NCBI GenBank assembly: GCA_001767695.1
Contig: MELR01000021.1
Span: 45,722-95,726 of the forward strand
Reading direction: 5' to 3'
DNA: 50,005 bases
Origin: Actinobacteria bacterium RBG_16_68_21
GTDB lineage: Bacteria > Actinomycetota > Acidimicrobiia > Spongiisociales > UBA11373
The notes under the pieces are model-generated. The model was not told the origin of the DNA. It made no database searches and was given only the letters and a program-made list of their open reading frames with translations. Position numbers and translations under genes: made by a program. This document shows, piece by piece, positions 1-50,005 of this stretch; position 1 is the first letter of the stretch, and the number at the start of each line of letters is the position of its first letter.

Positions 1-499
1 CCTCGGTGTGCAGCGGCGTCTCGCAGCGGCGGGCCCGGTCGATCCCGGGACCTCCGTCGCACTCGTCCCGGCCGGCACCCCCGATCAGAGAGTCCTTCCC
101 CTCTCCCCCGCGAATCGTGTCGGCACCGCGGCCGCCCCCCAGCTGGTCGCCGCCCGTGGCTCCACCGAGCGTGTCGGCGCCGCCGCCACCGAAGAGCGAG
201 TCCGCTCCGGGACCGCCCGCCAGGGTGTCGTCACCGGAGCCACCCGCGAGGCGATCCCTCCCCGCGTTGCCGTGGATCCGGTCGTCACCGGGGCCACCGC
301 AGATGACGTCGCCACCGTCGCCACCCTCGATGACGTCGTCCCCGTCCCCGCCGTCGATGACGTCGCGCGCCGCGGTGCCGATGATCCGATCATTGCCCGG
401 GGTGCCCCCGATCGTCACCGGGAGCCCCTGACAGGTGGCGGCGGGAGACGCGGCGACGCTCGGCACCGCCGCCCCGATGAGGCTCAGCGCCACCGTCAA
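1..499 (-). CDS. RTX-like calcium-binding repeat protein, N-terminal part (cut by window edge)
   Basis: On the minus strand this frame reads a hydrophobic leader, then a Cys-containing linker ([12 protein letters not shown]), then about eight glycine/aspartate nonapeptide-like units such as [19 protein letters not shown] and [19 protein letters not shown]. These match hemolysin-type calcium-binding repeats, which fold as a beta-roll on binding calcium outside the cell. The block ends with [12 protein letters not shown], a Cys-closing motif also seen in the two RTX-like proteins at 39275-42067. The rest lies beyond base 1. The start is uncertain: the frame opens after a TAG at about 541-543 and has no ATG or GTG before the leader. 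A TTG at 499 is the most conventional choice. A start at ATC (527-529) would give a better positively charged signal peptide, but that codon is very rare as an initiator. Confidence 0.65.
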
Positions 500-756
500 C
501 AGGAACTGAGCACGCCATGACGATGCGATCGGCGGAGCCTAGAGACGCCGGCCGGGGCGTGATCCGGTTGTGACCCGGCACCTGCTACCGTCTCGGCGAC
601 GCCACGCCGGCGAGAGGCCGGGCGATTGGATCGCCCCCTCCGGTGAAATCATGGCGCCGAACACCTCGCAGCGGGTTGATCGCCTCGTCACGCCCCCTCC
701 CCGGGATTCCCCCGGGACCGTTCGCCACGACTCACCCCGAAGGGGCCATCAATCCA

Positions 757-2007
757 ATGACCAAGACATTCGCCGACCTCGGCGTGCCCGACGACCTCGT
801 CGCCGTGCTCACCAGGGCCGGCATCACCACCCCATTCCCCATCCAGACCGCAGTGATCCCCGATGCCCTCGGCGGGCGCGACGTCAGCGGACGCGCCCCG
901 ACCGGGTCCGGGAAGACCCTGGCGTTCGGGCTCCCGCTGATGGCCACCGTCGCCAAGGGACGACCGGCTCGCCCCAAGGCTCTCGTGCTTGCCCCCACCA
1001 GGGAACTGGCCGAGCAGATCTCGCGCGAGTTGATCCCCCTCGGCAAGGCTCGTCGGCGTTTCGTCGGCGTGATCTACGGTGGGGTCGGCTACGGCCCCCA
1101 GATCCAGTCGATGCGGCGCGGCGTCGACGTACTCGTCGCCTGCCCCGGGCGGCTGCTCGACCTGATCGAACAGCGCCATGTCGATCTGAGTGAAGTCGAG
1201 ATCGCGGTCGTCGACGAAGCCGACCGCATGGCCGACATGGGCTTCCTCCCCGACGTCAAGCGGATCCTCACCATGACCTCTCCGAAGCGGCGCACCTGGT
1301 TGTTCTCCGCCACGCTCGACGGGGCGGTGGGCGTGCTCACCAAGCAGTACCAGAGCGACCCCGTCCGCCACGACGTCGGTGAGGCCGACGACACCCACGG
1401 GAATGCCCGGCACTTCTTCTGGAAGGTCGGCGCCGACGAGCGACCCCAGCACACCGCGGCGGCGATCACCGCCTCGTCACCGGCCATCGTCTTCTGTCGG
1501 ACCCGCCACGGGGCCGACAAGCTGACCAAGAAGCTGGGGCAACTGGGCGTGCGTGCCGTCGCCATCCACGGAGGGCGCAGCCAGGGCCAACGGATGAACG
1601 CCCTGCGGGGATTCACCGACGGGCGGGTGCAGGCCCTGGTGGCCACCGACGTCGCCGCCCGGGGGATCCACGTGACCGGCGTGAAGAGCGTCATCCACTT
1701 CGATCCCCCCGACGACGCCAAGGCCTACCTGCACCGTTCGGGACGCACCGCCCGTGCCGGAGCTCCCGGTGTGGTGCTCTCCATGGTCAGTGATCAGACG
1801 GCAGGTGCGGTACGCAACCTGCAGCGCTCGATGGGCCTCGAAGCCCCGATCGGACAACCCGACACCGACGGTCTCCAGGGACCCGGCCACCGGATCGATC
1901 CCACCGTTCGGCCTCGGCCCAACGTGAAGACCGCGCCGCGGCCCCGGGCCAACGCCGGGAAGAACCGGCGCCACGCCAAGAAGCCCGCTCACCAGTACTG
2001 GGGCTAG
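757..2007 (+). CDS. DEAD-box ATP-dependent RNA helicase (RhlE/DeaD type)
   Basis: A 416-residue superfamily 2 RNA helicase that unwinds RNA duplexes, probably in ribosome assembly or mRNA turnover. Motifs appear in order: Q motif and TPFPIQ, APTGSGKT (Walker A), PTRELAEQ (Ia), VDEADRM (DEAD variant, Walker B), SAT (III), ATDVAARGIHV (V) and HRSGRTARAG (VI). The C-terminal 60 residues are basic and disordered-looking (KNRRHAKKPAH), as in RhlE-like proteins that use such tails to hold RNA. I chose the ATG at 757 (MTKTFADLGVP) because the family starts near the Q motif; the frame stays open to 643, but that extension looks like noncoding sequence. It ends in a strong hairpin and stands alone before a tRNA gene. 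Confidence 0.93.
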   Translation: MTKTFADLGVPDDLVAVLTRAGITTPFPIQTAVIPDALGGRDVSGRAPTGSGKTLAFGLPLMATVAKGRPARPKALVLAPTRELAEQISRELIPLGKARRRFVGVIYGGVGYGPQIQSMRRGVDVLVACPGRLLDLIEQRHVDLSEVEIAVVDEADRMADMGFLPDVKRILTMTSPKRRTWLFSATLDGAVGVLTKQYQSDPVRHDVGEADDTHGNARHFFWKVGADERPQHTAAAITASSPAIVFCRTRHGADKLTKKLGQLGVRAVAIHGGRSQGQRMNALRGFTDGRVQALVATDVAARGIHVTGVKSVIHFDPPDDAKAYLHRSGRTARAGAPGVVLSMVSDQTAGAVRNLQRSMGLEAPIGQPDTDGLQGPGHRIDPTVRPRPNVKTAPRPRANAGKNRRHAKKPAHQYWG

Positions 2008-2036
2008 GTGAGGGGAGGCCGCGGCCTCCGCTCACC
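2007..2036 (+). terminator. Hairpin terminator of the helicase gene
   Basis: Directly after the stop codon, GGTGAG-G-GGAGGCC / GGCCTCC-G-CTCACC forms a 14-position stem with one internal mismatch and a 2-base loop. There is no T run, which is common for high-GC actinobacterial terminators. It separates the helicase from the tRNA gene. Confidence 0.7.
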
Positions 2037-2052
2037 CCGTAGAATCGACGGT

Positions 2053-2126
2053 GGGCCCGTAGCTCAGCCGGTTAGAGCAGCGGACTCATAATCCGTCAGA
2101 CGCAGGTTCGAGTCCTGCCGGGCCCA
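2053..2126 (+). tRNA. tRNA with CAT anticodon, probably tRNA-Ile2 (lysidine type)
   Basis: A 74-nt cloverleaf: acceptor GGGCCCG/CGGGCCC, D stem GCTC/GAGC, anticodon stem GCGGA/TCCGT with loop CTCATAA, T arm GCAGG-TTCGAGT-CCTGC, discriminator A, CCA not encoded. A CAT anticodon means Met, initiator Met or Ile2. The first acceptor pair is a matched G-C, so it is not an initiator. The acceptor has C4-G69 and C5-G68, the pairs known to mark tRNA-Ile2 for the lysidine synthetase TilS in E. coli, so Ile2 is favoured over elongator Met. A -10-like TAGAAT lies at 2040-2045, seven bases before the mature 5' end. Confidence 0.85.
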
Positions 2127-2301
2127 CTGTGTTCATGGCTCTTCGGCTGACGCCTCATCGCGGTGTCGGCCGGGTCCCTGCCCAGCCGACCGTGGGCCCG
2201 ACTACGACGGACGGTTCGCGTTCCATCCTGTTAGGCCCACGGACGTCTGGTTCGTTCTGCTGGCCACGCTCTCGTCTCGCTGTTCGAACCCGTCCGGTGG
2301 A

Positions 2302-2331
2302 CTCTTATTCTATTGTTCGTTAGAGTAGAAG
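2302..2331. promoter_or_regulatory. Imperfect inverted repeat, candidate ArsR operator
   Basis: CTCTTATTCTA (2302-2312) and TAGAGTAGAAG (2321-2331) pair over 8 of 11 positions around an 8-base spacer, in an AT-rich patch that ends just before the ATG at 2335. ArsR/SmtB regulators bind such repeats and usually repress their own operon. Binding by the adjacent regulator is an inference. Confidence 0.45.
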
Positions 2332-2334
2332 ACA

Positions 2335-3024
2335 ATGGCGACGAATCGACCGTCGGGACGCCTGGTCAAGGACGAGCTGTACGGCCACTTCTCCCGCATC
2401 GGAAAGGCCGTGGCGCACCCCAAGCGGATCGAGCTGCTCGATCTCTTGTGTCAGGGAGAGCGCAGCGTCGAGGTGTTGGCGGACCGCGCCGCGATGAGCG
2501 TTGTCAACTGCTCTGCGCATCTGAGAGTCCTGCGCGAATCCCGCCTGGTGACGACGCGGAGGGAAGGCACCAGGGTCTTCTATCGCCTCGCCGACGACTC
2601 GGTCTGCACCTTCTTTGGAGTGCTGCGGGATCTTGCCACCGACCGATACGCCGAGGTCGATCGGATCGTCCAGGACTACTTCAACGCACGAGACGGCCTG
2701 GAGCCAGTCAGCCGCGACGAGCTGCTCCGCATGGCCGGTGACGGTGACGTCGTGGTCCTCGACGTTCGACCGGCCGAGGAGTACGAGGCGGGCCATATCG
2801 CGGGCGCGGTGTCGGTGCCTCTGGATGATCTACAAGCGCGGGTCGCCAGCTTCCCCGAAGGTGCCTTCGTGGTCGCCTACTGCCGGGGCCCGTATTGCGT
2901 GCTGGTCCCACAGGCACTCGAGGTGCTGCGCCGCGAGGGCTTCGAGGCACGACGCCTCGAAGATGGCTTTCCCGAGTGGCGACAGGCGGGACTGCCGGTA
3001 GCAGTCGGGCAAGAGAGCAACTGA
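2335..3024 (+). CDS. ArsR-family regulator fused to a rhodanese domain
   Basis: 229 residues. Residues 15-115 form a winged helix of the ArsR/SmtB type (HPKRIELLDLL, then recognition helix AMSVVNCSAHLRVLRE, then wing TTRREGTRVFYRL). Residues 125-225 form a rhodanese domain (VVVLDVRPAEEYEAGHI) whose active-site loop is AYCRGPYCVL, with catalytic Cys183 and a second Cys188. Such fusions sense or carry sulfane sulfur. The genes that follow (DsrE, SQR-like) point to a sulfide/persulfide-responsive switch. The DNA-binding half also carries Cys39, Cys59 and Cys91, which could be redox-active. The start is ATG 2335, which follows the candidate operator with little leader. First gene of a three-gene operon. 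Confidence 0.9.
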   Translation: MATNRPSGRLVKDELYGHFSRIGKAVAHPKRIELLDLLCQGERSVEVLADRAAMSVVNCSAHLRVLRESRLVTTRREGTRVFYRLADDSVCTFFGVLRDLATDRYAEVDRIVQDYFNARDGLEPVSRDELLRMAGDGDVVVLDVRPAEEYEAGHIAGAVSVPLDDLQARVASFPEGAFVVAYCRGPYCVLVPQALEVLRREGFEARRLEDGFPEWRQAGLPVAVGQESN

Positions 3025-3067
3025 TGACGAACCAGATTCGACGAGCACCCCGGAGGAGCGATCGCCA

Positions 3068-3421
3068 ATGAGTGAAACACTGTTCGTCCTCAACGACCCG
3101 CCCTACGGCACCGAGCGCAGCTACAACGGTCTGCGTCTCGCCGGCTCGTTGGCCCGCAAGGATGGCGAGCAGGTGCGGGTGTTCCTGATCGGTGACGCCG
3201 CCGCCTGTGCCAAGGAAGGCCAGAAGGTTCCCCAGGGCTACTACAACCTCGAGCTGATGCTGCGATCGGTCGGCCGCCGCGGCGGCGACATCGGAGTCTG
3301 CGGCACCTGCATGGACGCCCGGGGCATCACGGATACGGAACTCGCGGAGGGATGTCGCCGCAGCACGATGGATGAGTTGACCGACTGGACCCTACGCGCC
3401 GACCGGGTCCTGGTCTTCTGA
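3068..3421 (+). CDS. DsrE/TusD-family sulfur-relay protein
   Basis: A 117-residue single-domain DsrE-like protein. It opens with the typical strand and loop (ETLFVLNDPPYGTERSYNGLRLA) and has the second strand VRVFLIGDAAACA. A Cys pair in GVCGTCMDARGI sits where DsrE/DsrF/TusD proteins carry the cysteine that takes persulfide sulfur. Known relatives pass sulfane sulfur between rhodaneses and acceptor proteins in the cytoplasm. It lies between the rhodanese-fused regulator and the SQR-like gene, so it probably receives persulfide from those reactions. The start is ATG 3068 with GGAGG 10-14 bases upstream. Confidence 0.88.
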   Translation: MSETLFVLNDPPYGTERSYNGLRLAGSLARKDGEQVRVFLIGDAAACAKEGQKVPQGYYNLELMLRSVGRRGGDIGVCGTCMDARGITDTELAEGCRRSTMDELTDWTLRADRVLVF

Positions 3422-3451
3422 CCTTACGGACAACAAAGAACGGAGTCCATC

Positions 3452-4633
3452 GTGAGCGATGCCAAGACCGTGGTGATCCTGGGCGGCGGCGTCGGCGGGG
3501 TCGTCACCGCCGCCACCCTCCGCGAGCAGCTCCCCCACCAGCATCGGATCGTGCTGGTGGATCGTGAACCCGATCACTTGTTCGCGCCGTCGCTGCTGTG
3601 GCTGATCACCGGCCAGCGCACCGCACGCCAGATCTCCCGACCTCTCGACCGCCTCGCCAAGAAAGGCATCGAGGTGGTCTGCGGTGACGTCGACCGAATC
3701 GACCCGGGCACACGCCAGGTCTCGATCATCGAGCGGTCATCGACCGGCGCTACCTCCCGGGAAATCGAGGCCGACTACCTGGTGGTGTCGCTGGGAGGCG
3801 AACTCGCTCCCGATACGATCCCGGGCCTGGCCGAAGCAGGACACAGCTTCTACACCCTGGCGGGAGCCGAGAGCCTCCGTGACGCTCTCCGGACCTTCGA
3901 GGGCGGCCGGATCGTCGTCCTCACCGCCGCCCCCGCCTACAAGTGCCCGGCCGCCCCCTACGAAGCCGCCATGCTGATCAACGATCAGATTCGCAAGCGG
4001 AAACTCGACGATCGAACCCATATCGACCTCTACGCCGCTGAACCCGGTCCGCTCGGAGTAGCCGGACCGGACGTCTCAGCAGGCGTGCGCAGCATGGTCG
4101 AAGCAGCCGGAATCGACTACCACCCGGAGCACCAAGTCGTTTCGGTCGACACCCCAAAGCGGCGCCTCGTCTTCGCCAACGGAGCGACGGCCGAATTCGA
4201 CCTGCTGGCATATGTGCCGCCCCACCAGGCGCCGCGGGTGGTACGTGACGCGGGGATGGTGGACGACAGCGGTTGGATCCCGGCGGATCGAAACACCCTC
4301 CACACCGGATATGACGGCGTATACGCCATCGGGGACGTGACCGGCATCCCACTGAAGATGGGCAAGCTCCTGCCCATGGCGGGGGTGTTCGCCGAACGTC
4401 AAGCCAAGGTCGTCGCCCACAACATCAGCCACGACATCACCGGAGACGGAGAAATGAAGTGGTTCGACGGAAACGGCGAATGCTTCGTCGAGACCGGTGG
4501 AGGAAAGGCAGGGTTCGGACGGGGCGACTTCTACGCCGAACCCGCCCCGCAAGTGACCCTGCACCCGGTAGGACGCCGCTGGCACCTCGGCAAGGTGCTC
4601 TTCGAGAAGAGGTGGCTGTCGAAGTGGTTCTGA
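3452..4633 (+). CDS. Sulfide:quinone oxidoreductase-like FAD flavoprotein
   Basis: A 393-residue FAD-dependent disulfide oxidoreductase. The N-terminal Rossmann motif is VVILGGGVGGVVTAATL, and the second FAD contact is GVYAIGDVTGIPLKMGKLLPMAG near residue 290. Cys165 (AYKCPAAPYE) and Cys344 (GECFVETGGGKAGFG) match two of the cysteines that carry the polysulfide bridge in sulfide:quinone oxidoreductases. The third cysteine of type I enzymes (around residue 125) is missing, so a different SQR type or a related persulfide/quinone enzyme is possible. The C-terminal end (KVLFEKRWLSKWF) is amphipathic and aromatic, as in membrane-bound SQRs. The start is GTG 3452. The likely reaction is oxidation of sulfide to polysulfide with electrons passed to quinone. 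Confidence 0.85.
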   Translation: MSDAKTVVILGGGVGGVVTAATLREQLPHQHRIVLVDREPDHLFAPSLLWLITGQRTARQISRPLDRLAKKGIEVVCGDVDRIDPGTRQVSIIERSSTGATSREIEADYLVVSLGGELAPDTIPGLAEAGHSFYTLAGAESLRDALRTFEGGRIVVLTAAPAYKCPAAPYEAAMLINDQIRKRKLDDRTHIDLYAAEPGPLGVAGPDVSAGVRSMVEAAGIDYHPEHQVVSVDTPKRRLVFANGATAEFDLLAYVPPHQAPRVVRDAGMVDDSGWIPADRNTLHTGYDGVYAIGDVTGIPLKMGKLLPMAGVFAERQAKVVAHNISHDITGDGEMKWFDGNGECFVETGGGKAGFGRGDFYAEPAPQVTLHPVGRRWHLGKVLFEKRWLSKWF

Positions 4634-4685
4634 CCACCACGCCCCCTGTTCCCCACGCGCCACGAACGGCCCAGAGGTCCTCCGA

Positions 4686-4953
4686 TTGACGGTCACGCCG
4701 TCCCGATATCGGCAGTGGCGAGACAGCCTGCTCGGTTCGATCACCGAGGGAACGCGAACTCATCTTTGAGTTGATCGGGGACGTCGAAGGCGTTGTGCTC
4801 CTCGATGTCGGTTCCGGCGACGGCACCTATTCGATCGCGGCCGCGAACCGCGGAGCCGTGGTCACCGCAGTCGACGCCTCCTTCGTCCTCTTGGCTCGGG
4901 CAGCGGCTACCCGGCCTTCCGACCTCAATGGGCGTGGCCCGTGGCGCTATTGA
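4686..4953 (+). pseudogene. Class I SAM methyltransferase fragment, frameshifted and truncated
   Basis: From TTG 4686 the frame reads TVTPSRYRQWRDSLLGSITE, and the next frame continues as ERELIFELIGDVEGVVLLDV then GSGDGTYSIAAANRGAVVTAVDAS. Together they match the N-terminus of UbiE-like methyltransferases (YxxW...LG...ERELIxELL, then SAM motif I). One extra G near 4750 breaks the frame. The fragment stops at 4953, so motifs II-III and the C-terminal half are missing. It ends inside the 3' end of the opposite-strand gene. A sequencing error could explain the shift but not the missing half. Confidence 0.7.
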
Positions 4954-5266
4954 GTGTGAGTTGTGCCGTGGTCAGGTTCTCGAGCATGCGGGCGTAGAGC
5001 GGCAGACGTTTTGGCGCGCAGCACCCGATCTGGAGTCGACCGATCTGCGCGCCGGCATCTTCGAGGCGCAGGATGGCGTCGGCGGCGGCCAACGGAGTGG
5101 TCCGCACCCGGTCTAGTTGCGTGCGCGCCTCGGCCAAGGTGCTGGCGAGAGCCGCCATCCGCGGGCTCCGCCCTGGATCGCAGCAGGTGGCGTCGAGCTT
5201 CCCCAGGTCGGCCTCAGCGGCGTCCAGTGCGCTGAAAGCCGGATCGAGCGCTTCTGAAACTGTCAC
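4925..5266 (-). CDS. Small helical protein with duplicated Cys-Cys motif, unknown function
   Basis: 113 residues from GTG 5266. The protein is two repeats about 54 residues apart: LGKLDATCCDPGRSPRMAAL around Cys28-Cys29 and IGRLQIGCCAPKRLPLYARM around Cys82-Cys83. Each has the pattern (L/I)GxLxxxCCxPxRxPxxA followed by a predicted helix. There is no signal peptide or membrane segment. Paired Cys-Cys sites in a helical protein next to a metal-responsive promoter (5396-5427) suggest metal or thiol chemistry, but I do not recognise the family. The frame is open further upstream (ATG near 5362); the GTG was chosen because the upstream part has biased composition. It runs divergently from the redox operon. 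Confidence 0.6.
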   Translation of the reverse strand: MTVSEALDPAFSALDAAEADLGKLDATCCDPGRSPRMAALASTLAEARTQLDRVRTTPLAAADAILRLEDAGAQIGRLQIGCCAPKRLPLYARMLENLTTAQLTLNSATGHAH

Positions 5267-5395
5267 GGCGGGGAACCCTACCCAGCTTCCAACCCAACGC
5301 CACGAACTGGGGTGCCGATCTCCTGGCGAGCGGCTCCCTTCGCGTACCGATTGAGTGGCCATCACGCATCGACTCAATAGGGTCTTTCGGCCGTG

Positions 5396-5427
5396 TTGAC
5401 CCTCCAGTGGGCGGGAAGGTCTACGGT
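5396..5427 (+). promoter_or_regulatory. MerR-type promoter in front of the thiol-redox operon
   Basis: TTGACC (5396-5401), a 20-base spacer beginning CTCCAGTGGGCGGGAAGG, and TACGGT (5422-5427). The long spacer with a dyad (CTCC...GGAAGG) and the shared end GGT-N-TACG match the two minus-strand promoters at 15854-15885 and 19736-19767. MerR-family activators correct an overlong 19-20 bp spacer by untwisting the DNA. It points toward the small frame at 5434 and the glutaredoxin gene. Confidence 0.7.
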
Positions 5428-5433
5428 CGCGTG

Positions 5434-5640
5434 ATGACTGCACTCCGGCCGTCGACGTCCCTCGCGCCCTCCCCGGCATACCGATCCGTGCCCTCGGGAG
5501 GCGCACCTACTCAAGTCGCCACGGCGCTCGCCCGCCACGTCTTGCGGGGACCCTCCACATCGAGGCAGACGCCGGTGGGTTCCCGAGGGAAGCCGGCCGA
5601 GCTCCCCAGGCGGGCACAGTACGGGGGCCGGCGATCGTGA
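5434..5640 (+). CDS. Possible leaderless small ORF coupled to glutaredoxin
   Basis: The ATG lies exactly seven bases after the last base of the -10 box of the MerR-type promoter, where transcription should start, so the message would be leaderless. The 68-residue frame has TGA at 5638-5640 overlapping the GTG start of the glutaredoxin gene at 5637, the layout of translational coupling. The product is rich in Pro, Ser and Arg and shows no domain, so the peptide may matter only for its translation. It could also be chance. Confidence 0.35.
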   Translation: MTALRPSTSLAPSPAYRSVPSGGAPTQVATALARHVLRGPSTSRQTPVGSRGKPAELPRRAQYGGRRS

Positions 5641-5951
5641 ACAACCCGACACTCTCCCGGTCTGCTACCCGACCCGCCGGTCTGATCGACGTCGTTGTGG
5701 TCACCGCCCCCAACTGCCACTTCTGTGCCGACGCCAAAGCCATCCTCGCCGAGTTGGCCCAGCAGTATCGCCTACGAACTCGAGAAGTAGATCTGGCTGA
5801 TCCCGAGGGAACCGCCCTCGTCCGGCGACTCAGGGTGCCCTTCCCCCCGATCGTGATGATCGACGGGACGTTCTTCGGACACGGGAGGATCTCGCGGCGA
5901 AAGCTCGAAGCAACTCTCGCGAGGCGCGCCCACCGGACGGCCGATAGCTGA
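5637..5951 (+). CDS. Glutaredoxin-like thiol oxidoreductase
   Basis: 104 residues. After a 17-residue extension, the thioredoxin fold starts at LIDVVVVTAPNCHFCADAKA, with redox site CHFC. The cis-Pro segment (VPFPPIVMIDGTFFGHGRIS) is typical of glutaredoxins and of small thioredoxin-like proteins encoded with heavy-metal genes. No signal peptide is visible, so it should act in the cytoplasm, reducing mixed disulfides or supplying electrons to CcdA, which follows. The start is GTG 5637; the stop overlaps the ATG of ccdA (TGATG). First recognisable gene of the redox operon. Confidence 0.82.
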   Translation: MNNPTLSRSATRPAGLIDVVVVTAPNCHFCADAKAILAELAQQYRLRTREVDLADPEGTALVRRLRVPFPPIVMIDGTFFGHGRISRRKLEATLARRAHRTADS

Positions 5952-6889
5952 TGGACGGAGTGTTCCTCGGCGGATCGATCCTGGCGGCGTTCATCGCCGG
6001 GGCGGTAGCGCTCTTCGCCCCCTGTTGCATCACGGTGATGTTCCCCGCCTACCTGGCTGCGGCCGTACGCAACAACCGCTGGCGTCTGGTCCCGCTCACC
6101 ATGATCTTCGCCACAGGCGTGGCGGTCGTGCTCGTGCCGCTGACACTCGGGCTCACCGTCTTGACCAGGGCGCTGCTCGGGGCACACACGATCGTCTATG
6201 CGCTCGGCGGCCTGCTGATGCTGCTGTTTGCCGCCTTGGCCGCGACCGGGGGGACCTGGTCGCTCCCGTTCCTGCGCAGTTCTCCCGACATCGCCCGCAC
6301 CGACTCGGGCGGGGTCTTCGCGCTCGGAGTGTTCTCGGGGGCCGCCTCCGCCTGCTGTGCTCCGGTCCTGGCCGGCGTGGTCGCTATGTCGGCGGTAGCC
6401 CCCGGGTTGTTCGAAGGCACCGCCATCGGGCTCGCCTATGTCTTCGGCATGGTCTTCCCTCTGGTCGTGGTCACTTTGCTGTGGGACCGAAGCCGCCTCG
6501 CTCGCAGTGGTCGTCTCGAAAGCCGGCCGGTCAGCTGGAAGCTCGGATCGCGCACATTCACCACGACCCGCCTCAGCCTGTGGGCGGCCGCCCTGTTCGC
6601 ATTGATGGGAGTCGTGCTGCTCGGAGTCGCCGCCACCGGCGCCACGCTTGCCCCAACGTTCCAACGCGGCCTGGCGGCCTGGTTGGAGAGCACCCTCACC
6701 CCGGTAGTGCGCTTCTTCGACCCAGTCCCCGACTTCGTGATGGGGCTGGCATTGCTCGGCCTGGCCGTTGGCGCAGTCGTTCTTTCGTCACGACGCCACA
6801 CCGCAGAACCGTCTGAAACCGACCATAGGAGGCAGACCAATGAAACTAGCTGCCATGCAGACAGCGACACACATGGATCCCACGCGTGA
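5951..6889 (+). CDS. ccdA: CcdA-family membrane thiol-electron carrier
   Basis: A 312-residue multi-spanning membrane protein of the CcdA/DsbD-beta family, which moves reducing equivalents from the cytoplasm to thioredoxin-like proteins outside the membrane. Conserved cysteines sit in the first and fourth hydrophobic segments: LFAPCCITVMFPAYL and AASACCAPVLAGVV. About seven or eight hydrophobic segments are visible, with extra helices at the C-terminus (residues 215-285), so it is longer than minimal CcdA (about 220-240). It overlaps the glutaredoxin stop by one base and the next gene by 50 bases. Its likely partners are the anchored redoxins at 6840 and 8866. Confidence 0.88.
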   Translation: MDGVFLGGSILAAFIAGAVALFAPCCITVMFPAYLAAAVRNNRWRLVPLTMIFATGVAVVLVPLTLGLTVLTRALLGAHTIVYALGGLLMLLFAALAATGGTWSLPFLRSSPDIARTDSGGVFALGVFSGAASACCAPVLAGVVAMSAVAPGLFEGTAIGLAYVFGMVFPLVVVTLLWDRSRLARSGRLESRPVSWKLGSRTFTTTRLSLWAAALFALMGVVLLGVAATGATLAPTFQRGLAAWLESTLTPVVRFFDPVPDFVMGLALLGLAVGAVVLSSRRHTAEPSETDHRRQTNETSCHADSDTHGSHA

Positions 6890-7478
6890 GCGACGCACAT
6901 TGCTGTGGGCGGCGCTTCTGCTGCCGCTGGCGGCCCTGGTCGTCGCCATCGCAGTCAGCGTCGGCAAAGAGGCCGGCACCCTAGAGCAAGGCACGAGCGC
7001 TCCTTCATTCGCTCTTCCGGCGACCGACGGGACGACCATCGCGTTGTCCGACGTGATCGCCGAGGGCGACGCCTTGCTGTACTTCTCGATGGGACCGGGG
7101 TGCGACGGCTGTTTCCTCCAGATCCCCGAGGCCGAGGGCCCCCTGGCCGAGCACGGGATTCGTCTGGTACCGATCATGGTCGATCCTCCGTCGATGGTCG
7201 ACTCGGAAGCCACGCGCTTCGGGATCGAGACGCCGATCTTGATCGACTCGGATCGCTCGGTGTCCAGGGCCTACGGCATGATCGGCGTCTACGGCCACGG
7301 CGATCGACCCAGCCACAGCTTCGCCCTGGTCGATTCCGCGGGGCGCATCACGAAGACTCTTCACTTCGCCGAGATGTTCATTCCATTCGATGAACTCTGG
7401 GGCGACATCGCGAACAGTGCGCTTGCCCTTACCGTCGACCGCACCGCGGCCGGCTCGGCAACGGTCAAACCGTCGTGA
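6840..7478 (+). CDS. Membrane-anchored peroxiredoxin/thioredoxin-like protein
   Basis: 212 residues. A single hydrophobic segment (residues 22-42, LLWAALLLPLAALVVAIAVS) anchors an AhpC/TSA-like fold facing outward. The redox motif is GPGCDGCFLQIPE (CxxC), followed by VPIMVDPP and a typical substrate-side strand (HSFALVDSAGRI). It probably takes electrons from CcdA and reduces extracytoplasmic disulfides or peroxides. I chose ATG 6840 because GGAGG lies seven bases upstream. This start makes the gene overlap the 3' end of ccdA by 50 bases, an unusually long overlap. A later ATG at 6855 would reduce it. Confidence 0.82.
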   Translation: MKLAAMQTATHMDPTRERRTLLWAALLLPLAALVVAIAVSVGKEAGTLEQGTSAPSFALPATDGTTIALSDVIAEGDALLYFSMGPGCDGCFLQIPEAEGPLAEHGIRLVPIMVDPPSMVDSEATRFGIETPILIDSDRSVSRAYGMIGVYGHGDRPSHSFALVDSAGRITKTLHFAEMFIPFDELWGDIANSALALTVDRTAAGSATVKPS

Positions 7479-7891
7479 CCCTCACCAATACCAGGATCGC
7501 CCTCGGAGAACCCGACCGTCGCATGAGCCAAGGGTTTCGTTCTCGCGGTACCCGGGTTCGGCAGGTGTTCGCCGCCGGGTGGGGTGCCATCACGGGGGTG
7601 GCGCCCCACGTCTTGCACCACGTCGGACCGCTGGCAGGCGCTGCGGTTCTCGCCGGGACCGGTGGTCGAATACTCTTCTTCGCGATCGGACTCGCCGTCG
7701 CCACGCCGATGCTGCTGCGGCTCCATAGGCGGTTCCGATCGTGGGCCGCCCCCATGGTGGCCGTCGTCCTATTCGCGATCGCCTATCTCATCTCCTCTGT
7801 AGTGCTGGGGTCCCTGATCAACGCCTCGGACACCACCAACCCCACCGGGGTGCCTCCGGTGACCACGATCGACCACGGACACGATCACTGA
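7475..7891 (+). CDS. Small integral membrane protein of the redox operon, unknown
   Basis: 138 residues. An N-terminal basic stretch is followed by three hydrophobic segments (about 48-62, 66-79 and 90-113), the last two split by RLHRRFRSWA. The C-terminus ends in DHGHDH, a metal-ligand-like tail. The GTG start overlaps the stop of the preceding redoxin (GTGA), so it is co-translated. An ATG at 7523 is an alternative start. The His tail and its neighbours suggest a role in metal handling, but I do not recognise a characterised family. Confidence 0.68.
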   Translation: MTLTNTRIALGEPDRRMSQGFRSRGTRVRQVFAAGWGAITGVAPHVLHHVGPLAGAAVLAGTGGRILFFAIGLAVATPMLLRLHRRFRSWAAPMVAVVLFAIAYLISSVVLGSLINASDTTNPTGVPPVTTIDHGHDH

Positions 7892-7979
7892 TGTCCCGCC
7901 AACCGCCACCACAAAGGGCCCCCAACTTGGCAATCGCACCACTGGACATCGTCGTTGACTCCCAGGCGGGGTGGGCAAC

Positions 7980-8876
7980 ATGATCTTGACCGCACTCTCC
8001 TACCCTCCGATTCGAACGCTGCACCTTGGTGGGTTCCACCTGTCGATCCACGGTGTCTTCATCGGCCTCGGAATCATTGGCGGGGGGTGGATCGCAACCC
8101 GTCGCGTGGCGCGGGCCGGCGGCGACGTCGTCGCGTATCAAGCGGTGCTGACCTATGCAGTGATAGGGGCTCTCATCGGAGCTCGCTATCTGACGGTGCC
8201 TGCGGCGTTGCTGAACGGCGCGGGGTGGGAGGCCCTGAGTCCCCTGTCGGGCAACTTCTCGATCCTGGGCGGGTTCACCGGAGGAATCCTCGCCGGCTGG
8301 TGGCGGATGCGGGCGCTCGAAGTGCCCGTGCTGCCGACCCTCGACGCCTCCGCCCCCGGCTTGGCCCTCGGCACCGTGATAGGGCGGCTCGGCTGCCTCG
8401 CCATCGTGGAACACCTCGGCAAAGCGACGTCCCTGCCGTGGGGGTACGGGGTCAAGCCCGGATACGACCTGGCGCCACAGCACGCCGCCTTGGAGTGCAC
8501 CGCCGCTCAGGCGGGCTCCAACGGTCTGTGCGGTGTCTATCACCCGGTGGCCGCATACGACCTCATCGGAGCCGCGGTGCTGCTCCTCGTCCTGGTGGTC
8601 GCGGCGCGCCGTATCTCGCTCCGTACCGGCCAGCTGTTCGGTCTATGGATGGCGTGGTACGGGCTGCAACGATTCCTGCTCGACTTCCTCCGCAGCGGTG
8701 ACGCCACGATCGGACCGATCACGTGGAACCAGCTGAGCGGCCTCATCGGCGGGCTGGCTGGGTTGGCGTTGCTGTGGTGGCTCGCGCTCAGACCGAGCGG
8801 GGACGTTCCCATGTCGAACGCGGCCGACGCCGCCAGGGCGCTCGTCGCCGACCGGGGATCTGGCAATGGGCCCTGA
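7980..8876 (+). CDS. Prolipoprotein diacylglyceryl transferase-like membrane protein
   Basis: About 298 residues and seven membrane segments with the Lgt layout: SIHGVFIGLGIIGGGWIATR near the start, GALIGARYLTVPAAL, a central GRLGCLAIVEHLG and a late YGLQRFLLDFLRSGD. Lgt transfers diacylglycerol from phosphatidylglycerol to the lipobox cysteine. The GR of the signature and the late Arg are kept, but the Asn after GRxG in E. coli Lgt is Cys here. It lies inside the thiol-redox operon, so it could be a dedicated paralog (the cupredoxin at 16000 has a lipobox) or a changed enzyme. GTG 7971 is an alternative start. The 3' end overlaps the next gene by 11 bases. Confidence 0.8.
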   Translation: MILTALSYPPIRTLHLGGFHLSIHGVFIGLGIIGGGWIATRRVARAGGDVVAYQAVLTYAVIGALIGARYLTVPAALLNGAGWEALSPLSGNFSILGGFTGGILAGWWRMRALEVPVLPTLDASAPGLALGTVIGRLGCLAIVEHLGKATSLPWGYGVKPGYDLAPQHAALECTAAQAGSNGLCGVYHPVAAYDLIGAAVLLLVLVVAARRISLRTGQLFGLWMAWYGLQRFLLDFLRSGDATIGPITWNQLSGLIGGLAGLALLWWLALRPSGDVPMSNAADAARALVADRGSGNGP

Positions 8877-9600
8877 CCCGGAGCCAGATGCCGACCGAGC
8901 CCTTGCGATGTCGAGAGGGTCGCATGGGACTGATCCGGAGCCCTCCGGCCGGGCCGAACCCGCGATCCGGTCACTCAATCGCCGCCGGCGAGATGCCGGC
9001 GGCGGCTCCCCGCATCGTTCGCGCCGGGCGGTGTTCATCATCTCGAGCAGCGTGATCATCGTCATCGGTCTGATGATGGTGGTCGTGTTCGGCTCTCGCT
9101 TTGGCAGCGACCCGAATCAATCGCCTTCTGCGGTGGTCAGCCAGCAGGCCCCATCCATGGAACTGCCCCTCCTGACCGGGCAAGGATCGCTCTCCCTCGA
9201 CGACTTCCGAGGGGACGTCGTGGCGGTCAACTTCTGGGCCTCGTGGTGCACGGCCTGCCGCGACGAACACGACGACCTCCTCGCGGCGGAAGCCTTCTAT
9301 GACTCCCGCGGCGTGCACTTCGTCGGCATCTCATACGAGGACCGGACAGAGGACGCGATGGCGATGCTCGACGAGCTCGGGTGGGGAACGGGGTACCACT
9401 TCGTGACCGACCCCGACTACCAGGCCGCATTCAGCTTTGGCATCCGCGGCATCCCCGAGACGTTCTTCATCGACCGCAGCGGCGTCATCGTCAGCCGGAT
9501 CTTCGGCGAAAGCACGTTCTCCATGCTCAGCGAGGCACTCGACAGGGTGCTGGCGATGCCGGTCGGTGATACCGACACGCCGTCGACAGTCGGCGCATGA
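8866..9600 (+). CDS. TlpA/ResA-type membrane-anchored thioredoxin
   Basis: 244 residues. A long, hydrophilic cytoplasmic N-terminus (1-52) and one membrane helix (about 53-76, AVFIISSSVIIVIGLMMVVV) precede a thioredoxin domain with LDDFRGDVVAVNFWASWC, active site WCTAC, and cis-Pro IPETFFIDRSG. ResA/TlpA/CcmG proteins reduce specific disulfides outside the membrane (apocytochrome c, copper-site cysteines) with electrons from CcdA. The gene starts within the end of the lgt-like gene. With copper proteins nearby, reduction of metal-site cysteines or of c-type cytochromes are both plausible. Downstream come small metal-ligand-rich genes. Confidence 0.87.
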   Translation: MGPDPEPDADRALAMSRGSHGTDPEPSGRAEPAIRSLNRRRRDAGGGSPHRSRRAVFIISSSVIIVIGLMMVVVFGSRFGSDPNQSPSAVVSQQAPSMELPLLTGQGSLSLDDFRGDVVAVNFWASWCTACRDEHDDLLAAEAFYDSRGVHFVGISYEDRTEDAMAMLDELGWGTGYHFVTDPDYQAAFSFGIRGIPETFFIDRSGVIVSRIFGESTFSMLSEALDRVLAMPVGDTDTPSTVGA

Positions 9601-9705
9601 GGCCGCAGGACCCCGCCCGCGGGCATCGATATGGGTCATCCGGCGCACGCTCGCTCAACAGCGCCGGGTCGGTCGGCAGTCGGAAGGGCGAGGAAGGAGT
9701 ACGAG

Positions 9706-9876
9706 ATGATGGACTACCTGTCCGCAAACTGGCCGTGGATCGCGCTGGTAGGCCTGATGATCGTGATGCACACCCGACATGGTGGTTGCCGCAGACACCA
9801 CGGCCATGACCACTCGCGCCAGAGCAAGCGAGATGATGGAGAAACCTCCGACATCGGCGTGCATGGTGCCCATTGA
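9706..9876 (+). CDS. Small His-rich membrane protein (DUF2933-like)
   Basis: 56 residues from the first of two adjacent ATGs, with AGGAAGGAG just upstream. One hydrophobic helix (SANWPWIALVGLMIVMH) is followed by a His-rich segment (HTRHGGCRRHHGHDH) and a polar tail ending in HGAH. The pattern resembles the short DUF2933 proteins found beside heavy-metal resistance genes. A role as a metal-binding membrane peptide is inferred from composition and context. Confidence 0.62.
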   Translation: MMDYLSANWPWIALVGLMIVMHTRHGGCRRHHGHDHSRQSKRDDGETSDIGVHGAH

Positions 9877-10012
9877 CCCTCCAGGTGTTACCGACCCGCC
9901 GCCTGCTTTGAGTGGCGACCGATCGGTGCGGCTTTACCGAAGCTTGATGATTCCGCGCCTACGGGCTTGAAACGGTCCTGGTTCGATGGGAGGACCGAAA
10001 CAAGGAGGCTCG

Positions 10013-10234
10013 ATGGGGTGGCACTACGGGGAATGGGGCGGCTTGTGGATGCTGCTGTGGATGGCGGTGTTCTGGGGAGGGCTGTTGTGGCTCATCTTCT
10101 GGGGCGTGCGGCGGACGGCACCATCAGCCGAACCTCGACGGGGCGCCATCGACATCCTCGAGGAGCGCTACGCCCGAGGTGAGATCGACGACCAGGAGCT
10201 GCAAGCACGCCGCGCCCAGCTGGAGAGGACCTGA
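10013..10234 (+). CDS. Small membrane protein with SHOCT domain
   Basis: 73 residues. A Trp-rich membrane segment (GGLWMLLWMAVFWGGLLWLI) is followed by a short C-terminal SHOCT domain (DILEERYARGEIDDQELQARRAQL), which is known at the ends of many small bacterial membrane proteins. AAGGAGG lies five bases before the ATG, which decides this start over an in-frame ATG at 9986. Such proteins often sit in copper-resistance clusters, but their function is not known. Confidence 0.78.
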   Translation: MGWHYGEWGGLWMLLWMAVFWGGLLWLIFWGVRRTAPSAEPRRGAIDILEERYARGEIDDQELQARRAQLERT

Positions 10235-10312
10235 GGTTGGCGAGATCACACCTCGGCACTGCGACCCCAGCAGGCGAACCCAAGAGATGACAAGCGAGAG
10301 GAACCACAAGAC

Positions 10313-10636
10313 ATGGACGCGCACAAGAGGCTTTTCTCGGGAGGCGTGATCGTCGCCGCCCTTGCGGTTGGAGCATGGGCCATCCCGACGGGAGCGGCGA
10401 TGACCCCCACCGACACCCCGACGCCGATCGGAAACGGCACCATGACAGACCACATGGGAACCATGGGCGACATGACCACCATGACAGCCCACATGGGAAC
10501 CATGGGCGACATGACCACCATGACAGACCACATGGGAACCATGGGCGACATGACCACCATGACAGACCACATGGGAACCATGGGCGATGCGTGCGAGGTA
10601 ACTGGAAGCAGAGATCGATCATCGCCGACTCCGTGA
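10313..10636 (+). CDS. Secreted Met/His-rich tandem-repeat protein, probable copper binder
   Basis: 107 residues. A signal peptide (MDAHKRLFSGGVIVAALAVG, cleavage probably after GAWA or TGAA) precedes a repeat region in which the 13-residue unit MTDHMGTMGDMTT recurs almost four times. Each unit offers five methionines, one His and two acidic or Thr sites, a composition typical of periplasmic Cu(I)/Ag(I) ligands. A short tail with one Cys (GDACEVTGS) follows. It sits just upstream of a two-component system whose sensor loop is also Met-rich, so copper capture outside the membrane is the likely role. No homologous fold is recognisable. Confidence 0.72.
   Translation: MDAHKRLFSGGVIVAALAVGAWAIPTGAAMTPTDTPTPIGNGTMTDHMGTMGDMTTMTAHMGTMGDMTTMTDHMGTMGDMTTMTDHMGTMGDACEVTGSRDRSSPTP
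10442..10588 (+). repeat. 39-bp in-frame tandem repeat, 3.8 copies
   Basis: Units start at 10442, 10481, 10520 and 10559 (the last about 30 bases long). Full units are identical at DNA level apart from one base (GAC or GCC at the third codon), which points to recent expansion or gene conversion. Each encodes one 13-residue Met-rich unit of the secreted protein. Confidence 0.93.
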
Positions 10637-10667
10637 CGAGAGCAACCGTCAGCCGGACATCGACGCC

Positions 10668-10703
10668 GGAGGCCGTCCCCCCGACCCGGGAGGGACGGCC
10701 TCC
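10668..10703 (+). terminator. Hairpin between the Met-rich gene and the response regulator
   Basis: GGAGGCCGTCCC (10668-10679) and GGGACGGCCTCC (10692-10703) form a perfect 12-bp stem with a 12-base loop, 32 bases after the stop of the Met-rich gene. It would end that transcript and leaves the regulator with its own start signal. Confidence 0.6.
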
Positions 10704-10709
10704 TACTAT
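10704..10709 (+). promoter_or_regulatory. -10 box for a probable leaderless regulator transcript
   Basis: TACTAT lies seven bases before the ATG at 10717, the distance expected between a -10 box and transcription start. No Shine-Dalgarno sequence fits between them, so the regulator message may start at its ATG. The -35 side overlaps the preceding hairpin and is unclear. Confidence 0.4.
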
Positions 10710-10716
10710 CGCGGGC

Positions 10717-11412
10717 ATGGAGCCTCGCCAGATACTCGTGGTGGACGACGAGCCCGAGCTGCGCTCCATGCTTCGCCGCTACCTGCGGGCCGAAGGGTTC
10801 ACGGTTGCCGAGTCGGCCACCGGGCAGGACGCGCTGTTACGAATCAAGAGCTCCGCTCCGGATCTGGTGGTTCTCGATGTTGGCCTCCCTGATCTCGACG
10901 GATTCGAGGTTCTGCGTCGCGTCCGGTCGGAGTCCGATGTCGCGGTGATCCTGCTCACGGCCCGTGCCGAGGAGATCGACCGCGTCGTCGGTCTCACTGT
11001 CGGTGCGGACGACTACGTGACCAAGCCCTTCAGCCCACGAGAACTGATCGCTCGGATCAACGCCGTGCTGCGCCGAGGCCGGATGGGGGGTGTGCCAATT
11101 GAGGAGCGCCTCGATTTCGACGGGCTGAGCATCGACCTCGCCGCTCGCGAAATCCACCGCGATGGAGCACCGGTTGAGGCAACGACGTTGGAGTTCGATC
11201 TGCTGGCGTCGATGGCCGCTTCTCCGAATCGCGTCTTCACACGTGCCCAGTTGCTCGAACGCGTGTGGGGCTTCGACTACTTCGGCGTGGATCGAGTCGT
11301 AGATGTCCACATCGGGGCTCTCCGCAAGGCCCTGGGCGATGACCCGGGGGAACCACGGTTCATTGCCACGGTGCGGGGTATCGGGTACAAGTTCGTCGGG
11401 AAGCCCCTATGA
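10717..11412 (+). CDS. OmpR-family response regulator, probably metal-responsive
   Basis: 231 residues. The receiver domain has the acidic pair (VVDDEP), phospho-acceptor Asp54 (VVLDVGLPD), the conserved Thr (LLTARAE) and Lys of VTKPFSPREL. The C-terminal winged helix (residues 130-228) ends with VWGFDYFGVDRVVDVHIGAL and FIATVRGIGYKF, as in OmpR/PhoB proteins. The ATG at 10717 (MEPRQILVVDDE) is the family start; an open extension upstream covers the Met repeat in another frame. The stop overlaps the start of the kinase gene by four bases. Context suggests control of copper genes, as with CopR/CusR. Confidence 0.92.
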   Translation: MEPRQILVVDDEPELRSMLRRYLRAEGFTVAESATGQDALLRIKSSAPDLVVLDVGLPDLDGFEVLRRVRSESDVAVILLTARAEEIDRVVGLTVGADDYVTKPFSPRELIARINAVLRRGRMGGVPIEERLDFDGLSIDLAAREIHRDGAPVEATTLEFDLLASMAASPNRVFTRAQLLERVWGFDYFGVDRVVDVHIGALRKALGDDPGEPRFIATVRGIGYKFVGKPL

Positions 11413-12515
11413 CAAGAATCCTCAAGTCGCTGCGCACCCGGCTCGTCGTTTCTCACTTGGCGGTCGTCGCGATGGGGGCAGTGACACTGGTCGTGGTCGC
11501 CACCCGCCTCGCCCGGCCTTTCGTCGATCGTCACGTCCAGTCGATGGACACGATGACGGGATCAATGATGAACCACGAGACCATCAGCGATTTCACCCGC
11601 GGTGCCCTTTCCGGATTCGACCAGGCGTTGCTGGTTGCTGCCGGTGCGGCGATTGTGACTGCGGTCGCCGCCGCCTTCCTGGCGTCGCGGCGGATGCTGC
11701 GGCCGGTCAGCGCCATCCGCTCGGCGACCCGGCGGCTTGCCGCGGGGTCATACTCCGAGAGAGTCCCCCCTTCCGGACTCGACGAACTTGCCGGCCTCGC
11801 CGATGACGTAAACACGCTCGCTTCGTCCCTCGAGCAGACCGAGGCGCGACGAACCCGCTTGGTGTCCGAAGTGGCGCACGAGATGCGAACTCCCCTGGCC
11901 ACGATCAAGGGTTACGTCGAGGGACTGGTCGACGGGGTCTTCCCGGCGGATCAAGTCATGTTCGCTGCGATCGGAAAGGAAGTGGGACGTATCGAACGCC
12001 TCGCTACTGACCTCGGCGAGCTATCCCGGAGTGAAGAAGGACGCCTCGAACTCCGCCTCGAACCGAGCGACCTGACCGAACTGGCCATGGAAGCGGGCGA
12101 ACGACTTCGTCCCCAGTTCGACGACCAGGGCGTCACCCTCGACATCGTGGAGGGCCCGCCGCTGCCGGTCGTTGCCGACCGGGACCGGATCGCACAGGTC
12201 TTCACCAACATCATCGGAAATGCTCTCACCTACACGCCACGTGGCGGGCGGGTGACGATCACAAGCGCGCAGGGAGGAACGAGCGATGCCCGGGTGACCG
12301 TTGCGGATTCGGGGCGCGGACTCGACCCGGCCCAACTCACTGCCGTATTCGAGCGTTTCTACCGGGCAGACAGGGCGGCACCGGGGGGAACCGGCATCGG
12401 TCTCACAATCGCCCGCGGTATCGCCCGCCGCCACGGCGGCGAGGTGGAGGTCTCCTCACCCGGGCCCGGGCAGGGAGCCACGTTCACGGTCGTTCTTCCG
12501 CTCTGCACCCCCTGA
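11409..12515 (+). CDS. Sensor histidine kinase with Met-rich extracytoplasmic loop
   Basis: 368 residues. Two membrane helices (about 12-32 and 72-92) enclose a short outer loop with His42, Met46, Met49, Met53, Met54 and His56 (RHVQSMDTMTGSMMNHET), a likely Cu(I)/Ag(I) site. Then come HAMP (93-145), HisKA with His157 (SEVAHEMRTPLATIKGY) and HATPase with NIIGNALTYTP, DSGRGLD and GGTGIGLTIARGI. The loop is much shorter than in CusS, so sensing probably uses these few residues directly. It pairs with the regulator just upstream. The transcript may end at the hairpin near 12750. Confidence 0.9.
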   Translation: MTRILKSLRTRLVVSHLAVVAMGAVTLVVVATRLARPFVDRHVQSMDTMTGSMMNHETISDFTRGALSGFDQALLVAAGAAIVTAVAAAFLASRRMLRPVSAIRSATRRLAAGSYSERVPPSGLDELAGLADDVNTLASSLEQTEARRTRLVSEVAHEMRTPLATIKGYVEGLVDGVFPADQVMFAAIGKEVGRIERLATDLGELSRSEEGRLELRLEPSDLTELAMEAGERLRPQFDDQGVTLDIVEGPPLPVVADRDRIAQVFTNIIGNALTYTPRGGRVTITSAQGGTSDARVTVADSGRGLDPAQLTAVFERFYRADRAAPGGTGIGLTIARGIARRHGGEVEVSSPGPGQGATFTVVLPLCTP

Positions 12516-12935
12516 TCGCAAGGGCCGGCTTGAAGCCCGATAGGGCGAGACGGCTGTCAGCCTCCAGTGACCCATGGACCACGAACAGCCCTGCAAGACC
12601 GCCTAGCCCATCACCGGCTCAGCATTGAGCGTGCCATCCTCGGTGCGGTCAGCCCGGACTCGGCGGAGCCGCCGCCTCATCACCGTCCGGTCGACCATTC
12701 AACCGGCAAACCTTGCCGCGGCGGTGGGAGGTCTGGGAGGAGGCGGGCCCAGGTCCCGCCTCCTCCCAGGGATCTCCGGGAACCTTCGTGGGTCCACGCC
12801 GGCCGACCCTGGTGACCCCGATGACTCGGCTGGCCGAACTGGCCGGACCCCCGAACAGTGGGGAATCCTCGGGTGGGCACCACGCCAGCACCATCTCCCA
12901 CCACCCGGTCGGTGCCTGCCGGCGAGGCATCCCGG
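12516..12935. other. Convergent intergenic region, no gene seen
   Basis: 420 bases between the kinase gene (plus strand) and the cupredoxin gene (minus strand). I find no credible reading frame. The only clear structure is the 15-bp hairpin at 12733-12769. Confidence 0.6.
12733..12769. terminator. Perfect 15-bp hairpin, probable bidirectional terminator
   Basis: CTGGGAGGAGGCGGG (12733-12747) pairs without mismatch with 12755-12769 around the 7-base loop CCCAGGT. It lies between two convergent transcription units. It has no T run on either strand, so its strength as a terminator is inferred from stem stability. Confidence 0.6.
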
Positions 12936-13307
12936 TCATGTCGCCACGATCCTGCCGCGCAACATGCCCATCTGGCAGGCGAACTCGTACTCCCCCGGTT
13001 GGGCCGGCGTGAATTCGACGGGCACATCCTCTCCTTCGGGCAGCTCGGCGGAGACGCCGAAGGCGTCGAAGACGACCCTCTCCGAGCAGGGGTCGGCTTC
13101 CTGGCGGTTGAACACCAGCCGAACCGGGCGGCCGGCCGCGACCTGAATCGTGTCGGGCGAGTAGCCGCCTCTCACCGCCACGCGGATCTCCTGGATCCCC
13201 GCCGATGTGGCCGCGGCGACGATCCCCTGAGTCTTGGACAGCCAGAAGTACCAGACGATTAGCGCGATGACGGCGGCTCCGATCAGATCGACGATGAGCA
13301 CAGTCAT
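12936..13307 (-). CDS. Membrane-anchored cupredoxin-like protein
   Basis: 123 residues. One N-terminal hydrophobic helix ([20 protein letters not shown]) carries a cupredoxin beta-sandwich: [36 protein letters not shown], then [18 protein letters not shown]. Candidate copper ligands are the Cys in ADPCSERV, the Cys in FACQMGM and the following Met, as in CupA-like domains that hand Cu(I) to an exporter. The first four bases of its coding sequence overlap the stop of the copper ATPase gene (13304), so it is co-translated with it. It probably works as a metallochaperone for that pump. Confidence 0.85.
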
Positions 13308-15826
13308 GCGGTGACTCCTTGTCTCTCGGGTGTGTCTTGGGCAGCGGCAATCGGTGTCGGGTTAGCCGGCCCTGCGGGGGGTGCCATCGGTGACCATCGG
13401 CGCAGCCGGTTGGCGTTCGAGACGACTGTCACCGAAGAGAACGCCATCGCCGCTCCGGCGAGCATTGGACTCAGAAGGACTCCGACAAACGGATACAGCA
13501 GTCCGGCGGCGATCGGGATCCCCAAGGTGTTGTAGCCAAAAGCACCGACGAGGTTCTGGCGGACGTTGCGGATGGTCGCCCTGGAAAGCTCGATGGCAGT
13601 GGCGATTCCACTCAGGCTGCCCTTGACCAGGGTGATGTCACCGGATTCCATGGCAACATCGGTGCCGGTGCCCATGGCCATTCCGACGTCGGCCTGGGCC
13701 AGGGCGGGGGCGTCGTTGATCCCGTCGCCGACCATGGCCACTACCCTCCCTTCGGCCTGTAGCGCCTTGACCTGGTTGGCCTTGTCTTCGGGAAGCACCT
13801 CGGCGAACACCCGGTCGATTCCCACCTGAGCGGCGATGGCCTCGGCGGTGCGGGGGTTGTCGCCGGTGATCATGAACACATGTAGGCCGAGGTCGTGGAG
13901 ACGGCGAATCGCCAACACCGAATCGGGTTTTACGGTGTCGGCGACGGCGATGACACCGCCGAGCTCGCCATCGATGCCGAGGACCATTGCGGTCTTCCCC
14001 TCATCGGCGAGACGTTCCATGACACCCTCGGCGCTACCGGCGGGTATCCCCTGATCGGCAAGGCACTTGAGGTTCCCCAAGACCACTCGGCGGCCGCCAA
14101 CCCTCGCGACGATGCCGTGCCCGGGGATCGCCTCGAACTCGTCAGAATCGGCGACATCGACACCTCGGGTACGTGCACCCGCCACGATCGCCTCCCCAAG
14201 CGGATGCTCCGATCCGACCTCCGCCGACGCCGCCAGGAACAGCACGTCCTCCTCGGTGAACCGCCCGAAGGCAGCCACGTCGGTGAGTTCGGGCTCGCCT
14301 CTGGTGACCGTGCCCGTCTTGTCCAGCACGACGGTGTCGATGCGGTGGGCGGTCTCCAGGGCGTCGCCGGACTTGACGAGGATGCCGTGCTCGGCGCCCT
14401 TGCCGATCCCCACCATCAGCGACGTCGGGGTGGCCAGACCGAGGGCGCAGGGGCAGGCGATCACCAACACGGTGACCGCGGTGATCACCGCGTAGAGCAG
14501 CGTGGGAGACGGCCCGAAGGTGAACCACACCATGAAGGTCAGTACTGCGACGATAATCACCGCCGGCACGAAGTAGCCCGCCACCTTGTCGACCGTGCGC
14601 TGGATCGGCGCCTTGGACCCCTGGGCGTCGCGCACCATCCGGATGATCTGGGCCAGCATCGTGTCTCGTCCCACGCGAGTGGCGCGGAACCGGAACGAAC
14701 CCGTCTTGTTGATGGTCGCCCCGATGACCGGAGAGCCCTCGGCCTTCTCCACCGGGATCGACTCACCGGTGACCATCGACTCATCCACCGCCGACGCACC
14801 GGAGAGCACAACGCCATCGACGGGAATCTTCTCGCCCGGGCGGACCACGACCACATCGTCCATCACCACGTTCTCCACGGGGATCTCGATCTCGGTGCCG
14901 TCGCGGATCACCCGGGCGGTCCTGGCCTGAAGGCCGATCAGCTTCTTCAGGGCTTCGGACGTGCGAGCGCGCGCCCGGATCTCCAATGCCGCACCCAGCA
15001 CAACCAGAGCGGTGACCACCGCGGCCACGTCGAAGAAGACGTCGCGGAGCCGCTCCTCGGGGAAGAACCCCGGGTACACCAGGGCCACCGCGGAATACAG
15101 CCATGCCGCCGACGTGCCCAGGGCGATCAGCGTGTTCATGTTCGCCGACCGATGACGCAGTGCAGTCCAGGCCCCGGTGAAGAACTGCGATCCCGACCAG
15201 GCGAGCACCGCAAGCGTCAGCACGGCCATGGCGCCCCAAATGACGTTGAGAGCGACCGAGCCCTTCTCGGGCACGCCGGGGAAGATCTCCGGGTACGAGA
15301 AGTAGATCACCGGAAGCGAAACCACGGCAGCGAACCAGAACTTGTGGATGAGGGTCCGGAAGAGCCGCTGCCTCCCCTCCTGCTCGGCGTCGCCGTCGCC
15401 GCCGTCGGTCGCCGGATGGGCGCGGTACCCGGCTGCCGTCACCGCAGCCACCAGCTGATCGATGTCGGTGGCCCCGGGAGTCAGTTCCACGGTCGCTTCC
15501 TCGGTGGCAAGGTTGACTCGGGCATCGACGACACCAGGCACATCACTGAGGGCGCGCTCGATCGTGCTCACACACGAGGCACACGTCATGCCCTGCACAG
15601 CGAGATGGATCGAGTCGGTAGAGCCGCCGAGAAGGAGGCCGCCGGCTGGTGGACCACCAGCATCCCCCTCCACGTGAAGGCCCCCGTCGGAGGATGTGAA
15701 GTACGCGAACGGGTCAGCTGCGAACGCGCGGCGGCAGTGCTCAGAACAGAAACCGAGGTCGGGGTAGTCGTCCAGCCTGAGGGCTTCGTCGCTGACGGTC
15801 ATTCCGCATACCGGGTCATGTCTCAT
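13304..15826 (-). CDS. copA: Copper-exporting P1B-type ATPase with N-terminal YHS domain
   Basis: 840 residues. Residues 1-45 form a YHS-like metal site (DPVCGMT with Cys7, [11 protein letters not shown] with Cys27 and Cys31). Residues 72-140 form a heavy-metal-associated domain with GMTCASC (Cys82, Cys85). Eight membrane segments follow, with TGES, the CPC motif (Cys458-Pro-Cys460, [13 protein letters not shown]), the phosphorylation site DKTGTVT (Asp502), SEHPLGE and [10 protein letters not shown]. This is the P1B-1 pattern for Cu(I) efflux. I chose ATG 15826 because GGAAG lies eight bases upstream; an in-frame ATG at 15850 sits almost on the -10 box. It is driven by the MerR-type promoter at 15854-15885 and followed by the cupredoxin gene. 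Confidence 0.95.
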
Positions 15827-15853
15827 CTCGCGTCTTCCTGTGGCGTCCATGCC

Positions 15854-15885
15854 AACGTACACCCTCCAGTCAACTGGAATGTCAA
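15854..15885 (-). promoter_or_regulatory. MerR-type promoter of the copper ATPase gene
   Basis: Read on the minus strand: TTGACA (15885-15880), a 20-base spacer containing the perfect palindrome TCCAGT-TG-ACTGGA (15878-15865), and TACGTT (15859-15854). The 20-bp spacer centred on a dyad is the hallmark of MerR-family activation. The first 15 bases are identical to the promoter at 19736-19767. Confidence 0.82.
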
Positions 15886-15999
15886 GCGGAATCCCCGGCA
15901 TCTCTCGACTCCCCCGCGCCTCTGTCGCCCCGGCCCCAGGGGCCGACCTATTCGCCGAGTCGGGTGGCATACTCGACCGTTCGGACCGGAGGAGACTGA

Positions 16000-16554
16000 A
16001 TGAGACCCGGAACACTGAAGAGAGTCGTGGTCGCGCTGATCGTCCTCGCGATTGCCGCAACGGCATGCGGTGACGACGACGGTGAGGCGGCGGCCACGAC
16101 GACGGCAGTGACCAGTTCATCGACGATGGACATGACGAGTTCGACCATGGGCGACATGGGCAACGACGACCACCCCTTTGAGTGGGGCACGGCAGGCGAC
16201 CCGGCCAACGCCGACCAGATCATCGAGATCGCCGCCTCCGACGCGTTTCGCTTCGATCCCGAATCGGTCGAGGTGCACGTTGGCGAGACCGTGACATTCC
16301 GAGTGACCAACGAAGGGGCGATCAGGCACGAGTTCGTTGTAGGCACACCCGCCGAGCAGGATGACCACGAGGCGGAGATGGCCGATATGGGCAGCATGCC
16401 GATGGCCGACGAGACGAACGCCATCGGGATCGACCCCGGTGAGACCAAGGATCTCACCCTGACTTTCACCCAGGCGGGTGCGCTGCGCTTCGCCTGCCAT
16501 GTGACCGGCCACTTCGCAGCCGGGATGGTCGGGGCCCTCAACGTGCAGTCGTAG
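16000..16554 (+). CDS. Cupredoxin-like lipoprotein, probable copper binder
   Basis: 184 residues. A lipoprotein signal peptide ends in the lipobox AATAC (Cys at residue 23), followed by a Thr/Ser/Met-rich linker ([14 protein letters not shown]). The cupredoxin domain covers residues 70-182 ([20 protein letters not shown], then IRHEFVVG, then [15 protein letters not shown]). His in IRHEF, Cys and His in FACHVTGH, and the late Met are type-1 copper ligands in the usual order. An insertion rich in His, Asp and Met (residues 119-140) could add metal sites. It is divergent from the copper ATPase gene, 114 bases from that promoter, and is closed by a hairpin. Confidence 0.87.
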
Positions 16555-16575
16555 GCTTCCCCACCTCGGCAACCC

Positions 16576-16605
16576 TCAGGGTCCGCGGAGTGCCGCGGAC
16601 CCTGA
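16576..16605 (+). terminator. Perfect hairpin terminator after the cupredoxin lipoprotein
   Basis: TCAGGGTCCGCGG (16576-16588) pairs with CCGCGGACCCTGA (16593-16605) around the loop AGTG. It lies between convergent genes and can serve both strands. Confidence 0.75.
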
Positions 16606-16681
16606 CCTCGAATAGGCACCGATGCGACTCCTCCCCAGCTCCTCAGCTGGCCGACTCGGGCAGGTCACTCGGGTCGGCCTC

Positions 16682-18982
16682 TCAGGATGGCGCGGGCAGC
16701 GAAAGCCGCTTGAGGAGGACCGCGTTGGTAGCCACGATGAAGCTGGAGCCGGACATCGACAGGGCAGCCCACTCCGGTCGAAGCACCCAGCCGAGCGCTG
16801 GGTAGAGGAGCCCGGCGGCGATGGGTAGGGCGATGGTGTTGTACCCGACGGCCCACGCCAGGTTCTGCCGCATCTTGCGCCGGGTGCCTCGACCGATGCG
16901 GAGCGCGACCGGCACGTCGAGGGGATCGGAGCGCATCAGGACTATGTCGGCGGTCTCGATGGCGACGTCGGTGCCGGCACCGATGGCGATACCGAGGTCG
17001 GCTGTGGCCAGTGCGGGAGCGTCGTTGACGCCGTCACCGACCATTGCCACCTTCTTTCCCGTCGCCTGCAGCCGAAGGATCTGGTCGGCCTTGTCCTCCG
17101 GCACGACTTCGGCGATCACCGTGTCGATGCCGAGCAGTCCTGCGATCCGCTCGGCCGTCGCTTGGTTGTCCCCGGTGAGCATCACGACCTCGATACCCAG
17201 GTCATGGAGATCCCGCACCGCTTGGGCCGACGTTGGGCGTGGAGCATCGGCGATCCCGATCGCCGCGCGCACGGCGCCGTCCACGGCTGCGAGCACGGCG
17301 GTCTGCCCTGCGGCTGCTAGCTCTTCGCCGCGGGAGCCCAGTTCCCCAAGATCGATAGCCTCGCGCTCCATGAGCCGAGCATTGCCGACAACGATGCGAT
17401 GTCCTCCGACGTTGGCAACGGCGCCATGGCCTGGCACGTTTTCGAACCCCTCGGCGACTGCCGGGGTGAAGCCCTGGGTGGTGGCGTAGCGGACAACCGC
17501 TTCGGCCAGCGGATGTTCGGATTCCCTTTCCACGGCGGCGACAAGCCGCAGGACGTCCTCGACAGGCCCGGCGGGGATGAAGTCGGTGACTTCAGGTTCG
17601 CCCTTGGTCAGGGTGCCCGTCTTGTCGAGTACCACCGTGTCGATGCCAGCCGAGGTCTCAATTGCCCCGGCGTTCTTGAACAACACCCCACGGCGCGCCC
17701 CCATACCGGTCCCGACCATGATGGCAGTGGGCGTGGCGAGTCCGAGAGCGTCGGGACAAGTGATAACGACAACAGTGATGGCGAACAGCAAAGCCAACGC
17801 GAACGTCTCCCCGGCGATCAGCCAACCGATCAGCGTCAGCGCTCCACCGGCGAGAGCCACCAGGACGAGCCAGAACGCGGCGCGATCGGCAAGACGCTGC
17901 CCGGGGGCCTTGGAGTTCTGTGCTTCTTGGACCAGTCGAACGATCTGGGCGAGGGCGGTGTCGGCGCCGACCCGGGTGGCCCGGACCCGTAGGGTGCCGT
18001 TCTTGTTGATGGTGGCTCCGACAACGCCCTGACCAGGCTGTTTGTGGACTGGGAGACTCTCGCCGGTGACCATCGACTCATCGACCTCCGACTCACCGTC
18101 CTCCACCATTCCGTCAACCGGGATGCGGGCTCCGGGGCGAACCAACATCAGTTCACCTACCCGCAGGCCGGAGGTCGGCACCTCGACCTCCCCGTCGTCG
18201 CGGATCACCACCGCCATCGGCGGGGCGAGGCTCATGAGCGTGCGGATGGCGTCGTTGGCTCCGCCGCGAGCTCGCATCTCGAACCAGTGGCCCAGCAGCA
18301 CGAACACTGCCAGCATCGCCGCCGCCTCGTAGAACACTTCGCCGCCGCCGCCGAGAGTGATCACCAGCGAGTACAGCCAGCCCGTCCCGATGGCGACCGC
18401 CACCAGCACCATCATGTCGAGGGTTTGACGACGTAACGCGGCGGCGGCGCCTGCGAAGAAGATCCATGACGACCAGAACACGACCGGCAGGCTGAGGATC
18501 AGGGCGAAGACATCATCCCGAAGCCCGAAGGGTGCGCCAACGTCGAAGCCGAGGGACCCCCGTCCGAGTGGTGAGTAGGCCACGATGGGGATGGCGAAGA
18601 GGAGCGCCACCAGGAACCGGTTCCGCATGTCGGCGACCATCGCCGCCATGGACATTTCGCCGTGGCTGCCGTGGCCCATCACGGCGTGTGGCGAGTGCCC
18701 CTCGCCGGCGTGAGCCTGCGGAGTCTCCTGATAGCAGACGTGCTCAGGCACCGACTCGCCGGCACAGTGGTACCCGCACTCGATCACCCGCTCCCGTAGG
18801 GCCTCGGCGCTGGTCGCGGTCGGGTCGAAGGTGACGGAGGCCGACTGCGCCACCGGGTTGGCGTCCACGGTCATCACGCCGGGCTGTGCCCCGAGGAACG
18901 CCTCGACTTTGTGCTTCTCGGAGGCGAATTGCATACCTCTGACCTGCAGCACGACCGACTTGGCATCGGTGTGGTTCTTCAT
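16682..18982 (-). CDS. P1B-type metal ATPase with CPD motif and Cys-less N-terminal domain
   Basis: 766 residues. The N-terminal domain has the heavy-metal-associated fold ([20 protein letters not shown]), but the two metal-binding cysteines are replaced (Phe19, Glu22). A His/Met-rich linker ([20 protein letters not shown]) precedes the membrane part. The catalytic motifs are intact: TGES, DKTGTLT (Asp453), SEHPLAE and [10 protein letters not shown]. The transmembrane metal motif is Cys409-Pro-Asp411 ([13 protein letters not shown]) instead of CPC or CPH. His-rich N-termini occur in CopB-like pumps, but CPD leaves the substrate open (copper, silver or another ion). The start is ATG 18982. It lies downstream of the YHS and small-protein genes and may share their transcript. 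Confidence 0.92.
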
Positions 18983-19052
18983 GTCATTCTTGCCTTCCCC
19001 TCGCAGTTGCCGATATCTCCTCTAAGCGTTCGGCCTGACGACGCCGAGGTCC

Positions 19053-19247
19053 TCACTCGGGGTCGATGCGTCCCCGGAACCGCGGGAAACTGGCCGGGCT
19101 GTGTCGGAAGCAGGTATCACGACGGTTGTAGACCGTGAGCCGCGTCGAACATCCCGCCTCGACGCAGACTCGTCCCGCGGGCAGCCTTCGCGGGCAACGC
19201 CCCCGGAAAGGCACTCCGCTCCCTGCCACGAAGTACTCAGGGCCCAT
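19053..19247 (-). CDS. Small CxxxGC...YN...CxxH protein (zinc-ribbon-like)
   Basis: 64 residues from ATG 19247 (GTG 19250 is also possible). The core reads CVEAGCSTRLTVYN then DTCFRHS, four possible zinc ligands (Cys, Cys, Cys, His) spaced as in short actinobacterial zinc-binding segments of the form CxxxGCxTxLxxYNxxxxCxxH, a pattern I recall from unannotated proteins. It is 70 bases upstream of the CPD ATPase gene on the same strand. Function unknown. The composition outside the core is Arg-rich and unremarkable, so the gene could also be spurious. Confidence 0.42.
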   Translation of the reverse strand: MGPEYFVAGSGVPFRGRCPRRLPAGRVCVEAGCSTRLTVYNRRDTCFRHSPASFPRFRGRIDPE

Positions 19248-19374
19248 CACAAGCCACCCATGTCGAGATCATGCACCGAAATGACCTTCCCGTCGCGCTC
19301 GGCGGACTCCTCACTCGGTGGCCGACCGAGTAGCCGACTCGTCGAGACTGGCCGCTCCTGGTGGGGCACCCCGG

Positions 19375-19464
19375 TCATCCCGGTTGGGCTGCAGGCCCAG
19401 AGAAGGCGGCCATCACGGCTGCCAGAACCGCCCACGCTCCCGCGAGACCCAATGCGGATGCCAT
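19375..19464 (-). CDS. Possible 29-residue membrane peptide
   Basis: ATG 19464 opens a short frame reading ASALGLAGAWAVLAAVMAAF followed by SGPAAQPG, one hydrophobic helix with no charge. It starts 13 bases after the YHS gene on the same strand, with GGTGGGG four bases upstream. The position in a metal operon and the clean hydrophobic profile support it; the short length makes it uncertain. Confidence 0.32.
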   Translation of the reverse strand: MASALGLAGAWAVLAAVMAAFSGPAAQPG

Positions 19465-19477
19465 GATCCCCACCGGC

Positions 19478-19702
19478 TCAGGCCCGATGCTCAGCTCCGT
19501 GATGAGACCCCTCCATCGGCCCGCACCCCCCGCAACATGCCCCGGCGTGCTCGGCGGACGCGGTTTCGGCAGATTCGAGGAACTGGCCGGGTGACACCAG
19601 GAACGTTCGACGGCAGTGCTCCGAACAGAACCCGAACTCCGGATGGTCCGCGACGGTGAGTGCCCCCTCGCCGACCGTCATGCCACACACTGGATCACGC
19701 AT
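19478..19702 (-). CDS. Small YHS-domain metal-binding protein
   Basis: 74 residues. The N-terminal 40 residues ([20 protein letters not shown] then [20 protein letters not shown]) are closely similar to the first 45 residues of the copper ATPase at 13304-15826, with the same three cysteines. A Cys/His-rich tail follows (HAGACCGGCGPMEGSHHGAEH). It is probably a soluble Cu(I) or heavy-metal chaperone. The start ATG 19702 has a strong AGGAG eight bases upstream, and the promoter at 19736-19767 matches that of the ATPase gene, so the promoter plus first exon-like module appear to have been duplicated together. Confidence 0.82.
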   Translation of the reverse strand: MRDPVCGMTVGEGALTVADHPEFGFCSEHCRRTFLVSPGQFLESAETASAEHAGACCGGCGPMEGSHHGAEHRA

Positions 19703-19735
19703 GTCTTGCTCCTTCACACAGACGCGAACACCCCG

Positions 19736-19767
19736 ACCGTACACCTTCCTCCCAACTGGAATGTCAA
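19736..19767 (-). promoter_or_regulatory. MerR-type promoter divergent from the merR-like gene
   Basis: On the minus strand: TTGACA (19767-19762), a 20-base spacer starting TTCCAGTTGGGAGGAAGG, and TACGGT (19741-19736). The dyad is ACNTTCC-N8-GGAANGT. It lies in the gap between the YHS gene and the regulator gene, the usual place for a MerR-family operator. Confidence 0.82.
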
Positions 19768-19784
19768 GGACTAACCTGCCGGTC

Positions 19785-20255
19785 ATGCAAATAGGTGAAC
19801 TCGCCCGCGCAACCGGAGTGCCCACCAAGACGATCCGCTACTACGAGGAGATCGGTGTCCTCCCGGCGCCACCGCGCGCCGACAACGGGTACCGCTCCTA
19901 CCCACCCGAGATGGTCGATCGATTGACCTTCGTCAAGGATGCCCAGGAGACGGGTCTCACCCTCAGCGAGATCGGGTACATCCTCGATCTCCGCAGCAAG
20001 GGGGTCGGCACCTGCCACCATGTCGTCGAGTTGCTCGAGCGACACCTGGCCGATCTCGACAAACACATAAGAACGCTTCGGGCGACTCGCAAGCAGCTGC
20101 AAGGGCTCACCGAGCGTGCCGCCGCGCTGGACCCCTCGGGCTGCACGGACCCGAATCGCTGTCAGACGATCTCCCCAGACCCCGGGGTGAGGATCAAACC
20201 GAGGCTCCGCGCGGCGCACGTCCATTCAGGTCCCCAACCTCACGAGCACCACTGA
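19785..20255 (+). CDS. MerR-family metal-responsive activator
   Basis: 156 residues. The N-terminal winged helix (MQIGELARATGVPTKTIRYY, EEIGVLPAPPRADNGYRSY) is typical of MerR proteins, followed by a long dimerisation helix (about 80-115). Metal-site candidates are Cys77 (VGTCHHV) with two His, and Cys120 and Cys126 in the C-terminal loop (DPSGCTDPNRCQT). In this family residue 77 is Ser in the monovalent sensor CueR and Cys in Zn, Pb, Cd and Hg sensors, so this protein carries the divalent-type signature beside copper genes. The tail is His-rich (HVHSGPQPHEHH). A -10-like TAACCT lies seven bases before the ATG, which suggests a leaderless message. Confidence 0.9.
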   Translation: MQIGELARATGVPTKTIRYYEEIGVLPAPPRADNGYRSYPPEMVDRLTFVKDAQETGLTLSEIGYILDLRSKGVGTCHHVVELLERHLADLDKHIRTLRATRKQLQGLTERAAALDPSGCTDPNRCQTISPDPGVRIKPRLRAAHVHSGPQPHEHH

Positions 20256-20320
20256 AGCTCCCCCGGTCAGCTGCCGGACAGGGCCTCGGCACCGATCCCG
20301 GTTGCCGACGGAACTCGGAC

Positions 20321-20352
20321 TTGACCTTCCCCTCGGGGGGAATGTTCACAAT
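20321..20352 (+). promoter_or_regulatory. MerR-type promoter in front of a cytochrome c gene
   Basis: TTGACC (20321-20326), a 20-base spacer TTCCCCTCGGGGGGAATGTT with a near-perfect dyad (TTCCCC-TC-GGGGGAA), and CACAAT (20347-20352). The first 13 bases agree with the CueR-controlled copA promoter of E. coli as I remember it. It points at the short frame at 20359 and the cytochrome c gene. Confidence 0.65.
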
Positions 20353-20358
20353 GGCCCC

Positions 20359-20469
20359 GTGACCACTCTCCACCCAGTCGCCAGGATCGTCCCACCAGTC
20401 GGGCAACCGCCGAAGGCGGCGGAGCGAACCCCGATGTCCACGACGGCAGAGAAGACAGGGGGGCGTTAA
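20359..20469 (+). CDS. Possible leaderless 36-codon ORF coupled to cytochrome c
   Basis: GTG 20359 lies seven bases after the last base of the -10 box of the MerR-type promoter, the same spacing as the small frame at 5434. The frame begins TTLHPVARIVPPVGQ and ends in TAA at 20467-20469, whose last base is the first base of the cytochrome ATG (TAATG). The peptide has no recognisable motif. It may serve to bring ribosomes to the cytochrome gene, which has no strong Shine-Dalgarno. Confidence 0.35.
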   Translation: MTTLHPVARIVPPVGQPPKAAERTPMSTTAEKTGGR

Positions 20470-20948
20470 TGGGTAACCTGAAGAAACGGACACCGCCAGA
20501 GCAGCATCCCCAACGAACCGGGCGCAAGCCTCCGCGCGCCCTGAAGTGGGTGATCATCGGGATTCTCGCCGTCGGCGTCGTCGCCATCGGGCTGTCGGTT
20601 GCCGGACAGAGCCCGTCGGCGACCACGCCCGTCGCCATAGACCCCGGCGCGGTGGCCGCCGGCGAGCAGCTCTACCAGGCGAACTGCGCCGCCTGCCATG
20701 GCCCGGACCTCCGCGGCACCGCGGTCGGGCCTCCATTCCTCGATGTGATATACGCCCCCAACCACCACAGCGATGAGAGCTTTCAGCGAGCCGCAGAAGT
20801 CGGCGTACAGCCCCACCATTGGAACTTTGGGCCCATGCCCGCGGTTGGAGCCAATGCCGGCCTCACGAGGGACGACGTCGCGCTGATCGTTGCCTATGTT
20901 CGCTCGGAGCAAGAAGCCGCCGGCATTTTCAACGATCCGAGCCACTGA
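20469..20948 (+). CDS. Membrane-anchored mono-heme cytochrome c
   Basis: 159 residues. A basic N-terminus and one membrane helix (WVIIGILAVGVVAIGLSVAG) are followed by a class I cytochrome c domain: heme motif CAACH (NCAACHGPDLRGT) and probable sixth ligand Met in NFGPMPAVGANAG. The C-terminal helix DDVALIVAYVRSEQEAAGI is typical. It faces outward and carries electrons to an oxidase or from a donor. Placement behind a MerR-type promoter, next to copper genes and CcdA-linked thiol proteins, is unusual and suggests metal-dependent expression. Confidence 0.88.
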   Translation: MGNLKKRTPPEQHPQRTGRKPPRALKWVIIGILAVGVVAIGLSVAGQSPSATTPVAIDPGAVAAGEQLYQANCAACHGPDLRGTAVGPPFLDVIYAPNHHSDESFQRAAEVGVQPHHWNFGPMPAVGANAGLTRDDVALIVAYVRSEQEAAGIFNDPSH

Positions 20949-21332
20949 GTCGGCGACCAACGATGCCACGAATTCAAGGGACGACCGCTCATGATGTGGC
21001 CCGTCGCCGTCGCCTGACCAGGCGGTGGAGAAGGGGAAGCGCTGAGTTCTCTGCAGCCAATCCCACACGGGGAAGTGGATCTCTACCAGTGAGATGGCTG
21101 CAAGCTCACCATCACTCAAAGCATCCGGCCGAGGAGTGCTGCGAGTTCTGCACCAAGCACAGCGCTTGCAGTCTCGAAATCGCGAGGCACTCCGTCGAAG
21201 TGGAGCCGCAACCCAGGAGTTGACGGACGCCGCGCATCGTCACACCATCGCGACAACGCACCTCTCGAAGTGGGCACTGCCCGGTTCACGTCCCTTGCTA
21301 CCGCGCCCACCGACCGAACACGACCGGCCGCG
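20949..21332. other. Intergenic region, nothing recognised
   Basis: 384 bases between the cytochrome c gene and the end of the MDR oxidoreductase gene. Several short frames exist on both strands, but none shows a domain, a ribosome site or a consistent codon pattern. No hairpin or repeat stands out. Confidence 0.5.
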
Positions 21333-22337
21333 CTACTCCCGCCCGATCACAAGGACGACCTTCCCCTGCGGATGGCCGTCGCCCATGTAGTCGAAGGCGG
21401 CTACCGCTTCCTCCAGTCCGAAGCGCCGATCGATCACCGGTGCGATCCTGCCGTCGGCGAGCAGGTCGCGCAGCGTCTCCATGTCCGCCTTGTTGAACTT
21501 GGCGATGAAGAACACCGCCCGGCGTCGGCTGAACATTGCGCCCAGCCGCAACCCGAGCATGTGGCTCATCGGGCCCGTGAGGCGGTTGTCCTTCGGCCCT
21601 CCCACGCCGACGACGATGGCCCGGGGAGCAAGAACCCGCCGCAAATGCCGCCACGACCGGGTCCCGGCGACGTCGAGCACGATGTCGAACCGATCGTCGC
21701 CGCGGGTGAAGTCGTCGCGGGTGTAGTCGATCACATGGTCGGCGCCGCCCGATCGTGCCGCTTCGATCCCGCGCGGGCCGCAAACCGCGGTCACCTCGGC
21801 TCCGAACGCCTTGGCGATCTGCACCGCAAACGTGCCTACGCCTCCGGAGGCACCGTGGATGAGCACCTTCTGTCCCGGTTGGATTCCGCCCCGATCGCGC
21901 AGACCTTGCAGTGCGCTGAGGGCGGCCACCGGCACCGCCGCGGCCTGCTCGAAGGTCGCGTTCGGCGGCTTGTGCACGATGGCCCGATCGTGGCGGACAC
22001 ACACGTACTCGGCCAGGGCGCCGTCCCTCCCACCGAACACCTCGTCGCCGGGTCGGAAGCCGGTGACGTTCTTCCCCACCGCCTCGATGACGCCGGCGTA
22101 GTCGGTGCCCAGCCGGTTGGACTTCGGCCTGCGCAGGCCCATCATCGGGCGGCCCAGCAGCGGCCGTCCCGCCATCGCGTACCAGTCGGCGCGATTGAGG
22201 GATGCTGTGCGGACCCGTACCAGCACCTGATCATCGTCGGGGACCGGGCGATCGACCACGGAGATCTCGAGGACGCGGGGCGGACCGAAGCTATTGCGAA
22301 CGACCGCCTTCATGGTCGGTACGGGCTGGGTGCTCAT
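21333..22337 (-). CDS. NAD(P)-dependent quinone oxidoreductase-like protein (MDR superfamily)
   Basis: 334 residues. The medium-chain dehydrogenase/reductase fold is shown by DDDQVLVRVRTASLNRADWY, the GTDYAGVIEAVG segment, the cofactor motif HGASGGVGTFAVQIAK and a terminal GKVVLVIG. The catalytic-zinc ligands of alcohol dehydrogenases are absent, which fits the zinc-free quinone oxidoreductase/zeta-crystallin branch. Such enzymes reduce quinones or enones with NADPH. The ATG at 22337 has AGGAAG upstream. It is divergent from a TetR-type gene with operator-like palindromes between, so the substrate or a related toxin may be the inducer. Confidence 0.9.
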   Translation of the reverse strand: MSTQPVPTMKAVVRNSFGPPRVLEISVVDRPVPDDDQVLVRVRTASLNRADWYAMAGRPLLGRPMMGLRRPKSNRLGTDYAGVIEAVGKNVTGFRPGDEVFGGRDGALAEYVCVRHDRAIVHKPPNATFEQAAAVPVAALSALQGLRDRGGIQPGQKVLIHGASGGVGTFAVQIAKAFGAEVTAVCGPRGIEAARSGGADHVIDYTRDDFTRGDDRFDIVLDVAGTRSWRHLRRVLAPRAIVVGVGGPKDNRLTGPMSHMLGLRLGAMFSRRRAVFFIAKFNKADMETLRDLLADGRIAPVIDRRFGLEEAVAAFDYMGDGHPQGKVVLVIGRE

Positions 22338-22341
22338 CTTC

Positions 22342-22385
22342 CTTACCTTGTAAGCTGAATTCGGGTACAATACACGTACGGTGTA
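22342..22385. promoter_or_regulatory. Two palindromes between MDR and TetR genes, candidate operators
   Basis: CTTAC-CTT-GTAAG (22342-22354) lies just before the MDR start and TACAC-GTACG-GTGTA (22371-22385) just before the TetR start. Both are perfect 5-bp-arm repeats in an AT-richer gap, and they share the arm sequence TAC. Binding by the TetR-like protein is an inference. Confidence 0.55.
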
Positions 22386-22399
22386 AGTCCGTCAATCGA

Positions 22400-23080
22400 A
22401 TGGGCCGGATGACTCCCCAGAGGCCACGGCGAGCGGACCACAGGACTCCCCTCACCCGGGAGCGGGTGCTCGACGCCGCCATCGCACTCGCCGATGAGCG
22501 GGGCATCGAGGCGCTCACCATGCGCAGCCTCGGGGAGGCTCTCGGGGTAGAGGCGATGTCGCTCTACAACCACGTCGCCAACAAGGACGACCTGCTGGAC
22601 CACATGGTCGATGAGGTGATCGGTGAGTTCGGCGTGCCCGCATCCGACGCGGACTGGAAGACCGCCCTGCGCGCCAGCGCTCTCTCCGCCCATGAGGTGC
22701 TGCTGCGCCACCCCTGGGCATCGCGGCTGCTCATCACCCGGGACAACTCCCTGGCGCCGGGACGGTCGCGGTACATGGATTCGGTGTTGGGCGCACTGCG
22801 GAATGGGGGGTTGTCGGCGGAACTCACCCACCATGCCTATCACGCCCTCGACTTCCACCTTCTCGGGTTCACCGTCCAGGAGGTGAGCTTCGCGTTCGAT
22901 GCGGATGAGCTCGAGCAACTCGCGGAGAGCGTCCTGCGCGATTTGCCGGCAGCCGACTACCCCCACCTCGTGGAGCACATATTGGGCCACCTCCGATCCG
23001 AGTTCGCCGACCGAAGCGGCTTCGAGTTCGGGCTCGACCTGATCCTCGACGGCCTGGAGAAGCTGCGGGAAACGGGCTGA
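22400..23080 (+). CDS. TetR/AcrR-family repressor
   Basis: 226 residues. The N-terminal helix-turn-helix reads TRERVLDAAIALADERGIEA then SLGEALGVEAMSLYNHVANK, followed by KDDLLDHMVDEV. The helical C-terminal domain (residues 80-220) resembles TetR_C group proteins that bind small hydrophobic ligands. The start is ATG 22400, with a second ATG at 22409 as an option. It is divergent from the MDR oxidoreductase gene and probably represses it and itself through the palindromes in the 62-base gap. Confidence 0.92.
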   Translation: MGRMTPQRPRRADHRTPLTRERVLDAAIALADERGIEALTMRSLGEALGVEAMSLYNHVANKDDLLDHMVDEVIGEFGVPASDADWKTALRASALSAHEVLLRHPWASRLLITRDNSLAPGRSRYMDSVLGALRNGGLSAELTHHAYHALDFHLLGFTVQEVSFAFDADELEQLAESVLRDLPAADYPHLVEHILGHLRSEFADRSGFEFGLDLILDGLEKLRETG

Positions 23081-23110
23081 CCAGCGCTGGGAACCCACCC
23101 CGCCCGCCGG

Positions 23111-23623
23111 TCACGAGCCGGTGGGCTGCCTCAACGGTCGGAAGAACAGCATCAACTGTCCCACCGCCGCCGCCACGCCGCTGGCGACGATGAGCGCCCC
23201 GACGCCCCCGTCCAGGTCGGCGGCAATCCCGAGTGCGTGGTCGAGCGACCACTCCCCCGCGCCGAGCAGGCCAAGCGTCACCGCGCCCGCCGTGAGGACC
23301 ATCGCGTACTCCCAGCCCTCATCGGGGCGGGCGGTGATCCAGAACCCGGCGCGGCGGTGCACCGTCCAGAGAGCCACCGCCATCAGCGACACCACGCCGG
23401 CGGCGCCGACCGCGGTGAGGAGCCCGAGCGTCAGGGAGAAGCCGGCGCCGATTTCAGCGAACGACATGAAGAACCACTGGATCGCCGGGCTGGTGAATCC
23501 GATCCCCGCCGTCCATCGCATCGTCTTCTCCCGGTTGCGGAAGTGCTTGATCCCGTGGGCGAGGAACACGAAGCCCACCGCCATCCGCAAGATGAGTAGG
23601 GCGGCATCACCGGTATCGGGCAT
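23111..23623 (-). CDS. DoxX-family membrane protein
   Basis: 170 residues with four hydrophobic segments. The first is typical of DoxX (LLILRMAVGFVFLAHGIKHF), and the second is WFFMSFAEIGAGFSLTLGLL. DoxX proteins are small quinone-linked or oxidative-stress membrane proteins, some of which form complexes with superoxide dismutase and rhodanese-like partners. It is convergent with the TetR gene and stands alone. The substrate cannot be read from the sequence. Confidence 0.83.
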   Translation of the reverse strand: MPDTGDAALLILRMAVGFVFLAHGIKHFRNREKTMRWTAGIGFTSPAIQWFFMSFAEIGAGFSLTLGLLTAVGAAGVVSLMAVALWTVHRRAGFWITARPDEGWEYAMVLTAGAVTLGLLGAGEWSLDHALGIAADLDGGVGALIVASGVAAAVGQLMLFFRPLRQPTGS

Positions 23624-23739
23624 GGTCTCTCCGTGTCTGGGGGCTCGGTGGCAGCCAACCGTGACGGGGACAGCGATGTTCCCGATGGAATCACCGGGTG
23701 GCTCCCGGCGTTCCGACCGGCAGCCCCCCGAGGAGCGCG

Positions 23740-24547
23740 ATGACCAACATCACCCTGCCGGAGATCAAGCCCGAGTATGAACCGACCCGCGCCACCCTGC
23801 ACGCCTACGCACTAGCACTCGGACGCCTTGACGCGAACGCGCGGGGTACCCCACCCCAAGTGGTGGCACCTCGGCCTCAAGGTGCGTCACGAGGGTCTCG
23901 CCACCGATCCGCTGCCTCTCCCCGACGGTGGATCGCTGGCGATCACCATGGACCTGCGACACCACGAGATCGTCCTGCGCTCCAGCACCGGCTGGGAGCT
24001 TCGGAGCGATCTCCGCTCGGCAGGCACCGGGACCGAACTGGCCGATCGCATGTTTGATGCGGTCAGCGAGCTCGGTCTCGAGGGTCCCTACGACCGGTCA
24101 CGGTTCGAGAACGATGACCCTCGCACCTACGACCCTGCGGCTGCCGAGGTGTACTTCGAAGCATTCGTCGCCGTCAACACCATCTTCGAGCGTCGCCGGT
24201 TGTCTCTCGGCGACCGGGTGAGCCCCATTCAGGTGTGGCCCCACGGGTTCGACCTCGCCTTCGACTGGTTTGGCTCCCGTATCGAGGAGGAGGGCGGGGA
24301 GCGAGTCTCCCCGGAAGTCAACCTCGGCTTCTACCCGGGCGGCATTCCGTACTTCTACTCGAACCCGTGGCCTTTCGACAGCAGCCTCGTCGGTTCCCCG
24401 CTCCCCCACGGTGCCCAATGGCACCTCGAGGGATGGCAGGGGACGATGCTCCCCTACGCCGCGGTCCGCGCCGGCGACGCCGCCACAAGGTTGCTCGACT
24501 ACGCCCGGGCGGTGTTCGACCTGGCGACTCCCGGCTTGGGCGTGTGA
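23740..24547 (+). pseudogene. DUF5996-family protein gene broken by a one-base frameshift
   Basis: From ATG 23740 one frame reads LPEIKPEYEPTRATLHAYAL and LGRLDANAR, the usual DUF5996 N-terminus. The rest of the family sequence (HPKWWHLGLKVRHEGLATDP through YFYSNPWPF and HLEGWQGTMLPY) continues in the next frame. One extra G in the GGGG run near 23850 separates them. Without it the protein would be about 268 residues. A TTG at 23828 could start a shorter product of 239 residues, but it would lack the conserved N-terminus. A sequencing error at the homopolymer is possible. The function of DUF5996 is unknown. Confidence 0.72.
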
Positions 24548-24641
24548 CGACCGACCCGCAGGCATCGCCTCCGGGCGCGACGAGTACCGTTGCCTGTCCC
24601 CGTCCCATCGATGGCGATCGGGTTCGCCGGAGGAGAGCGGG

Positions 24642-26126
24642 ATGAACCTCGAGCGAGAGATCAAGCTGGCGGTGCCGGCCGGGTTCCGGCTTCCCGAGTC
24701 CTATTTGGGTGGCGTGGTTGCCCGATCGGTCGACACGCAGCGTTACGCCACGGTCTACTTCGACACGCCCGATCTCCGCCTGGTCCGCTGGGACTGCAGC
24801 CTGCGCCACCGCGAGGGCCAGGGCTGGACCCTCAAATTGCCCGCCGATCGCTCGAGCGACGTGTTGACGCGGCGAGAACTGGAGTTCGCCGGTGAGCCGC
24901 CTCGGCCGCCAACCGAGGCGGTGGATCTGATACGGGCCTTCGTGCGGACCGCCGACCTCTCTCCAGTGGCGCGACTGGGAACTCACCGCGCCATCGTCGA
25001 ACTCGAAACCGAGGATGGCAAGCCACTGGCAACCATCACCGAAGACGCGGTCTCGGTGATGGACGGCAGCCGGGTGACTTCCCGGTTCCGGGAACTGGAG
25101 TTGGAGCTCGCCCCAAACGCGTCCGTCGAGATCCTGGCTCCGCTCGTTGCCGTATTGCGCGCTGCGGGCGCCGGACCGGTCGACAACATTCCCAAGCTGG
25201 CGCGCGTCCTCGGGCTCCTCGCTCAGGAGTCCGAGATCGCCCTTCCCCAACTCGGTCCCGACTCCACGATTCGAGACCTGGTCTGTTCCGCCCTGGGCCG
25301 GTCCGTGATCAGGCTGTTCCGCCACGACCCGGGCGTCCGCCTCGGTGACGACCCCGCGGACGTCCATCAGGCGCGGGTAGCCACGAGGCGATTGCGCTCG
25401 GATCTCCGTTCATTCCGTGCAGAGCTCGACCCGACCTGGGCAGCGCCGCTGCAGGAGGAGCTTCGCTGGATCGGGGGGGAACTCGGCGCGGTGCGCGATG
25501 CCGAGGTGCTGCGCGACCGGCTGCGAGCACACTCCGCCGTTCTGCCGGAACGAGACCGAAGCAGTGCCGAAGGTTTCGTCGCTCGTATGGAAGCGGCACG
25601 CGCCGTGGCGCGCGACGGCCTCATGATCGCCATGCGCCACCCTCGCTACCTGACATTGCTCGATCGGCTCATCGAGGCGACGGGGTCGCCCGGCGTCCTC
25701 GACGAGGTCGCTCTTCTCCCCGCAACCCAAACGCTGGGACGACTGGTCAAGGGCCCGTGGTCTCAATTGCGCTCGGCGATCGAGCGGGCGGTCGCCGACC
25801 CCACCGATCCCGTGCTGCTACATGCGGCTCGCATCCGCGCCAAGAGGGTCCGCTACACGTCCGAGGCACTCGCCCCGATCTTCGGCGATGTGGCGCAGCG
25901 GTTCGCCGCCGCCGCCGGGAAACTCCAGGACGTGCTGGGCGAACACCAGGATGCGGTGACCGCCGCAGACTGGCTGAGCGCCGAGGCCTCCTCTTCGGGT
26001 GCCACTGGCGCGCTCGCCGCCGGGGAGTTGGCGGTGCTCGAAGCGAAGGCGGCAGCGGCGGCCCGGGCCGAGTGGCCGGCCGCCTGGAAGGCGCTGGCCG
26101 ACAAGCGGCTACGGTTCTGGAATTGA
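24642..26126 (+). CDS. CYTH-CHAD domain protein, polyphosphate-related
   Basis: 494 residues. The N-terminal CYTH domain starts with the ExExK-like signature NLEREIKLAV and has the beta-barrel charged pattern of triphosphate-binding enzymes (LRHREGQGWTLKLP, ELELELAP). From residue 210 a CHAD domain follows, with paired helices carrying conserved His/Arg/Lys (VHQARVATRRLRSDLRSF; HAARIRAKRVRYTSEAL). CHAD domains bind inorganic polyphosphate. The start is ATG 24642 with GGAGGAG upstream. The next gene is a Ppx/GppA enzyme, so the two form a polyphosphate unit. Confidence 0.92.
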   Translation: MNLEREIKLAVPAGFRLPESYLGGVVARSVDTQRYATVYFDTPDLRLVRWDCSLRHREGQGWTLKLPADRSSDVLTRRELEFAGEPPRPPTEAVDLIRAFVRTADLSPVARLGTHRAIVELETEDGKPLATITEDAVSVMDGSRVTSRFRELELELAPNASVEILAPLVAVLRAAGAGPVDNIPKLARVLGLLAQESEIALPQLGPDSTIRDLVCSALGRSVIRLFRHDPGVRLGDDPADVHQARVATRRLRSDLRSFRAELDPTWAAPLQEELRWIGGELGAVRDAEVLRDRLRAHSAVLPERDRSSAEGFVARMEAARAVARDGLMIAMRHPRYLTLLDRLIEATGSPGVLDEVALLPATQTLGRLVKGPWSQLRSAIERAVADPTDPVLLHAARIRAKRVRYTSEALAPIFGDVAQRFAAAAGKLQDVLGEHQDAVTAADWLSAEASSSGATGALAAGELAVLEAKAAAAARAEWPAAWKALADKRLRFWN

Positions 26127-26217
26127 GCTGGAGGGGCTCGCTTCCGGGGCCGGAGACGGCTCGCCGTCATCCCCTGACCTGTCCGGCGATGCAGTCCGTG
26201 CTCCGGGCGTCTCCCCG

Positions 26218-27792
26218 ATGACCGACCGACGTCGCCGTCCCGGGGCACCCGACGTGCGCACCGCGGTTCTCGACCTGGGCAGCACCACATTCCAGCTGCT
26301 CGTGGCCGATGCCGATCCCGAAGGCGGCCTCACGCCCATCCTCCGGGACCGGGTCGTCCTCAATCTCGGGCTGGTGCTGGCGAACCACGGCCGCATCCCG
26401 CAGCCCGAGGCCCAGCGGGCTGCGGACACTGCTCGCCGGTTGCGCGATGTGGCGGTACGAGCCGGGGCCGACCGGTTCGTAGTGCTGGCGACCAGCGCTC
26501 TCCGCGACAGTCACAACCGTGGGGAGCTCACGGTGCTGCTCGAAGAAGCCGTCGGTCTGCCCGTGCAGTTCATCGACGGCCGCGAGGAGGCCCGCCTCAC
26601 CCTCCTCGGAGTGACCGCCAGCGTCGCCGTCGACGGCGGACCAACGCTGCTCCTCGACCTGGGTGGCGGCAGCCTGGAGGTGGCGCTCACCGACGACACC
26701 GGCCTGCGGTGGGGGCGCAGCGTCCCGGTAGGAGCGGGAAGGCTCACCGGCATGCTTGCCGGTTCCGATCCCCCGACCCGGGAGGAACGCAAGGCGGTTC
26801 AGGCGGCGGTGAAGGAGGCGGTGTCGCCGTTCGTCGCCGACATCAGAGACTTCTCACCGGCGCGCTGCATCGCCAGTGGGGGAACGGCCGGCGCCCTGGC
26901 GAGGCTGCTCGCCGCGAGGCGCTGGGCGATCCCGCCGGCCTCACTGAACCAGTACTCCTTTCCGGTGGCAGATCTGCGCGCCCTCACCCGCCGCCTTGAC
27001 TCGATGACCCTCAAGCAGCGACTGCAGTTGCCGGGCATCGACGAACGGCGGGCGGACCTGCTGCCGGTGGGTGGATGGGTCCTCACCACCGCGGCGGCAA
27101 CCCTCGACGTGGAAGAACTGGTCCACTCGGAATGGGGTTTTCGAGAGGGCGCGGTTCTCGACGCCCTGGGAATTCGCCAAGACACCGCCCCGAGCTTTAC
27201 GGACCTGCGACGGCGCTCGGTGGACCGCCTGGTGCGCATGTGGGGCGAGGATCCGCGCTACCTCGACCTTGTGGCGGCGGTGGCCGAGACCCTCTTCGAC
27301 GGGACCCGCGAGTTGCACGGTCTCGGAGTCCGCGAGCGGGAGTGGCTGGGGCACGCCGCTCGCCTCCACACCATCGGGAGCCGGATCTCCCCGGCACGCC
27401 TGCACAAACACGGGGCGTACCTGGTCGAGCACGGCGGGCTGCGCGGCTTCTCGCCGGAGGAGATCGCCATCCTCGCCTCCGTTGTCCGCTTCCAACGGGG
27501 GAAGGATCCCCGACCGGTGTACGCCCCCTATTCCGGTCTGCCGGCCGGGATCAAACGGACCTGCGTCGTTCTCGTGGGGATCTTCCGCATCGCCCACGCC
27601 ATCGCCCGGGGTCCCGAAGACGAGGGCCTGGTCGTCACGACGAAGCTTCGTGAGAAGGGACCACGGATTCGAGTTGCCGGCTCCTCGAACCCGGAAGCGG
27701 TGCTGGTGGAGGCCGCCGAGGCGAGTGGCCTGCTCGAGCGGACTCTCGAAGCGGCCATCGCGGTGGAGACGACCGTGAGCGGTACCTCCTAG
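26218..27792 (+). CDS. Ppx/GppA-family exopolyphosphatase
   Basis: 524 residues. The actin-like ATPase fold is shown by AVLDLGSTTFQLLVADADPE, the GREEARLTLLGV segment, LLLDLGGGSLEVALTDD and CIASGGTAGALARLLA. The C-terminal half (from residue 330) has an HD-like helical region (GHAARLHTIGSRIS, HKHGAYLVEHGG), as in the long Ppx proteins. It should hydrolyse polyphosphate chains or pppGpp. The start ATG 26218 was chosen for the family N-terminus. It follows the CYTH-CHAD gene by 91 bases, probably in one operon. Confidence 0.9.
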   Translation: MTDRRRRPGAPDVRTAVLDLGSTTFQLLVADADPEGGLTPILRDRVVLNLGLVLANHGRIPQPEAQRAADTARRLRDVAVRAGADRFVVLATSALRDSHNRGELTVLLEEAVGLPVQFIDGREEARLTLLGVTASVAVDGGPTLLLDLGGGSLEVALTDDTGLRWGRSVPVGAGRLTGMLAGSDPPTREERKAVQAAVKEAVSPFVADIRDFSPARCIASGGTAGALARLLAARRWAIPPASLNQYSFPVADLRALTRRLDSMTLKQRLQLPGIDERRADLLPVGGWVLTTAAATLDVEELVHSEWGFREGAVLDALGIRQDTAPSFTDLRRRSVDRLVRMWGEDPRYLDLVAAVAETLFDGTRELHGLGVREREWLGHAARLHTIGSRISPARLHKHGAYLVEHGGLRGFSPEEIAILASVVRFQRGKDPRPVYAPYSGLPAGIKRTCVVLVGIFRIAHAIARGPEDEGLVVTTKLREKGPRIRVAGSSNPEAVLVEAAEASGLLERTLEAAIAVETTVSGTS

Positions 27793-27884
27793 CCGGGACG
27801 GCACGTCCGGTCGGCGACCAGGTCCTCTGCTCTTCGCCCTCCCGCCGGCTTCGGCCCGATCCGGCGGCGGATTCGATGCCGCCG

Positions 27885-28290
27885 CCAACCAACCGACCCC
27901 GGAACTCCCCCGCCGACCGCACGAACAGCACCGAGGGCAGCTGCTCGGTCATCTCTTCGAGGCGCGCCGCGTAGGTGATTTCGTGGCCCGGGACGAGGGC
28001 CTGTAGGCCGAGCAAGACGACGTCGCCGTCTCCCGACTCCCTCCTGATCAGAGCACCGAGGCGCCTTCCGGTTTGCGCTTCACCGTGGTCGCGGCACGGA
28101 TTCGGGCGGATCGCACCACCCGATCGAGGAGACGAGTGTTGCGCTCCGGCATGTCGGACGTGGCGATGCTCTTCACCGAGATGACCGCGTCCCGCCAATC
28201 CGGGTTTGAGTGACAGCAGATGGGCGAACAGCACCAGCATGTCCCCATTGCTCTGCAGGCCACCCCACCACACGTCGGTGCGGCGCCTGG
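27885..28290 (-). pseudogene. Decayed C-terminal domain of an APC/cation-chloride-type permease
   Basis: Read on the minus strand, three adjacent frame pieces follow one family: TDVWWGGLQSNGDMLVLFAH, then NPDWRDAVISVKSIATSDMP with RNTRLLDRVV, then GDGDVVLLGLQALVPGHEIT with LPSVLFVRSAGEF. This is the soluble tail found after the membrane part of amino acid/cation-chloride permeases. At least two frameshifts break it and the membrane domain is gone. It lies between Ppx and an unknown gene. No mobile-element sequence is visible at its edges. Confidence 0.66.
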
Positions 28291-28354
28291 GCGCGGCGTT
28301 CCGCCTTGTCGCTCTGCGCTCCCGGCTCGCGCCGTCGCCGGCGGCCTCGGCGGT

Positions 28355-28810
28355 TCAGGAAGACCGAATCTCGCCGGCGGGCGGACCGTCGGTCTCCCGA
28401 CGCGTCAACTCCTCATGCAGCGCCTCGGAGGAATACCCCAGCAGCAGCGGATCCCAGGGCCGGGTCCCCGGGGCGATCGGCGTGTCGCGCTCCAGCAGTT
28501 CTGCCACCACGTCCCGCAAGGTGCGCGCCCAGGCGCGCCCCGCCGCCGAGGCGTGCATGCTCAGCGTTCCGTCGGTATTGGCGAGATACACCCGGGCCTC
28601 CGGGTGAGGATTTCCCCGCGACCCGCTCTCCCCGTAGACCAGGATCACACAGGGTGCCACCACGTCCTGGATGCCTCCGGTGGCGATGAAGTCACCCTCA
28701 TAGGCCCACCCGCCGCCCTGGTTGGCGTCGACCGCATGAACGACCTTCGCCCAGTTCTTCAAGCGGGCATCGCCGACCAGCGGAACCTCGATGGCAATCG
28801 GCACCCCCAT
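28355..28810 (-). CDS. Hypothetical protein, 151 residues
   Basis: From ATG 28810 the protein opens MGVPIAIEVPLVGDARLKNW and carries a strand-rich core with HASAAGRAWARTLRDVVAEL and a conserved-looking end PWDPLLLGYSSEALHEELTR. No signal peptide, membrane helix or catalytic motif is recognised. A GTG nine bases upstream (28819) is an alternative start. It follows the coiled-coil-like gene at 28845-29234 on the same strand, 34 bases away, and is probably co-transcribed. The codon pattern is coding-like throughout. Confidence 0.68.
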   Translation of the reverse strand: MGVPIAIEVPLVGDARLKNWAKVVHAVDANQGGGWAYEGDFIATGGIQDVVAPCVILVYGESGSRGNPHPEARVYLANTDGTLSMHASAAGRAWARTLRDVVAELLERDTPIAPGTRPWDPLLLGYSSEALHEELTRRETDGPPAGEIRSS

Positions 28811-28844
28811 GGCCGTCACCGTACCGGGTGGGAATGGGAGCGAC

Positions 28845-29234
28845 TCACCCGGCCCGGCTGATGCCGGCCTGGCGCAGCATCGCCGCCGGGACACCTGCCT
28901 CGCGCCATGCCGTGTATGAGATTCCCTTGCGGCTCGAGTAGGACTTGGCGTACTTGACAAAACCCGTCTCCAACTCGGCCATGTCTGCCACCGACTCGGC
29001 CCTGGCCAGGAGCTGTTCCGCCTCGATCCGGGACTGGCGCAAATCGACCGCCTTCAGCGGGTCGGATTCGGCGGCGATCTTTGCTCCGAGATCACTGATG
29101 CGCTTCTCGAGCGTCACCGGCGTGACCGGTCGGCCGGGGCGGCGGTTGCCCAGAGCCTGCAGATAGAGTTTGATCGCTCGCGATTCCCGGCGGCCCTGCG
29201 CCAGGGCTGCCTTGTGCTGGGCGGACATTGCCAT
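28845..29234 (-). CDS. Hypothetical basic helical protein, 129 residues
   Basis: Residues 1-35 are basic (KAALAQGRRESRAIKLYLQA), residues 40-95 form a long predicted helix with heptad-like Leu/Ile (LEKRISDLGAKIAAESD, RQSRIEAEQLLARAES), and the end is YSSRKGISYTAWREAGVPAA then MLRQAGISRAG. The WREAGV...LRxAGI ending looks like a small DNA- or RNA-binding helix pair, and I recall similar endings in unannotated actinobacterial proteins. The charge and coiled coil suggest a nucleoid-type protein, but this is only inference. Upstream gene of a two-gene unit with 28355-28810. Confidence 0.7.
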   Translation of the reverse strand: MAMSAQHKAALAQGRRESRAIKLYLQALGNRRPGRPVTPVTLEKRISDLGAKIAAESDPLKAVDLRQSRIEAEQLLARAESVADMAELETGFVKYAKSYSSRKGISYTAWREAGVPAAMLRQAGISRAG

Positions 29235-29571
29235 GGGGGATTCCCTTCGAATGCGATCGGCGTTCTCGATCCGTATGGTAAGGAACTGCGCCCGCCAGCA
29301 CCAGATAGGCGGTCAATGGAGCCGGCTTTCCTTGGCCGATATGGATTGCCGATACCGCCCGGATCTCCCCAATTAGCGCGGGCGTTTCCCACGGTGGCTC
29401 GGAGCTGCCGCCCGGGACGCCGCAACCCCGATCGGATGATCCCGAGCCGTTGGCTACCCCGTCGAGTGGCCCGTCGTCGTCGGTGCAATCGACCCCTTGG
29501 GGTATTCCGGCCCTATCGTCGATCGTCGATAGGCCCAGAATCAGTCGTGGATGGAAAGGAGGGGGCTCGAC
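29235..29571. other. Divergent intergenic region, no gene seen
   Basis: 337 bases between the divergent genes at 29234 and 29572. It must hold both promoters, but I cannot assign -10/-35 boxes with confidence. GAAAGGAGGGGG at 29553-29564 is the ribosome site of the plus-strand gene. Confidence 0.5.
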
Positions 29572-29979
29572 ATGCACGAGCAAGACAAAGGCGCCATCCT
29601 CATCGACGTCACCGACACGGGGGACGTCGCCTTCGATCGCAACCTACTGTCCGGATTCGGACATCCGGTGATGGTGTGCCACGGTCCGCAGGAGTCGGAG
29701 TGCCCGCTGCTCACCGGTGATCAGTGCGACCTCGTGGACCGGGCCCACGGGGTCATGTTCGAACTCGACCTCGACCTCCCCGCCCACCGGGCGATCTTCC
29801 GCCGCTATCAGGAGATCCTCGCCGAGGACATCCCGATCCGCGCCGTGGTCAAGCCCGGCCAAGAGACGACCTACGCCGAGCTGCTGCAGCGGGTCCAGGT
29901 GTGGACCAAGCAGCCGGACGCGGCCGAGCTCGACGCCTTCGCCGCCGGTGTCGAGGCCTACGATCGGATCGTCGAGTAG
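29572..29979 (+). CDS. Hypothetical protein with three-Cys segment, 135 residues
   Basis: The ATG at 29572 is preceded by a very strong GGAGGGGG site. The first half contains HPVMVCHGPQESECPLLTGD then QCDLVDRAHGVMFELDLD, with three closely spaced cysteines that could bind a metal or form a disulfide. The second half is helical (HRAIFRRYQEILAEDIPIRA, ELLQRVQVWTKQP). No known domain is recognised. It stands alone, 160 bases before the cytochrome operon, and may be unrelated to it. Confidence 0.72.
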   Translation: MHEQDKGAILIDVTDTGDVAFDRNLLSGFGHPVMVCHGPQESECPLLTGDQCDLVDRAHGVMFELDLDLPAHRAIFRRYQEILAEDIPIRAVVKPGQETTYAELLQRVQVWTKQPDAAELDAFAAGVEAYDRIVE

Positions 29980-30141
29980 TCGGGTCAGTCGAGTCGCGGG
30001 GCATCTCTCCGCGTTCGCCGCGCGCCCCCGGGGCCTTCGTCCCATGATCAGGGGACTCCGCCCGACGGCGCGCCGGACGCGACTCGTTAGCATCCCCCAA
30101 ATCGGCGGGGCACCGGGCTCAGGAAAGGGAGAGGTAACCCC

Positions 30142-30897
30142 ATGAGGAGAGCAGCGACCAGGGCCGGCGTGATCGCCATTGTCGGCCTGGCCCTCGGGTT
30201 CGTGTCCGCCGGCGCCTCCTTCGCCCAAACCGACCAGCCCTCCGACCAGGTGGTCGCCGAGGGCCGAGTGGTGTTCGAGGCCAGCTGCATCGCCTGCCAC
30301 CAGGTCGACGGCGCCGGGCTCGCCGGGGTCTTCCCTCCTCTTGCCGGGAACGACCACGTCTTCGACAGCGCGTACGTCGCCGACGTGCTCGCCAACGGCC
30401 TCACCGGGGAACTCGTGGTCAATGGGACCACCTACAACAGCGTGATGCCGGCGTTTGCCGCACTCACCCCCGATCAGGTGACCTCGGTCACCGCCTACCT
30501 CCAATTCGGGCTCAACGGCGCCACAACACCGACCACGGTCGTCGCCGGAGGCCCCACCGGTGAGGGCGAATCCGGCTCGCTGCCCAGGACGCTTCTCTAC
30601 CTCGCCGCCACCCTGGCGTTCCTCGCCGCCGCGGTCCTTCTTTTCGGTCCCCTGGCGGTCGCCCGGCGCGCCGACGGCGGCTCGTTCGGCGCAGGCCAGG
30701 TGTGGGTGAAGACCCTGGTCATCTTCGGGTTCTTCCTGGTGTTCACAGTGATGCTGCCCTCGCTACTGATCAAGTGGAGTGCCCTGTCTTCTCTGCCCAG
30801 CCTGGCGCGCGATCTCATCGGCACCGCCGTGTGGTTCATCGCCCTCGGTGGCGGCATGTACCTGTTGCGGCGCGCCCAGAAGAGCAGAGTCGTCTGA
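30142..30897 (+). CDS. Cytochrome c with C-terminal membrane segments (bc operon)
   Basis: 251 residues. A signal peptide (cleavage near ASFAQ) leads into a cytochrome c domain with CIACH (residues 51-55) and probable Met ligand in NSVMPAFAALTPDQV. After a Gly/Thr-rich linker come three hydrophobic segments (about 152-175, 193-212, 228-244). The fusion of a soluble heme domain to several helices is unusual and suggests a built-in membrane subunit. It is the first gene of a six-gene operon and its stop overlaps the next start (TGATG). Confidence 0.85.
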   Translation: MRRAATRAGVIAIVGLALGFVSAGASFAQTDQPSDQVVAEGRVVFEASCIACHQVDGAGLAGVFPPLAGNDHVFDSAYVADVLANGLTGELVVNGTTYNSVMPAFAALTPDQVTSVTAYLQFGLNGATTPTTVVAGGPTGEGESGSLPRTLLYLAATLAFLAAAVLLFGPLAVARRADGGSFGAGQVWVKTLVIFGFFLVFTVMLPSLLIKWSALSSLPSLARDLIGTAVWFIALGGGMYLLRRAQKSRVV

Positions 30898-32714
30898 TGC
30901 AGGCGCTGCGCTTCTACGACGAGAACATTCCCTGCCTCGCCGCCTGTCCGGTGCACACCAATGCCGGGGCATACGTTGCCGCCATCGCCGACGGAGACGA
31001 CCTCACCGCCTACCTGACCGCCCGTCTCCCCAACCCGTTCGCCTCGGTCTGTGGCCGGGTGTGCGCCGCGCCCTGCGAGACGGCCTGCCGCCGGGGCGAG
31101 ATCGACCAACCGATCGCCATCCGGGCCCTGAAGCGGTTCGTCACCCAGAAGTACGGGGTCGAAGCCGGTGGCGACGCCTGGCGCACGGTGGCGGCACCCT
31201 CGGGGCCGGATCGTGATCAGAGCGTCGGGATCATCGGGGGCGGGCCGGCCGGTATGTCGTGCGCCCATGACTTGCGGCGGCTGGGCTATCAGGTTTCGGT
31301 GTACGAGGCGACCGGTCAGCTCGGCGGGATGATGAAGCTGGGTATCCCCGAGTACCGCCTCGACCGCAGCCTCCTCCAGGCCGAGTTGGACTCGATCGTC
31401 TCGCTCGGGGTCGACGTCCACCTCAACACCCGGCTGGGTCGGGACATCACCTTCGAGGAGATCCGCTCCCGCCACGACGCGGTGTTCGTCGCCATCGGCG
31501 CCTCGCTCGGCCGGGGCCTGGACATCGAGGGGCATGAGGCCGACGGCGTGCTCAAGGCGATCGAGTTCCTCATCAACGCCAACCAGGGTTTCGAGGTGGA
31601 GGTCGGTGACAGGGTCGTCGTCATCGGCGGCGGCGACGTCGCCATGGATGCCGCCCGCACCGCCCTGCGGCGAGAGGCCTACGGCGTGGAGACCAACGGC
31701 GAAAACAACGGCGGCATCAGCGGGAGCACCCAGGAGGCGGTGGAGGAGGAGCGCTCCGCTCTTACCGAGGCGCTCGACGTGGCGAGGACCGCCAGCCGGG
31801 CCGGGGCGACCGATGTCACGGTGATCTCGCTGGAATCCGAGGAGGAGATGCCCGCCTCCCCGTTCGAGCTCGAGGAGGCCCGGGCCGAGGACATCAAGTT
31901 CGTCCACCGCCGCGGGCCGGCTCGCATCCTCACCGAGAACGGCAAGGTGGTCGGGCTGGAAACCGTCAAGGTGACCTCGGTCTTCGACGAGAACGGGCGC
32001 TTCGCTCCCACTTTCGACTCCTCGGACGTCATCGGATACGAGGCGGATACGGTGATTCTCGCCATCGGCCAGGCCATCGACGTCGAAGCGCTGGGACCCA
32101 CGGGTCCAGCGATCTCGCCCCGGAAGACGGTTTCCGTGGAAGCCGACATGGGCACCTCCATCGACGGGGTTTGGGCGGGCGGCGACGCCGCTCATGGGCC
32201 GCGCACCCTGATCGAGGCGATCGCCGACGGCCGGAAGGTCGCCGCGGCGATCCACCAACACTTCACCGGCGAGGTGCCCGCCGAGGTCGACGGCCAACTG
32301 GTCGAGCTCGAGCAGTTCCATCGCCTCACCGACACCTACGACCGGGTGGAGCGACTCGCGGTGCCCACGATCTCCACGGACCGCCGCATCGGCCTCGCCG
32401 AGGTGGAGAGCGGGTTCACCGAGCAGCAGGCGCGGTGTGAGGCGGCCCGCTGCCTGCGGTGCTTCGCCAATATCGAGCTCGACATCGACAAGTGTGTGTT
32501 GTGCGCGCTGTGCGCCGATGTGTGCCCGCTGGATCTGATATCGCTCGTTCCGGCAGAGGAGGTTCAGCCGGGTGCTTTGGGGAGCACCGCCCTCATGCTC
32601 GACGAGAGCGCATGCATTCGCTGTGGACTGTGCATCGAACGGTGTCCTCCCAAGGCGCTGTCGATGGCCGTCTGGACCGGAGTTGGAGTGCCGGAGATAG
32701 GAGTGCCGGTGTGA
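30897..32714 (+). CDS. GltD-like FAD/NAD(P) oxidoreductase with ferredoxin clusters
   Basis: 605 residues. The N-terminal cluster domain has CLAACPVHTNAGAY and CGRVCAAPCETACRRG, as in glutamate synthase small subunits and NfnB-like proteins. FAD and NAD(P) Rossmann motifs follow (VGIIGGGPAGMSCAHDLRRL; VVVIGGGDVAMDAARTAL) with IDGVWAGGDAAHGPRTLIEA. The C-terminus holds two [4Fe-4S] ferredoxin motifs (CVLCALCADVCPLDLI; CIRCGLCIERCPPKAL). There is no glutamate synthase large subunit nearby. Its place between cytochrome c and cytochrome b genes, with overlapping ends, implies that it feeds electrons from NAD(P)H or ferredoxin into the bc complex, possibly by bifurcation. Confidence 0.9.
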   Translation: MQALRFYDENIPCLAACPVHTNAGAYVAAIADGDDLTAYLTARLPNPFASVCGRVCAAPCETACRRGEIDQPIAIRALKRFVTQKYGVEAGGDAWRTVAAPSGPDRDQSVGIIGGGPAGMSCAHDLRRLGYQVSVYEATGQLGGMMKLGIPEYRLDRSLLQAELDSIVSLGVDVHLNTRLGRDITFEEIRSRHDAVFVAIGASLGRGLDIEGHEADGVLKAIEFLINANQGFEVEVGDRVVVIGGGDVAMDAARTALRREAYGVETNGENNGGISGSTQEAVEEERSALTEALDVARTASRAGATDVTVISLESEEEMPASPFELEEARAEDIKFVHRRGPARILTENGKVVGLETVKVTSVFDENGRFAPTFDSSDVIGYEADTVILAIGQAIDVEALGPTGPAISPRKTVSVEADMGTSIDGVWAGGDAAHGPRTLIEAIADGRKVAAAIHQHFTGEVPAEVDGQLVELEQFHRLTDTYDRVERLAVPTISTDRRIGLAEVESGFTEQQARCEAARCLRCFANIELDIDKCVLCALCADVCPLDLISLVPAEEVQPGALGSTALMLDESACIRCGLCIERCPPKALSMAVWTGVGVPEIGVPV

Positions 32715-33445
32715 AAGTCATGGACCGCATGAGACAGTCGACCATCGGGAGATCGATGTTCCGGGTCCCCGACCGGGTGACCGAGCGCGACCGCGCCGCC
32801 GGGCACTGGGCGAACTTCCTGCTCCACCTGTATCCGGTGAAGGTGCGCCGCAAGGAACTGACCTTTGGCTACTCGGCCTTCCTCGGAGTGTCCTCGCTGG
32901 TGCTGTTCGTGTCGCTGGTGGTCTCCGGGGTGTACCTGATGTTCTTCTACGTCCCCTCCCCAGGCAATGCCTACGGCGACATCCAGAACATCCAGACCAG
33001 CGTGGCTTTCGGTCAGTACGTTCGCAACGTCCACCGATGGGCGGCGCACCTGATGGTGATCGCGGTGGCCGCCCACATGGCCAAGGTGTTCTACCGGGGC
33101 GCCTACAAGCCGCCCAAGGAGTTCAACTGGGTGCTCGGCGTGATCCTGCTGGTGCTGACCCTGCTCCTCTCCTTCACCGGGTACCTGCTCCCCTGGGACC
33201 AGCTGGCCTACTGGGCGGTCACGGTGGGAACGTCGATGGCCGGCTACGTCCCGCTGATCGGCGACTCGGTGAAACAGATCCTGCTCGGAGGGCCGACGGT
33301 CGGATCGACCACATTGCTCCGCTTCTACGTGTTGCACGTCGCCGTCCTGCCGTTGTTGCTCACCGGCGTGCTGGCATTCCACCTGTGGAGATGGCGGAAG
33401 GACTCGATGTTGCAGATGGACCAGCAAGGAGGATCCGATGTCTGA
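32711..33445 (+). CDS. Cytochrome b, N-terminal (b6-type) subunit
   Basis: 244 residues with four main hydrophobic helices. Heme-ligand histidines are seen in VHRWAAHLMVIAVAAHMAKV (first pair, 13 residues apart) and HVAVLPLLLTGVLAFHLWRW (second pair, 14 residues apart). The 14-residue spacing of the second pair is the b6f-type pattern; mitochondrial-type cytochrome b has 13. GYLLPWDQLAYWAVTVGTSM is the usual quinone-site helix. The GTG start (32711) overlaps the stop of the FAD subunit; ATG 32720 is an alternative. Subunit IV follows as a separate gene, so this is a split cytochrome b. Confidence 0.93.
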   Translation: MKVMDRMRQSTIGRSMFRVPDRVTERDRAAGHWANFLLHLYPVKVRRKELTFGYSAFLGVSSLVLFVSLVVSGVYLMFFYVPSPGNAYGDIQNIQTSVAFGQYVRNVHRWAAHLMVIAVAAHMAKVFYRGAYKPPKEFNWVLGVILLVLTLLLSFTGYLLPWDQLAYWAVTVGTSMAGYVPLIGDSVKQILLGGPTVGSTTLLRFYVLHVAVLPLLLTGVLAFHLWRWRKDSMLQMDQQGGSDV

Positions 33446-33959
33446 CCAGGATCCGACCATCGTCGCGGGACAGCGGCTCCTCGGAGTCGTCCCCGGGAAG
33501 CCGGCGGTCGGGGACCGCAAGGAGTTGAAGGAGGAAGACCCGGTCATGGTGTGGCCGCACCTGCTGGTGCGCCACGCGGTGGCGGCCCTGGTCGTGCTGT
33601 TCATCGTCCTGTTGCTCGGATTGGCCTTCGACGCCCCGCTGCGGGCGATCGCCGACCCGACCAACACCCCGAATCCGGAGAAGGCCCCCTGGTACTTCGC
33701 CGCGCTGCAGGAGCTGCTCTCCCACTTCCATCCGCTGGTCGCCGGGGTGCTGGTCCCCACCGCGATCATCCTCGGTCTCGCCGCACTCCCTTACATTGAC
33801 CGCAACCCGGTCATCAGTCCCCGGGCCCGCAGGGTGGCGCGCACCACATTCACCGTGTTCCTGGTGGTGTGGATCGCGTTGACACTCGTCGGGTTCGCCT
33901 TCCGAGGCGCCAACTGGGGATGGGTGTGGCCGTGGCAGGAATGGCATGGTGAACTATGA
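33438..33959 (+). CDS. Cytochrome b C-terminal subunit (subunit IV-like)
   Basis: 173 residues with three hydrophobic helices. The quinol-site motif PEWY of classical cytochromes appears as EKAPWYFAALQELL, a variant seen in Gram-positive and deltaproteobacterial bc complexes. The N-terminus is hydrophilic (residues 1-45). The start overlaps the cytochrome b6 gene by eight bases and the end overlaps the Rieske start by four. Together with the preceding gene it forms the complete cytochrome b. Confidence 0.9.
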   Translation: MSDQDPTIVAGQRLLGVVPGKPAVGDRKELKEEDPVMVWPHLLVRHAVAALVVLFIVLLLGLAFDAPLRAIADPTNTPNPEKAPWYFAALQELLSHFHPLVAGVLVPTAIILGLAALPYIDRNPVISPRARRVARTTFTVFLVVWIALTLVGFAFRGANWGWVWPWQEWHGEL

Positions 33960-34456
33960 GTGATCTCGACCGAAGGAAGTTCCTCTCCAGAGCCTGGAAG
34001 GGCGGCGCGGCGCTCCTCGCCGTCGCCGGAACCTGGACCTCTTGGGACCTGCTCCGCCCCGGGCTCGCCGCCGGGTTCGGGACGCAGGTGACGGCCGTGA
34101 GCCCCGACGCGGTCCCCGCCGACACGGTGATCGAGATTCCCCAGGCACGCGCCTACCTGACCAAGGTGAACGACGAGGTCGTCGCCCTGTCCGAGATCTG
34201 CCCCCATCTCGCCTGCCGGGTGCCCTTCTGCGAATCCTCCGGGTGGTTCGAGTGCCCTTGCCATGGCTCGAAGTTCGATCGGGCCGGCGACTACATGGAG
34301 GGCCCGTCCCCCCGGGGAATGGATCGCTACGCGGTAGAGGTCGTGGACGGGGTGGTGGTCATCGACACGTCCGAGAAGATCAAGGGATCAGACCTGGGAA
34401 CCCGGGTCATCGACGAGCCTCCCAAGGGCCCGCACTGCACGGAGGGGGAAGCCTGA
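33956..34456 (+). CDS. Rieske [2Fe-2S] protein of the bc complex
   Basis: 166 residues. The N-terminal RRKFLSRAWKGGAALLAVAG is a Tat-type anchor, as in other Rieske proteins. Cluster-binding boxes are CPHLAC and CPCHGSKFD (residues 82-103), with an extra Cys in RVPFCESSGWFEC between them. This extra pair may form the stabilising disulfide. The C-terminal fold holds GPSPRGMDRYAVEVVDGVVV. It oxidises quinol at the outer face and passes one electron to a cytochrome c, probably the next gene product. Confidence 0.93.
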   Translation: MSDLDRRKFLSRAWKGGAALLAVAGTWTSWDLLRPGLAAGFGTQVTAVSPDAVPADTVIEIPQARAYLTKVNDEVVALSEICPHLACRVPFCESSGWFECPCHGSKFDRAGDYMEGPSPRGMDRYAVEVVDGVVVIDTSEKIKGSDLGTRVIDEPPKGPHCTEGEA

Positions 34457-34920
34457 TGCCGGAACGCCCCGCCGATCCCCAGCTGGAGAAGACGACCAAC
34501 ACCTGGATGGTCTGGGGATTGGCCGTCATGGTCCTCATGGTGGTGATCTTCCCCATCTACCGCTGGTACGAGCCGTCCAATCGCGAGGCCGCCCGCTCCG
34601 CCCAGCTGGCCAATCTCGCTGACGAGGGTCGGTCGCTGTTCACCAGCAACTGCATCGCTTGCCACGGCGCCACCGGAGAGGGTGGCATCGGGCCGGCGTT
34701 GAACTCCCAGCAGTTCCTCACCTCGGCGACCGACAAGCAGATCGAGAGCCTCATCGCCACCGGAGTGCCGGGCTCACAGATGAGCGCCTACTCCCAGGAC
34801 TTCAACGGTTCGCTGACCTCGGAGCAGATCAGGGCGATCGCCACGTACCTGCGCAGCCTCGAGGGAGGCGCTCCCGACGTTCCCAACTGGCGGGATCCGC
34901 TCGGGCTGCTCGCCGGCTGA
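34456..34920 (+). CDS. Membrane-anchored cytochrome c, last gene of the bc operon
   Basis: 154 residues. One membrane helix (TWMVWGLAVMVLMVVIFPIY) anchors a cytochrome c domain with CIACH (SNCIACHGATGEGGIGPALN) and a Met in VPGSQMSAYSQDF as likely ligand. The ATG overlaps the Rieske stop. It probably takes electrons from the Rieske centre. The last 27 codons are duplicated at 36526-36611 (see the repeat entries). Confidence 0.9.
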   Translation: MPERPADPQLEKTTNTWMVWGLAVMVLMVVIFPIYRWYEPSNREAARSAQLANLADEGRSLFTSNCIACHGATGEGGIGPALNSQQFLTSATDKQIESLIATGVPGSQMSAYSQDFNGSLTSEQIRAIATYLRSLEGGAPDVPNWRDPLGLLAG

Positions 34921-35195
34921 GCGGCAGGTTGCCGAGCTCTGTGCTCGCGGCGTGACGCCAACACCGCGCCCGCCAGGACCACCGGGCCGACCCGCTCGGA
35001 GAGGAAGATCGCTCCGAGGGCGAGGGCCACCACCGGGATCAGGTAGGTGATCAGCGACGCCCGGGGCCCGCCGACCCGGCCCACCAAGGTGGCATGGCGG
35101 ATCAGGGGTGACAATCGGCTCGCGGTCGGAGCGCTCCCGGCGCGGCGGAGGTGGATCGCGCTCACGGTCTCCAGAACTCCCTGCAAGGTTCGACA
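34838..35195 (+). repeat. Direct repeat copy A: cytochrome c 3' end plus shortened eamA
   Basis: Bases 34838-35096 match 36527-36806 over the last codons of the cytochrome c gene and the reverse-oriented end of eamA; 35110-35195 matches the eamA start near 37460-37545. By eye, identity is about 85-90 percent in the matching parts. The middle of eamA is missing from this copy. Confidence 0.82.
34927..35195 (-). pseudogene. Internally deleted eamA copy
   Basis: The minus strand holds the eamA N-terminus (RSDREP and the start region near 35190) joined directly to its last two helices (GGPRASLITYLIPVVALALG, AIFLSERVGPVVLAGAVLAS). About 640 bases present in the intact copy (36628-37539) are lost and the original stop codon is mutated. 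The product could not form a transporter. Confidence 0.75.
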
Positions 35196-35220
35196 TGATC
35201 GCCAACCGGCAAGGTCGGCC

Positions 35221-35571
35221 TCAGCCGCGCCCGAGGACGATACCGAGGCACAGCACAACCAGCACCACCGTCCCCACCAGGGCGAACTTTCGGTCCCGCT
35301 GCCTCCCCCAGATCCCGATGAGCGCCACCACCCGGGCGACCGGGGTGAGGATGAGCATGAGAATGCCGACGGCCATGACTCGATCCCCCACAGAACCGGC
35401 GCGGGTGATCGATCGCAGTGGCACGGCGACTGCCGCCATATCGCCTTCGACGAGGTCGATGGCGAGTCCCGATGCCATCGTGACCACACCGAGAAGGAGC
35501 CCGATCCTCAGCACCCACTGGATACGGCGGTGATTTCGCTCCGATGCCTCGATGAGTGTTCGATCATCCAC
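35221..35571 (-). CDS. DUF1634 membrane protein
   Basis: 116 residues from GTG 35571 (DDRTLIEASERNHRRIQWVL). Three hydrophobic segments are visible (about 20-37, 60-79, 92-112). DUF1634 proteins are regularly encoded right after TauE/SafE permeases and are thought to be accessory subunits. The GTG overlaps the end of the TauE gene by eight bases, so the two are translationally coupled. The frame is open upstream, but that part is inside tauE. Confidence 0.82.
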   Translation of the reverse strand: MDDRTLIEASERNHRRIQWVLRIGLLLGVVTMASGLAIDLVEGDMAAVAVPLRSITRAGSVGDRVMAVGILMLILTPVARVVALIGIWGRQRDRKFALVGTVVLVVLCLGIVLGRG

Positions 35572-36433
35572 CAAAGCCCACCCCCAACGCGCGTAACCCC
35601 ATCTCCACGGCCACCACGACGAGTACCGCGGCGAGAATCCGCTTGACGAGTCGTGGCGGCGCGGCACTGGCCATGCGGGTTGCGACGAGAGAACCGCCCA
35701 CCACCCCGAGGGCGACGGGCACCGCCACCAGCGGCTCGAGGTAACCGCGCTGGAAGTAGATGAACACGCTCGCGGCGGCGGTCACCCCGATCATGAAGTT
35801 CGATGTTGCCGCCGCCACTTTGACCGGGACGTCCATGCCAAGGTTCATCGCCGGGACCTTGAGGAAGCCGCCTCCCACGCCGAGCATCCCCGAAACCGAC
35901 CCGGCAAGAAGCGAAACAGCCGAACCGACCCAGAGCCGTTTCGCCCGGTAACGGACCAGACCGCCTCTGGCCTCGTCGACATATGCACCGGCAAGCATTC
36001 CCGGCTCTTCCCATCCGACCTCATCGACCGCCATCGTCTCCACCAGGCGCAGCGTCGGATGCCCGGCACCGCGCAGCACCAACACCGCGGTAACGCTCAT
36101 CACACCGGCGAACAGCGCGGTGATGACATCCACCGGGACCAGCGCCGCCACCAATCCCCCGGTCATGCCACCGATCGTCGTGGCCACCTCGAGGGTCATC
36201 CCCAGTCGCGTGTTCGTGATACCCCTTCCGAGGTAGACGCTCCCTGCCGACGTCGAGGTGGCAATCACCGCCACGAGCGACGCCGCCACGGCGAAACGGA
36301 TGTCGAGACCGAAGCCAAGGACGAGGGTGGGGACGATCACCACGCCTCCGCCGATGCCGACGAGGGCCCCCAGCCACCCTGCGCCCAGCCCGAGAACGAC
36401 CATGAGGACCAGATCGACCGGGGAAACAGGCAC
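35564..36433 (-). CDS. TauE/SafE-family sulfite/sulfoacetate exporter
   Basis: 289 residues and eight or so membrane helices. The family's repeated motif appears twice: ALVGIGGGVVIVPTLVLGFG near residue 25 and MLGVGGGFLKVPAMNLGMD near residue 184. TauE/SafE proteins export sulfite, sulfoacetate or other anions; the sulfide genes at 2335-4633 make sulfite efflux plausible, but this is an inference. It is coupled to the DUF1634 gene. The pair lies between the two direct-repeat copies. Confidence 0.88.
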   Translation of the reverse strand: MPVSPVDLVLMVVLGLGAGWLGALVGIGGGVVIVPTLVLGFGLDIRFAVAASLVAVIATSTSAGSVYLGRGITNTRLGMTLEVATTIGGMTGGLVAALVPVDVITALFAGVMSVTAVLVLRGAGHPTLRLVETMAVDEVGWEEPGMLAGAYVDEARGGLVRYRAKRLWVGSAVSLLAGSVSGMLGVGGGFLKVPAMNLGMDVPVKVAAATSNFMIGVTAAASVFIYFQRGYLEPLVAVPVALGVVGGSLVATRMASAAPPRLVKRILAAVLVVVAVEMGLRALGVGFGG

Positions 36434-36525
36434 CGACTCAGGTTAGGGCGGCCGACATGTAGCCCCTCGAAGGGCGGTAGCCAGCCGATGTCGTGGTCAC
36501 CACCTGTTCGGGCGTCCGGGCAAAT

Positions 36526-36611
36526 CGATCACCACCTATCTGCGCAGCCTCGAGGAAAGCGCTCCCGACGTTCCCAACCGGCGGGATCCGCTCGGGCTGC
36601 TCGGCGGCTGA
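36526..36611 (+). pseudogene. Remnant of a duplicated cytochrome c 3' end
   Basis: The frame reads TTYLRSLEESAPDVPNRRDP then LGLLGG and a TGA, matching the end of the cytochrome c at 34456-34920 (TYLRSLEGGAPDVPNWRDPL). No heme motif or start is present. It is the left part of direct repeat copy B. Confidence 0.82.
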
Positions 36612-37545
36612 TCGGCAGGTCGCGCGCTCAGTGCTCGCGGCGTGACGCCAGCACCGCGCCCGACAACACCAGCACCACGCCCGCCAGGGCCACCGGAGCT
36701 ACCCGCTCGGAGAGGAAGATGGCGCCGAGGGCAAGGGCCACCACCGGGATCAGGTAGGTGATCAGCGAAGCCCGCGGCCCGCCGACCCGGCCCACCAAGG
36801 TGGCCATGAAGGCGAAGGCGATGCCGGTTCCGACCACCCCGAGGAAGAACACCGCCACCGCCGGCTCCCAGGCTAAGGTCGATCTGGTCAGCCCGAGGAT
36901 GCCGAAGGGCGTGGTCCACAGCGTGCCCAGCACCAGCATCTGGCCCATCACCGCCACCGACCCGTACTTGCGTTGCAGCGGACCTGCCATGTTGGTGGCG
37001 ATCCCGTAACAGACGGTCGCCGCCAGGACCATGAGCACGCCGACGAACGCGGTCCCCCCTTCGGCGCTGGTCCCGGCGCTCACCAGGGCGATGCCGGCGA
37101 ACCCGACCGCGATCCCCCACCACTGGGTGCGGCCGATCATCCGCTTGAAGAACAACGCGGCGAATATCCCGGCGAACAACGGGGTGCCGCCGTTGAGCAA
37201 TCCGGTGACCGCACTGTTGATGTGCTCCTCGGCCAAGGGAAAGAGCGTGAAGGGGATGCCCACCCAGATCACCGACAACCGGATCAGGCGCCCCAGGTCC
37301 CGGCGTTCGATCCGGGTGCGCGCCGAGGGCACGACCATCAGCGCTGCCGCCCCCAGGCCGACCCGCGCCCAGGTGATCAGTCCGGGGTGGAAGACCTCGA
37401 GGCCCACCTTGATCAGCAGGAACGACGACCCCCAGATCAGACCGACTGCGGAGAACAGGATCCAGTCGAGCGCAGCGAACGGCTCGCGATCCGAGCGCGC
37501 CGCGGGCACGGCCGGGGATGTGGCCTCGATCGCGCTCATGGTCTG
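36527..37545 (+). repeat. Direct repeat copy B: cytochrome c remnant plus intact eamA
   Basis: This is the second copy of the duplicated block; the eamA inside is complete. The copies are in the same orientation and lie on both sides of the tauE/DUF1634 pair (35221-36433). Confidence 0.8.
36628..37539 (-). CDS. EamA/DMT-superfamily transporter
   Basis: 303 residues with ten hydrophobic segments in two EamA repeats. Segments such as FSAVGLIWGSSFLLIKVGLE and VVGTGIAFAFMATLVGRVGG are characteristic of the drug/metabolite transporter superfamily. The substrate cannot be told from the sequence; relatives export amino acids, drugs or nucleotide derivatives. It starts at ATG 37539. This is the intact copy of the duplicated block; its 3' half shows no obvious decay. 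Confidence 0.9.
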   Translation of the reverse strand: MSAIEATSPAVPAARSDREPFAALDWILFSAVGLIWGSSFLLIKVGLEVFHPGLITWARVGLGAAALMVVPSARTRIERRDLGRLIRLSVIWVGIPFTLFPLAEEHINSAVTGLLNGGTPLFAGIFAALFFKRMIGRTQWWGIAVGFAGIALVSAGTSAEGGTAFVGVLMVLAATVCYGIATNMAGPLQRKYGSVAVMGQMLVLGTLWTTPFGILGLTRSTLAWEPAVAVFFLGVVGTGIAFAFMATLVGRVGGPRASLITYLIPVVALALGAIFLSERVAPVALAGVVLVLSGAVLASRREH

Positions 37546-37798
37546 AAGAACACCTCGATTGGTCGGTCCGTTGCGCTACCGAAGGACAGCGAAGGGGGGA
37601 TCATTGCAGGATCGACGAGGCTAGATCGCTCGACCTCCGCCCGCGATCCGGAAGCCTCCCGCGAAGCTGTTGCGGCTCACCGGATTGAACAGGATTCGCA
37701 CCCTGTTTCCGACTCACGTGCCCAAGCCGAGGCGTAGAGTTCGTACCGTCGTCACTTCGCGATTTCTTTCGCGTTCATACTCTGAGGGGAGGGTAATC

Positions 37799-39196
37799 AT
37801 GAGGGCACACCAGCGGTTGGCACGAGGAGCGGCAGCAGTTCTGCTCGGAATCTCCCTGGTCGGCGGCAGCCTGGCTGGGACGGCGCTGGCGGACGACCAG
37901 ACGATTCCGCCGGGCTACGACCTGTTCGAGACCGATCCCCAAACGACCCATTTCGACTTCCAGGGCCCGGCCGCGCTACCCGCCGGATTCTTCGGCCCCG
38001 GATCTGAGCCATTCTCCGGACAGATCAACTTCGCCGGCGCACCCGTGGCAACGTTCGGGGGGCACAACACTGGGGACGCCGACACCATTGTTCGGCGTCC
38101 TCGGTCGGCCATGCCGGGGGCCCCTGATCCCATAGACATAGAGCTCGTCGCCCTCTCCCTGGTCAGCGTGCAGCCCATCACGGTGACCTACACGGGCATG
38201 GGCACCCACGAATGGGAAGTCAACGTCGGCCTCTCCCCCACCACCCCTTCGAAGGGTCAGATGAGAATCTACGGGAACACAACCGAGGGGGGCACGTTCG
38301 ACTCCCAGCTGCAGGTCGTGCCGCTGTTCACCTTCACTCGCCTCTTCGACGGCTTTCAGGTCGTACTCGACGGGTCGGAGATGCCGCCTCAGATCCTGAT
38401 GGCGGAGGGCGTCCCGTGGCGGCCCGGTTGCGAGCTCCCGGCGCTCGCCGTGCCGGGACTGAACGACGGGTTCTGCCCCAGCTTCGACGGTGACAAGGTG
38501 CTGACGATGGAGGAGGCCCTCCTGGCCACCCACGGGGTCCGTCCGGCGCAGCCGGCGCTCGAGCACTTCAAGTGCTACACGGTGACGCCGACGAGGTTCG
38601 AGAACCGCACGGTCCAGCTGACCGACCAGTTCGGGACTCGGAGCGCCCAGGTGACCGATCGCACCCGCCTGTGCAATCCGGCGCGGAAGAACAACGAGCC
38701 GTACTCCAACAAGCGCGCCCACCTGGTGTGTTACGCCGCACCCGGTCCGGAGCTGAATACGACGGTTGCTGTGCGCAACCAGTTTGGCTCCCAGCGCCTG
38801 CTGGTACACAAGGCGGAGACGCTGTGCGTCCCCTCGAAGAAGCGCGAGATCGGTGATCCGTTCAGGGGGATCCGGGTCCCGATCGATCACTTCCAGTGCT
38901 ACTCCGTGGAGGCGGTGACGGGACTACAGAGGCTGGGACAACTCGGCGCGGTAAACCTGAAAGACCAGTTCGGCCGCACCACGACTCAGGTGGGGAATGC
39001 GGTGCAGCTGTGCACGCCGGTCGACAAGGACGGCAGCACCATCCAGCACCCGGTGAGCCACCTGGTCTGCTACCAGATCACCGGACCAGAGGTCAACACC
39101 CGGGTCCAGTTCAAGAACCAGTTCGAGCGGACGAAGATCAAGGCGATCAGGCCGGAACTCGTCTGCGTGCCCTCGGCGAAGGTCGTGGTTTCGTAG
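37799..39196 (+). CDS. Secreted protein with four Cys-pair repeats (DUF7450-like)
   Basis: 465 residues. A signal peptide (ARGAAAVLLGISLVGGSLAG, cleavage near ALADD) precedes a unique domain (residues 30-250) with strands typical of secreted beta-rich proteins. The C-terminal 215 residues are four repeats of about 50 residues, each with HxxCYxV/I ... VxLxDQFG ... V..A..LCxP..K: HFKCYTVTPTRFENRTVQLT, HLVCYAAPGPELNTTVAV, HFQCYSVEAVTGLQRL and HLVCYQITGPEVNTRVQF. Each repeat holds two cysteines that probably form a disulfide. The ATG at 37799 follows GGGGAGGG. The function is unknown; surface or matrix attachment is possible. Confidence 0.8.
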   Translation: MRAHQRLARGAAAVLLGISLVGGSLAGTALADDQTIPPGYDLFETDPQTTHFDFQGPAALPAGFFGPGSEPFSGQINFAGAPVATFGGHNTGDADTIVRRPRSAMPGAPDPIDIELVALSLVSVQPITVTYTGMGTHEWEVNVGLSPTTPSKGQMRIYGNTTEGGTFDSQLQVVPLFTFTRLFDGFQVVLDGSEMPPQILMAEGVPWRPGCELPALAVPGLNDGFCPSFDGDKVLTMEEALLATHGVRPAQPALEHFKCYTVTPTRFENRTVQLTDQFGTRSAQVTDRTRLCNPARKNNEPYSNKRAHLVCYAAPGPELNTTVAVRNQFGSQRLLVHKAETLCVPSKKREIGDPFRGIRVPIDHFQCYSVEAVTGLQRLGQLGAVNLKDQFGRTTTQVGNAVQLCTPVDKDGSTIQHPVSHLVCYQITGPEVNTRVQFKNQFERTKIKAIRPELVCVPSAKVVVS

Positions 39197-39213
39197 ACCA
39201 GAGGAAGAGGCAG

Positions 39214-39243
39214 GGCGAGGGGGGATGCACATTCCCCCTCGCC
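39214..39243. terminator. Hairpin terminator after the secreted repeat protein
   Basis: GGCGAGGGGG (39214-39223) pairs with CCCCCTCGCC (39234-39243) around a 10-base loop, followed by TT on the plus strand. It lies between convergent genes and can serve both. Confidence 0.7.
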
Positions 39244-39274
39244 TTCGCGTCGTGCGCCGAGTCTCCCTATCCGC

Positions 39275-40438
39275 CTAGGAGCAGGTACGCCGCCAGGCAT
39301 CGAGGTCCCAGCGCTTCTGCAGGGAGCTGAACCCGAGCCCGGCGGTCAGCGGACAGAACTCGGAGACGTCCAGCTCGTACTCGACATGGAACACCGCCTT
39401 GCCGGCATCGATGAACGGCACCAACAGCTCGCACTCGTCGTAGAAGGCGCATTCCTCGTTGAGGGCCCAGTCGAAGTCGGGTTCCAGCTCCTCCACCTGG
39501 TCGAGATCGTTCTTCAGCCCGATCGACAGGCCCCGGGCATGGGCCGCCTCGGCGAGGAAACGGTTGAAGGCCAGCTGATCCTGCGCGCTGAGCGGGAAGC
39601 CGGTGCTGTTCGCATACCCGTCGATGTTGTCCACCTCGATGCCGTCGAACCCCCGATCCCGGCACAGGTCCATCCGGGCTTCCATGATCGGGCCCAGCAC
39701 GTCGAGACGACGGATGTCCAACCACCGCTCCCCGGCCCACCCATTGGTGCGTCCCAGAACGGAGTCGGGGAAGTCATCGGCATCGGGACGGAACTCCTCC
39801 CAGGCACCGGCGCTCATGTAGCACACCACCACCCGTCCCCGGCTGTGCAGTTCGGTGATCACCGACGAGGGAGTCTCGAACAGATCGACGTCGAACATCT
39901 CCGCATCCACCGAGGTGTCGATTGCCCCCGACAGCTGCCACTGCCACGTCGTTCCCGGCCGTGGTTGCCAGATGTCCCCTGCCGACGCCGACTCACACTT
40001 GATCGTCGTCTCCGCCGCGCAGTCGTCGGATCCCGATCCGCCGTTGGCGACATCCGTTCCGCCGTTCCCGTCGAGGCTGTCGCCGCCACCCTGACCGTAG
40101 AGCCGGTCGCGGCCGCTGGCGCCGGTGAGGATGTCGGCGCCCCCGCCGCCGTAGATCCGATCGGCGCCGACCCCGCCGTCGATGGTGTCGTCGCCGGAAC
40201 CACCGCACAGGTAGTCCTTGCCGCCGAGACCGTCGATCACGTCGTCCCCGCCGAGGCCGGCGACGACGTCGCCGCCCGGAGTGCCGGTGAGAACGTCATC
40301 CCCACCGGTCCCGACGATGGTGGCGGTCCGGCCGGCGCAGGTCTCCGCTCTGGCGTCCGCGACTTCCGCGGTGACCCTTGGGGCGACCGCGGTGAGACCG
40401 AGAAGGACGGCAATGCCGAGTCGAACCAACGAGTTCAT
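39275..40438 (-). CDS. Secreted RTX-like repeats fused to a GH114-type glycosidase domain
   Basis: 387 residues. A signal peptide (SLVRLGIAVLLGLTAVAPRV) is followed by calcium-binding repeats (residues 34-150; TIVGTGGDDVLTGTPGGDVV, GGKDYLCGGSGDDTIDGG) and a Cys-closing motif (CAAETTIKCES). From residue 155 a TIM-barrel domain matches endo-alpha-1,4-polygalactosaminidase (GH114): WQWQLSGAIDTSVDAEMFDV, GRVVVCYMSAGAWEEFRPDA, FDGIEVDNIDGYANSTGF and GLSIGLKNDLDQVEELEPDF. The acidic residues in EVDN and in LDQVEELEPDFD are likely catalytic or binding. It should cut a secreted galactosaminoglycan-like polymer. The RTX-like part may bind calcium or tether the enzyme to the cell surface. Confidence 0.85.
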   Translation of the reverse strand: MNSLVRLGIAVLLGLTAVAPRVTAEVADARAETCAGRTATIVGTGGDDVLTGTPGGDVVAGLGGDDVIDGLGGKDYLCGGSGDDTIDGGVGADRIYGGGGADILTGASGRDRLYGQGGGDSLDGNGGTDVANGGSGSDDCAAETTIKCESASAGDIWQPRPGTTWQWQLSGAIDTSVDAEMFDVDLFETPSSVITELHSRGRVVVCYMSAGAWEEFRPDADDFPDSVLGRTNGWAGERWLDIRRLDVLGPIMEARMDLCRDRGFDGIEVDNIDGYANSTGFPLSAQDQLAFNRFLAEAAHARGLSIGLKNDLDQVEELEPDFDWALNEECAFYDECELLVPFIDAGKAVFHVEYELDVSEFCPLTAGLGFSSLQKRWDLDAWRRTCS

Positions 40439-40486
40439 GACGAGACGCTACCCGGCTCGAGCAGGAGCCGCACAGGCGATCGCTTG

Positions 40487-42067
40487 TCAACCGCTCCGCA
40501 CGCAGCGGGCGTAGTTGTCGATCCGGACGACGTCGCCCTGGGGCCCATGGCCGTGGGGGAAGGCCGCTGAGTCGCCGGTCTTGGGGTCGCTGCGCTGCGC
40601 CCCCGCCCCGTGCACGTCGAGCAGGGTGTACGCCCCCGACGGGCTCTGCATCCATCCCAGGGCCCGGCCGAATGCCACATACACCGCGTTGGCTCCGCTG
40701 ACCAGATTGGCGTGGGTGGTACCCGCCCAGTAGAAGGGGAAGTCGCTGCCTCCGCCCTCGTCGGTGATCGCCGACACCACAAAGAGCGGATCGATCGCCG
40801 GCGACCCGGTGGTAGCCGGCGATCGGGTGTAGTCGACGATGCTCTGCAGCTCCTTGGCGTCGGGCAGCCGCCAGTCGTCGTACCCGCCGGTTCCCAGCGC
40901 CCCGCAGTATCCGAGGGCGGATTCCCACTCGAGCCCCTGACCGCTGTCGGCCTGCTGCCACATCAGCCCGGTGGCCGCATCGGTGACCGTCCCGTTGCCG
41001 TTGTCGACGAAGTCGTTGACCCCGTATCCGGTGTCACCCCGCACGTAGAGCACGAAGAAGGTCTTGGCCTGGCCGAACAACTGGAGTCCGTAGCCCTTGA
41101 TCCGCCCGTCGGCGAAGTTGACCCCGAACACCGTCTCGTCTCCGTTCATCGTCGTGCTCACGTACTTCGTGCTGGAGGCGTACTGAGAGTCGATCATCCG
41201 CTCCCCGGCTGCCTCGTCTCCGTACTCGAACATGAAGTACTCGGTGTCGATGAACGGCACCGCGTCACAACTCGGGAGGTTCTCACACCCGCTGGGGTCG
41301 GTGCCGCTGAAGAGGATCAGCGAGTACAGCTCCTTGATCGTGGGCAGGCGCCAATCGTGATGACCCGCCAGATCGAACCCCGCCGCCCCGGCCACCGCCT
41401 GGGCGTAGGTCATCTTCTCCCCGGGATCCCGTTGCCACATCAGGCCGGTGACCTTGTCGGTGATCGTCCCGTCGCCATTGTCGGCGTAGCCCGGCTGCAG
41501 ACCGGCGTGCCCGGCGTCCTGACCAGACAGCGGGTTGCTCGCCGCAGGGGTGGTGATCGCATCGCTGCTGTCGTAGAAGGTCGTTTGGCCGGTATCGACG
41601 ATCGGGTGTGCGGCCGTCCCCGCCTCGCATCCCTGGGTGGTCTCGGCGACACAGGTGTCCGCGCCGCCGCCTCCCACCGCGGTGTCGGACCCGGCATCCC
41701 CGGAGAGGGCGTCGTTTCCGCCCTGGCCGTAGAGCCGGTCACCGCCGCTGCCTCCGGAGAGGGTGTCGTCACCGCTGCCGCCCTTGAGGCGATCCCGGCC
41801 GCTCCCGCCGGAGATGACGTCGGCGCCGGAACCGCCGCACAGGTAGTCCTTGCCGCCCAGGCCGTGGATGGTGTCGTTCCCTCCCAGGCCGACGATGACA
41901 TCGGATTCCGCCGTTCCCAGGAGCACGTCGGCGTCATCCGTGCCGACCAGCGTGGGAGTGCGCCCGAAGCACGAGAGATCGGTGCGCGAGGTTGCATCGC
42001 CGGACGCACAAGCGATGGCAACCGCCATCACCGCCGCCACCACGCCGATCAGTCCGCGGGACCTCAT
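40487..42067 (-). CDS. Secreted RTX-like repeat protein with two DUF1566 domains
   Basis: 526 residues. A lipoprotein-type leader (VAAVMAVAIACAS) is followed by the same repeat module as in the preceding gene (residues 34-150; GGKDYLCGGSGADVISGGSG) and the closing motif CVAETTQGCE. Two DUF1566 (Lcl-like) domains follow: ITDKVTGLMWQRDPGEKMTY with HHDWRLPTIKELYSLI, and VTDAATGLMWQQADSGQGLE with YDDWRLPDAKELQSIVDY. DUF1566 occurs in secreted and bacterial surface proteins. It sits 48 bases upstream of the GH114 gene on the same strand. A lipid anchor at Cys20 is possible. Confidence 0.85.
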   Translation of the reverse strand: MRSRGLIGVVAAVMAVAIACASGDATSRTDLSCFGRTPTLVGTDDADVLLGTAESDVIVGLGGNDTIHGLGGKDYLCGGSGADVISGGSGRDRLKGGSGDDTLSGGSGGDRLYGQGGNDALSGDAGSDTAVGGGGADTCVAETTQGCEAGTAAHPIVDTGQTTFYDSSDAITTPAASNPLSGQDAGHAGLQPGYADNGDGTITDKVTGLMWQRDPGEKMTYAQAVAGAAGFDLAGHHDWRLPTIKELYSLILFSGTDPSGCENLPSCDAVPFIDTEYFMFEYGDEAAGERMIDSQYASSTKYVSTTMNGDETVFGVNFADGRIKGYGLQLFGQAKTFFVLYVRGDTGYGVNDFVDNGNGTVTDAATGLMWQQADSGQGLEWESALGYCGALGTGGYDDWRLPDAKELQSIVDYTRSPATTGSPAIDPLFVVSAITDEGGGSDFPFYWAGTTHANLVSGANAVYVAFGRALGWMQSPSGAYTLLDVHGAGAQRSDPKTGDSAAFPHGHGPQGDVVRIDNYARCVRSG

Positions 42068-42120
42068 GGAGTGGAATGTACCTCAGTCTTCCCCAGAGCG
42101 GCCTCGGCAACCGTGGCTGA

Positions 42121-42398
42121 CGGCCACAGGTGGCCGCGATGCCCGCGTGGGCTGAGCAGACCTCCCGAATCGAGATCGGTCCGCTCGTGGCCTGTGACTC
42201 CTATCGCAATCCAGGCCTGTTGGCTGACATGGCCCGAACCGTCGACCACGTCTCCGGGGGACGATTGGCACTCGGGATCGAACCCACCTCTCCATGGGTG
42301 TCACTCAATTCACCCCTGGATACAACGGCCCGGCCTGGGATGTCGCCGACGCCGTCGAATGGCTCGTGTGGAGAGATGAGAAGAACGCGGTCGCGTAG
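42121..42398 (+). pseudogene. Remnant of an F420-type luciferase-like monooxygenase
   Basis: Piece one (42121-42289) reads [20 protein letters not shown] then [20 protein letters not shown], the conserved middle of LLM-class F420-dependent oxidoreductases. Piece two (42294-42398, other frame) reads [20 protein letters not shown] then VEWLVWRDE, the C-terminus. The N-terminal third and about 150 codons between the pieces are missing. The junction near 42290 looks like an internal deletion, as in the eamA copy at 34927-35195. Confidence 0.7.
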
Positions 42399-42402
42399 CT
42401 CG

Positions 42403-43551
42403 TCACTCCCGCTTGGGCAGGTCCAGGAGGCCGAGGTGGATCATGACGTGGTGGGGGCGGCAGACAAGGCGCATGCCCTCCACATTGGTGAGTCCGCCCC
42501 TGATCCAGGGGACCTCATGGTGGGCGTCGCACCAGCCGGGCGGTCTGCCACACCCGGGGATGACACAGCCGCCGTCCCTGACGGCGAGGGCCCGAAGCTG
42601 CGCCGGGGTGGCGGTGCGGGCCCGCCGTCCCATTTGGAGCACCTCGTCTGGACCCTCCATGAGGACCGCGCAAACCGTGGCATCGCACGCCAGGAACTCC
42701 CGGGCAGCAGGTCCCAGGACGCGTCCCTCGCCGATCTCGCTGCGAGTGACCGCTCCACCGGTGAGGCCGTCGATGTCGACGATCACGTTGAGATGAGGGC
42801 GCTGGCCCCCTGAGATGGGAGCGTCACCAGAATCGAGATATCGGCGACAGATCTCGCCGAGGGCATCGGCCCGGCGCTGGGTGGAGGTCCGACCATCGGC
42901 GTCGTCTCGGTCGGCCGGCCCGCTCAGGGCCCTGATGGCGCTGATCACCGTCTCGCCCGAGACCGGATCCAGGTCGGCGTCGACATGCACCATGCCCTCG
43001 ATGGTTTCCGAGAAGGACAGCCGTCTCCGTTCGAAGCGCTCCCGCTCCTCGAGGCGGCTCAACCCGGCGGCGGCGTTCTGTCGCCACAGGTCCACTGTCT
43101 GAGTGAACGTCCTGGCATCCTGGTGGCAGCCGCGGTCCACCAGCGCCTCCTCGACGGTGGCGAACCGATGGGGTGCGGCTTCCCAGGCATCGATCAGCCG
43201 GCGGACTCGGACGCTACCGATCTCACCGGCGTGGAAGGCGGCGGAGGTGTGGGGCATCTCCGGCAGCGAACGAGCGATCCGCACCAGACCGGCGGCGGCA
43301 CGATGGGAGTCACCGCTGCGATGCGCCACGAACGCTGCGGCGGACAGATAACCCTCCCGGAGGAACGAGCGGCGGCGGTCGATCTCGGCCAACGCCATGG
43401 CACCCTCAGCGGCCGCCGCACGCTCCCGGCGTCGTCGCTCCAGGTAGAACTCGTGCAACTCGCCGTCCGACATCTCGCTCACGGCGGTCGCGCCCGGCAA
43501 CCCGGCTGCGGCCGGGCCGTCGGTGGGGACGGGAGTCATCAACGCCAACAT
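42403..43551 (-). CDS. DUF222 / HNH endonuclease-domain protein (13E12 type)
   Basis: 382 residues. The DUF222 part (residues 25-290) has [20 protein letters not shown] and a long helical core; the C-terminus carries an HNH nuclease motif: [20 protein letters not shown] then [20 protein letters not shown]. Such proteins are numerous in actinobacterial genomes and are often called 13E12 repeat proteins. The ligands Cys, Cys, His-His and Cys-His are intact, so it is probably active. No mobile features are visible beside it. Confidence 0.87.
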
Positions 43552-43710
43552 GTGGGCAACGTATCAACCGGGTGTGACATGCCAGATGAATTGGTCTACG
43601 TGGTGGTCACCGCGCGCCCGCTGCGGCCTCTCGAGGCGGAGTGCGCTGATACGTCGTTCCGGGCTCCAGTTGACAGTCTCGGCGCGAGGTGCCGGTTCGG
43701 CGGGCGGTCC

Positions 43711-45498
43711 CTATTGCGCCGCGGTCAGCTGGCCCGTCGTGGAGCCACCCTGGTGGCTGCCAGCCGTCAGCGCGAACGAAAACGGGCTGTCCGCCGGAGT
43801 GAGTTCGATCATGGGTGTGACGGTCAGCACCAGTTCGAATGTGGTCCACCCGTCGGCTCGGCGGTAGGTCAGGTCGCCACCCATCATCCTGGCGAGCTGC
43901 CGTCCGATGCTCAGGCCGATGCCCAGTGTCTCGGGCTGGGAGTGGCGTGGATTGGCTCGCTGGTAGCGCGCGAACACAGTGTCTTCGCTGCCGGGAGGAA
44001 TGCCCCCACCGTTGTCGCTCACGGCAACAGTGACTCCACCGGCGACTCTGGTGAGTCGGATCTTGACCCATGAGCCGCCATGCTTCGCCGTATTGTCCAA
44101 CAGGATGCGGATGATCTGCCGGACGCGGTAGGGGTCGGCGATCACCCAGTCCTCGGCTCTGAGTTCATCGATGATCTCGATGTGTCCCCGTCCAATGGCC
44201 GCCACGTCGGTGAGAACGAGGGCCACCTCGGCCCCTGGCGACATTCGGCGCGGCTGAACTGAGAGAAGGCCATCCTCGATGCGCGTCACGGCGATCACAT
44301 CCTGGAGGAGATACTCGAGCTCTGCAGCCTGGCTGACGATCGCGCCCACCATGGCGCTGCGTTCCTCCGCGGACAGGTCGGCGGAGTTCTCCTGGAGCAG
44401 GCGGCCGTATCCGAGCACGGCGGTCAGGGGTGTCCGCAGCGCGTGGCTGACGGCGGCCAGGAACGAATTCTTCGCGCGGGCGGCATCCTGCAGGTTCGCC
44501 AACTCGCGAGCCGATTGCGCCCGTCGGACCAACAGGTAGGACGCGGCGGCTGCAACGATGCTCCCCCCGGCACCCTCCAGCATGACGAGGACTGCATCAA
44601 TCGGCAGCCCGGCAGGGGACTGGAGGCCGACGGTCACCTCCCAATCTCGACCTCCCAGAGCCACGGCTCGGCGCCATGTGCCGCCCGCTTGTGCCGGAGC
44701 GTGACCGTCGGAGACGTCGGTGACCGTCCAGGTCACCGAACTGACTGTGCTCGCAGGCAGGTTCTCATCGATAGTTGCCGTGAGGTCCACCGCAGCAAGA
44801 ACGAAACCCTCGACCGAGGTCCCGCTGGGGTCATTGACCGCCCGAACTCCAACGAAACCGTTGTCGATCGGCACCCCGAGCACCGGGAGAACAGGCGTCA
44901 GGGCCAACCCTCCACTCGCCGCCGCCCAGTCGAGCGCGGCTCTTCGCCGTGGTTCCGACAGCTCGTCGAAACCAAAAGGAATCTCGCCATGGCTGGTGAC
45001 ACCGTGGAGGATGGGAGCGTACGAGGCGGCCGGGGCGATCTCGGGCTGGGGCACCTCGGGTGACCAGGCTGTCACCTCGAATCCTGGGCTCGACGCTTGT
45101 GCCCTCGTCAAGAACGACTCGAGATCAGCGGCCTCGACCAGCGGGGCATACGCCACGGCGTCCAAGCCTGGCTTCGGTCCGAGTATCCCGATGAATTGAC
45201 TGAACTCGTCTTGGCTCACCGTGTCGCTCGCCTGATACAGCCCGCGCAGCGCCGAGAGCCACTCGCCCACCTCTTCCACGCCGTGAACGAAGGCCGCGGC
45301 AACCGAGTCGCCCGCCGCGTCGAGGCGGGTTTGGCGGGCTGCGATGGAGCGATGCCAGATCCAACCCGCGGACATCGTCGTCACAACCAACCCGGCTGCC
45401 CCCACGGCAGCGGCGAGCCGAAGCGCGCCGCGACGCTTCCCGTGCTGGGGCACGGCCTCGGCAGGCACGCGCCCGATCGTTTGTGCGGACCGGCTCAT
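43711..45498 (-). CDS. CHASE-domain sensor histidine kinase
   Basis: 595 residues. Two membrane helices (about 27-47 and 303-325) enclose a CHASE sensor domain (residues 75-290; GLDAVAYAPLVEAADLESFL, ALDWAAASGGLALTPVLPVL), which in other proteins senses small extracellular ligands. The kinase part has His352 in AVSHALRTPLTAVLGYGRLL, and an ATP-binding domain with DNTAKHGG, DNGGGIPPGS and ETLGIGLSIGRQLARMMGG. There is no response regulator next to it, so the partner is elsewhere. The N-terminal Arg/Pro-rich tail is about 25 residues. Confidence 0.9.
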   Translation of the reverse strand: MSRSAQTIGRVPAEAVPQHGKRRGALRLAAAVGAAGLVVTTMSAGWIWHRSIAARQTRLDAAGDSVAAAFVHGVEEVGEWLSALRGLYQASDTVSQDEFSQFIGILGPKPGLDAVAYAPLVEAADLESFLTRAQASSPGFEVTAWSPEVPQPEIAPAASYAPILHGVTSHGEIPFGFDELSEPRRRAALDWAAASGGLALTPVLPVLGVPIDNGFVGVRAVNDPSGTSVEGFVLAAVDLTATIDENLPASTVSSVTWTVTDVSDGHAPAQAGGTWRRAVALGGRDWEVTVGLQSPAGLPIDAVLVMLEGAGGSIVAAAASYLLVRRAQSARELANLQDAARAKNSFLAAVSHALRTPLTAVLGYGRLLQENSADLSAEERSAMVGAIVSQAAELEYLLQDVIAVTRIEDGLLSVQPRRMSPGAEVALVLTDVAAIGRGHIEIIDELRAEDWVIADPYRVRQIIRILLDNTAKHGGSWVKIRLTRVAGGVTVAVSDNGGGIPPGSEDTVFARYQRANPRHSQPETLGIGLSIGRQLARMMGGDLTYRRADGWTTFELVLTVTPMIELTPADSPFSFALTAGSHQGGSTTGQLTAAQ

Positions 45499-45629
45499 CC
45501 GGTTACATCGGCGAGGTGTCGGGTCGGCCTTAGGAAGTTGTTACCAGTTGGTGCTCCGCCGGCCGGCCACGCCAGCTGTCTCAGCGCCCGCTCCCGGCCT
45601 GGTTGGTCGACCACATGCACAGTGACGAG

Positions 45630-45648
45630 ACCCCTGTTGACCAGGGGT
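45630..45648 (-). terminator. Hairpin downstream of tRNA-Asn
   Basis: ACCCCTG (45630-45636) and CAGGGGT (45642-45648) form a 7-bp stem with a 5-base loop, starting eight bases past the 3' end of the tRNA gene. No T run follows on the minus strand. Confidence 0.5.
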
Positions 45649-45655
45649 TTGTCGG

Positions 45656-45727
45656 CTCCGGGGGAGAGATTCGAACTCTCAACCTACGGATTAACAGTCC
45701 GCCGCTCTGCCGTTGAGCTACCCCGGA
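45656..45727 (-). tRNA. tRNA-Asn (GTT)
   Basis: A 72-nt cloverleaf on the minus strand: acceptor TCCGGGG/CCCCGGA, D stem GCTC/GAGC, anticodon stem GCGGA/TCCGT with loop CTGTTAA (anticodon GTT), T arm GAGAG-TTCGAAT-CTCTC, discriminator G, no encoded CCA. It lies 30 bases from the end of rpoD. Confidence 0.95.
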
Positions 45728-45757
45728 AGGCGGGGAAGGGTACCACCGCGGGCGGGG

Positions 45758-46903
45758 TCATCCGTCCCCGAGATAGTCCTTGAGTCGGCCGGCGCGCGAG
45801 GGTTGGCGCAGTTTGGCGAGCGCCTTGGTCTCCAACTGGCGCACCCGCTCCCGGGTGACCCGGAAGTGCTTGCCGACCTCTTCGAGGGTGTGGATCTTCC
45901 CGTCGGCGAGGCCGAAACGCATGATCACCACCTGGCGTTCCCGCTCACTCAACTCCTCGAGGACGATGCGCAGGTAATCCTGGAGGAGGCGGAAGGAGGC
46001 GGCGGCGACCGGAGCCTCGGCGTCGGTGTCGGGGACGAAGTCGGCCAGGGTGGAGTCGTCCTCCTCCCCCAGCGGCGACTCCAACGACAGCGGGTCCTGG
46101 GCGATGCGGCGCAGCTCGTTGACCTTGGCCGGCTCCAACTCGAGGTCCTCGGCGATCTCCTCGATGGTGGGTTCCCGTCCCAGTTCCTGGCTCAGGCTGC
46201 GCTGCACCGCGGCGAGCTTGTTGATGGTCTCCACCATGTGCACCGGCACCCGGATGGTGCGCCCCTGGTCGGCGAGTGCCCTGGTGACCGCCTGGCGGAT
46301 CCACCACGAGGCGTAGGTGGAGAACTTGAAGCCTTTGCGGTAGTCGAACTTCTGCACCGCCCGCATCAGCCCGAGGTTGCCTTCCTGGATCAGGTCGAGC
46401 AGCGGCATCCCCCGTCCCACGTACTTCTTGGCAATCGAGACCACGAGGCGGAGGTTCGCCTCGACGAGGCGCTGCTGTGCCCGATCCCCGAGCCGAACCG
46501 ACCGCTCGAGGATGGTCCGGTCGGGGACCGCCATCTCTTCGACGCCGTTGGCCAGCTTCTCCTTGGCGCGGATTCCGCCCTCCATCTGCATCGACAGCTC
46601 GACTTCCTGTTGGGCGTCGAGCAGCGGGACGCGGCCGATCTCCTGGAGGTACATGCGGACCGCGTCGCTGACCTCGATCTCGTCGTCGGCGGGCACCGTG
46701 CCGAAGATCGCCTCCGGGGTGTCTTCACGCACCTCGACGTTCTGGTGGCGCAGCGTGTCCACGGCGCGATCGAAAGCCTCCAACGGCGCCTCGACATCCT
46801 CGAGCTCCTGTTGCACCTCGGCGGCCATCAGGAACCCGCGTTGCCGGGCGCGGGCGAGCAGCTCCTCGAGAACCTGGTCAACGGATTTCAATCGTGGCTC
46901 CAC
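45758..46903 (-). CDS. rpoD: Primary sigma factor (RpoD/SigA type)
   Basis: 381 residues. Region 1.1-like helices at residues 1-60 are short. Region 1.2 ([17 protein letters not shown]) is followed by region 2 ([40 protein letters not shown]), region 3 ([18 protein letters not shown]) and region 4 ([40 protein letters not shown]). All are complete, which supports a group 1 sigma factor, though a group 2 paralog cannot be ruled out. The start overlaps the 3' end of dnaG by 16 bases, the classical dnaG-rpoD order. Confidence 0.93.
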
Positions 46904-48645
46904 AGATCGCGACGCTGTCGGTCCAACGCTATCAACTCCTGGAAGCGAGCTGAATACGCCTCAGGCTCGGCGTCGGCATCGATGGCCTCGACGACGAGCC
47001 GCAGCTCCTGGATTCGGCGGTCCAGGGCCCCTACCTGAACCTTTCGTACCACCTCGTCGGCGTCGGGCAGCGGAGCATCGAGGAAGGCGAGACCCCGCAG
47101 CATTACCGCGGCATCGGAGTCGTCGTCGCCGAGCAGCGACCCCAGGTCGGGAGGCTCCCCCGGCTCCATCGCCGCCACCGTCGGCGCAACCAGCTCGTAG
47201 GCGGCGAGATGGTCGGCGCGGCTGAATACCCCGGTGAGGTCGACCCCGTGTACGCCCGGGTCGTTGGCCAGCAGCAGGCGGAGCACTTCAAGCTCGGCCT
47301 TCTCCGACCCGGTGAGCGAGGCCGACGGACGGGCGGACCGAGCAGGTCCGGACTCGCCACGGGGCACCGCCGCCTCGACCGCACCGACAACCACGTCGAG
47401 ATCCACCCCGGTGCGCCGTGACACGAAGACCGCATACTCATGGCGGGTGACCCGGTCCGGATGGCGGGCGACCACCGCGGCCACCGCCCGCACCGCCCGG
47501 CCCCGTGCTTCCGGCTCGTCGAGCCGGAACCTCTCCAGCTCGCGTTCGATTCGGAACTGCAGCAGCGGGGTGGAAGACTCCAGCGCCTTGGCCAGAGCGG
47601 CAACGTCGCCGGCGGCGACCACATCGGCGGGATCGCGATTCTGCGGCAGTGCCGCCACCCGGAGGTCGAGATCGCCGGGGACGCTCCGCTCGAAGCCGCG
47701 CAGGCTGGCCCCCACCCCCGCCTCGTCGGCGTCGAACATCAGCACCACCTTCTCGGTGAAGCGACGGAGCAGGTCGAGGTGCTCCTCGCCGAGGGCGGTG
47801 CCGCAGGTGGCCACCGCGATCGGCATCTTGGCGATGTGGAGGGCGATCACGTCGGTGTATCCCTCGACGACCACCGCCTCGCCGCCGCGGACGATCTCGG
47901 ACTTGGCCCAGTTGAGCCCGTAGAGCAGCTGCGACTTGTGATAGATCGGGGTCTCCGGCGAGTTGAGGTACTTGGGGCCGTCGCCGTCGAGCAGCCGGGC
48001 GCCAAAGCCGACCGCGTCGCCGCGCACGTCGTGGATCGGGAACATGATCCTCCCCCGGAAACGGTCGAACACCCTGCCGGTGCGGGCCCTGATGGCCAGG
48101 CCGGCGGTCACCATGATGTCATCGGGAACCCCGGTTCCCCGAAGGTGGCCCACGAGGGCGTCTCCGGGCATCGGGCTGTACCCCATCTGGAACTGCTCGA
48201 CCAGCTCGCCGCCGTAGCCTCGCCCCCGCAGGTACTTGCGGGCGTTTCCGGCGTCGGGGGCGGTCTTCAATCCGGAGTGATAGAAGCGCACCGCTTCGGC
48301 GGTGGCATCGACCAGCACCTGCCGCCGGTCGCGCCGCTTCGCCGCGTCGGGGTCGCGTTGCAGCGTGATCCCGCTCCGCCTTGCCAGCAGCTCGACGGCG
48401 TCGGAGAAGTCCAGGGTCTGGGTCTCCTGGACGAAGCGAAAGATGTCACCGCTCTTCTCACAACCGAAACAGTGGTAGAGGCCGCGGGCGGGGTCGATCG
48501 ACATCGACGCGGTCTTCTCCTGATGGAATGGGCACACCGCCATCACCGAACGGCCCGACCGCTTGACCTTGGTGACCTCGGAGACCAGCTCGACGAGGTC
48601 GGTGGCGTCCCGGACGCGCTCGATGTCCTCCCGCCGGTATGCCAT
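46888..48645 (-). CDS. dnaG: DNA primase DnaG
   Basis: 585 residues. The N-terminal CHCC zinc finger (Cys38, His41, Cys59, Cys62; [28 protein letters not shown]) is followed by the RNA polymerase domain ([28 protein letters not shown]) and the TOPRIM domain ([31 protein letters not shown]). The C-terminal 170 residues should contact the DnaB helicase. It makes RNA primers at the replication fork. It starts at ATG 48645 and is followed by rpoD with overlap. Confidence 0.96.
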
Positions 48646-48775
48646 CGGGCGAGGTTACCGGCTGCCGGCCGCAGGCGGCCGGCCTCCCGTCACCGTGTCG
48701 CCCGTCTCCCGCAAGAGGGCGGACCTCGCTCGTAGCCCCACTCCCGTTTGTCCAATGCCCAATGTCTCCAGAATG

Positions 48776-48810
48776 CACGAAACCCCCGGTGGCGGGCCGG
48801 GGGTCTCGTG
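48776..48810 (-). terminator. Strong hairpin after the small ORF at 48831
   Basis: Bases 48776-48789 and 48797-48810 form a 14-bp stem (one G-U in the RNA from the minus strand) with loop of 7. The core is ACCCCCGG/CCGGGGGT. It lies 20 bases after the stop of the 30-codon frame and 130 bases before the dnaG start, so it would end the small gene transcript. Confidence 0.68.
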
Positions 48811-48830
48811 GGAGGAAAGTCGGTTGTCGT

Positions 48831-48923
48831 TCAGCGGGCGAGGGCGTTGTTCTTGGCGAATTTCGCCAGGCTCGCCAGGAGACCCGCGCGAACAACGCTG
48901 AGTTGAGTGTCCGGGTGGATCAT
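48831..48923 (-). CDS. Possible 30-residue peptide gene next to lrp
   Basis: ATG 48923 reads MIHPDTQLSVVRAGLLASLA then KFAKNNALAR and a stop. The middle can form an amphipathic helix with Leu/Ala on one side and Arg/Lys on the other. AGGAACGTG precedes the ATG by a few bases, an AT-rich region with a TATGAT lies upstream (48974-48979), and a strong hairpin follows, so the unit has its own promoter-like, ribosome-site and terminator-like signals. It is divergent from the Lrp-type gene. I recognise no homolog. It could be a short regulatory or membrane-active peptide, or a leader. Confidence 0.42.
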   Translation of the reverse strand: MIHPDTQLSVVRAGLLASLAKFAKNNALAR

Positions 48924-49028
48924 GTCAGCACGTTCCTGTCTTGGTATTCCATCGATTCATACTGTCAAACAGGATCATACCGCAAGATATTCCGTAGTCA
49001 TGCCCATTTCCGATAAGATTCTTCTGAG
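48924..49028. promoter_or_regulatory. AT-rich divergent regulatory region between small ORF and lrp
   Basis: This 105-base gap is clearly AT-richer than its surroundings. It contains the palindrome CTGT-TTG-ACAG (48962-48972), TATGAT on the minus strand (48974-48979) and TAAGAT nine bases before the lrp ATG on the plus strand. Lrp/AsnC regulators bind such AT-rich divergent regions and repress their own gene; binding is inferred. Confidence 0.5.
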
Positions 49029-49475
49029 ATGGACTCCGTAGACCGAACAATCGTCGCGGCACTGCTCGAGGATGCCCGGCGCCCCCTCGCCCAGATCGCC
49101 AAGGACACCGGGCTGGCCACCAGCACGGTGCACCAGCGGGTCAAGCGTCTCGAGGACAACGGGATCATCTCCGGCTCCCGGATCCTCGTGGACTGGGTTG
49201 CCCTGGGCTACCCGGTGCTGGCCATCCTCAGCGCCGAGGTGGGCGGCGCCTCGCTGGCCGGGGTGGCCGAGGCGTTTCGAGCAGTTCCCTGCGTCCAGTC
49301 GTGCTGGGCGATCACCGGGGAGTTCGACCTGATGATGGTGGTCCGCGCCCACTCGTCGGCTCACCTCGGGGAGATCATCGAGGAGCTGCGGGCGATCTCA
49401 CCGATCCGGACCCGCACGACGGTCGTGCTGAGCACGTTCTTCGAAGGACTCTTCCCCCCGCTGGAGAATCTCTAA
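49029..49475 (+). CDS. Lrp/AsnC-family transcription regulator
   Basis: 148 residues. The N-terminal helix-turn-helix ([40 protein letters not shown]) is followed by the RAM effector domain (residues 65-140; [19 protein letters not shown], with [15 protein letters not shown]). Lrp-type proteins sense amino acids and control their metabolism or transport. The stop overlaps the stop of glyS (convergent, TAA/TAG share bases 49473-49474). It could control glyS-related genes, itself and the small divergent frame. Confidence 0.92.
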
Positions 49476-50005
49476 AGGGTTCCGGCGAAGCGACCGCTGA
49501 GGTGCGAGACCAACTCGGCGATGGGCAGCCGCACCTGCTCGGTGGTGTCCCGGTCTCGCACCGTCACCGCCCGGTCCTCGAGGGTGTCGAAGTCCACCGT
49601 CACGCAGTACGGGGTTCCGATCTCGTCCTGACGCCGGTAACGCCGGCCGATCGACTGGGTGACGTCCACCTCGATCATCCAGTGCTTGCGGAGCATCGCC
49701 GCCACCTCGTCGACCACCCCGACGAGTTCATCCTTCTTGGAGAGGGGCAGCACCGCCACCTTGATGGGCGCCAGTCGGGGGTGGAGGCGGAGCACGGCGC
49801 GCTTCTCCCCGCCGACCTCGTCCTCCTCGTAGGCATCGATCAGGAAGGCGAACGCCGAACGGGTGACCCCGGCGGCCGGCTCGATGACATACGGGTAGAA
49901 CCGCTCGTCGGACTCCTGGTCGTAGTAACGCAGATCGACGCCGCTCGCCTCGGTGTGCGCCTTGAGGTCGAAGTCGGTCCGGTTGGCAATGCCCTCGAGC
50001 TCGTC
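49472..50005 (-). CDS. glyS: Glycyl-tRNA synthetase, C-terminal part (cut by window edge)
   Basis: The last 177 codons of a class II glycyl-tRNA synthetase of the alpha2 (eukaryotic/actinobacterial) type. [20 protein letters not shown] is the conserved catalytic-core end, and [20 protein letters not shown] begins the anticodon-binding domain, which ends with [20 protein letters not shown] and [13 protein letters not shown]. It attaches glycine to tRNA-Gly. The start lies beyond base 50005. The stop overlaps the convergent lrp stop. Confidence 0.93.

Follow-up and report, generated by a model that had tools for sequence, protein, structure and literature searches.

The window, by which we mean the whole analysed stretch of 50,005 nucleotides from Actinobacteria bacterium RBG_16_68_21, carries a small minus-strand gene for a protein with two Cys-Cys motifs (the CC protein). 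It lies between a sulfide-type gene set (rhodanese-ArsR, DsrE, SQR) and a run of glutaredoxin-like, TlpA and Lgt genes, while two copper P1B-ATPases are found about 8 kb and a metal-type MerR regulator about 14 kb away. The features are as follows.

4925 to 5266, minus strand: gene of the CC protein (113 aa, stop codon within the coordinates), starting with GTG; its homologs belong to a single order and share 38-65% identity
5153 to 5206, minus strand: repeat 1, residues 21-38, LGKLDATCCDPGRSPRMA; C28, C29, R33 and P35 invariant in 37 sequences
4991 to 5044, minus strand: repeat 2, residues 75-92, IGRLQIGCCAPKRLPLYA; C82, C83, R87 and Y91 invariant in 37 sequences
5275 to 5280, minus strand: -10 box TAGGGT of the putative leaderless promoter of the CC gene itself, 14 nt before the GTG
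5396 to 5423, plus strand: MerR-type promoter TTGACCCTCCAGTGGGCGGGAAGGTCTA, transcribed away from the CC gene and judged not its own
13304 to 16120, minus strand: copper-type P1B-ATPase (YHS + HMA + CopA-like), TIGR01511 622.6 bits, cut-off 397
16682 to 18982, minus strand: second copper-type P1B-ATPase, TIGR01511 588.1 bits, cut-off 397
19656 to 20255, plus strand: metal-type MerR regulator, PF09278 over cut-off, E 3.1e-17

On one side of the gene, positions 2335 to 4633 (plus strand) hold an apparent sulfide/persulfide operon with an ArsR-rhodanese fusion, a DsrE-like protein and a type III-like sulfide:quinone reductase. Besides, a short methyltransferase-like fragment (4771 to 4953, plus strand; LLDVGSGDGTYSIAAANRGA) overlaps the 3' end of the CC gene and looks like the remnant of a truncated SAM methyltransferase.

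The frame upstream of the GTG remains open up to 5506, and the start was placed at 5266 because of the homolog alignment and the conserved -10 box. We searched 149 genomes of relatives for homologs, and it turned out that 37 of them, including the window's own, contained matches (25 of 89 among the high-quality genomes), with two divergent copies in genome G003. The earlier note on this DNA had called the ORF real and selected, and this was borne out by 36 homologs at 38-65% identity, by 12 invariant columns in the alignment of 37 sequences (all four Cys among them) and by a codon-position bias. Compared with the closest relative (L032), the window gene differs at 34, 23 and 65 of the 113 first, second and third codon positions, so that third-position changes predominate, and 40 of the 71 residues identical between the two proteins are encoded by a synonymous codon change. 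Such comparisons indicate that the CC ORF is a real gene under selection at the protein level.

All homologs are confined to one order of Acidimicrobiia, the same order as the window. The homolog records that could be named are all uncultured MAGs, assigned to Acidimicrobiia/Actinomycetota, apart from a few unspecified "bacterium" and one labelled Acidobacteriota. Outside the order, no confident homolog was found in 397 genomes of the phylum and 198 of the class, and IMG/VR and the plasmids of PLSDB contained no relatives; the match in genome G115 (E 4e-4) was a chance alignment within an IspE-like kinase. Searches of Pfam, NCBIfam, PHROGs and PDB sequences gave no family match, which agrees with the earlier statement that the family is not recognised. 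A confident match to a non-metal family was likewise not found, while homologs in other genomes and a coding signature were. Three names, DUF6052, DUF4349 and Put_DNA-bind_N, were rejected as single sub-threshold matches to the CC family, and a C-type lectin match (3jqh) was a repeat artefact. The CC proteins are an undescribed family.

To describe the expression of the gene, two promoters have to be distinguished. A TANNNT box stands 12-15 nt upstream of the start at 31 of the 38 loci, while 0.86 would be expected from the upstream background, and this conservation therefore indicates that the CC gene is leaderless and has a promoter of its own. The protein would be made from this promoter, outside the adjacent MerR-type transcription unit. 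The earlier note had placed the gene divergent from the MerR-type promoter at 5396 and considered that it might be part of a metal or thiol response on that account. The promoter exists and is divergent, but it points toward the glutaredoxin-like gene, and in a regex scan its motif was absent near all 37 homologs, and control of the CC gene by it was rejected; because the motif is not kept near homologs, the divergence is regarded as incidental. Thus the tie through the MerR-type promoter fell, whereas a metal role itself stands as the best-supported guess on other grounds, namely ATPase proximity (see below). Transcription from this strong promoter (5396 to 6889, plus strand) apparently covers the genes of a glutaredoxin-like protein and of a membrane protein resembling CcdA, the latter with the CC motifs FAPCC and SACCAP and no Pfam or NCBIfam match. 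A leader frame of 67-77 aa overlaps the glutaredoxin start.

The protein itself is built on a repeat. Repeat 1 reads L21-GKLDATCCDPGRSPRM-A38, with the Cys28-Cys29 codons at 5180-5185, and repeat 2 reads I75-GRLQIGCCAPKRLPLY-A92, with the Cys82-Cys83 codons at 5018-5023. The two copies of (L/I)GxLxxxCCxPxRxPxxA had been reported 54 residues apart, and C28 and C82 are separated by exactly 54. The family profiles of the N-half and the C-half align over 47 ungapped columns (hhalign, P = 8.2e-9), a match beyond chance that upholds the proposed internal duplication, and the CC protein is therefore regarded as a duplicated hairpin. As for the number of cysteines, 18 members have four and 19 have five, while one poor member has seven. 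His is the final residue in 30 of 38 members, and two members have His-rich N-termini.

The monomer prediction suggested by the earlier note returned a confident four-helix bundle (AlphaFold2, pLDDT 91, pTM 0.84), and a divergent family member is likewise predicted as a four-helix bundle (pLDDT 93, pTM 0.86). The predicted helices of the window protein span residues 8-27, 35-54, 58-81 and 85-109, which means that helices lie not only after each CC, as had been claimed, but also before it. By eye, the protein has no apparent signal peptide or membrane helix. A tandem duplication of a helical hairpin would thus have given a small, probably cytosolic protein, in which the two hairpins are predicted to pack as one up-down-up-down bundle and helices 1 and 3 would each be followed by a loop that carries the CC pair of their hairpin. 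Since four helices joined by short loops put loops 1-2 and 3-4 at one pole, C28, C29, C82 and C83 are placed together by topology, and both CC pairs would lie at the same pole of the bundle. They may form one four-thiolate site, flanked by the invariant Arg33, Arg87 and Tyr91.

Up-and-down four-helix bundles are common. For the CC-protein models Foldseek returned only such generic bundles, none at E below 0.001. The best overall superposition was with the S23/Xcc0516 bundles (PDB 2rld, 2gsc), which share the up-down-up-down course (TM 0.72-0.76), but identity is 8-12%, E is 0.1-0.7 and no corresponding CC loops are known in them; this is a common fold and not a relationship. Another neighbour, Streptomyces lividans Ccsp (TM 0.57-0.60, E 0.33-0.8, not significant), is a Csp3 protein (PDB 6q6b/6ei0), and it is, as proposed for the CC protein, a thiolate-based, cytosolic four-helix bundle of about 113 residues. 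The cysteines of Csp3 line the core, however, whereas the CC protein carries four of its 4-5 Cys in two loops, is a tandem hairpin duplication and has no sequence match to the Cys-rich bundle family. Membership in Csp/Csp3 was rejected, as a four-helix bundle is predicted but both the Cys-lined core and a Pfam/NCBIfam match are absent. Csp3 proteins have 16-19 Cys (PMC10155185), and because the CC protein has 4-5, the storage role proposed earlier is unlikely.

For the 38 loci, we summarized the location of P1B-ATPases relative to the CC gene, with neighbour genes at the homolog loci called with a codon model. Four loci have a P1B-ATPase within 2.5 kb while 0.33 would be expected (Poisson P=4e-4), and five have one within 10 kb while 1.2 would be expected (P=0.007); both values are post hoc, for the test was chosen after the neighbours had been seen, and the expectation is conservative because it counts all P-type ATPases and not copper ones alone. 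The ATPases at the four near loci are copper-type, over the TIGR01511 cut-off. At L057 (genome G005) the CC gene is head-to-head with the ATPase gene, with about 45 bp between the starts; at L050 (G128) it is divergent from copZ-copA; at L058 (G003) it is convergent with the ATPase in an island that also contains MerB, MerR and CDF; and at L048 (G020) a cupredoxin is present besides the nearby ATPase. In the tree these loci fall into three lineages; L048 and L050 are sisters, and the ATPases beside them are different. The remaining 34 of 38 loci have no P1B-ATPase within 2.5 kb. All-against-all neighbour clustering and pooled Pfam counts against random loci found no conserved neighbour, and the idea of a conserved operon partner was dropped on this basis.

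A metal role has the best support among the guesses at function, given that copper P1B-ATPases are nearer to the gene than expected by chance at several loci. Further support comes from the four Cys, which all 37 sequences keep and which are located in two duplicated loops with an invariant Arg. The two copper ATPases about 8 kb from the window's own copy, the weak likeness of each CC loop to the metal loop of ZntR (see below) and the His residues at the termini of members also count in favour. We consider it close to an even chance, falling slightly short of it, that the CC protein is a low-capacity cytosolic thiolate protein binding a soft metal at the proposed four-Cys site, most likely Cu(I), with Zn, Cd or Hg also possible. 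It could then act as a low-capacity cytosolic metal buffer or carrier alongside P1B efflux pumps. Metal binding, site geometry and role are what we infer here, as is the preference for copper, which is deduced from the neighbours at a minority of loci. In some genomes the CC protein resembles CopZ and other HMA chaperones in being a small soluble protein encoded next to a copper P1B-ATPase, but it is predicted to be all-helical with CC loops, whereas CopZ has the HMA fold with MxCxxC. A match to PF00403 was not obtained, CopZ/HMA membership was rejected for this and the all-helical prediction, and at L050 CopZ itself is present besides the CC protein. The family offers a clean, testable predicted site, namely two invariant Cys-Cys loops that would supply four thiolates, in an almost uncultured group. 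If Cu(I) is bound, bacterial copper handling would gain a four-helix thiolate protein of low capacity that differs from both CopZ and Csp3, and designed tandem metal-binding bundles could be compared with a natural counterpart.

A related reading derives the protein from the MerR family, as a natural single-chain metal-binding domain in which dimerisation helix, metal loop and short helix were duplicated and the DNA-binding domain was lost. With the ZntR/MerR domain (PDB 1q08) the CC protein shares a helix ending in LxxLxxxCC, followed by a loop, a Tyr and an LExL helix, and it shares two copies in one chain with an engineered tandem MerR metal-binding domain, reportedly made by Song in 2004 (cited in PMC8153442). 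The NCBIfam ZntR model was a recurrent weak match in 8 of 37 members; in the examined ones it covered either the N-half (with ZntR residues 94-131) or the C-half (with ZntR residues 88-134), both in register with Cys114-115 of ZntR (E 0.009-0.2), and the ZntR metal-binding domain was the best plausible PDB-sequence profile match (E 0.19). In hhalign against 11 regulators (ZntR plus ten plasmid-borne ZntR/CadR/CueR/MerR-type ones) we got P 0.009 and 0.003, at scores that 0 of 60 and 1 of 60 column-shuffled nulls reached, but the probability was just 4-11%, and against the order's own MerR proteins homology was not supported. Among the ZntR, CueR and MerR reference sequences, that of ZntR is a 100% match to an E. 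coli record. The ligand set of ZntR is C79, C114, C115, H119 and C124 (PMC7911910), in which only the CC is kept in the family, as C79 has no counterpart, H119 corresponds to Arg87 and C124 to the variable residue 92. Moreover, helix 4 has 25 residues against two turns in MerR, and in MerR an antiparallel pairing of the domains puts the sites at opposite ends, while the CC pairs here would be at one pole. Membership in the MerR family was rejected, since the protein (113 aa of four helices) has no HTH or MerR HTH match and no ZntR ligands beyond CC. The likeness to ZntR/CadR/CueR/MerR-type regulators is weak and suggests resemblance rather than proven kinship, and a free-standing relative of the MerR-type metal-binding domain, minus the DNA-binding part and carrying Cu(I)/Hg(II) in the cytosol, seems improbable to us.

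The same cysteines could serve in other ways. Invariant arginines beside cysteines are also compatible with a thiol site for redox chemistry or anion binding, and the two CC pairs might alternate between reduced dithiols and disulfides, formed inside one hairpin or across the two, while Arg33 and Arg87 would depress the pKa of the thiols; such a protein would act in thiol or persulfide homeostasis. The invariant Arg in each loop fits such a protein, as do the flanks in the window (the SQR/DsrE/rhodanese-ArsR set, glutaredoxin-like and TlpA-like genes); this neighbourhood is specific to the window, however, with homologs sitting elsewhere, and the CC protein has neither a thioredoxin-like fold nor a CxxC motif, so we hold a thiol redox function to be unlikely, if worth keeping in mind. 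We consider a cofactor protein very unlikely, whether with an iron-sulfur cluster on the four thiolates or with heme or some other organic cofactor bound with their help. The four invariant Cys would be enough for a cluster, and the invariant Arg and Tyr might belong to the wall of a pocket, but Fe-S clusters are seldom ligated by CC/CC pairs, and neither a match to a known Fe-S family nor a conserved adjoining electron-transfer partner was found. We give as little credence to a role in structure or as an adaptor, for instance in binding a partner, for which the Cys would matter neither as metal ligands nor in redox chemistry. The generic fold, the lack of a conserved operon and the minority of loci with copper genes close by would agree with it, yet packing alone hardly explains four Cys without one substitution in 37 sequences together with the loop Arg.

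Several other genes around the copper ATPases in the window were also noted. A cupredoxin-like lipoprotein ORF (16000 to 16554, plus strand) lies on the opposite strand over the start annotated for the CopA-like ATPase (ORF 13304 to 16120), so the true start of the latter is doubtful. A small c-type cytochrome with CxxCH and "DLRGT...GP.FL" (20469 to 20948, plus strand) adjoins or is near the ATPases, and a c-type cytochrome by a copper P1B-ATPase is also found at L057, L058 and L048, which suggests a recurrent ATPase-cytochrome module. What is more, short tandem repeats (DHMGTMGDMTTMT) occur at 10246 to 10636 in a small exported Met/His-rich protein, which is likely a metal-binding periplasmic peptide and adjoins a response regulator/kinase pair.
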